The position numbers and the translations under genes were made by a program. Under the pieces are notes generated by a model. The model was not told the DNA's origin. It searched no databases and saw only the letters and a list, made by a program, of their open reading frames with translations. Shown one piece after another: positions 1-64,000 of a stretch of 64,000 nucleotides of DNA; position 1 is the stretch's first letter; the number at the start of each line of letters is the position of its first letter. The stretch is from Altererythrobacter sp. TH136 (GTDB lineage Bacteria; Pseudomonadota; Alphaproteobacteria; Sphingomonadales; Sphingomonadaceae): assembly GCF_007065885.1 (NCBI RefSeq), contig NZ_CP041409.1, positions 620,001 through 684,000 of the forward strand, in the 5' to 3' direction.

Positions 1-96
1 GCCGGCGCCCATCGTGGCGCGCAGGCCCGATCCGCCGGCACCGACGACGACGACATCGTAGGTGTGGTCAATAATCTTGTAAGCTGCGGTCGCCAT
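1..96 (-). CDS. sdhA: Succinate dehydrogenase flavoprotein subunit, N-terminal fragment
   Basis: Only the first 32 codons lie in the window; the rest runs off the left edge. The peptide carries the start of an FAD-binding Rossmann motif (VVVVGAGGSGLRA), which is how SdhA proteins begin before the covalent-FAD histidine further on. The ATG overlaps the sdhD stop codon by one base (TGATG), so it is translationally coupled to sdhD. In this family the subunit oxidises succinate to fumarate in complex II on the inner face of the cytoplasmic membrane. The assignment rests on this motif together with the adjoining sdhC and sdhD. Confidence 0.9.
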   Translation of the reverse strand, partial: MATAAYKIIDHTYDVVVVGAGGSGLRATMGAG

Positions 97-482
97 CAGG
101 CGGCTCCTGACAGGGCGAGGCGGATGATGCTGAGGACGCCGAGACCGGCGCCCACGACGGCGAGGATGTTCAGCACGATGGAGATCGCTAGGTGGTTGCC
201 GGCGTCGTGGACATAATCGTCCACCAGGATCTGCAGGCCGTGGCGCGCGTGCCAGAACACGTTGGGCACCCACAGCGCCAGCACGAGTGCGGGCAGCGGG
301 CTGGCGACCCAGTCCTTCATCGCCGCAAAGTCATGGCTCGGCAGCAGTGCCAGGCCGAACGCCAGGAACAGGCCGCCGAGAATATTGCCGATCGCGGTGA
401 AGCGCTGGATCAGCCAGTGGTGCGCGCCGGTCCGCGCGGAGCCCAGTCCGCGTACCCGGCCGAGTTCGGTTCCATCACCCAT
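96..482 (-). CDS. sdhD: Succinate dehydrogenase membrane anchor subunit SdhD
   Basis: This 128-residue protein has three hydrophobic segments (about residues 30-48, 62-80 and 98-122). It keeps the anchor-subunit pattern: an HHWLIQR start, then a W-HARHGLQ-DDY-H stretch (about residues 76-92), whose histidine is the usual haem b ligand and whose Asp-Tyr lies near the quinone site. It would hold complex II in the membrane and pass electrons to ubiquinone. It lies 11 bases after sdhC and overlaps sdhA by one base, so the order is sdhC-sdhD-sdhA, as usual in alphaproteobacteria. Confidence 0.92.
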   Translation of the reverse strand: MGDGTELGRVRGLGSARTGAHHWLIQRFTAIGNILGGLFLAFGLALLPSHDFAAMKDWVASPLPALVLALWVPNVFWHARHGLQILVDDYVHDAGNHLAISIVLNILAVVGAGLGVLSIIRLALSGAA

Positions 483-493
483 CGATCAGTTCC

Positions 494-874
494 TCAGCGG
501 GTCAAGACCAGGGCCCAGAAGACCACGGTCAGCAGGAGACCGATCGCCGGCGTCAGCCACGACCAGGTCTTGTTGGTGCCAAGTTCGTAACCCGAGCCGA
601 TGTCGAGCACGAAGTGACGGATGCCGCTCGCCAGGTGGCTGAAGTACGCCCACGACAGGCCGATCAGAATGATCTGGCCGATGATGGAATCGGCCGCGGC
701 CTGGAAGGTGGCATAGCTTTCGCCGCCGCTCGCCAACGCGGCGAGCCACCACACCAGGATGGGCAGGCCCAGCAGCGCCATGCCGTCGCCGGTGACGCGG
801 TGGAGGATGGATACCGCCATGTGCGGCCCCCATCTCCAGATCTGCAGGTGCGGTGCTATCGGGCGATTGGCCAT
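494..874 (-). CDS. sdhC: Succinate dehydrogenase cytochrome b556 subunit SdhC
   Basis: This 126-residue membrane protein has the family opening RPIAPHLQIWRW, then SILHRVTG (a quinone-site serine and arginine) and three hydrophobic helices. The segment HLASGIRHFVLD holds the haem-ligand histidine in the usual H-x-x-x-G-x-R-H pattern. It is the first gene of the sdh operon and pairs with SdhD to bind haem b and ubiquinone. The 98-base gap to the divergent dehydrogenase at 973 should carry its promoter. The N-terminal match fixes the ATG at 874. Confidence 0.93.
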   Translation of the reverse strand: MANRPIAPHLQIWRWGPHMAVSILHRVTGDGMALLGLPILVWWLAALASGGESYATFQAAADSIIGQIILIGLSWAYFSHLASGIRHFVLDIGSGYELGTNKTWSWLTPAIGLLLTVVFWALVLTR

Positions 875-972
875 CGAGAAGTCCGTCGGTTGAAGTGCGC
901 CCTCCCCTTAACGTCTTGGCTTGGTCGCGCAAGCGCTCGACATGCAACCGATGATGCGGAAAAGGGGCCGGT

Positions 973-1680
973 ATGACGACCATCCTTCTCACCGGCGCGT
1001 CGCGCGGGATCGGCGCGGCGGCCCTCGCCGCTCTCGAAGCACGCGGGTGCCGTGTGATCGGACAGGCAACACGCGCCAGCGAAAGCTTGCTGGCGGCGGA
1101 TTTCGCCGAGCCCCAGGCGCCGCAGGTCCTGTGGGAAACCGCGCTGGCGCAGGCTGGCGGTGCGATCGACGTATTGGTCAACAATGCCGGGCTTTTTGCC
1201 GAGAATCCGCTCGACGGATCCGACATCGCCTGGCTCGACGGATGGGAAGATACGGTGCGGATCAACCTGACCGCAGCGGCCCAGCTCAGCCGGTTCGCCG
1301 TGCGGCACTGGCAGGACCGGGGCACAGGGGGGCGCATCGTCCATGTCGCGAGCCGTGCCGGACACCGGGGCGATTCCCCGGCGCACTGGCACTACGCCGC
1401 GGCCAAGGGCGGGATGTTGGCGCTGCACAAGACGATCGCGCGGCAATACGCAGCGCAAGGGATCCTCAGCTATGCGATCGCGCCCGGCTTCACCGATACC
1501 GGCATGGCGGGAGACTACCTCGCCAGCCGTGGCGGCCCGGCGCTGCTGGCGGACATTCCGCTTGGCCGGGTGGCAACGCCAGAGGAGATCGCGACGATCA
1601 TCGTGTTCTGCGCTCTCGACGCGCCGCCGAGCATGACCGGCGCGACCCTCGACGCCAACGGAGCTAGCTATGTCCGTTAG
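973..1680 (+). CDS. SDR-family NAD(P)-dependent oxidoreductase
   Basis: This 235-residue classical short-chain dehydrogenase shows the cofactor motif TGASRGIG (residues 7-14), the NNAG structural motif (about 69-72) and the catalytic Ser (HVAS) followed by Y-x-x-x-K within YAAAKGG. A purine-rich AAAAGGGG lies upstream of the ATG. Its last 11 bases overlap the next gene, a metallo-beta-lactamase-like protein, so the two are probably co-transcribed. The substrate cannot be told from the sequence; SDRs with this layout reduce keto groups or oxidise alcohols. Confidence 0.88.
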   Translation: MTTILLTGASRGIGAAALAALEARGCRVIGQATRASESLLAADFAEPQAPQVLWETALAQAGGAIDVLVNNAGLFAENPLDGSDIAWLDGWEDTVRINLTAAAQLSRFAVRHWQDRGTGGRIVHVASRAGHRGDSPAHWHYAAAKGGMLALHKTIARQYAAQGILSYAIAPGFTDTGMAGDYLASRGGPALLADIPLGRVATPEEIATIIVFCALDAPPSMTGATLDANGASYVR

Positions 1681-2569
1681 ATCAATCGCCGCCGCATTTG
1701 CGCTGCTGGCGGGATGCGCGACGGCTCCAGCGCCGCTGGCCGACGCCGCCATCGGCCAGCGCGCCTGGGCCGCGGCGTGTGCGGACGCTGACGAGTGGGA
1801 CAAGCCCGGCCCGCCCTTCCGCATCCGCGGCAACACCTATTACGTAGGCACTTGCGGCATCACCGCGCTGCTGGTGACGGGGCCCCGCGGCCACACGTTG
1901 ATCGACAGCGGGACCGACAAGGGTGCCGAGGTGGTGCTGGCTAACATCCGCGCGCTCGGCTTCGATCCAGGCGACGTGAAGTACCTGCTGATGAGCCACG
2001 AACATTTCGACCACGTCGGCGGGATCGCACGGGTGCAGGCTGCCACGGGAGCAACCATCGTAACCTCTGCAGCTGCCGCCAAAGTCCTGCGCAGCGGCGA
2101 GGTCGATCCGAACGACCCGCAGTCCCGTTCCAACCACCCGCCCTTCCCGCCCGCAACCGGCCGGATCATCGAACTCGGCGTAGATGAAGCGCGAATGCCG
2201 CCGGGTTTGGCCGCCAAACCGATCTTCACCCCGGGGCATACTCTGGGAGCGCTGAGCTGGACCTGGCAGGCTTGCGACGAAGGGGACTGCAAGACGATCG
2301 TCTATGCCGACAGCCTCAATCCGATCAGCTCTGAAGGTTACCGCTACCGCGACCATCCGGAGCTGGTGAAGGGGTTCCGCGGCGGAATCGACGCGGTGAG
2401 CAGCGCACCGTGCGACATCGTGCTGGCGCCGCATCCTATGGCGGCAGCGATGCGCGCGCGCTTGCTGGGAGACAAGCCTCTGGTCGATCCGGGTGGTTGC
2501 CGTGCCTATGCTGCAGCAGCAAGTGATCGGCTCGACAAGCGGCTCGTACAGGAGGCCGCCGGTGGCTGA
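1670..2569 (+). CDS. Subclass B3 metallo-beta-lactamase-like lipoprotein
   Basis: This 299-residue protein has all six zinc-site residues of subclass B3 metallo-beta-lactamases: H110, H112, D114 and H115 in HEHFDH, H190 in TPGHTLGALSW and H255 in APHP. The TPGHT-x-G-x-x-SW string is typical of B3 rather than of glyoxalase II or RNase Z. The N-terminus has a short hydrophobic run ending in LLAGC (Cys16), a lipobox, so it is probably a membrane-anchored periplasmic lipoprotein. By family it would hydrolyse beta-lactams, but related proteins act on lactones or other substrates. It overlaps the SDR gene by 11 bases and prmA by 8. Confidence 0.86.
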   Translation: MSVRSIAAAFALLAGCATAPAPLADAAIGQRAWAAACADADEWDKPGPPFRIRGNTYYVGTCGITALLVTGPRGHTLIDSGTDKGAEVVLANIRALGFDPGDVKYLLMSHEHFDHVGGIARVQAATGATIVTSAAAAKVLRSGEVDPNDPQSRSNHPPFPPATGRIIELGVDEARMPPGLAAKPIFTPGHTLGALSWTWQACDEGDCKTIVYADSLNPISSEGYRYRDHPELVKGFRGGIDAVSSAPCDIVLAPHPMAAAMRARLLGDKPLVDPGGCRAYAAAASDRLDKRLVQEAAGG

Positions 2570-3494
2570 CTGCTGGTCCGTTCGCGCCGATGTGCCGCGG
2601 GAAATCGCCCGTGCGGCGCTGGTGGCGCACGAAGACGCGCTCGACTGGCCGGAAGACTGGGTGCTGACCGGCAGCGAGGTGGCCGATCACTTGCCGGAAG
2701 ACTGGTTTGTCGAAGCCTATCTGCCGCACGAACCTTCGGCGGAGGACGTCGGCCGTGTAGCGGCTTTGTTTGGAGACACGGCGCCAAAGCTGGTAGTGAC
2801 CGCGATCCCCGATCAGGACTGGCTCACCGTCAGCCAAGCGGGGCTGGAGCCGATCGTCGCCGGACCGTTCCGCGTCCGCACCCCCGATCATCCGGCGATC
2901 CCCGACACGATCGACTTCGCGATCCCGGCCAGCCAAGCCTTCGGCACCGGCCATCACGCCACTACCGCGGGCTGCCTGGCGATGCTAGGGCGCATGAAAC
3001 GGACGGGGATGCAGGTGCGCAACCTCGCTGACATCGGCACCGGCACGGGGCTTCTGGCATTCGCCGGGCTGGCCTTGTGGTCCCGCGCCTATGCGACCGC
3101 GAGCGACATCGACGCGGTCTGCGCCGGGGTCGTGGAGGCCAATGCCGAGGCCAATAACGTGCGGATGGGTGCTGGCCGCGGCGCGCTGACGATGGTGATC
3201 GCCGATGGCATGGCGAACCCGCTGCTGCGCGCGCGCGGGCCGTACGACCTGCTCATCGCCAACATCCTCGCCGGTCCGCTGGCGGAACTGGCCGCCGATT
3301 TCGGGCGCGCCGTGGTGCCCGGCGGCAGCGTGCTGCTGGCGGGCTTGCTCGAAACGCAGGAGCGCGCGGTGCGCGCCACCTACACCCGCGCCGGGTTTCG
3401 CCTCGCCGCGCGCGACGTGCGCGGAGACTGGTCCGTGCTGTGGCTGCGAAAACGCAACCGTCAGCCGCTCCACCGGGCGAGCGCCTCACGGTAG
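2562..3494 (+). CDS. prmA: Ribosomal protein L11 methyltransferase
   Basis: The start is taken as the GTG at 2562, because AGGAGG (2550-2555) sits six bases upstream; this overlaps the previous gene's stop codon. The 310-residue product has a PrmA-type N-terminal substrate domain, then the conserved AFGTGHHATT segment, SAM motif I (ADIGTGTGLLAFAG) and the NILAGPL motif (in place of NPPY) that marks PrmA. It methylates ribosomal protein L11 using S-adenosylmethionine in the cytoplasm. Its last 34 bases overlap the 3' end of a convergent gene. Confidence 0.9.
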   Translation: MADCWSVRADVPREIARAALVAHEDALDWPEDWVLTGSEVADHLPEDWFVEAYLPHEPSAEDVGRVAALFGDTAPKLVVTAIPDQDWLTVSQAGLEPIVAGPFRVRTPDHPAIPDTIDFAIPASQAFGTGHHATTAGCLAMLGRMKRTGMQVRNLADIGTGTGLLAFAGLALWSRAYATASDIDAVCAGVVEANAEANNVRMGAGRGALTMVIADGMANPLLRARGPYDLLIANILAGPLAELAADFGRAVVPGGSVLLAGLLETQERAVRATYTRAGFRLAARDVRGDWSVLWLRKRNRQPLHRASASR

Positions 3495-3991
3495 TTTTCG
3501 CGCGCATCCCGCTCGCGCCGCTGGAGCTTCTTGGCTTCCTTCGCCTGCTGCGCCCGGAGCGCTTCAATCTTTCGGTCAAGCGACTCGCGCTTGGCTTCCA
3601 ATGCGGCGAGTGCCGCCGCGTGGCGGCTGGTCGCCTCCTCCAGAGCCGCTTCCGCCTTGTCGAGCGAAGCACGGCTGGGCGGCTTGCTGCGCTTGCGGGG
3701 AGGTGCCGGTTCAGGAGCCGCTTTCCCAGACTTTGCGGAATTCTTGGTCTTGCGCGGGCCGAGCGCCTTCAGTTGTTCGGCCAATCCACCGCGCGATATC
3801 ATCACGATCTCGCCTGGCTTGGAGAGGGGCGCGGCCATCAAGGCTTCGTCGGTCACCTCTTCCGCGGTGCCTTGCGCGAACAGGTTTCCACTCGCGCCCC
3901 AGGCAGCAAGCGCCGCTTTCTGGCTCGGCGCCGCGACGTACGCGTCGTTGAACCCCGCCGCCGTGCGGAACACCTTGAGCTTGCGTGCCAT
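3461..3991 (-). CDS. Conserved protein with C-terminal coiled coil (TolA-like in composition)
   Basis: The 176-residue product starts MARKLKVFRT. An N-terminal folded part (about residues 1-75) contains AYVAAPSQKAALAAWG and GEIVMISRGGLAEQL. A Lys/Pro-rich linker follows, then a long charged helix rich in Ala, Glu, Arg and Lys (about 100-170), probably a coiled coil. No signal peptide or membrane segment is seen. I recall similar proteins being called TolA-like because of the helix, but this one lacks the TolA membrane anchor, so I give no function. The open frame runs further upstream into ligA, but the ATG at 3991 is the natural start, 35 bases after ligA. Confidence 0.7.
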   Translation of the reverse strand: MARKLKVFRTAAGFNDAYVAAPSQKAALAAWGASGNLFAQGTAEEVTDEALMAAPLSKPGEIVMISRGGLAEQLKALGPRKTKNSAKSGKAAPEPAPPRKRSKPPSRASLDKAEAALEEATSRHAAALAALEAKRESLDRKIEALRAQQAKEAKKLQRRERDARENYREALARWSG

Positions 3992-4026
3992 GGCTTGCAA
4001 AGCGCCCCGCCGGCGCGCGGGTTCCG

Positions 4027-6979
<2,953 letters not shown>

Positions 6980-6983
<4 letters not shown>

Positions 6984-8653
6984 ACTCCCTCCAACAGCCG
7001 ATCGGCTTGCGCGCGCGCTTCGGGAGTGACCTCCGCGCCGGACAGCATCCGGGCGATCTCCTCCTGCCGCGCCGCCGGATCGAGCAGCGTCACCGAGGTG
7101 CGCGTCACCGTGCCCTCGCTCGACTTGTGGATCACGTAATGGGTCCGTCCACGCGCGGCGACCTGCGGGCTGTGCGTGACCACCAGCACCTGCCCACCGC
7201 TCTTCGCTTCGTGGCCGGCGAGGCGCAACAGCCGCTCGCCAATGGCGCTCGCCACCGCGCCGCCGACGCCGCGATCGATCTCGTCGAAGATCATGGCTGC
7301 CCCGCCTTTCTCCGCCAGCGCAACCTTGAGCGCGAGGATGAAGCGGCTGAGTTCGCCCCCGCTCGCGATCTTGTTGAGCGGGGCGAAATCAGCTCCCGGA
7401 TTGGTGGCGATCAGGAATTCGACCGCGTCGATCCCGTGCGGCCCCCAGCGGTCCTCCGGCAACTCCGTCACCGCTGTCCGGAAGCGCGCCGAATCCAGTT
7501 TGAGCGGTGCAAGCTCTCCCGCAACCGCCGCGTCCAGTCGTTCCGCCGCGGCGATCCGCACCTGGTGCAAGGCGACGGCGCGCTCTCGATAAGCCTCGCC
7601 AGCCGATTTCGCCGCGGCGGCCAGCGAGTCGAGCTCCGCCTCGCCGCCCTCGATCGCATCGAGCTGGTGGCGGAACTCGCGCATGCGGTCGGGCAGCTCG
7701 TCGACTTCGCAGCGATGCTTGCGCGCCAGTGCACGAAGATCGAACAACCGCGTTTCGGCGCGCTCCAGCGCCAGCGGATCGTGCACCAGCGCCTCGCCCG
7801 CGGCGGTCAGCTTGTCCTCCGCCTCCCCCGCCTCGATCACCGCGCGGTCGAGCGCCGCCAGTGCTTCGGCCAGCAGCGGGTGTTTTGATGCGATCCGGTC
7901 CAGGCGGCGAGCAGCGACCCGCAGGTTGGCCAGCGGCGAGTCGGAACCCTCCCACAGCAGGCGCAATTCCTCGAGGTCGCCCGACAGCCGCTCGCCCTTC
8001 TGCATCGATGCGCGCGCTTCGGCCAGGCGTTCTTCCTCGCCCGCCTGCGGTTCGATCGCCGCGAGTTCGGCGAGGTGCGCGAGTAGCAGGTCCTGATCGG
8101 CCTGCGCCGTCGCCACCCGTTCTCGCGCGGCGGCCAGCCGATCCTCGGCAGCGCGCCACCCTGTCCACAGGGCGGTGAGGCCTTGCTCCCCTCCGGCGAA
8201 CCGATCGAGCAACGCGCGATGGCCACGCGGGTTTACCAGCCCGCGGTCGTCGTGCTGGCCGTGCAGCTCGACCAGCGCGGGCGCGATCTCGCGCAGCAGC
8301 GCCACGCCCACCGGCTGGTCGTTGACGAACGCGCGGCTACCCCCGTCCGCCTTCAGCGTGCGCCGCAGGATCAGCGGCTCGCCCGGCTCCAGTTCGACGT
8401 CAGCCTCGTCAAGGGCGGCGGCGATGGCTTCAGGCAGCGCGGCGAACTCGAACGTCGCGGTTACGCTCGCCTTGTCTTCTCCCGCGCGCACCAGACCGCT
8501 TTCCGCCCGGTTGCCGAGGACGAGACCCAGCGCGTCGAGCAGAATCGACTTGCCCGCCCCGGTTTCGCCAGTCAGGACGCCCAGCCCGCTGCGAAATTCC
8601 AGATCGAGCGCCTCGATCAACACGATGTTGCGGATGGTGAGGCGCGTCAGCAT
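6980..8653 (-). CDS. recN: DNA repair protein RecN
   Basis: This 557-residue SMC-like ATPase has an N-terminal Walker A (GETGAGKS, about residues 30-37), long coiled-coil segments in the middle, an ABC signature (LASGGELSRF, here IASGGELSRFIL) and Walker B (AMIFDEIDRGVGG) near residue 450. Length and order match RecN, which acts with RecA at double-strand breaks. The characteristic opening MLTRLTIRNIVLIEALDLEF fixes the start. It leads the recN-hydrolase-ligA unit. Confidence 0.96.
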
Positions 8654-8687
8654 TCGCCGCGTTCACTAGCGGATGCCGCGGGGCGCG

Positions 8688-10010
8688 TCACGCGGGCAGG
8701 CGCGCAACCTTGAGAAAAGCGGCGGGCGAAAGCGGGGCCGATCGCAAAAAGCCCTGGTACACCGCACAACCCTCGCTGTGGGCGATGGCGCGCTGGGCCT
8801 CGGTCTCGATCCCCTCTGCGACCACTGCCAGGTCGAGTGCCCGGGCGAGCGCCACGATGGCGCGCAGGACCGCCCGGTCGCGCTCGTCCTGCTCGATCCC
8901 GTCGATCATCGAGCGGTCGAGCTTCAGCGTGTCGAGCGGCAGCAGCTTGAGATAGCGGAAATTGCAGAACCCGCCGCCGAAATCATCGAGCGCGATGTGG
9001 ATTCCGCGAGACTTCAGCGTGGCCAGCGTAGCAGCGCATCGCTCGAGATCGCCCAGCAGCACCTGCTCGGTGATCTCCAATGTCAGCCGTGCCGCGGCGA
9101 AGCCACTTGCGTCCAGCAGCGACGCAAAGTCGTGCGCGAAGTTCGGGCTGGCGAGATCAGCCGGCGTGACATTGATGGACAGCCGCACGTCGCGCGACCA
9201 CACCCGCGCCGCCGCCAGCGCCTTCTCCGCGATGTGCCGCGACAGATGCGCCACATGCTCGGCGCGTTCGGCGATCGCGAACAGCGCACCCGCCCCGATC
9301 TGGCCGATGCGGGGGTGGTTCCACCGGGCGAGCGCCTCGGCCCCCACCACTCTGTCGTCCGCCATGTCATACTGCGGTTGAAAGACGATCTCGATCTCGC
9401 CGTGGTCGATGGCCGTAAGCAGGTCCGCCTCGATCTCGGCAGCGCGGATGCCGGCGGGTGAGCGGGTCCGGTCGGCCCACGCGATCCGCGCGCCCGGCCG
9501 GTCGTGCGCTTGCGCCAGCGTGCCGGCGAGACGATCGACCACGTGATCGGCCCGCTCTCCGGGCAGCACCCGCAGCAGCGCGATGCGCGGCCACAGGCGC
9601 ACCGTGCCGGACCGGTCGAGCGTCGCAATCGGGGCGGCGAGCGCTTCGCCCAAAGCCTCCCCCAGCCACTGCCACCGTTCACGGCTCATCGCCTCTCGCG
9701 CCACTAAAGCGAACTTGCCACCACCCAGGCGGGCCGCCAGCCATTCGCCGTCCGCCAGTTCATCGGCGGCAAAATGAAGGATCCGCCGGGCCACTTCGAC
9801 CAGGGCGCCGTCTCCCGCGGCTTCGCCGTACGCCAGATTCACTGCATCGAACCGTCCCAGCCCGATCAGCAGGGCATGAACCGGCGCCGCCTTGCCGTCG
9901 GTGGCTTCTGCCCGCCAGATGTCGAGCGCGCCGCGCACGGCCTCGCTGTCGGCAAGCCCGGTCAGGGCATCGCGGCGGCTCTGGCCTGAAGCATGTGATA
10001 GCGACGTCAT
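8688..10010 (-). CDS. EAL-domain protein with degenerate GGDEF (probable c-di-GMP phosphodiesterase)
   Basis: The start is the ATG at 10010, preceded by GGAGGG; this leaves 440 residues. The N-terminal GGDEF-like domain (about 12-180) keeps DALTGL but has GGGKF (96-100) instead of GGDEF, so it should not make c-di-GMP. The EAL domain (about 195-435) is complete: EAL at 225-227, the LEITEQ glutamate, a DDFG loop, a KLD lysine and AEGIET. The protein is therefore probably a c-di-GMP phosphodiesterase, possibly tuned by GTP binding to the dead domain. There is no membrane segment, so it is cytoplasmic. A 118-base gap separates it from divergent nadK. Confidence 0.87.
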   Translation of the reverse strand: MTSLSHASGQSRRDALTGLADSEAVRGALDIWRAEATDGKAAPVHALLIGLGRFDAVNLAYGEAAGDGALVEVARRILHFAADELADGEWLAARLGGGKFALVAREAMSRERWQWLGEALGEALAAPIATLDRSGTVRLWPRIALLRVLPGERADHVVDRLAGTLAQAHDRPGARIAWADRTRSPAGIRAAEIEADLLTAIDHGEIEIVFQPQYDMADDRVVGAEALARWNHPRIGQIGAGALFAIAERAEHVAHLSRHIAEKALAAARVWSRDVRLSINVTPADLASPNFAHDFASLLDASGFAAARLTLEITEQVLLGDLERCAATLATLKSRGIHIALDDFGGGFCNFRYLKLLPLDTLKLDRSMIDGIEQDERDRAVLRAIVALARALDLAVVAEGIETEAQRAIAHSEGCAVYQGFLRSAPLSPAAFLKVARLPA

Positions 10011-10128
10011 CCGGCCCTCCCTAGCCGCTTGCGCCCGCCGCCGCGCGCCCGCCGCCGCCCTGCGTTGCCAAATGGGACACCCGGCTCTAGCTTCGCGCTT
10101 ATCCTGGTTTCGAAATAAGGGTGCGCGC

Positions 10129-10917
10129 GTGACTGGCTCCATCGATGTCAAGCGCCTGGCGCTGCTCGCCTCCCGCACCGAACGGGCCATCGCCGCGGCG
10201 GCCGAGCTGCGCGAGCATCACGATTTCGTCTCGTTCGACCGGGCGGAAGCGGTGGTGGTGTTGGGCGGCGATGGCTTCATGCTGCACACGCTGCACCGGA
10301 TGCTCGACAAGGGGCGGGTCATACCTGCGTACGGAATGAACTGCGGCACGATCGGTTTTCTGATGAACCGTTATCGCACTCCGGCCAAGCTGGTTGATCG
10401 GCTGCACAAGGCCCGCATCCACGCTATCGCCCCCCTGCGGATGGAGGCCATCACGCAGGACGGGGCGCGCCATGTTGCCTGCGCCATCAACGAAGTGTCG
10501 CTACTGCGCGAAACCCGCCAGACCGCCAAGATTGAGGTGTTGCTGGACGGCAAGACCCGGCTGAAGGAACTGGTCTGCGACGGCGTGCTGCTGGCCACCC
10601 CGGCCGGTTCCACCGCCTATAACCTGTCTGCCAACGGACCGATCCTGCCGCTCGATTCGCAGTTGCTGGCGCTGACCCCGATCAGTCCGTTCCGCCCGCG
10701 ACGGTGGTCGGGTGCGGTGTTGCCTGAGCGGAGCAAGGTGACCTTCCGTGTCAACGAGCCAGCCAAGCGCCCGGTGTCGGTGGTCGCCGACCAAAAAGAG
10801 TTCCGCGACGTCGCCGAAGTGAACCTGGAGATCGCCCGCGAAAGCCAGCTAACCCTGCTGTTCGATCCCGGTCACGCCCTCGATGAGCGGATCGTTGCGG
10901 AACAGTTCGCGGTCTAG
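10129..10917 (+). CDS. nadK: NAD kinase
   Basis: The start is placed at the GTG at 10129 because AAGGG (10117-10121) sits seven bases before it and the protein then begins like other NadK proteins. The 262-residue product has GGDGF (46-50), the NE dipeptide in AINEVSLLRE, and the signature CDGVLLATPAGSTAYN, which holds the substrate-binding residues. It phosphorylates NAD to NADP. The length matches the short alphaproteobacterial form without the N-terminal extension. It stands alone between a divergent EAL gene and tRNA-Asn. Confidence 0.93.
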   Translation: MTGSIDVKRLALLASRTERAIAAAAELREHHDFVSFDRAEAVVVLGGDGFMLHTLHRMLDKGRVIPAYGMNCGTIGFLMNRYRTPAKLVDRLHKARIHAIAPLRMEAITQDGARHVACAINEVSLLRETRQTAKIEVLLDGKTRLKELVCDGVLLATPAGSTAYNLSANGPILPLDSQLLALTPISPFRPRRWSGAVLPERSKVTFRVNEPAKRPVSVVADQKEFRDVAEVNLEIARESQLTLLFDPGHALDERIVAEQFAV

Positions 10918-10930
10918 TCGACTCTGGGAC

Positions 10931-10959
10931 TTGCCAACCATCGGGCACGCCCATATAGG
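10931..10959 (+). promoter_or_regulatory. Probable promoter of tRNA-Asn
   Basis: A -35 box TTGCCA (10931-10936) and a -10 box TATAGG (10954-10959) are separated by 17 bases. The expected transcription start, near 10966, lies about 17 bases before the mature tRNA. The same TTGCCA box with a 17-base spacer precedes the tRNA-Arg gene at 35768-35796, which supports both. Confidence 0.55.
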
Positions 10960-10982
10960 CGCGCTCCTGCCGATCCGGCTGC

Positions 10983-11057
10983 TCCCCGATAGCTCAGCGG
11001 TAGAGTAGGTGACTGTTAATCACTTGGTCGTTGGTTCGAATCCAACTCGGGGAGCCA
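10983..11057 (+). tRNA. tRNA-Asn (GTT)
   Basis: The 75-base gene folds as a full cloverleaf. Acceptor arms are TCCCCGA and TCGGGGA, with discriminator G and an encoded CCA end. The D arm is AGCTCAGCGGTAGAG, the anticodon loop is CTGTTAA with anticodon GTT at 11015-11017, and the T arm contains GGTTCGAATCC. It reads asparagine AAY codons. Confidence 0.97.
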
Positions 11058-11298
11058 TTCATCGTCGCCAGTTCGACGATGTACGATGAGCCGCCAAGCG
11101 GCGCTTCAGTCCCTCCCTGCGGCTATGGTAGCCGCACTGGCGATGACACCGCAGCTTGACCCGTACGGGTGCGGCGCGGGTATGTCAGGCCGTCATCCTG
11201 TCCTCTGTATTTGCTGAAAGTCCCTGACGTGGCGGCAAAGCAGCCGGTTGCAGACGCGATCCCCCGCATCCACGGGATGCCCAGGGATCCGTAATACT
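11058..11298. other. Gene-free stretch after tRNA-Asn with short perfect hairpins
   Basis: I see no credible coding region here. Two perfect inverted repeats stand out. One has arms CATCGTCG (11060-11067) and CGACGATG (11074-11081); the other has arms TGCGGCTA (11118-11125) and TAGCCGCA (11129-11136). Neither is followed by a T-run, so they are not classical intrinsic terminators. They may be transcript-end or processing structures of the tRNA, or remains of a dispersed repeat. No repeat of the tRNA 3' end that would mark an integration site was noticed. Confidence 0.5.
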
Positions 11299-11535
11299 CT
11301 AATCGGGATACCGGCGCCGCGGCGGATCGGCGCGGCAATCGAACCGTCCTCTTACCGCAGAGTTGACGAACCGGCCGGCCGATCCGGCTTCGCATAGCGA
11401 CTGATAGATCTCGGCCGGGACGTCGGAATAGATGTAACGCCTCCGCCCGCTGAACCAGACGCTGAGTTCGCGCGAAAGGGGATTGTAGGCCACTCTCTCG
11501 ATCGCGGACGAACCTCGGATCTGCTGGACAGGCAT
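11299..11535 (-). CDS. KTSC-domain small protein
   Basis: This 78-residue protein matches the KTSC domain by eye: SSAIERVAYNPLSREL, then WFSGRRRYIYSDVPAEIYQSL, then AGSAGRFVNSAVRGRF. The family is named after its occurrence at lysyl-tRNA synthetases and also exists as stand-alone small proteins of unknown role. The upstream context (tRNA-Asn, divergent) gives no operon partner. The ATG at 11535 is the only start that keeps the whole domain. Confidence 0.75.
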   Translation of the reverse strand: MPVQQIRGSSAIERVAYNPLSRELSVWFSGRRRYIYSDVPAEIYQSLCEAGSAGRFVNSAVRGRFDCRADPPRRRYPD

Positions 11536-11646
11536 GAAGGCTGAGCGCTCGAGAGAATCGCAGCGTTCCGGTCGTTACGCTGAACCGAATCCGTTTCGCG
11601 CCAGACCGAATCGGAACCGGCCGCGGCTCATCCGGTTCGGTTCGGG

Positions 11647-11829
11647 GTGATGAAGCCAATCTCTTGCACAATGCGTGAGGTCGCCAATCGCGCTTCGGTC
11701 GCAGCGCCCGACCTGCCCGAGCCGGACCACTTCCACAAATGCCCGGTTTGCGGCCAGCAGGTCGATCGCCGCCGACTGGGCGACGTCATTCACCACGCAA
11801 GTCCATGCCATAAGCAGCTGTCGCACTGA
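11647..11829 (+). CDS. Small Cys/His-rich protein, possible zinc knuckle
   Basis: The frame encodes 60 residues. The second half, HFHKCPVCGQQVDRRRLGDVIHHASPCHKQL, has a CxxC knuckle followed by an H-H and a C-H pair, a plausible zinc-binding fold. The first half is unremarkable, and translation may begin inside it. I have an impression of similar short proteins in sphingomonads but cannot name a family. There is no clear ribosome binding site. If it is not a gene, the stretch 11536-11895 is non-coding. Confidence 0.45.
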   Translation: MMKPISCTMREVANRASVAAPDLPEPDHFHKCPVCGQQVDRRRLGDVIHHASPCHKQLSH

Positions 11830-11895
11830 CTTCGACCATACCGGACCCTTTGCGGGTCGCCTTCGTTGAGGGGCTGAAGGAAAGGACACCTCAAG

Positions 11896-12114
11896 ATGCT
11901 TCTCAGAATGGCAACCCTCTGCGCCCTCGGATACGCCGCTTACAACTATTACAACAAGAACCGCGAGCAGGTGGACGGCACCTTCCGGCGCCTGACACAG
12001 GGCGGATCCGCCAGTGGTCGGACCGGCGACAACGCTGACCTCGCCGGTGGGCCTCTCAGCAGGGACGCGACGGTGGTGCACGCCGGCGAAGGGCCGCTCG
12101 CCCCGACCAGTTAG
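11896..12114 (+). CDS. Small hypothetical protein with N-terminal hydrophobic helix
   Basis: The 72-residue product starts MLLRMATLCALGYAAYNYYN, a short hydrophobic helix that could anchor it to the membrane. It continues with a polar, Gly/Asp-rich tail that looks disordered. A purine-rich GAAGGAAAGGA lies upstream, although 7 to 8 bases further than ideal. It ends tail-to-tail with the TauE-like gene, overlapping by four bases. No function can be given. Confidence 0.55.
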   Translation: MLLRMATLCALGYAAYNYYNKNREQVDGTFRRLTQGGSASGRTGDNADLAGGPLSRDATVVHAGEGPLAPTS

Positions 12115-12854
12115 AATTTCAGCAACAGCCGCGCTCCGACATAGATCGTGAGCGCGGCGGTGAGCCAGCGAATGGCGGTCTGCGGCAGCAGGCGCACCGC
12201 GAGCAGGCTGCCGACCTGGCCGCCGATCACCACGGCGATCAACAGGGGCAGTCCCAGCGTCGCGGCTTCGCCGAGGCGATCGCCGCCATTCTTGATGAGC
12301 TGGCCAGCCAGGCCGAACACCGAATTGATCAGGATGAACAGCGCCGCTGTCGCGGCGATAGCACGTGCGTTGTCCCAGCGGGTCAGGTGCAGCAGCGGGG
12401 CGAGGAAAATCCCGCCCCCGATCCCCACTAGGCCCGCCAGATAGCCGATCGGCGCCACGAGCAGGGGCATCCACCGCGCGGCGGTCAGCGCTCCCCCTTC
12501 CCCCCGGGTGGTCTGCGGGATCAGCAGGGCTGCCCCGGCGAGCACGAGGCTGATTCCGAGCAGTCCGACAAACACTTCCTGCTTCAACGGGGTCAGCCCG
12601 CCCAGGAAAGCGGCGGGAGCGGCCACGCCGGTGAGCAGCGCGGCCCCGCGCCACGGCGTCAGTCCGGCGCACGCAAACCGGATCGAGCTCCCGCTCACCA
12701 CCACCAGGTTGCAGGCGAGCGCCAGGATCGGCAGCAGGCGGTAATCGAACCCGGCGAGCGCCAGCAACGCGCTGTAGGTCGATCCGCCACCAAAGCCGAC
12801 CGCGGCGTAAAGCAGGGCAGTCAGCGCGAAGGCGGCGGCAAGCAGCGGCATCAT
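12111..12854 (-). CDS. TauE/SafE-type membrane exporter
   Basis: This protein of about 247 residues is very hydrophobic, with seven to eight predicted membrane helices. It shows the family pattern: a GFGGG motif near residue 20 and a second GIGGGIFLAPLL motif near 145, the duplicated signature of TauE/SafE (DUF81) proteins. Members export sulfite, sulfoacetate or related organic anions; the substrate here is not evident. The frame opens with GTG-ATG-ATG. AGAGGAA lies just before the GTG, so the ATG at 12854 or 12851 has the better spacing. It is divergent from the GNAT gene. Confidence 0.85.
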   Translation of the reverse strand: MMPLLAAAFALTALLYAAVGFGGGSTYSALLALAGFDYRLLPILALACNLVVVSGSSIRFACAGLTPWRGAALLTGVAAPAAFLGGLTPLKQEVFVGLLGISLVLAGAALLIPQTTRGEGGALTAARWMPLLVAPIGYLAGLVGIGGGIFLAPLLHLTRWDNARAIAATAALFILINSVFGLAGQLIKNGGDRLGEAATLGLPLLIAVVIGGQVGSLLAVRLLPQTAIRWLTAALTIYVGARLLLKF

Positions 12855-13569
12855 CACTTCCTCTACCAGACCCCATGCGCCATGATAGCGTCGACCTTGC
12901 CACTAGCAGGAGGGAGCGCGTGGACTTCCCCGCCATCGAACTTGGCCGCGACCTGGAGCGCGGCGGATCGAGCGACGCGCGCGCCATCGGCGACATCACC
13001 GCCGACGCTTTTCGCGACGACCCCTTCAATCGCTGGTTGTTCGGGCGCTTTGCCGGAATGGCGGGGGTGTTCGGCGCGCTCGCCCGCCATGTGTATCTGC
13101 CGCGCGGCTACTGCATCCGGATGGGAGATGAGGGTGCCGCGATGTGGATGCTGCCCGGAGGTGACCTCGAGCCGCCGCTGCGCGCCTTACCCGCGCTGTA
13201 CGGTGCGGTGTTGTTCGGGAGTACCTGGGGCGCAAAACGCCGCACCGATGCGGCGGTCGCTGCCATGGCCCGCCACCATCCCGCGTTTCCCCACGCGTAC
13301 CTGTTTACCATCGGCGTGCGCCCATCCGCACGGGGCAAAGGCCTTGGTCGCAGTTTGATCCAGCCGGTGCTCGACGCGTGCGATCGGGCCGGCGTGCCAG
13401 CCTACCTGGAGAATTCCAACCCGGCGAACCGCGGGTTCTACCGCAGTTGCGGCTTCGAACGTCAGGCGATGATCGATGTGATGCCCGGTGCCCCGCCGCT
13501 GGAGGCCATGTTGCGGCCTCCGCGCTGGGTTTCGCCAAGCGGCCGTGGTTGGCGATCCGCGCCCGCAGG

Positions 13570-16332
<2,763 letters not shown>

Positions 16333-16424
16333 GATGGGGTGCCTGACGGCTGGAGGTTCAAGAGCCAAACCCGCCGGACACGCGGGTCCTGCCGGGCAGC
16401 GTTACGGGGAAGCGAAACGACGCG

Positions 16425-16697
16425 CTATTCGTACGCGCGGTCGGGGCCGTACTGAACCGTAGGAATGTAGACGACCACCGGCCGGCGCGGCGCGCAACCG
16501 GGCTGCGTGACTGCCTTGCCCTGCGCGTTCACCCGCTGCGGCTGCGAACTGCAGGGCGCTTGAGAAGAACCCTGCGAAGTCGGCACGCTGGTTTCGATAC
16601 GCGTACTGGAATCCAGGATCATGCGCGCATGCGCGGGAGTGCCGGTGGCAACAAGCCCGGTGATCAGCGCAAGACAGGCAATAATACGACGCAACAT
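16425..16697 (-). CDS. Small exported hypothetical protein
   Basis: The 90-residue product starts MLRRIIACLALITGLVATGT and has a Sec signal peptide with a likely cleavage after AHA (about residue 24). The mature part is short, rich in Ser, Gln and Pro, and holds two cysteines (PCSSQ, PGCAP) that could form a disulphide. The frame is open 13 codons upstream, but the ATG at 16697 gives the better signal peptide. It is upstream of secA in the same direction, 92 bases away. I do not recognise a family. Confidence 0.6.
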   Translation of the reverse strand: MLRRIIACLALITGLVATGTPAHARMILDSSTRIETSVPTSQGSSQAPCSSQPQRVNAQGKAVTQPGCAPRRPVVVYIPTVQYGPDRAYE

Positions 16698-16832
16698 GGA
16701 GCGGGACAGATAGGCTTTGGCAAGCATCTCGTCCACCCCCTAGTGAATCGCAGCAACCGAAGCGTCCACGCTACGCTTGAGCGCTGAACGAATCTTGAAC
16801 AGCCGTTAAAAGGGGTCTTTAGCGGCCGATAC

Positions 16833-18059
16833 ATGGATCTCGATCGCTCTCCGCTCGCCCGCCCTTTTCCAGTCGCACCGCCGGTCGCGGGGGTGACCCC
16901 GCGCGTAGCCCGCGCCGGTTACAAGGACTGGGGACGCTGCGATCTGACCTATATCGAGCTTGCTCCGGGCACGACTGTCGCTGGCGTGTTCACCCGCAAC
17001 GTCTGCTGTTCCAGCGAGGTGGAACTCGGCCGCGAGCAGGTGCGTCTGGGGACTGCGCGCGCGCTGGTGGTCAATGCCGGCAACTCGAACGCCTTCACCG
17101 GCTACCGCGGCCGCGCGGCGGTCGAGGGGATCATGGCTCAAATTGCCGAGCACCTGGGGTGCGCGCCGAGCGACGTCTTCGTGTCTTCCACCGGGGTGAT
17201 CGGCGTGCCGCTTCCGCAGGACAAGGCGCGCGAAGGTCTCGCTGCTGCCTTCACGGCAGCCGAGTGCTCATGGGAAGAGGCTGCGACAACCATCGGCACG
17301 ACCGACACTTTCGCCAAAGGCGCGGTGGCGACCGCGATCGTCGGCGGGCAAAAAATCTCGCTGGTGGGTATCGTCAAAGGCAGCGGCATGATCGCGCCCG
17401 ACATGGCGACGATGCTGGGCTATGTGTTCACCGACGCAGCGGTCGAACCGGCTTTCCTGCAGGCGCTGCTGTCGGCGGCAAGCGACGCGACGTTCAACTG
17501 CATCACTGTCGATAGCGACACCTCGACCAGCGACACCGTGCTGGCGTTCGCCACCGGGCAAGCCGGCAACGCTCCTCTGGCCTCGATCGAAGACGCGGGC
17601 GCCGATGCTTTCGCCGCGGCGCTGCACGATGTGTGCCGCCAGCTCGCTCATCTGGTGGTGCGCGATGGCGAAGGGGCCGCCAAGTTCATCGAGGTGGCGG
17701 TAACGGGAGCGACCTCCGACGACAGCGCGCGCCGGATCGGCCTTGCGGTCGCCAACTCTCCGTTGGTCAAGACCGCCGTAGCGGGCGGTGACGCCAACTG
17801 GGGGCGGGTCGTCATGGCGGTCGGCAAAGCTGGGGAGCCGGCGGACCGCGACAAGCTGTCGATCGGGTTCGGCGGCACTTGGGCCGCGCGTGAGGGTCAG
17901 CCGGTCGTGGACTACGACGAAGCTCCCGTGGCCCGGTATCTCGCGGGCGACGAAGTGACGATCGCGGTCGATCTTGGCCTTGGCGAAGGCCGCGCGACAG
18001 TGTGGACTTGCGATCTTACCGCGGGATACATCGCCATCAACGCAGATTATCGGTCCTGA
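16833..18059 (+). CDS. argJ: Bifunctional ornithine acetyltransferase / N-acetylglutamate synthase
   Basis: The 408-residue protein has the ArgJ self-cleavage motif MATML, with the nucleophile Thr193 that becomes the N-terminus of the beta chain. It also has the KGSGMIAPD stretch before it, the NAGNSNAFTG segment and a C-terminal AYIAINADYRS-type ending. It transfers acetyl groups from N-acetylornithine to glutamate in the cyclic arginine pathway and can also use acetyl-CoA. The next gene starts directly after its stop codon. Confidence 0.96.
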   Translation: MDLDRSPLARPFPVAPPVAGVTPRVARAGYKDWGRCDLTYIELAPGTTVAGVFTRNVCCSSEVELGREQVRLGTARALVVNAGNSNAFTGYRGRAAVEGIMAQIAEHLGCAPSDVFVSSTGVIGVPLPQDKAREGLAAAFTAAECSWEEAATTIGTTDTFAKGAVATAIVGGQKISLVGIVKGSGMIAPDMATMLGYVFTDAAVEPAFLQALLSAASDATFNCITVDSDTSTSDTVLAFATGQAGNAPLASIEDAGADAFAAALHDVCRQLAHLVVRDGEGAAKFIEVAVTGATSDDSARRIGLAVANSPLVKTAVAGGDANWGRVVMAVGKAGEPADRDKLSIGFGGTWAAREGQPVVDYDEAPVARYLAGDEVTIAVDLGLGEGRATVWTCDLTAGYIAINADYRS

Positions 18060-18884
18060 ATGGCCGCCGCCGGTGATAAGCTGACCAGCGCGGTCGGCGC
18101 GCTGATGCGTGACGCCGCGACGCGCGCCATCATGCCGCGGTGGCAAGCGCTTGCCGAATACCAGATCGAAAGCAAAGCAAGCGGCGGCACCCTGCCTGAC
18201 GTGGTCACGATCGCGGATCACGAAGCGGAAGCGATCCTGACCGAAGGCTTGTCCCGCCTGCTGCCCGAAGCCACCGTGATCGGCGAGGAAGCGTGCGCCG
18301 CCGATCCTTCGCTGCTTGCTCGGCTCGGCGACCCGTTGTGCTGGATCGTCGACCCACTCGATGGGACCAACAACTTCGCCGCCGGCAAACCGCCGTTCGG
18401 CATCCTGATCGCACTGGCTGAGCATGGGGAAACGGCCGCCGGGTGGCTCTACGATTGCCTGACCGGCCGATTTTGCCACGCGATCCGTGGGCGCGGCGCG
18501 TACATCGATGGCGAGCGCGCCGCCGCGCGCGAGACAGGCGCTTCGACCCCGGTCGCGGCCAACTCGTTGATCTACATGGCCCCCGATCGGCGCGCACGGG
18601 TCAGCGCGGCGATCGCCCCACACTACACGCTCGTCGACATTCCCCGGTGCGCAGCCGAGCAATATCCGCGGCTGGTTCTGGGCGAGAACGATGTCGCGAT
18701 TTTCGAACGGACCCTGCCGTGGGATCACGCTGCCGGCGCGCTGTTCGTCAACGAGGCCGGCGGAAAGGTCGCCCGCCCTGACGGGTCGCCCTACCGCGTG
18801 GACGAGTACGAGCGGCCCGGCCTCATCGGCGCGGCGAGCCCGCGCTTGTGGGACCAGATGGCCGCTCGCCTAACCGTGCCCTAG
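18060..18884 (+). CDS. Inositol-monophosphatase family phosphatase
   Basis: The 274-residue protein has the full metal site of the family: the GEE pair (75-77), DPLDGT (98-103, D98 and D101) followed by NNFAAG, and a C-terminal WDHAAGALFVNEAGG motif. Members dephosphorylate inositol-1-phosphate, histidinol phosphate, adenosine bisphosphate or fructose bisphosphate using magnesium. It follows argJ with no spacer, suggesting co-translation. That context could fit an amino-acid role such as histidinol-phosphate phosphatase, but the sequence alone does not decide. Confidence 0.88.
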   Translation: MAAAGDKLTSAVGALMRDAATRAIMPRWQALAEYQIESKASGGTLPDVVTIADHEAEAILTEGLSRLLPEATVIGEEACAADPSLLARLGDPLCWIVDPLDGTNNFAAGKPPFGILIALAEHGETAAGWLYDCLTGRFCHAIRGRGAYIDGERAAARETGASTPVAANSLIYMAPDRRARVSAAIAPHYTLVDIPRCAAEQYPRLVLGENDVAIFERTLPWDHAAGALFVNEAGGKVARPDGSPYRVDEYERPGLIGAASPRLWDQMAARLTVP

Positions 18885-19207
18885 CTCTGCAGTTCGCTTT
18901 CGAGCCAGCTCTTGAGCTGCATCTTGGGGGCTGCGCCCAGCTTCTGCGCGATAGGCTTGCCGCCCTTGAACAGCACCATCAGCGGGATCGACTGCACGCC
19001 GATCGAACCGGGCACGCCGGTGTTTTCCATGATGTCCATCTTGGCGATGGTCACCTTGTCCGACAGCTCATCGGCGATTTCTTCCAGCGCGGGGCCGATC
19101 ATCTTGCACGGACCGCACCACTCGGCCCAGAAATCCACCAGCACCGGTTTGTCGGAATCGAGCACGTCGGATTGGAAACTGGCGTCGGTCACCGCGATGG
19201 TCGGCAT
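18881..19207 (-). CDS. trxA: Thioredoxin
   Basis: This 108-residue thioredoxin has the redox motif WCGPC (C31 and C34), the cis-proline segment SIPLM and the usual length. The ATG at 19207 follows a strong AAGGAG. It reduces cytoplasmic disulphides, including those of ribonucleotide reductase. It is downstream of addA in the same direction (76-base gap) and ends tail-to-tail with the phosphatase gene, overlapping by four bases. Confidence 0.96.
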   Translation of the reverse strand: MPTIAVTDASFQSDVLDSDKPVLVDFWAEWCGPCKMIGPALEEIADELSDKVTIAKMDIMENTGVPGSIGVQSIPLMVLFKGGKPIAQKLGAAPKMQLKSWLESELQS

Positions 19208-19283
19208 GATATTCTCCTTTTGCACGGCCCGCCATTCCGCGGCGGCCCGATGTTCTGGCCACCAATCTAGGCAGCCCGGTCGT

Positions 19284-22200
19284 TCACTCAACCGATGGGG
19301 CTGGAAAGCTTTCCGGTTCGGGGGACAAGTGCGTCTTGCGCGCTGCCAGCAAATCTTCCGGGATGACGATGAGCCGAGGCGCCTGTGTATAGAGGACCGC
19401 CGCGCAAATCTCCCGCCCGGGATAGATCACCTGCAGCGCGGCTACGTACGCGGCCATCTGGCGCAGCGTGCTCTCGGGCACTTCCTCCAGCGAGGATGGC
19501 GGACGGCGCGTGGTCTTGAAGTCGACTACCGTGATCCGGCCCGGCTCGATCAGTAGACGGTCCGCGGTTCCGGCGACCACCACGCCGCCCACCGTCGCCG
19601 CCAGCGGGACTTCGGCGAGGGCGCTGGGCGAAAACACGTCGGCAAACGCGGGCTGCGACAAGACCGCCAGCGCACTGGCGAGCAACGCCTCGCGCTCCTC
19701 GGCGGGAAGGTCCGCTGCCTGGCGAGTGAGCCATCCTCGGCCAAGCTCGCTCCTCTGGTTTGGAGCGATGTCGGGAAGTCGCTCCAGCAGCCGGTGCACC
19801 AGCACGCCCCGGCGCGCCGCGATCCGCGCGGTATCGGCGGGGAATGGCGGATCGGCGCCCTGCTCCGCGCCAGCAGCCGAAGGTGCCAGCGGCCGCGGCG
19901 GGCGCGGTTCGTCGCCGACCGGAGCGCTAGCCCAGACAGGTAGTCCCGCCTCGAGCGGAGCCTCAACCGCCGCCGTTGGCGGGGCCGCTGGCGCGCGCGC
20001 GCCCCATTCGCTGACCGCCCCCCAGATCGGATCGGCCAGCGGTTCATTTTCGAACAAGGGCGCCAGGCGCGCAAACCATGAATCGGGTGCCGGCTCTTTC
20101 TCTCGCTTGCCCAGCGCGCCGCCGATGAACAGCGCTTCCTCGGCGCGGGTCATCGCGACGTAGAGCAGGCGCCAGTGCTCCTGGCGCTCGGCAACACGGG
20201 CGGTGTTCTCCGCATCGACCACCGGGCCGGCCTTTTCCTCCTTGCGCAGGGGAGGCATCGGCACCGTGCGCCCGCCGCCGCCGGGCAGATCCTCGGTGAG
20301 AGTCAGGTCGCGCGTCGGAGAAGCGTCCGGATTGCCGGTGGCATCGGCCAAAATCACGATAGGCGCCTGCAAGCCCTTCGATCCGTGGACTGTCATCACC
20401 CGCACCAGCCCGCCGCCTCCGTCCGCGTCGCGCTTCAGTTCGCCCTCGCCCGCATCGAACCATGCGAGGAAGCCGACGAGACTGGGCGTTTGCGTGGAGG
20501 CGTAGGCGCTGGCGGCATTGAGCAGTTCGTCGATCGGATCGTGTACCTCGTGACCGAGACGCGCGACGAGTGCCTTGCGACCCTGCCACGGACCGACCAG
20601 CAGCCAGTGGAGCAACGCCTGGGGCGGCTCGAAATCCGCGCGCCAGAGCAAGTCGAGCAGGCGGGCGGCGGTCTCTTGCTGGCGCGGGTGCGCGCCGCCC
20701 CGGATGTGATCCCACAGCGGCACGCCTTTGGTGCGGTAGCCGAATTTGAGCAGTTCTTCCTGCGACCAACCGATCAGCGGACTGACCAGCAGGTTGGCCA
20801 AGCTCAGGCTATCGAGCGGCTGGGCGGAAAAGCGCAGCGCCGCCAGCAGGTCCTTCACCCCCAGCGGCGCGCCCAGGCGCAGCCGGTCGACGCCCGCGAC
20901 CGGCACGCCCGCCGCGTGCAGCCGGGCGACGATCAGCCCGGCCAGCTCGCGCCGCTTGCGCACCAGCACCATGATATCGCCGGGTCCGGCATTGCGGGTG
21001 CCGCCCTTGACCAGCGGGAAGCCGTCTCTCAGCCAGACACGGACCTGATCGGCGATGCGGTTGGCCATCGCTCCCTCGGGTTCCGACAGCCAGTCCTCGG
21101 GCCCGTCGTCATCGGCATCGTCTCCGCGACCGGCGACCGGGTGCCACAGCGTGACAAGTCCGGGGCGCCCATCCCCGATGTGCGGCTCAGGCTCGCTGTC
21201 GAGACCGAACGCGCGCGCGCCGATCGTCTCGATCGCGCGATCGACGAAATCGAGCACCGGCTGCGCGGTGCGGTAGCTGCGGCCGAGTCCCAGCTTCAGC
21301 AGCTCACGGTCGGGGTCACCGGCTGCCAGCGCGTCGATCAATTCGGCATAGTGCTGCCGCGCGATGGCGAAGTTTTCCGGGCTGGTGCCCTGGAAGCGAA
21401 AGATCGCCTGCTTGTAATCACCGACCACGAAGATCGTGCGCATGGCTTCGCCGCGCGCGCCCTCGCCGGCGAAGAAGTCTCCGGTCAGCGCGCGGATGAT
21501 GTCCCATTGGGCCTGGTTGGTATCCTGCGCTTCGTCGATCAGGATATGGTCGAACCGCCGGTCGAGCTTGTAGCGAATCCAGTCGGCAATATCGGACCGG
21601 GTCAGCAATTCGGCCGCGCGGCGGATCTGGTCATCGAAGTCGATCAGCCCTTCCCGCTCCTTGGCCTCTTCCCACGCGAGCGCGAACCGGCGGCCAAGCT
21701 CAAGTGCGGGCGTCAGCAGGTCAGCCAGCGCGAGCAACGCCTGTCGCTCGCGTAGCGCACCCAGCGAAGCCGCAACCGCTTCCGCCGCGGCGGCATAGCC
21801 GGGATCGCACTTCTCCAGGCTCTTCAGCGAGCGGATTTCACCCTTCTGGGTGAACAGCGCATCCCGCAGCGGACCCGCCGCCGTGACCCGCCCCAAGCCG
21901 CTGGCGCCAAGGAAGTCGGCAATCGCGGTGGTCGATTTAAGCGCGGTCGCCGTGCCCCATGCCGCGTTTGCGGACTGGACCCGGTGAAGCGCTTCGCAGT
22001 CGAACACACCCTCGGCGCACAGTTCCACCAGGCTGGTCTCGCTCGCGTCGCTCTCGAGGCCGAGCAACCGGAGCACCCGTTCGTGCATCGGGGGCTGCCA
22101 TGCACCCGTCCCCTGCCAGACCTCGCGCGCTTCGGCGCAGCGCATCAGCCACAACCGCACGCCGTCCGGCCCCATCCGCTCGCTCAGCATCGCCAGCGGA

Positions 22201-22736
22201 CCGAGCACCGCGACGTCCTCCACTTGCTCGGCCTCCACGACGAGGGTCTGAAGCACCTGTCGCGCCAGGAGTTCGCGGTCGCGGTCTTCCATCGGCCGGG
22301 TGCCGGCGACCAGCCCCGCTTCGTCAGGGAATGCCGCCAGCAGCCACTGGGAAAACGCGTGGATCGTGTCGATCCTCAAGCCACCGCCAGGGCAATCGAG
22401 CACCGCCGCGAAGCGCGTGCGTGCCCGCTCCTGCGTGGCCGGATCGACCGGCGCACCGATCGCGAGTAGGTTCTTGCCCAGTTCCTCCGGCTTCAATCGC
22501 ACCCAGCGCGCTAGCACGGCGTTGACCCGCTCGGACATTTCCGCCGCGCCGGCCTTGGTGAAGGTAAGGCACAGGATCTGGCCGGGCTTGACCCCCGGTT
22601 GAAGCAGCAGGCGCAGCACGCGCGCAGACAGAACCTGGGTCTTGCCGGTCCCGGCAGATGCGGACAGCCACACGCTGCGTTCCGGCGCGACGGCCCGCGC
22701 CTGATTGTCGCGCAAGGGGTGAACCGCGCCGCTCAT
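19284..22736 (-). CDS. addA: Double-strand break repair helicase AddA
   Basis: The 1150-residue UvrD-type helicase-nuclease starts at the ATG overlapping the addB stop (ATGA, 22733-22736). Walker A is SAGTGKT (27-33), motif II is LIDEAQDTN, motif VI includes YVAMTRAEEALF, and the C-terminal nuclease domain has the VVDFKTT motif. With AddB it resects broken ends and loads RecA, replacing RecBCD in alphaproteobacteria. It is the last gene of the divL-tsaE-amgK-murU-addB-addA series, followed by trxA. Confidence 0.95.
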   Translation of the reverse strand: MSGAVHPLRDNQARAVAPERSVWLSASAGTGKTQVLSARVLRLLLQPGVKPGQILCLTFTKAGAAEMSERVNAVLARWVRLKPEELGKNLLAIGAPVDPATQERARTRFAAVLDCPGGGLRIDTIHAFSQWLLAAFPDEAGLVAGTRPMEDRDRELLARQVLQTLVVEAEQVEDVAVLGPLAMLSERMGPDGVRLWLMRCAEAREVWQGTGAWQPPMHERVLRLLGLESDASETSLVELCAEGVFDCEALHRVQSANAAWGTATALKSTTAIADFLGASGLGRVTAAGPLRDALFTQKGEIRSLKSLEKCDPGYAAAAEAVAASLGALRERQALLALADLLTPALELGRRFALAWEEAKEREGLIDFDDQIRRAAELLTRSDIADWIRYKLDRRFDHILIDEAQDTNQAQWDIIRALTGDFFAGEGARGEAMRTIFVVGDYKQAIFRFQGTSPENFAIARQHYAELIDALAAGDPDRELLKLGLGRSYRTAQPVLDFVDRAIETIGARAFGLDSEPEPHIGDGRPGLVTLWHPVAGRGDDADDDGPEDWLSEPEGAMANRIADQVRVWLRDGFPLVKGGTRNAGPGDIMVLVRKRRELAGLIVARLHAAGVPVAGVDRLRLGAPLGVKDLLAALRFSAQPLDSLSLANLLVSPLIGWSQEELLKFGYRTKGVPLWDHIRGGAHPRQQETAARLLDLLWRADFEPPQALLHWLLVGPWQGRKALVARLGHEVHDPIDELLNAASAYASTQTPSLVGFLAWFDAGEGELKRDADGGGGLVRVMTVHGSKGLQAPIVILADATGNPDASPTRDLTLTEDLPGGGGRTVPMPPLRKEEKAGPVVDAENTARVAERQEHWRLLYVAMTRAEEALFIGGALGKREKEPAPDSWFARLAPLFENEPLADPIWGAVSEWGARAPAAPPTAAVEAPLEAGLPVWASAPVGDEPRPPRPLAPSAAGAEQGADPPFPADTARIAARRGVLVHRLLERLPDIAPNQRSELGRGWLTRQAADLPAEEREALLASALAVLSQPAFADVFSPSALAEVPLAATVGGVVVAGTADRLLIEPGRITVVDFKTTRRPPSSLEEVPESTLRQMAAYVAALQVIYPGREICAAVLYTQAPRLIVIPEDLLAARKTHLSPEPESFPAPSVE

Positions 22737-25672
22737 TGTTCGTGTCCCACCCACTCATCCAACCGCATCAGCTGGTCATACGTCGCGTAGCTGGGCGCAT
22801 CGGGGTTGAGCCGGGCGGTGAACGGCTCGGACCCCAGGATCCAGTTGTCCAGCGCATCATCCAGATAGCGCCGCGCCTGCGGCAGGAACTCGCCCGCGGC
22901 GATGCCCTTTTTCTTGGCGCCTTCCAGGATCGGCGTGGTGATGTAACCGAACCCGGTATCACTCTTGTCGCTTCGACCGAGCGACCAGTATTCGAACCGG
23001 CTGGCTGTGCCCTGTGCCTTGGCGAACGCGCCCTCGCCCACCATCAACCCCAGCGTGCCGAGCTGGAGCGCGAACCCGCGCTCCACCTGCGCGCCCGACG
23101 GCGGCTTGCCGGTCTTGTAGTCGACCACTGCAAAGGTGCCGTCCTCCAGCTGGTCCAGGCGATCGATTCGCCCATGAAGGGTCACGCCGCGCCACTCCAT
23201 GCGCCCTTTCTCCTCCCAGAGAACGGGCGTGCGCGAGGGATCGGAGGCGACGCTCGCTTCCACCCATCGCAGCGCGTTCAGCAGCCGCGGGCGCCATAGC
23301 GCGCGCGTCAGCGGATGGGCGTGCATCGCACTCAGCGTTTCGCGCGCGATTTCGTCCAGGGGGCGACCGGTCTTGTGCCAGTTTTCCAGGATCTCGTGCG
23401 CCAGAGTGCCTTGCCACGCCGGGCTCGGCTCCGCCTCCAGCGGCTCCAGCTCCGGCAGGCCGAGAATAGACGACGCATAAAACTGGTATGGATCAGCGCG
23501 CAGCCGGTCGAGCCCGGTCACGCTGATCGCGACCTTTCGCTGCTCCGCCGTGGGCATGGGCCGCGGCCGGGGATAGTCCGGCGCGGGCGCGGCATGGTCA
23601 ATCATCGCGGCAAGCCGCGGCGCGTCAGCCTCGCGGTGGTGGTCGCCCAGTTCCCCCAGCAGCGCCTGGACCCGCAGCAGAAAGCGCGAGGCGATCGCCG
23701 GCCCGCCCTCGTCCCGGCGGGAGCGGCTGAGCACCACTTCGGGCGCGCCCATCGCGGCAGCAAGATCGTGTGCGTTAAGGCCGATGCGGAAATCGGCGCC
23801 CGGCACGCCGAGCGCGCGCAGCACCGCCGGTGCGAGCAGCGGGTCGGTCGCCGGTCGCGTGGGCCAGGTGCCTTCGTTCAACCCGGCTGCGATCACCAGG
23901 TCCGCCCGCGCCATACGCGATTCGATCAGGCCGTAGATCGCCACCCGCGGGTGTCCCCCGTAGGGCGGACGAACCGCCACCGCTTCCATCGCATCGCCCA
24001 GCGCAGGGTGCAGGTCGCGCGCCTCCAGCACGGTGCCCGTTTCGCGGGCGTGGGCGCGCAGATCCTCGACGAAGGCGGACAGTGCGCGGCCGTCCTCGCG
24101 GCTCCACAGCACTTCTCCCGACAGCGCCTCTCCGGTCGCGGCGAGCCGGTCCAGCCATTCTGCCAGGGAGAGCGTTTCGTCTGCCATCAGCGGCGTCAGG
24201 ATCGCCTCGACCTCAAGCCACCAGTGCCCGACCCGCGCCTTCTCCGCGATCGGCCGCAAGGCTGCGAAACCCGGTGCGGGACGCGGACCGCGCAGCTTGA
24301 GCTCGAACGCGCGCAGGCGTTCGAGCCAGGGCGCGCGCCGTTCGCCCGTCATCACGAGCGGATGGGCGAGCGCGGCCACGAGCGCGATCGGCGCGCCGCC
24401 TTCCGATGCGATCTGCGCCAGCTGAAGGAACAGCCGACCGGCGGCGGTGCTGCCCAGCGGGCGGCCCGCTGAATCGTCGGCGTCCAGGTTCCAGCGACGC
24501 AAGTGCTGGATCACCCGGCGCGCGAGCGCGCGGTCGGGCGTGACCAGCGCGACCCGCTTTTCCGGTTCCGCCACTGCTTGCCGGATAAGCAGCGCGATTG
24601 CCTGCGCTTCGGCTTCGGGGTTGGGGTTCTCCATCAGCCGGACGCCGGCCAGCCGGCGGCGATCGGGCGGCATGTCGGCCCACGACTTGCTCGCTTCGGG
24701 CGGCAGGAACAGGCTGGAGATTGCGCGGCTGCGTTCGGGCGGGGCGGCCGACAGCCCGCGCCGGTGCCACGGCTGCACCTCCTGCCGGTTCACGCCCATC
24801 CGGTTGAGCAGCAGCTTGAGGTGGTATTGCGGGTGCGAGACCGCGTCGTCTTCCGAGAATGGTGGATCTTCCGGTCCGCCGGCGATGCCCAGCTCTGCCC
24901 ACACCTCATCGGGCATCGCCAGATCGAGGTCGGGCAGGATGACGGCACCCTGCGGCAGTTCGCTGACCACGCGCAGCAGCCGCGCAAGGGCGGGCGCGGC
25001 GCTGGTCACGCCGGCGGCGATCACCGGAGTTTGCGGCGGTCGTTCCTTCCAGGTTCGCGCCGCATGATCGAACAGGCGATTGCGCCGCGCGGACGCGTCT
25101 AGCGCACACATCGCCGAAAGTTCCGCCAGCCACCGTGTCTGGACCCGCGCAAACAGCCGCACGGACCGCTGCCAGTGTTCGGCCATGTCGCCGACGATCT
25201 CGCGCACCTGATCGCTCAGCAGCAATTCGGGTCCGATATCCTCGATCAGCAGACGGTCCATCGTGCGGGCGACCTGCTGCGCCAGCCGCAACAGCGCAGC
25301 ACCGCGCGGTGCCTCCTGCCCCATCTCGTCCGCCAGCAACGCGGCGATGCGCAGCCATCGGCGCGTGGGATCGACCGCCGGCGGGATGTCGGCCGCACCC
25401 AGCGGGTCAAGCAGCGTGCCGAGGGTTTCGTCGAGGTCCAGGTCGCCGACCACCGCCATCCGCGGCATCAGCAGGCCGGCTCCCGAACCGGCGGACGGGC
25501 TGACCCGCACGAACGCTTCCTGCAAGGTTCGGGCGGCACGGCTCGACGGCAACAGCAGCGTCAGGCGCGCAAGCCCGTAATCGCCTTCGGTGTAGCGCGG
25601 GATCAACCCGGCGACGAGCGCGTCGGCAAAGCCTCGGTGCGCTGCGATCGAATAGACTTGCGGGCCCTTCAT
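22733..25672 (-). CDS. addB: Double-strand break repair protein AddB
   Basis: The 979-residue protein matches the alphaproteobacterial AddB type. The N-terminus begins VYSIAAHRGFADAL, a degenerate helicase-like core follows, and a PD-(D/E)XK nuclease domain near the C-terminus has GRIDRLDQ and VVDYKTGKPP. It partners AddA. In this AddB group the helicase motor is inactive and the protein mainly supplies the second nuclease and Chi recognition. It lies nine bases after murU and overlaps addA by four bases. Confidence 0.94.
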   Translation of the reverse strand: MKGPQVYSIAAHRGFADALVAGLIPRYTEGDYGLARLTLLLPSSRAARTLQEAFVRVSPSAGSGAGLLMPRMAVVGDLDLDETLGTLLDPLGAADIPPAVDPTRRWLRIAALLADEMGQEAPRGAALLRLAQQVARTMDRLLIEDIGPELLLSDQVREIVGDMAEHWQRSVRLFARVQTRWLAELSAMCALDASARRNRLFDHAARTWKERPPQTPVIAAGVTSAAPALARLLRVVSELPQGAVILPDLDLAMPDEVWAELGIAGGPEDPPFSEDDAVSHPQYHLKLLLNRMGVNRQEVQPWHRRGLSAAPPERSRAISSLFLPPEASKSWADMPPDRRRLAGVRLMENPNPEAEAQAIALLIRQAVAEPEKRVALVTPDRALARRVIQHLRRWNLDADDSAGRPLGSTAAGRLFLQLAQIASEGGAPIALVAALAHPLVMTGERRAPWLERLRAFELKLRGPRPAPGFAALRPIAEKARVGHWWLEVEAILTPLMADETLSLAEWLDRLAATGEALSGEVLWSREDGRALSAFVEDLRAHARETGTVLEARDLHPALGDAMEAVAVRPPYGGHPRVAIYGLIESRMARADLVIAAGLNEGTWPTRPATDPLLAPAVLRALGVPGADFRIGLNAHDLAAAMGAPEVVLSRSRRDEGGPAIASRFLLRVQALLGELGDHHREADAPRLAAMIDHAAPAPDYPRPRPMPTAEQRKVAISVTGLDRLRADPYQFYASSILGLPELEPLEAEPSPAWQGTLAHEILENWHKTGRPLDEIARETLSAMHAHPLTRALWRPRLLNALRWVEASVASDPSRTPVLWEEKGRMEWRGVTLHGRIDRLDQLEDGTFAVVDYKTGKPPSGAQVERGFALQLGTLGLMVGEGAFAKAQGTASRFEYWSLGRSDKSDTGFGYITTPILEGAKKKGIAAGEFLPQARRYLDDALDNWILGSEPFTARLNPDAPSYATYDQLMRLDEWVGHEQ

Positions 25673-25681
25673 CGGCGGCGA

Positions 25682-26404
25682 TCAGGCACCCCTCAACGCC
25701 TCTTCGGTCGGCTTGATCGCGTGCGGCTCTCCGACTTCGAACCACTGGCCGGTGAACGCGGCGCCGAACAGCCGGCCTTCCGCGATCGCCCGCTCCCACA
25801 GGATCATCGTGCCGAACGGACCGTCCGGCGCATCGCGCAGCAGCCGGTGGCTGACGAGCTGGATGCCGGTATAGATGAACGGCGCGACCCGGCCCGTCTT
25901 GCGGCGGCTGAGGCGGCCAAGCGCGTCCATGTGGAAATCGCCCTGCCCCCGGAAGTTCATCGCGCGCGCGTGCGGCACGACGAGCAGCAGGGCGTCCATC
26001 TGATCAGGCCGCCACGCGCTCGACAGATCGGCGAAGGCATCGCGCGGCCCGTCGAGCCAGATGTTATCGGCATTGAGGCAAAAGAACGGATCGGGCAGCA
26101 GGCCGGCGGCGAGCGCTTTCTTCATGCCGCCGCCCGTCTCCAGCAGCACCGCGCGCTCGTCCGAAACGGTCACCTTCGGCGATTGCCGCTCGGCAAGGTG
26201 CGCCTCCAACAGGTCGGCCAGATAATGCACGTTCACTACCGCTCGCGCGACGCCGGCATCTGCCAGGCGGTCAAGCGCGTGATCGATCAGCGGCTTGCCC
26301 GCGACCCGCACCATCGGTTTGGGCTGCGTCGCCGTGAGCGGACGCATCCGCTTGCCCAGCCCCGCCGCCATGACCATCGCGGTATCGCTGGCGAGGACGG
26401 TCAC
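25682..26404 (-). CDS. murU: N-acetylmuramate 1-phosphate uridylyltransferase
   Basis: The 240-residue nucleotidyltransferase has the sugar-nucleotide motif AAGLGKRMRPLT, the KPM segment, a NADN metal site (LNADNIW) and GQWFEVGEP. Together with the preceding AmgK kinase it forms UDP-MurNAc from recycled MurNAc, bypassing de novo synthesis and giving intrinsic fosfomycin tolerance in organisms that have it. Its GTG start overlaps the amgK stop (GTGA). The family assignment is by motif and by the amgK neighbour. Confidence 0.88.
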   Translation of the reverse strand: MTVLASDTAMVMAAGLGKRMRPLTATQPKPMVRVAGKPLIDHALDRLADAGVARAVVNVHYLADLLEAHLAERQSPKVTVSDERAVLLETGGGMKKALAAGLLPDPFFCLNADNIWLDGPRDAFADLSSAWRPDQMDALLLVVPHARAMNFRGQGDFHMDALGRLSRRKTGRVAPFIYTGIQLVSHRLLRDAPDGPFGTMILWERAIAEGRLFGAAFTGQWFEVGEPHAIKPTEEALRGA

Positions 26405-27390
26405 GTCAGGCTTCCACCCAGTTCATCACGGCGGGCCTGCGGGATGTTGGCGTCGAACCAGGCGGCGACCGGGGCCAGCGCCGGATGCGCGAGGTCGCGC
26501 TCCAGCGCGGCCCATACCCGCGGGATCAGCGACAGGTAGCCTCGCTTGCCGTCGCGCTGCCATAGCCGCACGAAGATGCCGACGATCTTGGCATTCCGCT
26601 GGGCGCCGAGGCGCGCATAGTCCGCCGCGAATTCAGCGCCCGGCCGCGCGCGCGTGACATAACGGTCGAGCATGCGGCGCTCGAGCTCGGGCGAGACCTC
26701 CCGCCGCGCATCCTGCAGCAGGCTAACCAGATCGTACGCCGGATGACCGACCAGCGCGTCCTGAAAATCGATCAGTCCTTGCGCGCCGCCCGCGTCCTTG
26801 CCTGCCTCGAGCAGCATGATGTTTTCCGCATGATAATCGCGCAGCACCGTCACGCCGGGGCGCTGACGCTCGAGCAGCGGAGCGAGCACTTCGTCCCAGG
26901 CGCGGGTGTAACCCTCGGCATCCACTTCCAGCCCTGCGGCGGGGCAGTACCATTCGGTCAGCAGCGCCGCTTCGCGCTGATATGTCGCCATGTCATACGG
27001 TGCGAACGGACCAGGCGTTTTGGTGTGCAGCGCGACCAGGGCATCGATCGCCGCGCTGTATGCCGCGTCCTCGTCGGCGGGGTGAACGTCGAGCCAATCG
27101 CGCATCCGGTCGCTGCCGAAATCTTCCAACAACACCCAACCTTGTGCGGCGTCGGCAGCGTAGATCGCGGGCGCGCGCATCTGCGCGGCGGTCAGCCATT
27201 CGGCGACATCGAGGAACGGTTGCGGATCTTCATGCGGCGGCGGGGCGTGCATCAGCATCGCCTTGCGCTCACTGCTGCAAATGCGGAAATACCGCCGGAA
27301 CGACGCATCGCCGGGAATGGGATCGACAGCGGCGCTGCCCCAGCCGGCAGCGGCGAGAAACGGGTGCAGACCTTCGGGCAGCTCGCTCAT
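26401..27390 (-). CDS. amgK: N-acetylmuramate/N-acetylglucosamine anomeric kinase
   Basis: The 329-residue protein is an aminoglycoside-phosphotransferase-fold kinase with the catalytic loop RDYHAENIM and the metal-binding LIDFQDA. The start at 27390 overlaps the tsaE stop (ATGA), although the frame is open upstream. AmgK phosphorylates MurNAc or GlcNAc at C1, the first step of the cell-wall recycling shunt, and MurU acts next. The pair is conserved beside tsaE in alphaproteobacteria. Confidence 0.88.
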   Translation of the reverse strand: MSELPEGLHPFLAAAGWGSAAVDPIPGDASFRRYFRICSSERKAMLMHAPPPHEDPQPFLDVAEWLTAAQMRAPAIYAADAAQGWVLLEDFGSDRMRDWLDVHPADEDAAYSAAIDALVALHTKTPGPFAPYDMATYQREAALLTEWYCPAAGLEVDAEGYTRAWDEVLAPLLERQRPGVTVLRDYHAENIMLLEAGKDAGGAQGLIDFQDALVGHPAYDLVSLLQDARREVSPELERRMLDRYVTRARPGAEFAADYARLGAQRNAKIVGIFVRLWQRDGKRGYLSLIPRVWAALERDLAHPALAPVAAWFDANIPQARRDELGGSLT

Positions 27391-27824
27391 GACAGGCGCC
27401 CTAGCCAATCGGCCCCCGGTTCGACAATCGCCACGCGGCCGTTTCCCGCCGTTTCCAGCGTGATCGAGAGGCATCCCGGCTCATGTGCGAAACCGCCCGC
27501 ATTCTCCGGCCATTCGGCGATCAGGGCTGCGCCGTAGCGGTAGTCATCCAACCCCAGCTCCTCGGCTTCAGCGGGCGAATCGAGCCGATAGAAGTCCGCG
27601 TGCACCAGGGGCGGATCGAGCGCATCGTAGGTCTCAAGGATGGTGAAGGTCGGCGACGGCACTTCTCCCTGATGACCCAGGGCGGCGATGATCGCCCGCG
27701 CCAAAGTCGTCTTGCCAGCGCCAAGGCCACCGGACAGGGCGATAACGTCGCCTGCGCGCAGGTGCACGGCCAGGCGGGCACCGAACGCATCCATCGCGGC
27801 AAGGTCGGGCAGCTCCACCCTCAC
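27387..27824 (-). CDS. tsaE: tRNA threonylcarbamoyladenosine biosynthesis ATPase TsaE
   Basis: The 145-residue P-loop protein has Walker A GGLGAGKTTLA (about 32-42), the PSPTFT switch segment and a HADFYRL motif, all diagnostic of TsaE (YjeE). It is needed with TsaB and TsaD to form t6A37 in ANN-decoding tRNAs. The start is GTG, overlapping the divL stop (GTGA); the amgK start overlaps its own stop. Confidence 0.95.
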   Translation of the reverse strand: MRVELPDLAAMDAFGARLAVHLRAGDVIALSGGLGAGKTTLARAIIAALGHQGEVPSPTFTILETYDALDPPLVHADFYRLDSPAEAEELGLDDYRYGAALIAEWPENAGGFAHEPGCLSITLETAGNGRVAIVEPGADWLGRLS

Positions 27825-30160
27825 GGCAGCAGGATCGTCGCGGTGGTCCCCTCACCAGCAAGCGACACGATCTCAAGCGTGCCGCCGTGCGCTTCGACCA
27901 GCTGGCGGGCGAGCGGGATGCCTAGCCCCGCGCGGCGCTCCGGGCGGCCATTCGCACCAGTGCGCAAGCCCTCCAGCGCGCGGCGCAGCTCATCGCGGGT
28001 CATGCCCTTGCCGTTGTCGGATACGATTATGCGCACGCCGTCGGCCTTGCGCGACAATTCGACGAGGATCTTTCCCCCCGGCGGCGTGGCGGCGATCGCG
28101 TTGTCGAGCAACTGGCCGAGTGCCCGGCCCAGCTGGCGCGGATCGGCCTCCACCTTCGCCGTCTGGCCGCCGCGCAAGTCCAGGCTCAACCCCGCACTCA
28201 GGATGGCCGCCTCGCGATCGCGCACTACTTTGGTGGCAAACGGCAGCAGTTCCAACTTCTCGGGCGCCAGCGGCAGCAGGCCGGCTTCGCTTTGCGACAG
28301 GTCGAGGACATTCTCCACCTGATCGGTCAGGCGCTGGACCGATTCTATGATGGCGGCGACATACTCATGCCCCTGCGCGGAAAGTTCGCCCGCCACGCCG
28401 GCCTCCAGCAGCTCTGCAAACCCGCTGATCGAGGTAAGCGGCACGCGGAATTCATAGCTCATGTTGGCGAGGAAACGGGTCTTCAGCTCGTCAGCTGCCT
28501 CCAGCGCCTCGTTACGCTCACGCAGGGCGTCCTCGGCTTTCTGCGAATCGGTGATGTCGAGCACCGTCAGCAGGCCATTGCCGTCGGGCAGCGGGACGCC
28601 CGCGATCTCCAGCGTGCGCCCGTCGGCCAGCGCGACCCGGCCGCCGGTCTGCTTGCGATCGAGCGTAGCGCCGCGGACGATTTCGCCGATGGCTTTCGCC
28701 TGCTTGGGCTTTTCCAGGTGCGGGGCGATGATCGCCACGAGTTGATCCGCGGTCGGATGACCATCGAGTGTGTCCGGCTCGATCCCCCAGGCTGCTGCGA
28801 AACGGCGGTTCCACAGTTGCATGTGCCCGTCGGGAGCGAACACCGCCAGCGCCTCGAACAGGCTGTCGAAGATCGCGGTGCGCGTGCGCAGCAGCGTGTC
28901 ACGGGTCGCGGACAGGGCCAGGCTTTCGGTGCGATCCTCCGCGATCAGCACGAGCCCTCCGTCAGGCATCGGCTGCGTGACGATCCGCAAGTGCGTGCCG
29001 TCGCTCAGCGGCCAGGCTTCTTCCACCGGCTCGCCTTGCGCGAACCACTCGACCCGTTCCGCCCGCCAGGCGGGGAAGTCGCGCACTTCGGGCGTCCGCC
29101 CGGCCTCGCGCGCTTCGCGCAGGAAGCGTTCGAACTCGGTGCCCTCGCTTGCGCCGGGACGCATCGTGAAGGCACGGCGGAAGGGCTGGTTGGCGGAGAT
29201 CAGCTTGCGGTCGGCTCCGAACTGCGCGACGCCGACGGAAAGCTGGTCCAGCATCGCGCGCTGGGCATCCTGGAATGCCCGCAGGGTGCGACCAAGCTCT
29301 TCCATCTCCTCGATGTCGACCGCGTATCCGGCGACGCCCTCGTCCCCCAGCGGCAAGTCGCTGACCTTCATCGCCCGCCGCTGACCGGCGATAGTGGTGG
29401 CCACGATCCGCTCGATCGCCTGCTTCTGTCCGGCAGCTTGGGCTGCGACCTGCGCTGCGGACAGGCCGTCAGCAGGTTCAATCAGTTCCACCTGGTTTTC
29501 GACCGCTGTTTCGGCGCTGTCGGCGCCGACCGCGGCAACATAGGCCTGGTTGACGAGCTTCAGCCTCGCGTCGGGACCGCGAAACCACATCGGCATGGGA
29601 GCGGCTTCGATAAGGCCCACCAGGGCGGCAAAATCGCTCTTGGCGCGGGCGGCGTCCGCGCGCAGGCGAGCCAGTTCGCTCTCGCTTTCGGAAAAGTCGA
29701 AGATCCACAGCAAGGCCGCGCCGCCGGGCGAGACCTGGGGGTCAGCCAGTGCACCCCGCACGGCAAGGCTGCGGCGCGAGCCGGGGGGAGTGATCGCCAT
29801 GCGAAACGGAGCGGCGGTTTTCTGCGTGCGCGCGACGAGGCGCTGCAGTTCGGCAAGCTGTTCGGCGGACAGTCCCTTCCCGCCCGCGCCGTTGCCCAGA
29901 TCCACGAGATACTGGGGCAACTTGGCGAGTCCGAACCAGCCGGCGAGTCGCTCGCTGCCCTCGATGCGCCCGTCGGCGCGCACCAGCAAGGGAATGGCCG
30001 GTGCTTCGTCGATCATCCGCGCCATGCGCCGCGCGGCCTTGCGGGACGATTCCGCGGCGCGCGCTTTCGCGCCGGCGGCGATCATCAGCCCGGCCGCTCC
30101 CGCCACCCAAGCGGCGAGCAGCAGACCGATCAGTGCCAGCGCGAGAGGTGAAAACTGCAT
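27821..30160 (-). CDS. divL: DivL-like cell-cycle sensor pseudo-kinase
   Basis: The 779-residue protein has an N-terminal membrane helix (about 6-27), two or three PAS-like domains (about 50-530), a dimerisation domain and a HATPase domain. In the H-box, which normally reads MSHELRTPL, the protein has MSYEFRVPL: the phospho-accepting histidine is Tyr569 (codon at 28454-28456). That replacement is the hallmark of Caulobacter DivL, which controls the CckA-ChpT-CtrA phosphorelay. The ATPase motifs remain (DNAIAA, SDNGKGM, GLGIPL). The neighbours tsaE, amgK and murU fit the divL locus. Assignment by orthology is an inference; the tyrosine is seen directly. Confidence 0.88.
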   Translation of the reverse strand: MQFSPLALALIGLLLAAWVAGAAGLMIAAGAKARAAESSRKAARRMARMIDEAPAIPLLVRADGRIEGSERLAGWFGLAKLPQYLVDLGNGAGGKGLSAEQLAELQRLVARTQKTAAPFRMAITPPGSRRSLAVRGALADPQVSPGGAALLWIFDFSESESELARLRADAARAKSDFAALVGLIEAAPMPMWFRGPDARLKLVNQAYVAAVGADSAETAVENQVELIEPADGLSAAQVAAQAAGQKQAIERIVATTIAGQRRAMKVSDLPLGDEGVAGYAVDIEEMEELGRTLRAFQDAQRAMLDQLSVGVAQFGADRKLISANQPFRRAFTMRPGASEGTEFERFLREAREAGRTPEVRDFPAWRAERVEWFAQGEPVEEAWPLSDGTHLRIVTQPMPDGGLVLIAEDRTESLALSATRDTLLRTRTAIFDSLFEALAVFAPDGHMQLWNRRFAAAWGIEPDTLDGHPTADQLVAIIAPHLEKPKQAKAIGEIVRGATLDRKQTGGRVALADGRTLEIAGVPLPDGNGLLTVLDITDSQKAEDALRERNEALEAADELKTRFLANMSYEFRVPLTSISGFAELLEAGVAGELSAQGHEYVAAIIESVQRLTDQVENVLDLSQSEAGLLPLAPEKLELLPFATKVVRDREAAILSAGLSLDLRGGQTAKVEADPRQLGRALGQLLDNAIAATPPGGKILVELSRKADGVRIIVSDNGKGMTRDELRRALEGLRTGANGRPERRAGLGIPLARQLVEAHGGTLEIVSLAGEGTTATILLP

Positions 30161-30213
30161 GGGGGCCGTTCGCTATGCGCGCACGGCCCCCAAAGCAACC
30201 GGGCGACTAGCAC

Positions 30214-31623
<1,410 letters not shown>

Positions 31624-31682
31624 GGCAAAATTCTCCATTCGGGGGTTGCGCGCGCCCTAGCTCCCGTTGGCGCCAAAAGCAA

Positions 31683-31702
31683 ATATAAAGCTTCCTTTAT
31701 AT
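31683..31702. promoter_or_regulatory. Perfect palindrome upstream of ahcY, probable operator
   Basis: Arms ATATAAAG (31683-31690) and CTTTATAT (31695-31702) are exact inverted copies separated by CTTC. The site is AT-rich in a GC-rich background and lies 60 bases before the ahcY start, where a promoter is expected. In alphaproteobacteria, ArsR-type regulators such as SahR control methionine-cycle genes from AT-rich palindromes. That link is from memory and is an inference; no regulator gene lies next to it. Confidence 0.55.
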
Positions 31703-31850
31703 GTGATCCAGAACCCGTCTTGGCGGGCTGTCGCGGCAGCGGACGGCCCTGCCCCGAAATTCGTCGCTCTCGGGGCTGCGCGGCTTGCACCGGCGTCCGT
31801 GCGCGCTATCTCGCTGGCGACTTCCTGCAACTTGCAAAAGGATTAGTGCG

Positions 31851-32330
31851 ATGACGATCAAGGTGGGCGACAAGCTGCCCGACGTGAAGCTGGTGAAGGC
31901 GACCGAAAACGGGCCCGAAGCGGTGCAGAGCTCCGACTATTTCGCGGGCAAGAAGGTTGCGCTGTTCTCGGTGCCCGGCGCGTTCACGCCGACCTGCTCG
32001 GCGCGCCATCTTCCGGGATATGTCGACAAGGCGCAGGATCTGAAATCGAAGGGCGTGGACGAGATCGTCGCGACCTCGGTCAACGACGCGTTCGTGCTCG
32101 GCGCCTGGAACAAGTCCGCCGGCAGCGACGACATCACGATGCTGGCTGACGGCAACGGCGACTTTGCCGAAGCGCTCGGCCTGACGATGGACGGCTCGGG
32201 CTTCGGGCTTGGCAAGCGCGGTCAGCGGTTCTCGATGATCGTCGATGATGGCGTGGTGAAGGAGCTCAACGTCGAACAGCCCGGCGATTTCTCCGTGTCC
32301 AGCGCAGAGCACCTGCTCGAACAGCTTTAG
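31851..32330 (+). CDS. Peroxiredoxin of the Prx5 type
   Basis: The 159-residue protein has the Prx5 pattern VPGAFTPTCSARHLPGY, with the peroxidatic Cys49, and further RFSMIVDDG and GDFSVSSAEHLLEQL segments. It contains no second cysteine, so any resolving thiol must come from another molecule such as glutathione or a thioredoxin partner. It removes hydrogen peroxide and alkyl hydroperoxides in the cytoplasm. The ATG at 31851 follows AAAAGGA. A strong terminator follows the stop codon, so it is monocistronic. Confidence 0.93.
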   Translation: MTIKVGDKLPDVKLVKATENGPEAVQSSDYFAGKKVALFSVPGAFTPTCSARHLPGYVDKAQDLKSKGVDEIVATSVNDAFVLGAWNKSAGSDDITMLADGNGDFAEALGLTMDGSGFGLGKRGQRFSMIVDDGVVKELNVEQPGDFSVSSAEHLLEQL

Positions 32331-32351
32331 GTTCCTCCAGAACGCGACAAC

Positions 32352-32384
32352 AGCCGCGGGCGAGAGATCGCCCGCGGCTTTTTT
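32352..32384 (+). terminator. Intrinsic terminator of the peroxiredoxin gene
   Basis: A perfect 12-base-pair stem (32352-32363 with 32368-32379) and a GAGA tetraloop are followed by six T residues (32379-32384). It lies 22 bases after the peroxiredoxin stop codon and is the clearest intrinsic terminator in the window. Confidence 0.92.
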
Positions 32385-32445
32385 ACGGCCGGGTGGCGAC
32401 GCCGTTGTCCACCGAATGGCAACCATTGCCGTTTAGTTTTGCCGC

Positions 32446-33405
32446 ATGAACGGGCTTCTCGCCGCACGCGCCATCGCACTGGAGCATTCCCCCACGCCCC
32501 CCACGGCGACGTGGACCGCGCGGCATGGCCTGACCTCGCTGCTGGCGATCGTGCTGGGGAGTGCCGCGATGCTCGCGGGCGCCATCCTGATGGTTACCGG
32601 CACGTCTCTCGAGTGGGCCGTGTTCGCCCGGTTCGCCGCCCTGGCGACCGGGATGGCCCTGGTATCGTTATGGTGCAGCAAACGGCAGCTCGATCCGCGG
32701 ATGGCGGCCGCTGCAGCGATCGTCGCGGCGGCGATCCTCTCGCTGATGTTCTGCGCGGTCATCTCGCATGTGGGCCTCAAGCTGGAGGCGCCCCTGATGG
32801 ATGCGCGTTTGGCCCGGGCCGACGCCGCGCTGGGGTTTCATGTCGATCGGGCAGTCCGTGCGGCGGCGTACAGTCCGCACCTGATCGACGTGCTGGCGTT
32901 TGTGTACAACGCTTCGGGAGTTGTCGTCGTGGCGCTGATACTCGCGGTTCTCGGGACCGGAAGCACCGGCCGCGCGTGGGAGCTTACCGCGACCATCGTG
33001 ATCGCCATGCAGGTTGTCGCCGCGCTATCGATCCTGATGCCGGCCATCGGTGCCATGCACCACTTCGGCTTGGGCGACCTGCAGGGCCGGGGCCTGCCGG
33101 TGGGGGCTGGCGTCTATCACCTTCAGGGCTTCGCGCACTTTTACGGCGGGAGCGATCCTGTCGCTCGGCTGAGCGACATGACCGGTCTTGTCACCTTTCC
33201 GTCGTTTCACACCGTGCTGGCGCTGATGGCGACGCAAGCACTCGCCCCCACCCGCCTCCGCTGGGTGGGAGTGGCCTGGACGAGCATGGTCATCGTCTCG
33301 ACCGTTCCGGTGGGCGGGCATTACGCTGTCGATCTTGCCGCCGGCTTTGTCATCTGGGCCTTGGCCGCCGCGATCAGCCAGCGGGTTAGTACCCCATCAG
33401 CTTGA
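32446..33405 (+). CDS. PAP2-family membrane phosphatase (Aur1/IPC-synthase-like)
   Basis: The 319-residue protein has about six membrane helices and the C-terminal PAP2 catalytic motifs FPSFHTVLAL (H255) and GGHYAVDLAAG (H292, D296). The FPSFH plus GGHY-x-x-D combination is the form found in Aur1/inositol-phosphorylceramide-synthase-like PAP2 proteins rather than in undecaprenyl-pyrophosphate phosphatases. It probably acts on a membrane lipid phosphate or headgroup. A sphingolipid role is tempting in a sphingomonad-like organism, but it is only inferred. Its last 20 bases overlap folE tail-to-tail. Confidence 0.82.
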   Translation: MNGLLAARAIALEHSPTPPTATWTARHGLTSLLAIVLGSAAMLAGAILMVTGTSLEWAVFARFAALATGMALVSLWCSKRQLDPRMAAAAAIVAAAILSLMFCAVISHVGLKLEAPLMDARLARADAALGFHVDRAVRAAAYSPHLIDVLAFVYNASGVVVVALILAVLGTGSTGRAWELTATIVIAMQVVAALSILMPAIGAMHHFGLGDLQGRGLPVGAGVYHLQGFAHFYGGSDPVARLSDMTGLVTFPSFHTVLALMATQALAPTRLRWVGVAWTSMVIVSTVPVGGHYAVDLAAGFVIWALAAAISQRVSTPSA

Positions 33406-33994
33406 GCACTTCCTCGCGGCTGCGCGGGTCGTCAAGAAAAGTGCCCATCATCCGGCTGGTAATCATGCTCACGCCCGGCGTGCGCACCCCGCGCGCGGTC
33501 ATGCAGCTGTGCGCCGCCTCGATCACTACCGCCACACCCTGGGGGTGGAGGTGGTTCCAGATGCAGTCCGCCACTTGTGCCGTCAGCCGCTCCTGCACCT
33601 GCAACCGGCGCGCGAACCCGTGGAGAACCCGTGCCAGCTTGCTGATGCCGACCACCCGGTCATTGGGCAGATAGGCGATCGCGGCCTTGCCGATGATCGG
33701 CGCCATGTGGTGTTCGCAGTGGCTCTGGAATGGGATGTCCTTCAGCAGGACGATCTCGTTGTACCCGCCCACTTCGTCAAACACGCGGCTGAGGTGGACC
33801 GAAGGGTCTTCGGCATAGCCGAGGCAGTATTCCTTCCACGCCCGGGCAACGCGCTTGGGAGTATCGAGCAGACCTTCGCGCGACGGGTCGTCGCCCGCCC
33901 AGCGGATCACGGTGCGGATTGCTTCCTGCACGTCCGCGGGCACCGGCGGCTTGCCGTCATCGGTGTCCTCGTCCGGACCGACCAGGCTGCTCAT
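33386..33994 (-). CDS. folE: GTP cyclohydrolase I
   Basis: The 202-residue enzyme has the zinc and catalytic motifs PFQSHCEHHMAPI, GISKLAR, ERLT and a SCMTARGV segment with the second zinc cysteine. It converts GTP to dihydroneopterin triphosphate, the first step of folate synthesis. Its ATG overlaps the phospholipase D stop (ATGA), so the two are co-translated. It ends convergent with the PAP2 gene. Confidence 0.96.
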   Translation of the reverse strand: MSSLVGPDEDTDDGKPPVPADVQEAIRTVIRWAGDDPSREGLLDTPKRVARAWKEYCLGYAEDPSVHLSRVFDEVGGYNEIVLLKDIPFQSHCEHHMAPIIGKAAIAYLPNDRVVGISKLARVLHGFARRLQVQERLTAQVADCIWNHLHPQGVAVVIEAAHSCMTARGVRTPGVSMITSRMMGTFLDDPRSREEVLKLMGY

Positions 33995-35532
33995 CTGCGG
34001 ATCCCCTTCTTGGCGCGCTCGTACGCCCGCTTCATCAGGCTCCCCTGCTTGAGCAAGCCGCCCTTGGCAAACGGTTCGAACATCTCTTCGGGGCGTTCGG
34101 GATCGAGCACCTGCGATCCCGCCAGCGTCTCCTCGATCGCGCCCAGTTCGGGCGGATCAAACCGCCGGAGTTGACGCGCGTTGCGCGCGCCGTGCTGCTC
34201 GATCAATCGGAGCATCGATCCCCCGGCGTCATCCAGAGCGGACGCCACCTCGGCATCGGATAGCCCGCAGTGTTCCGCCAGCAGCGAATGCCGCAGTGCG
34301 GCGATGCCGTCGCATGCGTGCGCATTGCCGGGACGATTGCAGTCGATGAACACGTCGCATTCGCTGTCCAGCCCCATCGACCGGTTGTTGAAGTTCGCCG
34401 ATCCGATCCGCAGGACCTGATCGTCGAAGATCGTCAGCTTGGCGTGGACATAGATGCTCGTTTCACCCGTGTAGGGTGTGAACAGGCCGAACCGCTTCTT
34501 GTGGTCGATTTCTTGGAGAGAGTGCAGCAGGCAGTTGCGCGCGTGGTCCATCGCCTGCTGTTCAAGCCAGCCGTCAGCCGTCTGGGGTTGCACCATGACA
34601 ATCTCGGGCGGATCGTCTTCCTTCAGGCGGCGAGCGATCGCTTCGGCGATCTTCGGCGAGGTGAAGTACTGGTTTTCAGAATAAATGAAGCGCTTGGCCG
34701 CGGAGATTTGCTGCAGCAGCAGGTCCTCGATCTCGTTCACCGCGACGTCGCCATCGTACTTGGCACGAGTGCGGGCGATACCGATCTCGACGTTCTCGAA
34801 CTGCACCGGCAGTTCCTCGGGCCACAGGCTGTCGTCCGGTATGTCGATCTCGCTCAATTGCTTGCCGCCCGCCTTGACCCAGCGGTCACGGCACAGCCGG
34901 CCCAGTTCGCGTGCCGCGTCGCCTTCCATCATCATCGTCGCATCGTGCCACGGACCGTACTTGCGACCGTGCGGCCGCCGGCGCCGGCGGTCCGTTTCAT
35001 CGTGCGCACGGGTGTCCCAGCGATCCATCGTCATGTCGATCCCGCCGCAGACCGCGAGGCGATCATCGAGCACCGCGATCTTCTGGTGATGGGAGCAGCC
35101 GACCGGGTGATGGCTGTCGAAGTTGAACTTGATCCGTTCGTAGCTGGCCATGCGGATCACATCGATGAACATGTATCCGCGGGCGACGAACTGAAACACG
35201 CCCATCCCCCATTTGAGGATCCGGATTTCCACCTTCTTGTGGCGGCGGGCCAGCCACAGGAGGAAGCTACCCAAGCGGCGGGGATGGTTTCGCCGGAACG
35301 GCCGGCTGAACCAACGGCGACCGACTGCAAGGTGGATACGCGTGTCGAAGTCCCACCCGACCAGCATGACGCGGCGTTGTGCCTTCAGCATCGCCCGCTG
35401 CATGAGGGCGAAATAATCTTCCGCATCCACGACGACACTGGCGCGCTCGACCTTCGCGAACTTCCACACGCCGGGCGCGACCGAGTTGTCATCGAAGGCG
35501 GGACCCTGATGTTGTTCCGGCGGCTTTGCCAA
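33991..35532 (-). CDS. Phospholipase D family protein
   Basis: The 513-residue protein has two HKD active-site motifs: SHHQKIAVLDD (H149, K151, D156) and VHAKLTIFDD in the second half, followed by GSANFNNRSM. No signal peptide is seen. This bilobed layout resembles bacterial PLD or cardiolipin-synthase-like transphosphatidylases without membrane helices. The frame opens with a TTG at 35532 behind a strong AAGGGGGAAG. The next ATG would cut into the first lobe, so I accept the TTG. Confidence 0.85.
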   Translation of the reverse strand: MAKPPEQHQGPAFDDNSVAPGVWKFAKVERASVVVDAEDYFALMQRAMLKAQRRVMLVGWDFDTRIHLAVGRRWFSRPFRRNHPRRLGSFLLWLARRHKKVEIRILKWGMGVFQFVARGYMFIDVIRMASYERIKFNFDSHHPVGCSHHQKIAVLDDRLAVCGGIDMTMDRWDTRAHDETDRRRRRPHGRKYGPWHDATMMMEGDAARELGRLCRDRWVKAGGKQLSEIDIPDDSLWPEELPVQFENVEIGIARTRAKYDGDVAVNEIEDLLLQQISAAKRFIYSENQYFTSPKIAEAIARRLKEDDPPEIVMVQPQTADGWLEQQAMDHARNCLLHSLQEIDHKKRFGLFTPYTGETSIYVHAKLTIFDDQVLRIGSANFNNRSMGLDSECDVFIDCNRPGNAHACDGIAALRHSLLAEHCGLSDAEVASALDDAGGSMLRLIEQHGARNARQLRRFDPPELGAIEETLAGSQVLDPERPEEMFEPFAKGGLLKQGSLMKRAYERAKKGIRR

Positions 35533-35644
35533 GTGCTTCCCCCTTCGTCGCTAGCTTACGGTCCGTAGGGCAAGGCGGGGGCCGGGTCACGGGTCTTGCT
35601 ATCGCGGAGACAGATCGGTCCGATTTCAGCGGCAGAAACACAGC

Positions 35645-35671
35645 GGGCCGCCTCCCGATGGGAAGCGGCCC
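35645..35671 (-). terminator. Probable terminator downstream of tRNA-Arg
   Basis: A 12-pair stem with one mismatch (35645-35656 with 35660-35671, loop GAT) begins six bases after the tRNA 3' end on the minus strand. Only a short, broken T stretch follows, so termination may be incomplete. Confidence 0.5.
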
Positions 35672-35676
35672 GAAGT

Positions 35677-35753
35677 TGGCGCGCCCGGAACGATTCGAAC
35701 GTCCGACCCTCAGATTCGTAGTCTGATGCTCTATCCAGCTGAGCTACGGGCGC
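35677..35753 (-). tRNA. tRNA-Arg (ACG)
   Basis: The gene is 77 bases long with an encoded CCA. The acceptor arms are GCGCCCG and CGGGCGC with discriminator G. The anticodon loop CTACGAA sits between TCAGA and TCTGA, with the anticodon at 35717-35719. The T loop is TTCGAAT. The ACG anticodon is normally deaminated to ICG by TadA and reads CGU, CGC and CGA. Confidence 0.97.
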
Positions 35754-35767
35754 GCACTAGGGGGCGG

Positions 35768-35796
35768 CACATAGGGTCGCCGTTTCGGCTTGGCAA
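35768..35796 (-). promoter_or_regulatory. Probable promoter of tRNA-Arg
   Basis: On the minus strand, TTGCCA (35796-35791) and TATGTG (35773-35768) are 17 bases apart, and the tRNA begins 15 bases further on. The layout matches the promoter proposed for tRNA-Asn. Confidence 0.5.
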
Positions 35797-35800
35797 TCCC

Positions 35801-36232
35801 TTATCCTGCCGCCGTGAAGAGTTGCGCAGCCAGCGCGCGGTCGAGCGGCGGAACCAGCAGCCGCCCTACCTCTGCGGGGGTGAACCAACGGCATTCCGCG
35901 CCGGGTTCGGGCTGCGGCACTCCGGTCCATGAAGTGATTCTGTAAAGAGTGATGACAATCGCAGCCTCGCCCTCGCCAGCGTCGGCGCGCGCCTGACCAA
36001 CGGCGTCTTCGTCGGGCAAGCAGACAATGATCGCCAATTCCTCATAAAGCTCGCGCAGCAACGCCTCGGCGTGCGTTTCGCCAGGCTCGACCTTGCCCCC
36101 GGGAAATTCCCACAGTCCCCCGTGCCGCTTTCCCGCCGGGCGCTTCTGCAACAGCCAGCGACCCGCGCCGTCGGACATTGCGCCCGCCACCACCTCCATC
36201 GCTGTCGGTGGATTTTCCAGTTTCGTCACCAT
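35801..36232 (-). CDS. mutT: MutT-like NUDIX hydrolase (8-oxo-dGTP diphosphatase)
   Basis: The 143-residue protein from the ATG at 36232 carries the complete Nudix box, GGKVEPGET followed by LLRELYEEL (about residues 45-67). Its surroundings are MutT-like: [20 protein letters not shown] before the box, and a C-terminal [18 protein letters not shown] resembling the MutT purine-binding region. MutT removes 8-oxo-dGTP from the nucleotide pool. The frame is open for 52 more codons upstream, antisense to a pilin gene, which I do not count. Confidence 0.86.
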
Positions 36233-36305
36233 CGGCAATCTTTTCTTAAGGAGTGAAGTCCAGAAGCGAATTCGATCAGGCACTGTTCGACAGAAAGTAG
36301 CAAAA

Positions 36306-36497
36306 ATGCCGATGCGCAAGTTCGTAAAGCGGATTGCCAGCGACATTTCAGGGGCCACTGCTGTCGAATACGGCCTGATCCTGGCCATGATCTTTCTTGC
36401 GATGCTCGCGGCGATTCAGACCCTTGAAGGTTCGACATCTTCAATGTGGAACAAAGTCGCCACGGACATCGAGGAAGCCAAAAGCCAGTCTCAATAA
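36306..36497 (+). CDS. Flp-family type IVb pilin (first copy)
   Basis: The 63-residue prepilin has a basic leader ([15 protein letters not shown]) and then [20 protein letters not shown], the prepilin-peptidase site followed by the hydrophobic assembly helix with the conserved Glu5-Tyr6 pair of Flp pilins. The polar tail is short. It is divergent from mutT. No tad or cpa assembly genes are present in the window. Translation may begin at the second ATG (36312). Confidence 0.85.
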
Positions 36498-36608
36498 GCG
36501 AGAATGCGGTTAGGATTTAATCAACCACCTCAACGTATTCACGTGCAGTCTGAACCGTAAGGGTTGCGGGGCAGGCGGGGTAGCGAAGACCAAATCAGGA
36601 GACACCAC

Positions 36609-36815
36609 ATGCAGTTCATCAAAAATCTCGTTCGCAACGAAGACGGCGCGACCGCTATCGAATACGGCCTCATCGCCGCTCTGATCGCAGTGGCCGCGAT
36701 CGCTGCGATGCAGGGCCTCGGCGACCAGCTGAGCTCCACCTTTACGGGCGTCAGCGAATGCCTTGAGGACTCGGCGGATGGCACTGCGGCAGCCAACTGC
36801 GCCGAAACCACGTAA
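36609..36815 (+). CDS. Flp-family type IVb pilin (second copy)
   Basis: The 68-residue prepilin starts at the ATG at 36609, seven bases after AGGAG (36597-36601). The leader MQFIKNLVRNEDG is followed by ATAIEYGLIAALIAVAAIAAM, a textbook Flp pilin. Unlike the first copy, the tail has two cysteines (SECLED, ANCAET) that could form a disulphide in the fibre subunit. The strong ribosome binding site and following terminator suggest this is the main pilin. Confidence 0.93.
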   Translation: MQFIKNLVRNEDGATAIEYGLIAALIAVAAIAAMQGLGDQLSSTFTGVSECLEDSADGTAAANCAETT

Positions 36816-36836
36816 GCGAAACAAAGCCACTACTGA

Positions 36837-36866
36837 GGGCGGCGGGAGCAAACCCGCCGCCCTTTT
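36837..36866 (+). terminator. Intrinsic terminator of the second pilin gene
   Basis: A perfect 10-base-pair GC stem (36837-36846 with 36853-36862), six-base loop AGCAAA and TTTT follow the pilin stop codon by 21 bases. It also separates the pilin from the convergent M48 lipoprotein gene. Confidence 0.88.
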
Positions 36867-36884
36867 CTATGCGCGCTCTGTCCG

Positions 36885-38369
36885 TTAGCGCGCGCGAACC
36901 ACCAGCTTGACCTTCTGCCCCGGCGTGACCGTCTGATTGCCGGTCAGCCCGTTCAACACACGAAAGCGCTGTTCCTGCGCATCGGTGTAGGCCATCCGGG
37001 CGGCCAGCGACTGCACCGTGTCGCGTGATCCCACCGTCACCACATCGATCACCCGCGGGATGACCTGCGCCGCTTCGTTGGCGCTGATCCGCCGCATCGA
37101 ATTGAACATCGGCGAAAACACGCTCGATCGGCCCGCCTGGCTGATCGTGACGAAGTGGAACGCCTGGTTGCTCGCAAATTCATAGGCGAAGATCACCACA
37201 TCGACCTGGCTGTTGCCCGAGTTGACCCGCGCGGTGCCGAACACTGCCGGAATGCCATTGACCGTCGTACGTTGCAGCGACTGCGGAGCAACCTGCTGGT
37301 TCTGGCTCAGCGAGGCGAATGCCTGGCGTACGTACGTATCCAAATTGCCGTTGTATGGAGCGGTGGTCAGCTGCGCCTGCCCGCTCTGGCCCTGGATGGA
37401 CACGGCCTGCGTGCCATTGACCATGTAGAACCCGGTCGGCGCGCTGAAGGACAGGCGATAGGTCGGGTGGATAAACTGCCGCCCCTCGATCACGCCCTGC
37501 GCGGGATCATCGCCATAGACGAGCCCGTCGATCCGGGTGAGGAACGTGTCGCGATTGGTCACGCCGGTTGCGGCACCGGCAGTTCGCAACGCACTTTGCA
37601 CCCGGCTGGCGGGATCCGGGTGAGTCGAGGCCCATTGCGGCACGCTCGCGTTGTTCCGGCCCTGCAGCGAGGCGTCCAGCGCGTTCTGCAGCGCAAGGCT
37701 CTGCAACACGGTTCCCATCGCCCGCGGATCGTAGCCGGCGCGCTGCAGGTACTGGATGCCAAGCCGATCGGCTTCCAATTCCTGGCTGCGGGAGAACTTC
37801 AGCGTCAAAAGCTGCGAGCCCTGCTGAATCCCGCTGGTAATCGCCTGGCCGACCTGGCTGTTGCCCAGCACCGCCCCGGCGAGGATCGAACCCAGGGCGC
37901 CTAGAATCGAATTCTTGGTGGCCGTGCTCTGCCGCCGCTGTGCGTGCCGGGCAGCGACGTGCCCGACTTCGTGCCCCAGCACGCCGGCCAACTCGGCCTC
38001 GTTATTCATCAGCCCGACCAGCTGTCGGGTGGTGTAGATGTAGCCGCCCGGGATGGCGAAGGCGTTGTTCACAGAACTGTTGAGCAACGACACCGTGAAG
38101 GCATCGCGGGCATTGGACAAACTCGATTGGACAGCGATGTTCTTGCCCACCTGCTCGACATATTGCGCCTGCGGCCCGCTCATCGCGCCGCCAAATTCCT
38201 GCAGCAGTTGCGGGTGCTGCTGCGCGCCTTGTTGCGCTTCGGACTGGCTGATCGTGGCAGCCGTGGATCGCGGCGCGGCATCGGCAGTGGTCGAGCAGCC
38301 GGAAACGATCAAGCCGGCCGCGCTGGTGGCGAGTAAAAGCGCGCGCATTCTGGTGCGATGTACGGTCAT
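36885..38369 (-). CDS. M48-family metalloprotease lipoprotein with C-terminal LysM-like domain
   Basis: The start at 38369 follows AAAGGA. The 494-residue product has a lipobox (IVSGC, Cys25) and an M48 protease domain with HEVGH at 133-137 and the third zinc ligand in SRSQELEADRLG, the BepA/LoiP type of periplasmic protease. The last 60 residues (TVGSRDTVQSLAARM to VTPGQKVKLVV) resemble a LysM-like peptidoglycan-binding domain. It probably works in outer-membrane protein quality control at the inner leaflet of the outer membrane. Confidence 0.9.
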   Translation of the reverse strand: MTVHRTRMRALLLATSAAGLIVSGCSTTADAAPRSTAATISQSEAQQGAQQHPQLLQEFGGAMSGPQAQYVEQVGKNIAVQSSLSNARDAFTVSLLNSSVNNAFAIPGGYIYTTRQLVGLMNNEAELAGVLGHEVGHVAARHAQRRQSTATKNSILGALGSILAGAVLGNSQVGQAITSGIQQGSQLLTLKFSRSQELEADRLGIQYLQRAGYDPRAMGTVLQSLALQNALDASLQGRNNASVPQWASTHPDPASRVQSALRTAGAATGVTNRDTFLTRIDGLVYGDDPAQGVIEGRQFIHPTYRLSFSAPTGFYMVNGTQAVSIQGQSGQAQLTTAPYNGNLDTYVRQAFASLSQNQQVAPQSLQRTTVNGIPAVFGTARVNSGNSQVDVVIFAYEFASNQAFHFVTISQAGRSSVFSPMFNSMRRISANEAAQVIPRVIDVVTVGSRDTVQSLAARMAYTDAQEQRFRVLNGLTGNQTVTPGQKVKLVVRAR

Positions 38370-38480
38370 GTCTGGTCCTTTTCCAAGGCATGCACGGCGA
38401 CCCACCGCCCGCCGCGGTTATGCGTTTTTGTGGCCTTGGAAACCCGCAAGGAACAACTCTGGTTCCCCCGGGAGCAGTGT

Positions 38481-39428
38481 TCAGCCGGCGCCCATCGCGA
38501 GGAAGCGGTCCTCCCGCATCCGCCGGATCACATCGGCGGGCAACTTGGTAAGCGCGTCGATCTCCTGCGCGATCGCGCTGCCGAGCGCCCTCGCCGCGCC
38601 GACGGGATCGCGGTGTGCGCCCCCCATCGGTTCGGGCACGATGCGGTCGATCACGCCCAGACGCTCAAGGTGCTGTGCCGTGACCTTCATTGCCTCTGCC
38701 GCGTCGGGCGCCCTTTCCGCGGTTCGCCACAGGATCGATGCGCAGCCTTCGGGGCTGATTACCGAATAAACGGCGTGTTCCAGCATCAGGACTCGCTCGG
38801 CGCTGGCAAGCGCGACCGCCCCGCCCGATCCGCCCTCGCCCACGATCACGGCGACCATCGGCACCGGCAATGCCAGGCACGCTTCGGTCGAGCGGGCGAT
38901 AGCTTCAGCCTGGCCGCGCTCCTCGGCCTCGATCCCCGGGAATGCCCCAGACGTGTCGACCAGCGTCACCACCGGCAGGCCGAAACGGCCGGCCAGCTCC
39001 ATCAGGCGGATCGCCTTGCGATACCCCTCCGGCTTTCCCATCCCGAAATTATGGCGGATGCGGGTCTGCGTATCGTGGCCCTTCTCGTGCCCGATCAGGA
39101 CGACCTTGCGGCCATCGATCCTGGCCAATCCGCCGATGATCGCCTGATCGTCGCCGTACAGGCGATCACCGCCCAGCGGCACGAACTCATCGAACGCGTG
39201 GGCGACGTAATCGCGGAAGTGGGGCCGGTGCGGATGGCGCGCGACCTGCGTCTTCTGCCAGGGAGTGAGCCCCGCGTAAGTCGTGGCCAGCAGTTCGGCG
39301 CTCTTGGCCTCCAGCTTCGCGAGTTCGCTCGAGATGTCGACTTCGTCACCGGCGGCGGCCGCGCGCAACTCTGCGATGCGCTTGTCCAGCGAGGCGACGG
39401 GCTTCTCGAATTCGAGATAAGACTGCAT
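38481..39428 (-). CDS. accA: Acetyl-CoA carboxylase carboxyltransferase subunit alpha
   Basis: The 315-residue protein starts MQSYLEFEKPVASLDKRI, the usual AccA opening, and keeps PHFRDYVAHAFDEF, IGHEKG, the MGKPEGYRKA segment and the oxyanion glycines in GEGGSGGAVAL. With AccD it transfers carboxyl from biotin to acetyl-CoA to make malonyl-CoA for fatty acid synthesis. It follows xerD by ten bases in the same direction. The start at 39428 is chosen over the more upstream frame, which would extend into xerD. Confidence 0.96.
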   Translation of the reverse strand: MQSYLEFEKPVASLDKRIAELRAAAAGDEVDISSELAKLEAKSAELLATTYAGLTPWQKTQVARHPHRPHFRDYVAHAFDEFVPLGGDRLYGDDQAIIGGLARIDGRKVVLIGHEKGHDTQTRIRHNFGMGKPEGYRKAIRLMELAGRFGLPVVTLVDTSGAFPGIEAEERGQAEAIARSTEACLALPVPMVAVIVGEGGSGGAVALASAERVLMLEHAVYSVISPEGCASILWRTAERAPDAAEAMKVTAQHLERLGVIDRIVPEPMGGAHRDPVGAARALGSAIAQEIDALTKLPADVIRRMREDRFLAMGAG

Positions 39429-39438
39429 TGGCGCCCCG

Positions 39439-40326
39439 CTAGTCCCCCCGGCGCGCCCGTGCAAGCGGGTGGCGCTCATTGACCAGCGTCACCAACCGCG
39501 CGGCATCGACGTGGGTATAGATCTGGGTCGTGGCGATGTCGGCATGGCCGAGCAGGGTCTGCAGCACCCTCAGGTCCGCGCCGCCTTCCAGCAGGTGAGT
39601 TGCGAAGGCATGGCGCAGGACGTGCGGGCTGACTTTTTCAGGGGGCAGGCCAGCGCGAATCGCCAGTTCCTTGATCAGTTGAAACAGCCTGACCCGGGTC
39701 AGGTGCGTGCCCGCGCGGGAGGGGAACAGGAACCGCCCCGGCGGCCGGGTCGCCAGCCAGCTGATAAGCGCAGTACGGGCGGCGGAACTGACGGGTACCA
39801 TGCGCGATTGCCCCCCCTTCCCCGTCACCGTCAGCAGCGGCGCATCGCGCGGCACCGCCGTCACCGGCAATGAAACCAGCTCTGTCGCGCGCAAGCCCGA
39901 TCCATAAAGCAGTTCCAGCAACGCCAGCATCCGCAAGGCCGGCGGACTTTCAGTTGCCGCCTCCAGCTCCGCGCGGCTGAACAGGGCCTCGACTTCGTAG
40001 TGTGACAAGATCTTGGGCAGCGGGCGGCGGGCGACGGGGCGCGGAAGCCCGCTGCTCGGATCGTCTTCGCGCACGTTCTCGTCGATCAAAAAGGCGTAGA
40101 ACTGACGCAGCGCAGACGATTTCCGCGCGACGCTCGCCGGCGCGAGATCGGACCACGCGGTGCCCAACCTGGCGAGCGTCGTGGAGTCGGCTGTCGCCAG
40201 ATCGCCGACGTGCCCGGCGGCTCCCTCCAGGTCTCGGCGATAGGCGGCCAGCGTGTTGGCCGCCGCGCCGCGTTCGGCTGCCAGCATCGCGAGGAAATCT
40301 TCGACCGGGCCCGTGCCAGCCGCCAT
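39439..40326 (-). CDS. xerD: Site-specific tyrosine recombinase XerD
   Basis: The 295-residue tyrosine recombinase has the N-terminal SAM-like core-binding domain and the full catalytic set: Arg in GLRATEL, Lys in TGKGGQSR, the HVLRHAFATHLLEGG box (H and R), the LGHADIATTQ histidine and the YTHV tyrosine nucleophile. Length and motif detail fit XerD, which with XerC resolves chromosome dimers at dif. Its start overlaps the stop of the upstream gene by one base (TGATG). Confidence 0.92.
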   Translation of the reverse strand: MAAGTGPVEDFLAMLAAERGAAANTLAAYRRDLEGAAGHVGDLATADSTTLARLGTAWSDLAPASVARKSSALRQFYAFLIDENVREDDPSSGLPRPVARRPLPKILSHYEVEALFSRAELEAATESPPALRMLALLELLYGSGLRATELVSLPVTAVPRDAPLLTVTGKGGQSRMVPVSSAARTALISWLATRPPGRFLFPSRAGTHLTRVRLFQLIKELAIRAGLPPEKVSPHVLRHAFATHLLEGGADLRVLQTLLGHADIATTQIYTHVDAARLVTLVNERHPLARARRGD

Positions 40327-42200
40327 CAGCCGCGCGCGACCGCCTCCGCCGCGATCATCCGCGCCTCGGCGGACAGGCCCACGCGATGGAGCGCGCCGAC
40401 GATGTGATACAGATGGCGCGGGGTCATCTGCTGCCAATCCGAACCCTGCATTCCCAGCCCCGCCAGAAAGGCCACGAGCGCCTGGTTGTCGGCCGCGGCC
40501 GCCGCGTCGATCGCGCGGGTCCAGCGCGTCGCGCTTCCAAGACCGAGCTTGAGGTCGCTGGAATAGCTGTTGATGTCGCTCTGGCTCAGCCGCCCGAGAC
40601 CGGCGAGCCCGGCAACCAGGAACTTGGACCGTCGCTGGCCCGCACCATCATCGTCGCCGATGAAGTCATCCACCGCACCCGTCGATACCGGATCGTTCTG
40701 GTTGGGCGCCGCAAACACCAGTTGGGCCCAGCCGTCGCTGCCTTCCGGGATCACGTTCCCCCACCGCAGCGCATCCCGTTCAAGGCCCGCCGAAAGCATC
40801 GCGGCCAGCAAAGGTCCGGAATCGTCGACGAACTCCTCGCTCGGCTCCAGCCGCGCGGCGGCATAGGCGGTCAGCACGAGCCGTGCATAATCGATTGCCT
40901 GCCCGGGACCGGACACCCAGACGTCCTTGATCGCTGCCAGTCGCGCGGCCGAATCCCCTCCGACATACGCCTGGCGCAATTGCCCCGCCAGCGTCGCCGC
41001 GGGCCCGTCGAGGTCCTCCTCGCCGTATGCTTGCGAGTAAAGATCGATCAGCGCGGACGATGACAGGATGCCTTCGCGCGCAGCAATTTCCGATGCGGCG
41101 ATGCGCTGCGGCAATGCCAGCATCGGGGCGACCGCCGCTGCCCGGGCGTAGTATGGGCCTGCTCCCTCGAGCAAACCCGCTGGCACCGGCTCGCCCACGG
41201 CGTTCGCCAGCGCGAACCGCATCGGCGTCAGTTCGTCGACGTCATTCCACTCGATCGTGACCGCACCGCGCCCCTGCCCCGACGCCCCGGCGAAGCGGAG
41301 GGCCAGCAGCGCGTCGATGCTGGCGGCCTGACCGCGGCTGCGCACGCGGTTGAGATCAGCCTTGGCCCGCGCGCCCTCGCCCGCGAACGCATTGCAGATG
41401 CCCTGGACCAGCCGCCAGTTCGCGTCTTCGCGCCGACTGCCTTGCAGGCGCACCGCGGGGCAAGCTCCGACCAGATCGGCGGTGCCGATATAAGCATCGA
41501 GAGCCGCCGCGGTCAGCGCCGGGTTCCAGTCAGAGGTATCGACCTCTTGCGCCACCGCTCGCGCGGCGGCGAATTCGCCCATCGCGTTGAGAGTGCTGAC
41601 GCGCAGCGCGGCAAACTCCACCGGGTCCATGTCCGCCGGCGCCGCCAGCCGGCTGGCAAGAGCCCGGCGCAGCAGGATGTGCCCCCAGCGCGACACCACG
41701 GGACCGTCGCTACCGGCAAGCGCGGCACGCACCAGCGAGGCGGGCTGGTTGGCGAGCGAGAACGTCGGCAAGCCGCCTTCCGCAGGGGCGAGCACCCCGA
41801 CGCGTTTCAGCGACCGGCGCGCGCCAGGAGGAATATCGACTTTGGGCTTGAGGCCGAGCAGCTCGTCGATCTCGTCGGTCGACATCCGCTCGATCTGGTC
41901 GAGCGAGGGAAGCTTGCCCGCGAAATCGGGGAGCGGCGCAGGTGCGGGCGCGGGCGCGCGGTTGCTACTTCCAGTCGGCAGCGGCTGGATGACGGGCACC
42001 GAGGTCGCATTGCCACTCGGCCCGGGTGCCGGGGCTTGCGCGCCGCCCGATGGGCTGGGCCGGGGCGTTGGAGTGGGCGCCGGCCGCGGTTCTTCAAAGC
42101 CGGGCGGGAGCAGCGATTCGGGGGCATTCTGCGCCAACGCCAGACCCGAAAGGAGCGCCAGGGCGGCCGCGCCTCCGCTCAATGCCGCAAGCCGCCTCAT
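40326..42200 (-). CDS. Exported protein of unknown function, 624 residues
   Basis: The protein has a signal peptide (MRRLAALSGGAAALALLSGL, probable cleavage after ALAQ). A Pro/Ala-rich low-complexity stretch follows (about 35-85), then an SLDQIERMSTDEIDELLGL segment, and a long alpha-helical region rich in Ala, Leu and Glu (about 150-620) that may fold as helical repeats. I recognise no catalytic motif. It overlaps xerD by one base and the small membrane protein upstream by four (ATGA), so it belongs to that unit. The frame is open further upstream, but only this start gives a signal peptide. Confidence 0.75.
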   Translation of the reverse strand: MRRLAALSGGAAALALLSGLALAQNAPESLLPPGFEEPRPAPTPTPRPSPSGGAQAPAPGPSGNATSVPVIQPLPTGSSNRAPAPAPAPLPDFAGKLPSLDQIERMSTDEIDELLGLKPKVDIPPGARRSLKRVGVLAPAEGGLPTFSLANQPASLVRAALAGSDGPVVSRWGHILLRRALASRLAAPADMDPVEFAALRVSTLNAMGEFAAARAVAQEVDTSDWNPALTAAALDAYIGTADLVGACPAVRLQGSRREDANWRLVQGICNAFAGEGARAKADLNRVRSRGQAASIDALLALRFAGASGQGRGAVTIEWNDVDELTPMRFALANAVGEPVPAGLLEGAGPYYARAAAVAPMLALPQRIAASEIAAREGILSSSALIDLYSQAYGEEDLDGPAATLAGQLRQAYVGGDSAARLAAIKDVWVSGPGQAIDYARLVLTAYAAARLEPSEEFVDDSGPLLAAMLSAGLERDALRWGNVIPEGSDGWAQLVFAAPNQNDPVSTGAVDDFIGDDDGAGQRRSKFLVAGLAGLGRLSQSDINSYSSDLKLGLGSATRWTRAIDAAAAADNQALVAFLAGLGMQGSDWQQMTPRHLYHIVGALHRVGLSAEARMIAAEAVARG

Positions 42201-42331
42201 CGGGCATGCTCCGGCACATCGATGGGCTGGACGATCGGGTGGATCGCTTCCTCGCCGCCGTCGATCCACGCATACGCCAGCAGCAGCGCCACCAGCGCCG
42301 CCGCGATCCAGCCGATGCGCCTGCCGTTCAT
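42197..42331 (-). CDS. Single-pass small membrane protein
   Basis: The 44-residue peptide starts MNGRRIGWIAAALVALLLAY and is one membrane helix with a basic N-terminus and an acidic exterior tail (DGGEEAIHPIVQPIDVPEH). Its stop overlaps the ATG of the 624-residue exported protein (ATGA), which is the best evidence that it is translated. The ribosome binding site is weak. It is divergent from aroK, 88 bases away. Function unknown. Confidence 0.55.
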   Translation of the reverse strand: MNGRRIGWIAAALVALLLAYAWIDGGEEAIHPIVQPIDVPEHAR

Positions 42332-42419
42332 CACCAAGACCCGCGATCCCTTCCGCCGCGCGCACGCAAAGCCGGTGCGCGGTTGCGCGTCCCCTAGCCC
42401 ATCTATAGTCGAAGCGGCA

Positions 42420-42989
42420 ATGCGCTGCGCGACTGCCGCCCTCACCCCAGCCGAGATCGGCGCACTCGTTCGGCGGATCGACCGGCCGATCGTGCTGGTC
42501 GGCCTGATGGGGGTCGGCAAGTCGACCGTCGGTCGCCGTCTCGCCACCATACTGCAAACCGACTTCGTGGATGCGGACGAGGCAATCGAGGAAGCGGCGT
42601 CGATGCAGGTCGCGGAAATCTTCGACCGTTTCGGTGAACAGTATTTTCGCGACGGGGAACGGCGCGTGATCGCGCGCCTGCTGGACGAGCATCACGGCGT
42701 GATCGCCACCGGCGGCGGCGCGTTCGTCAACCCGGATACCCGGGCGCTGATTCTGGAACGCGGGATCGCCGTGTGGATCGACTGCGACGTGGCCACCCTG
42801 GTGGAGCGGACCGGCCGGCGCGACGACCGGCCGCTGCTGCGCGGAGGCGACCCCGCGGAAATTCTGGAACGGCTGAACCGGGAGCGCACACCGTTTTATG
42901 CGCAGGCGCCTATCCGGGTCGAGAGCGCGCGGGGCCCGCAGCACGAAACGGCGATGCAGATCGTCGAGGCGGTCGACCGGTGGCTGTGA
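42420..42989 (+). CDS. aroK: Shikimate kinase
   Basis: The 189-residue kinase has Walker A GLMGVGKSTVG, the shikimate-binding DADEAIEE and FGEQYFRDGE segments, GGGAFV and the lid arginines in RRDDRPLL. It phosphorylates shikimate in the aromatic amino-acid pathway. The ATG at 42420 is the start that matches the family. Its stop codon overlaps the aroB start, giving aroK-aroB coupling as in many proteobacteria. Confidence 0.95.
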   Translation: MRCATAALTPAEIGALVRRIDRPIVLVGLMGVGKSTVGRRLATILQTDFVDADEAIEEAASMQVAEIFDRFGEQYFRDGERRVIARLLDEHHGVIATGGGAFVNPDTRALILERGIAVWIDCDVATLVERTGRRDDRPLLRGGDPAEILERLNRERTPFYAQAPIRVESARGPQHETAMQIVEAVDRWL

Positions 42990-44086
42990 TCCCCGTCGCG
43001 CTCGCCGGGCGCGGTTACGACGTGCACATCGGACGCGGGCTGCTCGAGCGCACCGGTGCGCTCGCCGGGCCGCTCCTGCGCAAGCGCCGCGTCGCCGTGA
43101 TCGCGGACCGCAACGCCTGGAACCTGCACGGTCAGCGGCTGGAGCAAGGACTGCGCGAGGCTGGCAAGGACGCCGACGTCTACCTGGTCGAGCCGGGGGA
43201 AGGCTCCAAGAGCTGGCAGAGCCTGGCCGCGTTGACCGACTGGCTGCTGGCGCGAGAGGTCGAGCGCGGCGACAACGTGCTGGCGCTCGGCGGCGGAGTG
43301 GTCGGCGATCTCACCGGATTCGCGGCGGCCATTCTCAAGCGCGGGTGCGGGTTCATCCAGTTGCCGACCAGCCTGCTGGCGCAAGTCGACAGCTCCGTCG
43401 GCGGAAAGACGGCGATCAATACCGCCGCGGGCAAGAACCTGATTGGCGCGTTCCATCAGCCAAGCATGGTCCTGGCCGATCTCGACGCGCTGGGCACCCT
43501 GCCCGATCGGGAACTGCGCGCCGGCTACGCCGAAGTGCTCAAATACGGCGTGCTGGGCGACCGGGCTTTCTTCGACTGGCTCACGAACCACGGCCCCGCG
43601 GTGCTGGCACTGGAGGATGCGCCGCTCGAACATGCGGTCGCGACCAGCGTCGCGATGAAAGCTGCCATTGTCGCAGAGGACGAGCGTGAGACCACCGGAC
43701 AGCGCGCGCTGCTCAATCTCGGCCACACCTTCGGCCACGCGCTGGAGGCGGAAACCGGATTCTCCGACCGCCTGCTGCATGGCGAGGCGGTCGCGCTCGG
43801 CATGGTGTTGGCCGCTCGCTATTCGGCGCGGACCGGGCTGATGGAGGCTACGGAAGCAGAGGCGGTAGCAGGGTCGGTGCGTTCCGCCGGCCTCCCGTCC
43901 GAGATTGCGCAACTCAGGCTCGATCGCGACGGCGGCACGCTGGTCGACCACATGCGGCACGACAAGAAGATGGACGCCGGAACCCTTCCGTTCGTGCTGC
44001 TGCGCGGGATCGGTCAGGCGTTCCTCGCACGTGACGTTGCCTTATCCGACGTCGCCTTGTTTCTCGACGAGGAGTTGCGCCGCTAA
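42980..44086 (+). CDS. aroB: 3-dehydroquinate synthase
   Basis: The 368-residue enzyme has GGGVVGDLTGFAAA (NAD site), PTSLLAQVDSSVGGKTAIN, GYAEVLKYG and the zinc histidines in LGHTFGHALE and HGEAVALGM. It closes DAHP to 3-dehydroquinate. Translation begins at GTG, either 42980 (GAGG spaced ten bases upstream) or 42986 (GTGA overlap with the aroK stop). I use the first. Confidence 0.95.
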   Translation: MAVIPVALAGRGYDVHIGRGLLERTGALAGPLLRKRRVAVIADRNAWNLHGQRLEQGLREAGKDADVYLVEPGEGSKSWQSLAALTDWLLAREVERGDNVLALGGGVVGDLTGFAAAILKRGCGFIQLPTSLLAQVDSSVGGKTAINTAAGKNLIGAFHQPSMVLADLDALGTLPDRELRAGYAEVLKYGVLGDRAFFDWLTNHGPAVLALEDAPLEHAVATSVAMKAAIVAEDERETTGQRALLNLGHTFGHALEAETGFSDRLLHGEAVALGMVLAARYSARTGLMEATEAEAVAGSVRSAGLPSEIAQLRLDRDGGTLVDHMRHDKKMDAGTLPFVLLRGIGQAFLARDVALSDVALFLDEELRR

Positions 44087-44120
44087 CGCCTTGCACACCC
44101 CGCACGGGTGACGATCCGCG

Positions 44121-44650
44121 CTAAGGCTCGTTCTGCTGCTTGCGATACTGCCCGTAGCCGACGACATCGCAGAGGGTCGAACCATCGCCGGGTTGGGCAA
44201 TGACGCTGAGCGTTCCGTCCGTTTCCAGGACGACGACGTGAACATCTTTGAAAGCGGTGCTGCCGTGCCTGCGGACAGCGGCCCGCAGATCCGACAAGCC
44301 GATCCGCTCTGCATTCATCGCCGCGTCTATCGGTGTGCCATCGATCAACAACAGCCGCGGGGTCGGGTAAGCTGGAAGAACCACGGCCAGCGCAGCGATG
44401 CCTTGGCAACCAGCCACTGCAGCGAACACAGAATCGCGAGGGCGATCGCCCCTTGCGACCAGGTTGTGCTCTTCGCGAGGAGCGTGCTGGCAAGGATCGA
44501 CCCGAGCGCGACGGTGACAATAAAGTCGAACGCATTGAGCTTCGCCAGCGTCCGCTTGCCGTACAAGCGCAGCATCAGCACCAGCCACCCGTATGTCAGA
44601 ACGGCAAGAAGCGCGGCACGCAGGAGACTGGACCAGTTATCGAACAGCAT
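44121..44650 (-). pseudogene. YetF/DUF421-type membrane protein gene, interrupted by a one-base frameshift
   Basis: Two frames together make one DUF421 protein. The first (from 44650) gives the N-terminal membrane part with LRLYGKRTLAKLNAFDFIVTVALGS, and stops at 44345. The second, ending at 44121, gives the cytoplasmic part: PRLLLIDGTPIDAAMNAERIGLSDLRAAVR, then VVLETDGTLSVIAQ. Adding one base to the four-G run at 44360-44363 joins them as QLTRPPRLLLIDG, the expected family reading. So the gene has lost one base there, or the assembly has. Members of this family sit in the membrane and have no well-defined role. Confidence 0.85.
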
Positions 44651-44689
44651 GCCGAACTTACGTACCGGCAGCGGATTGGGTCCGCCCCG

Positions 44690-45142
44690 TCAGGTTTTCG
44701 GCAGCAGTTCCGGTTCCAGATCCACCCGCTCGAACCCGTCGAACAGTGCATCGAACAGCAGGCTGCGGTGACATTCCGCCGCATCGCGCTCGTAGCACAA
44801 CAACGCCACGCGCTGTTGCTGCGCGATGTCGTGCAGTTCGCCCATCTGCGCCATCGCCTCGGGCAATTCGAGCTGTCCGCCGTAGATGCACGCAAGGGTG
44901 GCGTGATCCCCGCGCCGCGCGGCCTCGCGACCTTCAGCCGGGGTGCCGAGTTGCTTGAAGTGGCGGTAGGCGATCCCCGCTTCCTCGGCCGCGGCCTTGA
45001 GGCTCGACTTGGAGAAGCCGGGGCGGCGCGACAGCGGCAGGAAGCGGATGTCCGCCAGAAGCTGGACATTGGCCGCGCGCAGCGCGTCGATCACCGCCGC
45101 CTGCGTCGCCTGTTCGTAACCGATGGTGTAGATCGCCGGCAT
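44690..45142 (-). CDS. DUF488 family protein
   Basis: The 150-residue protein has the DUF488 pattern: an opening YTIGYE, DIRFLPLSRRPGFSK, YRHFKQLGTP and the closing CYERDAAECHRSLL with two cysteines and a histidine. The family is widespread, and its biochemical role is not established. It is the last gene of the bioB-to-DUF488 series, with its ATG overlapping the stop of the CsaA-like gene by one base. Confidence 0.85.
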   Translation of the reverse strand: MPAIYTIGYEQATQAAVIDALRAANVQLLADIRFLPLSRRPGFSKSSLKAAAEEAGIAYRHFKQLGTPAEGREAARRGDHATLACIYGGQLELPEAMAQMGELHDIAQQQRVALLCYERDAAECHRSLLFDALFDGFERVDLEPELLPKT

Positions 45143-45512
45143 CAGAACAGCCGCGATCCGTTAGGCACATGGACGTCGGGCGCGAACAGGACGACCTCGC
45201 CGGCGGTGTCGGCAAAGCCCAGGGTCAGCACCTCGGACATGGACGGTCCGATCTGCCGCGGCGGGAAGTTGACCACCGCCGCGACCTGCCGGCCGGGCAA
45301 TTCACCCACAGGATAGTTGGCGGCAATCTGCGCGCAGCTTTTCCGGATGCCGATGACGGGTCCGAAGTCGATCTTCAGCCGGTACGAAGGCTTGCGCGCT
45401 TCCGGAAACTCGTCCGCTTCGACGATCGTGCCGATCCGGATGTCGACCTTGAGGAAATCGGCGAACGCGATTGTCTCGGCCGCCGGGGCCTCGGGCGAAT
45501 GCGACAGGTGCA

Positions 45513-45513
<1 letters not shown>
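45142..45513 (-). CDS. CsaA-like tRNA-binding-domain protein
   Basis: The 123-residue protein is a stand-alone tRNA-binding (EMAP/Trbp111/CsaA) domain: DFLKVDIRIGTIVEADEFPEARKPSYRLKIDFG, then GRQVAAVVNFPPRQIG and a C-terminal GLPN-like turn. CsaA-type dimers bind tRNA and have been linked to chaperone-like or export functions. The start at 45513 overlaps the pccA stop (TGATG). The family is clear; the role here is inferred only from that. Confidence 0.88.
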
Positions 45514-47577
<2,064 letters not shown>

Positions 47578-47578
<1 letters not shown>

Positions 47579-47817
47579 CAGTTTGACCTTGCAAGCCTGC
47601 GTCGGACCAAAACGATCGCGACAAAAATTACCACGGAAGCGCTCAGCACCCCCAACGGGCCAAGTGTGCCAAGCACGGAACCTAATACCGTCGGCCCCTC
47701 AAGTTCGCATTCGGGCCCCGGCGCAAGACCACAGGGCGCAGCTGTTGCTATGAATGCGAGAAGGAGAGCCGCGATCCAATAAAGAGTCGCAAAGAGCAGG
47801 AAGAGCGGCTCTCTCAT
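47578..47817 (-). CDS. Small membrane protein coupled to pccA
   Basis: The 79-residue protein has two membrane helices (about 5-27 and 44-70) joined by a loop with two cysteines (CGLAPGPEC), and ends in a basic tail. TAAGGG precedes the ATG at 47817. Its stop overlaps the pccA start by one base (TGATG), so they are translated together. Base composition looks less GC-rich than its neighbours. No family is recognised. Confidence 0.65.
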
Positions 47818-47831
47818 TGACTACCCTTAAC

Positions 47832-47919
47832 CGTCATGCCGGACTTGATCCGACATCCCGCTACCTTCCGGCCCGGCGCTCGAAGAAAAGCTGGACCCCG
47901 GATCAAGTCCGGGGTGACG
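47832..47919. repeat. Long imperfect inverted repeat, REP-like
   Basis: Arms at 47832-47852 and 47899-47919 are 21 bases each and complementary except for two positions. The core of each arm is CCGGACTTGATCCG or its complement CGGATCAAGTCCGG. Palindromic elements of this wording are scattered through intergenic gaps of many alphaproteobacterial genomes (recalled, not searched). It lies between the bioB end and the small membrane protein, where it could also act as a transcript end. Confidence 0.65.
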
Positions 47920-47933
47920 AGGTTGGGGGTTGC

Positions 47934-48944
47934 TCACTCCGCCGCCTCCGCCACCCGGCACGCCCGCATCGGCTCCTCACCCCGGAGCGCCGTCAGTCCC
48001 AGCTTCGCGAACAGTGCGGCGTCGCTGTCGTCGCCGGCGTTGGGGGCGGTGAGCAGCTTATCGCCGGTGAAGATCGAGTTCGCCCCGGCGAGGAAGCACA
48101 GCGCCTGGGTCGCCTCGCTCATGCTCTCGCGGCCGGCGGAGAGGCGGACCATGGAAAGCGGCATGGTGATCCGCGCCACCGCGACGGTGCGGACGAACTC
48201 GATGTCGTCGATCTTGGCGAGCGGGGTGTCCGCCAGCATGTCGCCCAGTACCGTGCCCTTCACCGGCACCAGCGCGTTGACCGGCACGCTTTCGGGATGC
48301 TGCGGCAGCGTGGCGAGCGTATGGACGAAGCCGACCCGGTCGGCGCGCGTCTCGCCCATCCCGACAATCCCGCCGCTGCATACGTTGATCCCGGCGGCGC
48401 GGACGTTCGCCAGCGTATCCAGCCGCTCGCCCATCGTCCGGGTGGTGATCACTCGCTCGTAATATTCGGGACTGCTGTCGATATTGTGGTTGTAGTAGTC
48501 GAGCCCAGCCTCGGCCAGCATGTCGGCCTGCCTGGGCGTCAGCATGCCGAGAGTCATGCAGGTTTCGAGGCCCATCGCGCGCACGCCCTTCACGATCTCG
48601 ACGATCGCGGGCATGTCGCGGTCCTTGGGGTTGCGCCACGCCGCGCCCATGCAGAACCGCTGGCTGCCGTGGTCCTTCGCCTGCGCGGCCGATTGCAACA
48701 CCGCCTGCACGTCCATCAGCTTCGACGCGGGCACTCCGCTGTCCGCCTTCACGGACTGACTGCAATAACCGCAGTCCTCCGGGCACCCGCCGGTCTTGAT
48801 GGACAGCAGGGTGCAAAGCTGGACCTGGTCCGGCCGATGGTTCTCGCGGTGCACGCTCGCCGCTTGGAACAACAGTTCGGTGAACGGCAGGTCGAACAGC
48901 GCGGCGATCTCCTCGCGCGTCCAGTCGATGCGGGGAATACTCAT
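47934..48944 (-). CDS. bioB: Biotin synthase
   Basis: The 336-residue radical-SAM enzyme has the cluster motif [13 protein letters not shown] (CxxxCxxC), the YYNHNIDSS segment and [12 protein letters not shown]. It inserts sulphur into dethiobiotin to form biotin, the cofactor of the propionyl-CoA carboxylase encoded nearby. The ATG at 48944 overlaps the stop of the upstream transporter (ATGA); the longer open frame upstream is antisense noise. No other bio genes are in the window. Confidence 0.96.
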
Positions 48945-49402
48945 GCGGGCTTCCTTGCGAGATACAGGCCGACCGCCATCACTGCGAGGCCCAGCAAGCG
49001 CTTGGGCGTCAGCGCGCTCTGCACGGTGCCCAGCCAGCCGAAGTGGTCGATCGCCGCCGCCGCGACGATCTGGCCGAGCAACACGAAGAAGATCGCATTG
49101 CCAAGCCCGATCCGCGGCGCCGCAAAAGCGACTGATGTGGCGTAGAACAGCATGAAGATCGCGCCGAACCAGATGTGCGGCGTTTCGAAAGTAAAGGTGG
49201 CGCGCTGCGGGAAGCCGGTGACCGCCACCATCACCAGCGCGATGACGAGTCCAACCGCGAACGTCACGGCCGTGGCAGCGATCGGACCGCCCAGCTGCTT
49301 GCCGAGCGCGGTGTTGAACGCGGCGAACACCGGGATGCCGATGCCGGCCAAGAACATCATCGCGGCAATGGGGAGAAAGCCGGCCTGGGGGGCGCCGCTC
49401 AT
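48941..49402 (-). CDS. DMT-family transporter (DUF606 type)
   Basis: The 153-residue protein has five membrane helices in the half-length DUF606/EamA-like arrangement ([25 protein letters not shown], then [15 protein letters not shown] at the end). Such proteins act as dimers of small drug/metabolite transporters. Sitting between methylmalonyl-CoA mutase and bioB with four-base overlaps on both sides, it could move a precursor or product of either. Substrate unknown. Confidence 0.82.
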
Positions 49403-51543
49403 TCGGCCGCTTCCAGCTCGCTTCCCAGCGGCGGCATATTATGGCCGAGCAGGCGCAGCAGGTCCGCCGCGCATTCGACCACGTTGGACCCCGGGCCATA
49501 GATGCCCTGCACCCCCGCCTCGCGCAGGAAGTCATAGTCCTGTGGCGGGATCACGCCGCCCGCGACCACCTTGATATCCGCCCGCCCCGCTTCGCGCAGT
49601 AGCTGGATCAGTTCCGGGATCAGGGTCTTGTGCCCGGCGGCAAGGCTGCTCGCGCCGATCGCGTCGACCTCACGCGCCAACGCCATGTCGCGGGTTTCGG
49701 CCGGGGTCTGGAAAAGCGGGCCGCTGACGACGTCGAAACCCATGTCGGCAAAGGCCGAGGCGATGACATTGGCACCCCGGTCATGCCCGTCCTGTCCCAT
49801 CTTGGCGACCATGATCCTGGGCGCGCGGCCCAGCCGGCGGGCGACCGCCTGCACCCCGTCCGCCACTTGCTGGTACCGCGGATCACCCTCGTAAGCGGCG
49901 CTGTAGATGCCCTTCACCGGGGTTGGCACCGTGTCGTAACGGCCGAACGCCTGTTCCATCGCACTGGAGATTTCCCCCAGCGTCGCATCGTGCCGGGCCG
50001 TTTCCACCGCCAGGGCGAGCAGGTTGCCGCCAGCTCGCGCCCCATCGGTCAGCGCGGCCAGTGCCGCCTGACAGGCCGCCTCGTCGCGCGCCGCGCGAAC
50101 TGCTTGCAGCCGGGCGATCTGCCCGTCGCGGACCGCGTGGTTGTCGATGTCGAGCGTGTCGAGGTGATCTTCGCTCGCCTTGCGGTACTTGTTGACCCCG
50201 ACGATCACCGTCTCGCCGCGATCGACTTTCGCCTGTTTGGCAGCGGCCGCTTCCTCGATCGCTGCCTTGGGCCGGCCGGTCGCGACATAGGCCGTCATCC
50301 CGCCGGCCGCATCCGCCGCACAGATCAATTCTTCCGCTTCTTTCACCAGCTTGGCGGTCAAAGCTTCGATGTAATATGATCCGCCGAGGGGATCGACGAC
50401 GTTGGTGATCCCGCTCTCTTCCTGCAGAACCAGCTGGGTGTTGCGGGCGATGCGGGCGGAAAAATCGGTCGGCAAGGCGATCGCCTCGTCGAGCGCGTTG
50501 GTGTGCAGGCTCTGCGTGCCGCCCAGCACCGCCGCCATCGCTTCCACCGTGGTGCGGATCACGTTGTTGTACGGGTCCTGCTCCTGCAGGCTGACGCCGC
50601 TGGTCTGGCAATGCGTCCGCAGCATCTTCGACCGCTCGCTCTTGGCGCCCAGTTCCTCCATCGTCCGCCACCACAGCGTGCGCGCCGCGCGCAGCTTGGC
50701 GACCTCCATGAAGAAGTTCATCCCGATCCCGAAGAAGAAGCTCAACCGTCCGGCGAAGGCGTCGATGTCGAGCCCGGCGGCCATTGCGCGCTGGGCGTAT
50801 TCCTTGCCGTCGGCGATGGTAAACGCCAATTCCTGCACTGCGGTCGCGCCGGCTTCGTGCATGTGATAGCCGGAAATCGAAATGCTGTTGAATTTCGGCA
50901 TGTTGGCCGAGGTATATGCGATGATATCTGCGACAATCCGCATGCTCGGTTCAGGCGGATAGATGTAGGTGTTGCGGACCATGAACTCCTTCAGGATGTC
51001 GTTCTGGATGGTCCCGTCGAGCTTGTCCTGGCTCACCCCCTGCCGCTCCGCCGCGACGATGAAGAACGCCAGCACCGGGATCACCGCGCCGTTCATCGTC
51101 ATGGAAACGCTCATCTGATCGAGCGGGATGCCGTCGAACAGGATCTCCATGTCCTTGACGGTATCGATCGCCACCCCCGCCTTGCCGACGTCGCCGACTA
51201 CGCGCGGGTGATCGCTGTCGTATCCCCGGTGCGTGGCAAGATCGAACGCGACCGACAGCCCCTTTTGCCCCATAGCCAGGTTGCGGCGATAGAACGCATT
51301 GGACTCTTCCGCCGTGGAGAAGCCGGCGTACTGGCGGATCGTCCACGGGCGTCCGGCGTACATGCTCGCCTTCACGCCGCGGGTGAACGGGGCGAAGCCG
51401 GGCACCCCTGGATCGGCCGGCACGTCGTCCGCCGTGTAGAGCGGCTGGATCGCGAACCCTTCCGGCGTGTGCCACGCCAGGTCCCTGCCCTTCACTTCCT
51501 TGTCTGCGAGCGCCTGCCAGTCAGCTTTGGTCTTGTCCGTCAT
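49399..51543 (-). CDS. scpA: Methylmalonyl-CoA mutase
   Basis: The 714-residue single-chain mutase has an N-terminal TIM-barrel ([34 protein letters not shown]) and a C-terminal cobalamin domain with [10 protein letters not shown] (the B12-ligand histidine), GASSLAAGH and a GG loop. It converts (R)-methylmalonyl-CoA to succinyl-CoA using adenosylcobalamin. The frame opens at a TTG two codons earlier, but the ATG at 51543 has AGGGG at the right spacing. It overlaps the transporter gene by four bases. Confidence 0.96.
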
Positions 51544-51592
51544 GGCCAACCCCTAAGCACAACCGCCCTGCCAGCGGAAGCCGCGACAGCGA

Positions 51593-52204
51593 CTATGCCG
51601 CCGCGCTCGGCCGCGCGCTGACCGTCTCATGCCAGCGCATCAGCGCACCGTTCCCGGAGTCCGGCCCGCTGCCGATGAACGTGGCGAAATCGACCGTGGT
51701 AAGCAGCAGGATGTCCGCCATCGAAAACTTGTCGCCGGCCAGAAACTCGCTGTTTTCCAGGCTGCGGTCGAAGAACGCAAAGGCGTCGGCGATCCGCGGC
51801 CGGTTGGATTCGCCCCACTCGGCATTCCGGCCGGGGAGCGCGGCGGTGAACCGGTGCGTGTGGACCCATACCGCACCCACCGGCGGCATCAGGATCAACT
51901 CCACCCGGCGGTTCCACATCTCGATCACGCCAATCTCGGTCGGCGTGCGGCCGAACAGCGGAGGATCGGGATGCAGCGCTTCCAGGAAGCGGCAGATCGC
52001 GACGCTTTCAGCGATCACGGTGCCATCGTCGAGTTCCAGCGCGGGGGTCTGTCCGCGCGGGTTCTTGGCGGTGTATTCAGGCGCCTTGTGCTCGCGCGCG
52101 GGGATCGACACCTCCTTGCTCGGAAGCGAGATGCCTTTCTCGGCGGCGAAGATGCGCACGCGCCGCGGGTTGGGCGCGGGGTTCGGGCTATCGTAGAACA
52201 GCAT
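51593..52204 (-). CDS. Glutathione S-transferase
   Basis: The 203-residue protein has a thioredoxin-like N-terminal domain (MLFYDSPNPAPNPRRVRIFAAEKG, RGQTPALELDDGTVIAESVAICRFLE, with the cis-Pro and the ES glutathione pair) and an all-helical C-terminal domain (FLAGDKFSMADILLLTTVDFA). The ATG at 52204 lies three bases after the enoyl-CoA hydratase stop. The reaction is unknown; GSTs of this type often act on electrophilic metabolites. Confidence 0.88.
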   Translation of the reverse strand: MLFYDSPNPAPNPRRVRIFAAEKGISLPSKEVSIPAREHKAPEYTAKNPRGQTPALELDDGTVIAESVAICRFLEALHPDPPLFGRTPTEIGVIEMWNRRVELILMPPVGAVWVHTHRFTAALPGRNAEWGESNRPRIADAFAFFDRSLENSEFLAGDKFSMADILLLTTVDFATFIGSGPDSGNGALMRWHETVSARPSAAA

Positions 52205-52207
52205 CAA

Positions 52208-52996
52208 TCAGGCTCCCTTGAAGGCGGCTTTGCGCTTCTGAAGGAAAGCCATCCCGCCCTCCGCCGCATCGGCGCTGGCGCCCGCCACCCGCTGACCCTC
52301 GGCCTCGGCCAGAAAGACCTGCGGCAGCGTCCCGTCGAGCGCGGTCTGGATGTTTGACTTCATCGTGCGGTAGGCGACGGTCGGTCCTTCCGACAGGCGG
52401 GTGGCGAGCGCCATCGCCTCGTCCATCAGCGCCGCGTCGTCCACCGCGCGGTAGATAAGCCCCCAATCTTCAGCCTGCTCAGCACCGATCTTCTCACCAA
52501 GCATCATCATGCGCGTGGCGCGGGCGCGGCCGATGGCGCGGGCGAGCAACCAGGTCGATCCGCCGTCGGGCACCAGCCCGATGTTGACGAACGCCTGCAG
52601 GAAATACGCGCTCTGGCCCGCGAGGACGAAATCGCCCGCCAGCGCGATCGAGCAGCCGACGCCGGCGGCCGGACCGTTGACCGCGGTCACCACCGGCACT
52701 GGGCAGCGCAGGATCTGGCTGAGCAGCGGGTTGTAGTAGTTCTGCAGCGCGCGGTGGCTGCCGCCCTTCTGCTGGATCGCGCTCGACTCGCCGCGCGCCG
52801 CAAGGTCCGCGCCCGAGCAGAACCCCTTGCCCGCGCCGGTGATCAGAACGCTGCGCGCATCGCCCAGGTCATAGAACGCGGCGCCGAGTTCTTCCGCCAG
52901 CTCGATCGAGGCAGCGTTGAGCCGCTCGGGCCGGTTGAGCGTGATCTTGAGCACGCCGCCCTGGCGCTCGGTCAGAATCGTTTCGTAATCGGCCAC
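52208..52996 (-). CDS. Enoyl-CoA hydratase/isomerase family protein
   Basis: The 262-residue crotonase has the oxyanion-hole motifs CSGADLAARG and GPAAGVGCSIALAGDF, the LVPDGGSTWLLAR segment and a C-terminal AEGGMAFLQKRKAAF. The D in VPDGGST and lack of the E/E pair at both catalytic positions fit the isomerase-like PaaG branch more than classical hydratases, but this is a judgement by eye. The GTG start follows GGGAGA. It sits between mce and the GST gene. Confidence 0.85.
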   Translation of the reverse strand: MADYETILTERQGGVLKITLNRPERLNAASIELAEELGAAFYDLGDARSVLITGAGKGFCSGADLAARGESSAIQQKGGSHRALQNYYNPLLSQILRCPVPVVTAVNGPAAGVGCSIALAGDFVLAGQSAYFLQAFVNIGLVPDGGSTWLLARAIGRARATRMMMLGEKIGAEQAEDWGLIYRAVDDAALMDEAMALATRLSEGPTVAYRTMKSNIQTALDGTLPQVFLAEAEGQRVAGASADAAEGGMAFLQKRKAAFKGA

Positions 52997-53071
52997 ACCC
53001 GCTCTCCCTCATGCGTTGCTTGTCGCAACCTTTGCCCGAGCCGCGCGCTGGAGCAAGCGGCAATGCGCGGG

Positions 53072-53521
53072 CTAATGGTCGCTCGGGGGCGTCTCCATGA
53101 TCTCGGTCAGCTGGCCCATCATGTCCTTCGGGTGGAGAAAAAAGATCGGCGTCCCGTGTGCGCCGATGCGGGTGGGGCCGAGGATGCGCTTGCCCAGCCC
53201 CTCGTACCAAGCCCGCGCCGCGTCGATGTCGGGCACTTCGTAGCACAGGTGATGCTGCCCCCCGAGCGGGTTTTTCTCGAGGAACCCGCGGATCGCTGAG
53301 CCCTCGCCCAGCGGCTCAATCAGCTCGATCTGTGTACCGTGAAGTTCAGAGTTTGGGCCGCTGTTGGTCGGCGTGTCGACGAAGCAGACCTTCACCCCCT
53401 GCTCGGGCAGGTCGAAGGGCTCGGTGATCTGCGTCGCGCCCATGACTTCGCGGTAATACGCCACGCTGTCCGCGATCGAGGGCGTCGCGACGCCGATGTG
53501 ATTGAGACGGCCGAGTTTCAT
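53072..53521 (-). CDS. mce: Methylmalonyl-CoA epimerase
   Basis: The 149-residue VOC-fold protein has the metal-ligand residues in LNHIGVAT, the HHLCYEV motif and ELIEPLG, the pattern of methylmalonyl-CoA epimerase. It interconverts (S)- and (R)-methylmalonyl-CoA, the link between the carboxylase and the mutase. Its ATG overlaps the stop of an unusual membrane-protein gene (ATGA). Confidence 0.94.
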   Translation of the reverse strand: MKLGRLNHIGVATPSIADSVAYYREVMGATQITEPFDLPEQGVKVCFVDTPTNSGPNSELHGTQIELIEPLGEGSAIRGFLEKNPLGGQHHLCYEVPDIDAARAWYEGLGKRILGPTRIGAHGTPIFFLHPKDMMGQLTEIMETPPSDH

Positions 53522-54070
53522 TTCAGATAGACCTTCAAGCTGTTAAGTGCTTCGTCCGTCGCCTGGCTGATCACCTCAACAAATGCTAAAAGCTCTCGAC
53601 CATTGCCGTATTGATCAGCATCAGAGTGATATGCCGCTAGTTGGCTGGGGTAATCGTTCTCGAGCCAAGACGCTGATCTGGAAATTGCAAGGTCATCAGC
53701 TTCGTGTGCATCGGCAAACTTTAAGCAACGGCCCATATATTTCTTGGTGACTTTGATGCCTGCGCTGACTTGGCTGAAATTTTGTGCCGCAAATTGCTCG
53801 GGGATGCCATCACTGTAGGACTTTAGCTGGGTGAGCATCTCCCGAAACTGGTAGCGACGGCGATACGCATCCTTTTGCTCTTTCAAAAAGTACAGTGACA
53901 CCGCGCCGCCCACCGCGATCAGTGATCCAAGAAGGGCGCCGACAAAGCGCGCCGCATCGGTTCCATCCATCTTGAAGCCCGCAGCAATGACAACACCAGC
54001 AATCAAACCACTGCCAAGGGCGACCCAAACCACCGGATTGCTGAGAACTAGCCCTTGGAATGTTTCGAAT

Positions 54071-54090
<20 letters not shown>
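53518..54090 (-). CDS. Hypothetical membrane protein of atypical base composition
   Basis: The 190-residue protein has two membrane helices (about 22-43 and 51-72) close to its N-terminus, then a long soluble helical part with many Gln, Lys, Tyr and Asp residues ([22 protein letters not shown] and [18 protein letters not shown]). The gene is visibly richer in A and T than everything around it, about half GC by eye. It overlaps pccB by 20 bases upstream and mce by four downstream. Function unknown; the composition suggests it arrived from elsewhere. Confidence 0.72.
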
Positions 54091-55597
<1,507 letters not shown>

Positions 55598-55658
55598 CGG
55601 CACCCCTTGTCTGGTTGCCGCCGCCTTGCCGCGCGCGCGGCGGAGCGTCAACAAACCG

Positions 55659-56684
55659 TCAGAGTTTGACCACCCCTTGGGCGATCAGACTGCGGGCGGT
55701 TTCGAGCACGGTCTGCTCCACCGGCAGCGTGGTCCAGCCGAGCTTGTCCTTCGCGTGCTGGCCGCTGACCACCTTGCGCTTGCCGACCTCGCCCGCGATC
55801 TGGCGGATGTCGCGGCTGAACAGCGCCATCAGCTTGAGGACCGGGGTCGGCATCCGGCGGCTCGGGACCTTGCGGGCATCAGCCCCCAGGTGATCGCGGA
55901 GCACGCGGGCCATGTCCTCCATCCACATGAAGTCGGCCGCGCAGGCGAAGCGTTCGCCGCGGATCGTAGCGGCGGGCGCCTCCAGCGCGAGCACGTGGAG
56001 CGAGGCGACATCGCGCACGTCGACGACCGTAAAGCCGATGCGCGGGATCGCCGGGATCTCGCCGGTCAGGAAGCGGCGGACGAACTCGATGGAGGCGGAC
56101 AGGTCATCGTTCGCGACCGGCCCCAGCACCGCGACCGGGTTGATGCTGCAGAACGCCATGTCGAGCGCGTTTTGCGCCACCCATTCGCGCGCGGCCCGTT
56201 CGGCAACCGTCTTGGACTTGATGTAAGGCTGAATGCCGGGCGCGTTCGCATCGGTCCAGTCGCTCTCGTCGAACAGGGTCTTGCTGGCGGGATGGCCATA
56301 GGCGATCGCGGCGGAGCTGCTGGTCTGGACGAAGTGCTGCACCCCGGCGGCATGCGCGAACCTGAGGGCACGCAGGGTGCCCTCGCGCGCGGGCACGATC
56401 AGCTCGTTCTCATCCTTGGGCACACCCACCGGAAAGGGCGAGGCGACATGGGCGACGTGCGTGCAACCTTCGTTGGCGAGGTCCCACCCGGCATCGTTCA
56501 TCAAGTCGGCCTCGAAGACGAACAGCTGGTCGCCCGCCCCCGGCCAGCGTGCCCGCAGCCGCGCTTCGCTGGTGGCCTTGCTGCGCACGGTGGTGCGCAC
56601 GCACCAGCCCCTGCCGAGCAGCTGGTCGATCACCTCGCCCGCGATGTAACCGGTGCCCCCGGTGACCAGAACCGTGCCTGCCAT
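55659..56684 (-). CDS. Extended SDR reductase (NAD-dependent epimerase/dehydratase family)
   Basis: The 341-residue protein has the N-terminal cofactor motif TGGTGYIAG (8-16), a TSSSAA segment and the active-site Y-x-x-x-K as YIKSKTVAE, the dihydroflavonol-4-reductase-like arrangement. GGGAGA precedes the ATG. The substrate is unknown; relatives reduce aldehydes, ketones or CoA thioesters. It lies 61 bases before pccB, which may tie it to acyl-CoA metabolism. Confidence 0.87.
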
Positions 56685-56733
56685 GCGCGTTCTCCCTCAC
56701 GCGCTGGTTACGCGTAACGGAGACGGCCGGCAA

Positions 56734-58086
56734 TCAGCGCAGCAACACCAATTCCTCCGCCATCGTGGGGTGGATGGCCACCGTCTGGTCGAACTGTTCC
56801 TTGGTCAGTCCCGCCTTCACCGCGACGGCGGCCACCTGCATGATCTCGGCGCTTTCCGGGCCGATCATGTGGATGCCCAGGATCTTGCCCGTCGTTTCGG
56901 CGCAGACCATCTTGTACAACGAGCGTTCGTTGCGCCCGGCAAGCACATTCTTCATCGGGCGAAAATCGCTCTCGTAGACCTTCACCGGACCATACGTGTT
57001 GCGCGCCTCGCTCTCGGTCATGCCGACCGCGGCGAGTGGCGGGTGGCTGAAGACCGCGCTGGGAATGCAGCCGTGGTCGACCGTGCGCGGGTTATCGCCG
57101 AACACGGTGTCGGCGAACGCCTGCCCTTCGCGGATGGCGACGGGGGTAAGCTGCACCCGGTTGGTCACGTCGCCCACGGCATAGATGTGGCCGACGCTGG
57201 TCTTGCTGTATTCGTCGACCACGATCTCGCCATGGTCGCCCACTGCGACGCCGGCGTGTTCCAGTCCCAGCCCCTCGGTATTCGGCACGCGTCCGGTGGC
57301 GAACAGCACGCAGTCGACCACCAGGTCCTCGTGATTGGTCATGCTTACCTTGAGGCACCCGTCCTCGGTCTGCTCGATCGAGCGGAACTGCGCGTTGAAG
57401 CGGAAGTCGATGCCCTTGGTGATGCTGATCTGCAGCAACCGGTCGCGCAGCGCCGAGTCGTATCCGCGCAAGAGCTGATCCGATCGATTGACGATGGTAA
57501 CTTTGCTGCCGAACTGGTTGAAGATTCCAGCAAATTCGTTGGCGATATACCCGCCACCGGCAATCAGGATGCGCGGCGGGAGGGCATCGAGGTGAAACGC
57601 CTCGTTGCTGGTGATCCCGAGATCGGAGCCGGGAAAGGTGGGGACATGCGGCCGCGCGCCGGTGGCGATCAGGATTATCTTCGCGGTCACGGTCCGTCTG
57701 CCGCCCAGCATGATCTCATGCGGGCCGGTCAGAGTGGCGCGTTCAAGGATGATCTCGACATCGTGGTTTTCCAGCGTCGAGGTATAGGCGCCGTTCAGCC
57801 GGTCGACGTCTTTCAGCACGTTGTCGCGCAGCACGGACCAGTCGAACTTGGGACTGTCGATCGTCCAGCCGAAATTGCGCGCGTCCTCCAGATCCTCCGC
57901 GAAGTGCGCGCCGTAGACGAGCATTTTCTTGGGCACACAGCCGCGGATCACGCAGGTGCCGCCGACCCGGTACTCCTCCGCCACGGCAACCTTGGCGCCA
58001 TATCCTGCCGCCACCCGGCTGGCGCGCACGCCGCCCGAGCCTGCGCCAATGACGAACAGATCATAATCGTAAGTGCCGTCCGCCAT
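56734..58086 (-). CDS. gor: Glutathione-disulphide reductase
   Basis: The 450-residue flavoenzyme has the FAD motif GAGSGG, the redox pair Cys45 and Cys50 in GGTCVIRGCVPKK (the glutathione-reductase form), a central NADP domain (GGGYIANEFAG) and the C-terminal HPTMAEE with the active-site histidine. It keeps glutathione reduced, supporting the glutathione transferase encoded upstream and possibly the peroxiredoxin. GGAGG lies just before the ATG. Confidence 0.95.
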   Translation of the reverse strand: MADGTYDYDLFVIGAGSGGVRASRVAAGYGAKVAVAEEYRVGGTCVIRGCVPKKMLVYGAHFAEDLEDARNFGWTIDSPKFDWSVLRDNVLKDVDRLNGAYTSTLENHDVEIILERATLTGPHEIMLGGRRTVTAKIILIATGARPHVPTFPGSDLGITSNEAFHLDALPPRILIAGGGYIANEFAGIFNQFGSKVTIVNRSDQLLRGYDSALRDRLLQISITKGIDFRFNAQFRSIEQTEDGCLKVSMTNHEDLVVDCVLFATGRVPNTEGLGLEHAGVAVGDHGEIVVDEYSKTSVGHIYAVGDVTNRVQLTPVAIREGQAFADTVFGDNPRTVDHGCIPSAVFSHPPLAAVGMTESEARNTYGPVKVYESDFRPMKNVLAGRNERSLYKMVCAETTGKILGIHMIGPESAEIMQVAAVAVKAGLTKEQFDQTVAIHPTMAEELVLLR

Positions 58087-58140
58087 GCGCGCCTCCTGCC
58101 TGAGCGGCGCATATGGCGGGCGGGGGCAGCCTTGCCAACC

Positions 58141-58833
58141 TCAGTCGAGGTCGTGGATCGCGGGATCCCAGAACGTTGCCAAAGCCAGGGCCGCGACGGT
58201 CGCGGTCCGGGCAGCGCCACGGTCAAGGCCGGGTGCGAGCAGCAGCGCCGGGCGTCCAGTGAGCTCCAGCGCGCCGATTTCGACCCCGCGCCGTTCGAAC
58301 ACGTATCCCACCGGGGTAAGGCTGGGCAACGGGGTGCCGGCCAGATGATGCACCGAACGGAAGCGGATGGTTTCTCCGCCCAGGGCGATCTCGCCGCGCC
58401 GTTCATGGCGGGTGATCGCGCTGCCGCCGCCGATCACCTCCTGCAATTCGAATCGAGCGGGTATGGCGCGCCCTTCCGCGGTGAACGCGCAGCGATAAGC
58501 GAGCGGCTGGACGGTGATTTCCGCCAGGCCAAGGTCGACCGCCCGCTCGCGCATCGCACACCGCGCCTCGATGGTCGAACTGATCTCCGGCCCGGCAATG
58601 ATGAAGTCGCTGTGGCCGGTGCGGGCGATCGTGTCGGCGAAAGTCCAGCGCTCCGGCGCGCGATCAAAGCTGCCGGTATAGGCACCGGCGATAAACTGCC
58701 CGCTCGGGCGGCCGCCGATGCCAGAAATCTCCGTACGGATCGACGCATCGGCCAACGCGGACGGCAGGCGGATTTGCGCAGCGGTACAACCGCTCAGCGC
58801 GATTGACCCCAGCAGAACAAACAGACGTATCAT
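58141..58833 (-). CDS. Hypothetical lipoprotein
   Basis: The 230-residue product starts MIRLFVLLGSIALSGC; the lipobox cysteine marks it as a lipoprotein. Three more cysteines follow in the mature part. No catalytic motif is recognised. The ATG at 58833 is preferred to a TTG three codons earlier. It is downstream of rhlE and upstream of gor, all on the same strand. Confidence 0.7.
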   Translation of the reverse strand: MIRLFVLLGSIALSGCTAAQIRLPSALADASIRTEISGIGGRPSGQFIAGAYTGSFDRAPERWTFADTIARTGHSDFIIAGPEISSTIEARCAMRERAVDLGLAEITVQPLAYRCAFTAEGRAIPARFELQEVIGGGSAITRHERRGEIALGGETIRFRSVHHLAGTPLPSLTPVGYVFERRGVEIGALELTGRPALLLAPGLDRGAARTATVAALALATFWDPAIHDLD

Positions 58834-58868
58834 GCGAAACAACCTGGATAACCCCGTGCGAAACGGGA

Positions 58869-58928
58869 CGGCGCGACCCGCAATTGTCAGGAAAACACAA
58901 GTTTACCTGAACAAAAGCTGTCGCGCCG
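58869..58928. other. Nested inverted repeats after rhlE
   Basis: An outer pair of perfect 9-base arms (58869-58877 and 58920-58928) encloses an inner hairpin with 9-base arms and one mismatch (58888-58896 and 58901-58909, loop ACAA). This lies between the rhlE stop and the lipoprotein start. There is no T-run, so it is not a classical terminator. It could limit read-through or stabilise the rhlE transcript end. Confidence 0.4.
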
Positions 58929-58951
58929 CCAGAATGCTGGGAGTGCCGGGG

Positions 58952-60388
58952 TTAGCCGCGCGCGCGCCGCTGGGCCCCGCCGCCGCCCTGGCCACCGCGA
59001 CCACCGCCGCCGCCCTGGCCCTTCCCGTGGAACCGCCGCGGACGATTGCCGCCCTGCTGGCCAGAGCGTTCGTCGGTTCGTTGATCGCTCCGCTCTCCGC
59101 CACCTTGCTGTTCCTGACGGGGCCCGCGGTCCGGGCGGCGATCGCCTCCCACCGGCTTCGCAAAGACCTTTTTCGGTGCGCTGCGCTGTTGCTGACCGGG
59201 GTTGCCCTTGGGCCGGACGATAGGCGCGTCTTCGATGAAAGCACGGAAGTTATCGGGCAGCGGCAGACGCTCGCAGGTGACCCCGGTCAGCTTCTGAATG
59301 TCGCGCAGATACGCGCGCTCGTCCTCGGCGCACAGGGTCAGCGCGATGCCGTCCGCGCCCGCGCGGGCGGTCCGCCCGATGCGGTGGACGTACTGTTCGG
59401 CCACGTTGGGCAGTTCGTAGTTGATCACGTGGCTGACGCCCGACACGTCGATCCCGCGCGCGGCGATGTCGGTCGCCACCAGCACCTTGACCCGGCCCGA
59501 CTTGAAGTTCGCCAACGCCCGCTCACGCTGAGGCTGGCTCTTGTTGCCGTGGATCGCGTCGGCCTGGATGTTCGCCTGGACGAGCTTCTTTACCACCCGG
59601 TCCGCACCATGCTTGGTGCGGGTAAACACCAGCACGCGGTCCATCCCCTCGGTCTTGGGATAACGCTTCTGCAGCATCAGTTCGAGCAGCGCCTGCTTTT
59701 CCATCTGGCTGACCAGTGTGACGTACTGCTCGACCCGCTCGGCGGTGGTCGCCGCGGGAGCGACCGAGACCTGCGCGGGGTTGTTCAGGTACTGCTTCGA
59801 CAGGTCCTTGATCGAACCCGGCATGGTGGCGCTGAACAGCAGCGTCTGCCGCTCTTTCGGCATCAGCGCGACCAGCTTGCGCAGCGCATGGATGAAGCCG
59901 AGGTCGAGCATCTGGTCGGCTTCGTCGAGCACCAGGATCTCGATCCCGTCCAGGCGGATGGCCTTCTGGTCGACGAGGTCGAGCAAACGGCCTGGCGTGG
60001 CCACCAGCACGTCGGTTCCGCGATGCAACTTGTTGCGGTCCTTGCCCACCGACGTTCCGCCGACGACGACGTCGACCTTCAGGCCGGTGAAGCCGCCGTA
60101 ATCCTCGGCGCTCTTGGCGATCTGCCCGGCGAGTTCGCGCGTCGGGGCAAGCACCAGCATGCGGGCCGACTTGAACGGGGTCTGCTTGTCGGCTTCGCGC
60201 AGCCGGTCGATGCTCGGAAGCATGAACGCGGCGGTCTTGCCGGTGCCCGTCTGGGCGATGCCGAGCAGGTCGCGGCCCTGCAGCACGAGCGGGATCGCCT
60301 GCTGCTGGATCGGGGTGGCGACGGTATAGTTCTTCTGCTCCAGCGCCTGGAGCACGGGCTGCGACAGCCCAAGGTTTTCAAAAGACAT
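58952..60388 (-). CDS. rhlE: DEAD-box ATP-dependent RNA helicase
   Basis: The 478-residue helicase has the Q motif and Walker A AQTGTGKT, PTRELAGQI, the DEAD box (LDEADQM), SAT and the closing HRIGRTARAGADG. After about residue 380 comes a long low-complexity tail, rich in Arg, Gly and Gln, of the RNA-binding type. Core motifs and tail fit the RhlE group. These helicases unwind RNA in ribosome assembly and turnover, often in the cold. The ATG at 60388 is chosen because MSFENLGLSQPVL is the family opening. Confidence 0.93.
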   Translation of the reverse strand: MSFENLGLSQPVLQALEQKNYTVATPIQQQAIPLVLQGRDLLGIAQTGTGKTAAFMLPSIDRLREADKQTPFKSARMLVLAPTRELAGQIAKSAEDYGGFTGLKVDVVVGGTSVGKDRNKLHRGTDVLVATPGRLLDLVDQKAIRLDGIEILVLDEADQMLDLGFIHALRKLVALMPKERQTLLFSATMPGSIKDLSKQYLNNPAQVSVAPAATTAERVEQYVTLVSQMEKQALLELMLQKRYPKTEGMDRVLVFTRTKHGADRVVKKLVQANIQADAIHGNKSQPQRERALANFKSGRVKVLVATDIAARGIDVSGVSHVINYELPNVAEQYVHRIGRTARAGADGIALTLCAEDERAYLRDIQKLTGVTCERLPLPDNFRAFIEDAPIVRPKGNPGQQQRSAPKKVFAKPVGGDRRPDRGPRQEQQGGGERSDQRTDERSGQQGGNRPRRFHGKGQGGGGGRGGQGGGGAQRRARG

Positions 60389-60637
60389 AGTGGGAAACTG
60401 CTTTACGTATGCAGCAGCGCGCAGCCGGAGTCCGGGCGCGTGCAGCGGGGTGGTGAGGCCGGAAGTGGCCTCGTCAACGACCCGCGTGAATTGGGCTGTC
60501 AGGCAAAGTAGAACCGAGACACGGCCGGGGCGGACTGAGGTCAAATCGAAGTGAAACTTCGACAGAACCCAAGCACCCGCCTGTTCACGCTGCTAGGCGT
60601 CTCGATGGCGGCTAGTTAGTTGTGCACCTGCGAAAAG
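60389..60637. other. Gene-free leader between the hybrid kinase and rhlE
   Basis: The 249 bases hold no credible gene. A small perfect hairpin has arms TCGAAGT (60546-60552) and ACTTCGA (60556-60562) with a 3-base loop. The stretch may be a long 5' leader of rhlE, which would fit cold-type control of such helicases, but no cold-box sequence is recognised. Confidence 0.5.
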
Positions 60638-62569
60638 TCAATGGCGCGTGGCCTCCGCCGTATCGCGCTGCGCGGTCAGGCGGGCGATCAGCTGGGCGAG
60701 ATCGGTCTGGGAGAACGGCTTCGCGAGCCGCGGCACGTCGAGCGCGGTGCCTTCCGGCAGGTCGGCATATCCCGACACGATTGCCGCGCGGATAGACGGC
60801 TGCAGCTCGCGCGCGCGGCGCACCAGTTCGCCGCCGTTCATGCCCGGCATGGCGTAGTCGGACAACAGCAGGTCGAACGGGTCGTGGCGCAGGGTCTCGA
60901 TCGCTTCGGGACCGGAATGGCGCTCCGTCACGCTATGCCCCATGTCCTCCAGCATCGTGACGGTGTTCAGCAGCACGATCGCATCGTCATCGACCGCCAG
61001 CACGCGCAAGGGTTGCATTTCCGGCTGCGGATTGGCCGGCGCTGGCCGCGCCGTGTCAGCGTCGTCCTGCCGGGCCTCCTCTTCCGCCACTTGCAACCAG
61101 ATCTCGGCGGTCGTTCCCGCGCCCGGTTCGCTGGTGATGACGAAGCGGCCACCGCACTGCTCGGCCATGCCCTGGACCATGGACAGGCCAAGGCCGGTCC
61201 CCTTGCCCACGCCCTTGGTGGTGAAGAACGGCTCGATCGCGCGGGCCAGGGTGTCGGCGTCCATCCCCTCGCCCTGGTCGATCACCCGCAAGCGGGCGAA
61301 TTGCCGGGCGCCGGGCGTGGCCGCGGGTACGTCGATCGCCAGGATGATCTGGCCGCCAGCCGGCATGGCATCGCGCGCGTTGACCACAAGGTTCATCAGC
61401 GCGAGTTCGAGCTGTCCGCGATCCACCATCACTTTGGGCAGACGCATCGGAAAGCGGGTTTCAAGGGTGACGTTCGGGCCCAGCGTGCGCTCCAGCAAGC
61501 CCGCGGTGTCGCGGATGCTGGCGACCAGATCGGTCGGCGCCAGTTCCAGTTCCTGCTTGCGCGCAAACGCGAGCAATCGCTGGGTCAGGGTCGCGCCGCG
61601 CCGGGCGCCGTGCATCGCGTTGTGCAGGAACGGCAAGGGGTCCTCCCCCTGCTCGATCCGCTTCATGGCGATTTCCAGGCTGCCGGAAATGGCCGACAGG
61701 ATATTGTTGAAATCATGCGCCACGCCGCCGGTCAGCTGGCCGATGGCTTCCATCTTCTGCGCTTGGAAGATCTGCTCGCGCGATTGCTCCAGCGCGTCTT
61801 CGGCGATATTGCGCTCGGTCAGGTCGCGAGTGATCTTGGTGAACCCGCGCAGGTGACCGTCGTCGTCGCGGATCGGATCGATCACTACGTTGGCCCAGAA
61901 CCGGGTGCCGTCCTGGCGCACCCGCCAGCCCTCGGCCTCGAACCGCCCGGCTTCTTCCGCCGTCCTCAACGCCTGTTCGGGCATCCCGGCGGCGCGGTCC
62001 TCGTCCTGGTAAAAGCGCGAGAAGTGCTGGCCGATGATGTCCTGCGCGGCATAGCCCTTGAACCGCTCGGCCCCGGCGTTCCAGCTTGAGACATAGCCCA
62101 GCGGGTCGAGCATGTAGATGGCGTAGTCGGTAACGCCCTGGACCAGCAGCCGAAAGTGTTCCTCGCTCCGGCGCAGCGCCTGCTCCGCCTCGCGCCGTTC
62201 GGTGAGGTCGCGGGTGACTTTGGCGAACCCGACGTGGCCACCCTGTTCGTCCCGGATCGGATCGATGACGACGTTGGCCCAGAAGCGCGAGCCATCCTTG
62301 CGCAAGCGCCAGCCTTCAGCCTCGTACCGTCCTTGCGTCAGTGCGATCTCCAGCGCCCGCTCGGGCAGGCCGGCGGCGCGCTCGTCTTCGGTGTAGAAAC
62401 GGGAGAAATGCTGGCCGATGATCTCATCGACGTCGTATCCCTTCAGCCGCTCGGCACCGGGGTTCCAGCTGCTGACGATGCCGCCCGGATCGAGCATGTA
62501 GATGGCATAGTCGGTGACGCTCTGGACGAGGAGGTCAGCCTTGCTGTGCGATTTCGCTGAATCAGCCAT
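60638..62569 (-). CDS. Double-PAS hybrid sensor histidine kinase
   Basis: The 643-residue soluble protein has two PAS domains (about 15-125 and 142-252) that are near copies of each other. They share DYAIYMLDP, GQHFSRFY and the FWANVVIDPIRD segment. A HisKA domain follows with His285 (GGVAHDFNNIL), then a HATPase (NLVVNARDAM, DQGEGM, GKGTGLGLSMV) and a receiver with Asp571 (SDYAMPGMNGGE). No membrane helix is seen, so it senses a cytoplasmic signal. A partner response regulator or phosphotransfer protein is not in the window. Confidence 0.93.
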   Translation of the reverse strand: MADSAKSHSKADLLVQSVTDYAIYMLDPGGIVSSWNPGAERLKGYDVDEIIGQHFSRFYTEDERAAGLPERALEIALTQGRYEAEGWRLRKDGSRFWANVVIDPIRDEQGGHVGFAKVTRDLTERREAEQALRRSEEHFRLLVQGVTDYAIYMLDPLGYVSSWNAGAERFKGYAAQDIIGQHFSRFYQDEDRAAGMPEQALRTAEEAGRFEAEGWRVRQDGTRFWANVVIDPIRDDDGHLRGFTKITRDLTERNIAEDALEQSREQIFQAQKMEAIGQLTGGVAHDFNNILSAISGSLEIAMKRIEQGEDPLPFLHNAMHGARRGATLTQRLLAFARKQELELAPTDLVASIRDTAGLLERTLGPNVTLETRFPMRLPKVMVDRGQLELALMNLVVNARDAMPAGGQIILAIDVPAATPGARQFARLRVIDQGEGMDADTLARAIEPFFTTKGVGKGTGLGLSMVQGMAEQCGGRFVITSEPGAGTTAEIWLQVAEEEARQDDADTARPAPANPQPEMQPLRVLAVDDDAIVLLNTVTMLEDMGHSVTERHSGPEAIETLRHDPFDLLLSDYAMPGMNGGELVRRARELQPSIRAAIVSGYADLPEGTALDVPRLAKPFSQTDLAQLIARLTAQRDTAEATRH

Positions 62570-62659
62570 GCGTCCGTTACTCTAAAGCCCCCCTTTGGCT
62601 AATGCGGCACCCAACCGTTCGACCACCCCTTGGTTCCGCAATTCAAACAGTGGACACCG

Positions 62660-64000
62660 TCAGGCGAGATCCGCAGCCCGCAGCAAAGCCTCGGTCGCGG
62701 GATCGAAACTGGCGCCGCCCGCGTCGATCTTGTTCGCGATCGCCTTGCCCAGCTCGACCCCGTATTGGTCGAACGAGTTGATCCCCATCAGCACGGCATT
62801 GGCGAACGTGCGGTGTTCGTGGAACGCGATCAGCGCGCCGAGCGTGGCCGCATCGAAGTCGTCGCACAGGATGGTCGCGCTCGGGCGGTCGCCGGGATAG
62901 GCCCGCGCCGGATCGTCGCTCGTCTGCCCCGCCATCAGCGCCGCGCCTTGCGCAAAGCAGTTCTTCAGCAGGATCCTGTGATGCGCCGGGTCCAGCGTGT
63001 CGCCGGGGGTCACGCTGGCGATGAAATCCACCGGCACCACGACAGTGCCCTGGTGAAGCAACTGGAACACCGCGTGCTGCGCGTCGGTGCCCACTCCGCC
63101 CCAGGTGACCGGCGCGGTGGCGCCGCGAACCGGCTTCCCGCCCGCGGTTACTCGCTTGCCGTTCGATTCCATTTCCAGTTGCTGGAGATACCCCGAAAAC
63201 AACGCCAGCCGCTCGTCATAGGCGAACACGGCCCGCGTCTGGCATCCGCGCACCTGCGCGTAATAGCGGTCGGCAAACGCCGCGCGCAGCGGCAGGTTGG
63301 CCCGGCCATCCGTGTCGCGGAAGTGTTCGTCGATCACCCGCGCGCCCGCTAGCATCGCGTCAAACGCCTGCCAGCCCAGCGCAAGCGCGACCGGGAAACC
63401 GATGCTCGACCACAGCGAGTACCGCCCGCCGACGGTTTCGGGGAACGGCAGCACGCGGGTTTCGTCCACGCCCCACTCGACCGCTTTGTCCGGGTTCGCG
63501 GTCAGTGCCACCACCCGGCCATAGGGATCGGCCACTCCGTTGTGCTGCAGCCACTCGAGCGCGCTGGCGGCGTTGGTCATCGTCTCGACGGTGGTGAAGG
63601 TCTTGCTGGCGACGGCGATCAACGTTTCGGCCGGGTTGCAGCGCGTGAACGCCGCTTCCAGTGCCAGACCGTCGATGTTGGACACGACGTGGACTTCGAC
63701 CAGAGCGCCTTCCCGCGCCAGCGCATCGACCGCCAGCTTGGGACCCAGCGCCGACCCGCCGATGCCGATGTGGATCAGGTGCCGCACCTCGCCCAGCGCT
63801 CCGCCGTGGATCGCTTCGACCAGCATGTGCATCCGCTGATGCAGCGCCGCCGCCTCCTCGACCGCGGCATCGCTCCCCAGCCCGCGCTGCGCGGTGTGTT
63901 CGGCGGCGCGGTTCTCGGTCGTGTTGACGCGCCCGCCCGTGAGCAGCGCCGTGCGACGGTCGGCGAACCCGGCGGCATCGGCCAGGCTTTCGAACGCGCT
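62660..64000 (-). CDS. pgi: Glucose-6-phosphate isomerase, missing its N-terminus at the window edge
   Basis: The frame is open to the window end, so the first part of the gene is outside. Present are GRVNTTENRAAEH, the sugar-phosphate-binding SKTFTTVETM, the WSSIGFPVAL stretch and GGVGTDAQHAVFQLLHQGT with the catalytic histidine. The first methionine at 63832 is internal, not the start. It interconverts glucose-6-phosphate and fructose-6-phosphate. The stop lies 91 bases before the hybrid kinase start, in the same direction. Confidence 0.95.
   Translation of the reverse strand, partial: SAFESLADAAGFADRRTALLTGGRVNTTENRAAEHTAQRGLGSDAAVEEAAALHQRMHMLVEAIHGGALGEVRHLIHIGIGGSALGPKLAVDALAREGALVEVHVVSNIDGLALEAAFTRCNPAETLIAVASKTFTTVETMTNAASALEWLQHNGVADPYGRVVALTANPDKAVEWGVDETRVLPFPETVGGRYSLWSSIGFPVALALGWQAFDAMLAGARVIDEHFRDTDGRANLPLRAAFADRYYAQVRGCQTRAVFAYDERLALFSGYLQQLEMESNGKRVTAGGKPVRGATAPVTWGGVGTDAQHAVFQLLHQGTVVVPVDFIASVTPGDTLDPAHHRILLKNCFAQGAALMAGQTSDDPARAYPGDRPSATILCDDFDAATLGALIAFHEHRTFANAVLMGINSFDQYGVELGKAIANKIDAGGASFDPATEALLRAADLA

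Follow-up and report, generated by a model that had tools for sequence, protein, structure and literature searches.

A metallo-beta-lactamase (MBL) gene wedged between a short-chain dehydrogenase (SDR) gene and prmA on the chromosome of Altererythrobacter sp. TH136 raises the question of what kind of enzyme it encodes and how it came to occupy this position. The stretch of DNA that we analysed (the window) comprises 64,000 nucleotides at 620001-684000 of the genome, which is 2.61 Mb in one contig and contains the lactamase as a single copy. The relevant features, numbered from the first base of the window, are listed below.

973..1680, + strand: short-chain dehydrogenase (SDR), upstream flank and conserved neighbour (PF13561, 1e-31)
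1670..2569, + strand: B3 metallo-beta-lactamase, predicted lipoprotein, 299 aa (NF033105, PDB 6mfi match, predicted model)
1670..1717, + strand: signal peptide with lipobox LAGC (residues 13-16), Cys16 predicted to be lipidated, Ala at +2 (sequence pattern)
1997..2014, + strand: HEHFDH zinc motif with H110, H112, D114 and H115 (sequence, alignment)
2120..2122, + strand: codon of Gln151, standard Gln157 (invariant in 123/123 locus relatives)
2228..2260, + strand: TPGHTLGALSW (residues 187-197) with zinc ligand H190 (sequence, alignment)
2432..2434, + strand: codon of zinc ligand H255 (sequence, alignment)
2562..3494, + strand: prmA (ribosomal protein L11 methyltransferase), GTG start, downstream flank and conserved neighbour (PF06325, 5e-40)

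On its sequence, the reading frame at 1670-2569 (+ strand) encodes a subclass B3 metallo-beta-lactamase. The protein scores 259.8 bits against NCBIfam NF033105, the subclass B3 equivalog model, for which the cut-off is 240, and the 67 proteins of a family alignment match this model without exception at E <= 1e-50. Its best solved relative by sequence is SAM-1 (6mfi, E 6e-88), the others being MIM-1 (6auf), SMB-1 (3vpe) and AIM-1 chains. An AlphaFold2 model built from the window protein and 37 relatives has a mean pLDDT of 92.9, with residues 1-20 at 54-60, and resembles 6mfi closely (TM 0.95 on target, rmsd 1.6), which indicates a B3 fold. Generic MBL-fold hydrolase identity was ruled out by motif and score, as the HARLDQ MBL-fold protein model yields 139.8 bits against a cut-off of 350 and the motif present is HEHFDH rather than HARLDQ. 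The initial annotation had taken the protein for a B3 enzyme, and the result for these two models, by which it groups with true B3 lactamases and not with other MBL-fold hydrolases, bears this out. The highest-scoring NCBIfam family models are ECM (298.5 bits, cut-off 640), EFM (298.3, 610) and SAM (296.9, 550), with EAM at 262.1 (cut-off 660) and MIM at 255.9 (640); since each score lies below the cut-off of its own family, the window protein belongs to subclass B3 but to none of these named families. EAM, ECM and EFM are B3 enzymes from Erythrobacter (Girlich 2012, as cited in PMC10740994) and figure among the top family matches, but the window protein falls so far short of their cut-offs (610-660 bits) that it represents a distinct allele.

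For comparison we assembled 171 loci, including one plasmid locus (LMB-1), which gave 163 distinct proteins after removal of 8 duplicates. Relatives at E <= 1e-30 occur in 88 of the 199 genomes of the family. Scanning named genomes gave 80 loci, for the most part from Erythrobacteraceae and Sphingomonadaceae, with a minority from Rheinheimera, Paraglaciecola, Marinicella, Lysobacter and Parvularculaceae. The nearest relative is that of Tsuneonella rigui (68% over the core). We refer to the 123 distinct rows in which the SDR and/or prmA adjoin the lactamase as locus relatives.

The six zinc ligands H110/H112/D114/H115/H190/H255 (116/118/120/121/196/263 in standard numbering) form the sets H110 H112 H190 and D114 H115 H255, which align to those of SAM-1, MIM-1, SMB-1 and AIM-1. 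In an alignment of the 163 distinct relatives and these 4 reference enzymes, H112, D114, H115, H190 and H255 are invariant in all 167 rows, and the position of H110 is occupied by His in 155, the remainder (11 Glu and one Gln) all lying outside the conserved locus. Among the locus relatives, H110, Gln151 (standard 157) and Ser215 (standard 221) are invariant (123/123), as are C37, C62, C248 and C277, with C202 and C207 conserved in 120/123 and 121/123 respectively. Position 221 is serine in B3 enzymes versus cysteine in B1 and B2. Ser221 and Gln157 are described as substrate-recognition residues of B3 lactamases in PMC7392888, section 12 of which also describes three disulfides in MIM-1 and SAM-1. 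Cysteines 37, 62, 202, 207, 248 and 277 of the window protein correspond to these disulfides, leaving Cys16 as the only unpaired cysteine. The window protein therefore resembles SAM-1/MIM-2 of Simiduia agarivorans (51% identity by structural alignment) and MIM-1 of Novosphingobium pentaromativorans (47%) in zinc site, three disulfides, Gln157 and fold, but it lies below the SAM and MIM family cut-offs and is known here from sequence and model. An earlier description of the gene as a chromosomal B3 lactamase whose zinc site is complete and which has a lipobox at Cys16 stands, the ligands, TPGHTLGALSW and LAGC all lying where that description placed them. As an enzyme, the window lactamase is typical of its clade; its locus is the more unusual feature. 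As a separate observation, Glu replaces zinc ligand His116 in 11 of the 163 distinct relatives, a substitution comparable to the active-site-glutamate B3 enzyme of PDB 7luu; these rows are presumed to be an 11-row tree clade (L064-L070, L073-L076) of non-syntenic B3-like loci.

MIM-1 and SAM-1 are assayed enzymes (PMC7392888, abstract and sections 3, 11 and 12), and by analogy with them the window enzyme is expected to hydrolyse penicillins and cephalosporins, and carbapenems more weakly, by means of what would be a zinc-bridging hydroxide; a homoserine-lactonase side activity, as in MIM-1 and SAM-1, is likely. The N-terminus, MSVR-SIAAAFAL-LAGC16, comprises a charged n-region, a hydrophobic h-region and a lipobox that fits the pattern [LVI][ASTVI][GAS]C, and both Lgt and LspA are encoded in the genome. 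The signal peptide would thus direct export, Lgt would attach a diacylglyceryl group at Cys16 and LspA would cleave the signal peptide, leaving the lactamase tethered to a membrane and facing the periplasm. By the enterobacterial rule Ala at +2 would suggest the outer membrane as its location. If lipidated, the window protein would be like NDM-1, a lipid-anchored metallo-beta-lactamase, although NDM-1 belongs to subclass B1 and has other ligands, and the window protein is not a member.

A loose lipobox test is passed by 92 of the 171 loci and a strict one by 66 of the 163 distinct rows. The strict test is passed by only 73 of 8150 shuffled N-termini (0.9%), so that a chance lipobox at Cys16 is unlikely. 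The locus relatives divide into 57 strict lipoproteins, 30 without an N-terminal cysteine and 36 ambiguous cases, and anchoring is therefore not a fixed family trait. On a FastTree tree the anchor state of the 87 clear rows requires at least 14 changes, compared with a mean of 25.2 and a minimum of 19 in 200 shuffles. Predicted lipid anchoring is thus both common and labile in this clade. The initial annotation had called membrane anchoring unusual for B3 enzymes, a view that fails here in the light of the 57/123 same-locus relatives; lipoboxes are also carried by plasmid-borne LMB-1 and by an EAM-family protein of Qipengyuania aquimaris (L136; 749 bits, cut-off 660), which occupies the same SDR-prmA slot and passes the strict test. 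Lipoboxes in all three MBL subclasses have been reported earlier (Gonzalez 2016, as cited in PMC12326980). In the open-licence PMC literature we found no paper on lipidated, membrane-bound subclass B3 metallo-beta-lactamases, and two papers on MBL anchoring, PMC10920655 among them, work on B1 enzymes; B3 anchoring thus looks under-studied rather than unheard of.

Two other accounts of the protein deserve consideration. It could be mainly a lactonase active in quorum quenching, or some other MBL-fold hydrolase, in which beta-lactam hydrolysis is incidental, and its location in a unit of housekeeping appearance that has no beta-lactam regulator would suit such a role. We regard this as distinctly unlikely, given that the same relatives that show lactonase activity are efficient beta-lactamases, that both residues assigned to B3 substrate recognition in PMC7392888 are retained throughout the locus relatives and that the B3 equivalog cut-off is passed. 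Alternatively, Cys16 might escape lipidation and the enzyme be released as a soluble periplasmic protein, as might be imagined from the locus relatives that lack any N-terminal cysteine (30/123) and from the fact that MIM-1 and SAM-1 function in mature form when produced without a signal peptide. The canonical LAGC following a charged n-region and hydrophobic h-region, the status of Cys16 as sole unpaired cysteine and the presence of Lgt and LspA make this very unlikely.

The genes of the locus are tightly packed. The last 11 bases of the SDR overlap the lactamase start, the GTG start of prmA overlaps the lactamase stop by 8 bases, and sdh cytochrome subunit genes lie upstream of the SDR on the opposite strand. 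SDR, lactamase and prmA would probably be translated as a unit, with the lactamase in the middle and no adjoining regulator. A promoter scan found no sigma-70-like site, and a terminator scan found one terminator-like site where 1.3 were expected. GC content is level across the lactamase gene and hence gives no hint of a recent foreign source. A start codon (102 ATG, 15 other) lies 11 bases upstream of the end of the SDR stop codon in 117 of 120 loci. This overlapping start might be taken to reflect selection acting on the lactamase, but we rejected that reading and regard it as a by-product of the SDR tail, as the same start codon is present in 12 of 14 empty-slot control loci (L180-L193), where the SDR protein likewise ends in ANGASYVR (one ASHVR). 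The SDR C-terminus ANGASYVR itself yields the ATG at 1670-1672 that is apparently used as the lactamase start.

The arrangement is widely conserved, the SDR being upstream in 128 of the 171 loci, prmA downstream in 125 and both in 122. Occupancy of the slot was assessed in the 125 genomes, of 199 searched, that have both flank genes among the matches listed. Within these 125, the SDR and prmA are adjacent (gap -8 to 312) in 53, representing an empty slot, and separated by 878-1096 in 64, with 8 other cases. A lactamase match is present in 61 of the 64 wide-gap genomes, and in one of these (G127) it lies elsewhere, so that 60 slots are lactamase-filled. The empty class includes a genome of the window's own genus (G184). 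Other reading frames were read in six slots that are filled or half filled but lack a lactamase (L174-L179); Pfam assigned three of them, L174 to DUF6151, L177 to an L,D-transpeptidase domain and L178 to amidohydrolase. Open-licence PMC literature yielded no paper on a metallo-beta-lactamase with prmA in Erythrobacter, and none joining short-chain dehydrogenase, metallo-beta-lactamase and ribosomal protein L11 methyltransferase.

The lactamase and its flanks are incongruent. Across 119 loci in which both flanks were usable, the correlation of pairwise identities is 0.58 for SDR/PrmA, 0.19 for MBL/SDR and 0.08 for MBL/PrmA. Among 67 pairs with flanks more than 85% identical, the MBL is below 60% in 7; among 68 pairs with SDR above 88%, the MBL is below 60% in 18 and PrmA in none, a lenient control as PrmA is more conserved than the SDR. 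In the pair L011/L071 the flanks are 92% identical and the MBLs 45%; at the nucleotide level identity is mostly 81-92% in the upstream flank and SDR, falls to 51-66% within the lactamase and returns to 80-90% in prmA, the shifts coinciding with the gene ends, and L117/L130 show the same pattern. Trees of 43 rows, with groups picked after the identities were seen, gave flank support of 99 for L011+L071, 95 for L117+L130+L114 and 98 for the window's group (L001+L092+L034+L003). The MBL data reject all three groups (L011+L071, log-likelihood 217 lower, p-AU 3e-28; L117+L130+L114, p-AU 0.001; the window's group, log-likelihood 181 lower, p-AU far below 0.001), the very small AU values being read as rejection only. 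Conversely, the flank data reject the MBL pairs L071+L056 (p 0.00025) and L117+L141 (p 2e-5). The pair L129+L141 (flank support 100) is not rejected by the MBL data (p 0.104), and a narrower window group without L092 is rejected by the MBL data (p 6e-5) and is not a flank-tree clade either (p 0.238).

We read this incongruence as repeated in-situ allele replacement through the conserved flanks. Very rapid evolution of the lactamase, or hidden paralogy, might produce discordance of a similar kind: in comparison with the window, the lactamase generally shows lower conservation than either SDR or PrmA, and nearest-neighbour agreement between flanks and MBL (45/119) is little below that between SDR and PrmA (55/119), a weak contrast. 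However, rapid change would not readily explain topologies, as distinct from rates, that conflict in both directions, with each data set rejecting clades of the other, nor a fall in identity at the gene edges; few genomes have an extra copy that could act as a hidden paralog (2 of the 88 with a match). We therefore judge these explanations unlikely, while giving them some weight, and infer that the lactamase allele of the slot has been replaced in situ several times, presumably by recombination. Within the open-licence PMC literature, papers on horizontal transfer of metallo-beta-lactamases in Erythrobacteraceae do not, by title and abstract start, deal with such replacement, nor, by title, do those on xenologous beta-lactamases.

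It is thus highly probable that the window encodes an intrinsic chromosomal di-zinc B3 lactamase, probably lipid-tethered, in a slot with in-situ replaced alleles. The broader reading, for which the balance is moderately favourable, is that the SDR-prmA interval is a chromosomal exchange slot in Erythrobacteraceae and related families, which may be empty, hold an unrelated gene or carry one of many deeply divergent B3 lactamases. These would be exchanged in situ by recombination in the flanking genes, and the lipid anchor would be gained and lost along the way. Such a conserved but allele-swapping locus was absent from the initial annotation. If this reading is true, resistance alleles would be exchanged on chromosomes without plasmids or integrons, by a route missed by searches for mobile elements. 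The locus also bears on the hypothesis, repeated in section 11 of PMC7392888, that Gln157 is confined to horizontally acquired B3 enzymes. The invariance of this residue in 123/123 distinct relatives at a single chromosomal locus points to a marker of lineage rather than of mobile-element residence, though in-situ swapping is horizontal transfer too.

Gammaproteobacterial lineages, among them the one leading to plasmid-borne LMB-1, may have branched from the native pool of the slot. In FastTree and IQ-TREE trees LMB-1 (with Rheinheimera) and SAM-1 fall within the syntenic clade, with support of 95 (41-row set) and 98 (65-row set). A tree that keeps the syntenic rows and MIM-1 together and excludes the gammaproteobacterial enzymes is not rejected by an AU test (log-likelihood 36 lower, p-AU 0.173), so that for LMB-1 and SAM-1 a nested origin is only favoured. 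LMB-1, found on plasmids in Enterobacter cloacae and Citrobacter freundii, shares 48% identity and the lipobox LAGC with the window lactamase but, unlike it, is mobile, with an IS91-family transposase gene nearby and neither SDR nor prmA. According to PMC12326980, no clinically important MBLs other than NDM variants are membrane-anchored, a statement that the LMB-1 lipobox would qualify. When LMB-1 is read from base 845 (L171:845-1756) its lipobox LAGC ends at Cys25; the shorter annotated start at 899 loses the n-region and hides the lipobox. Elsewhere in the window (6087-6983, - strand), a BD-FAE type alpha/beta hydrolase has an N-terminus with a lipobox-like ILLAGC.
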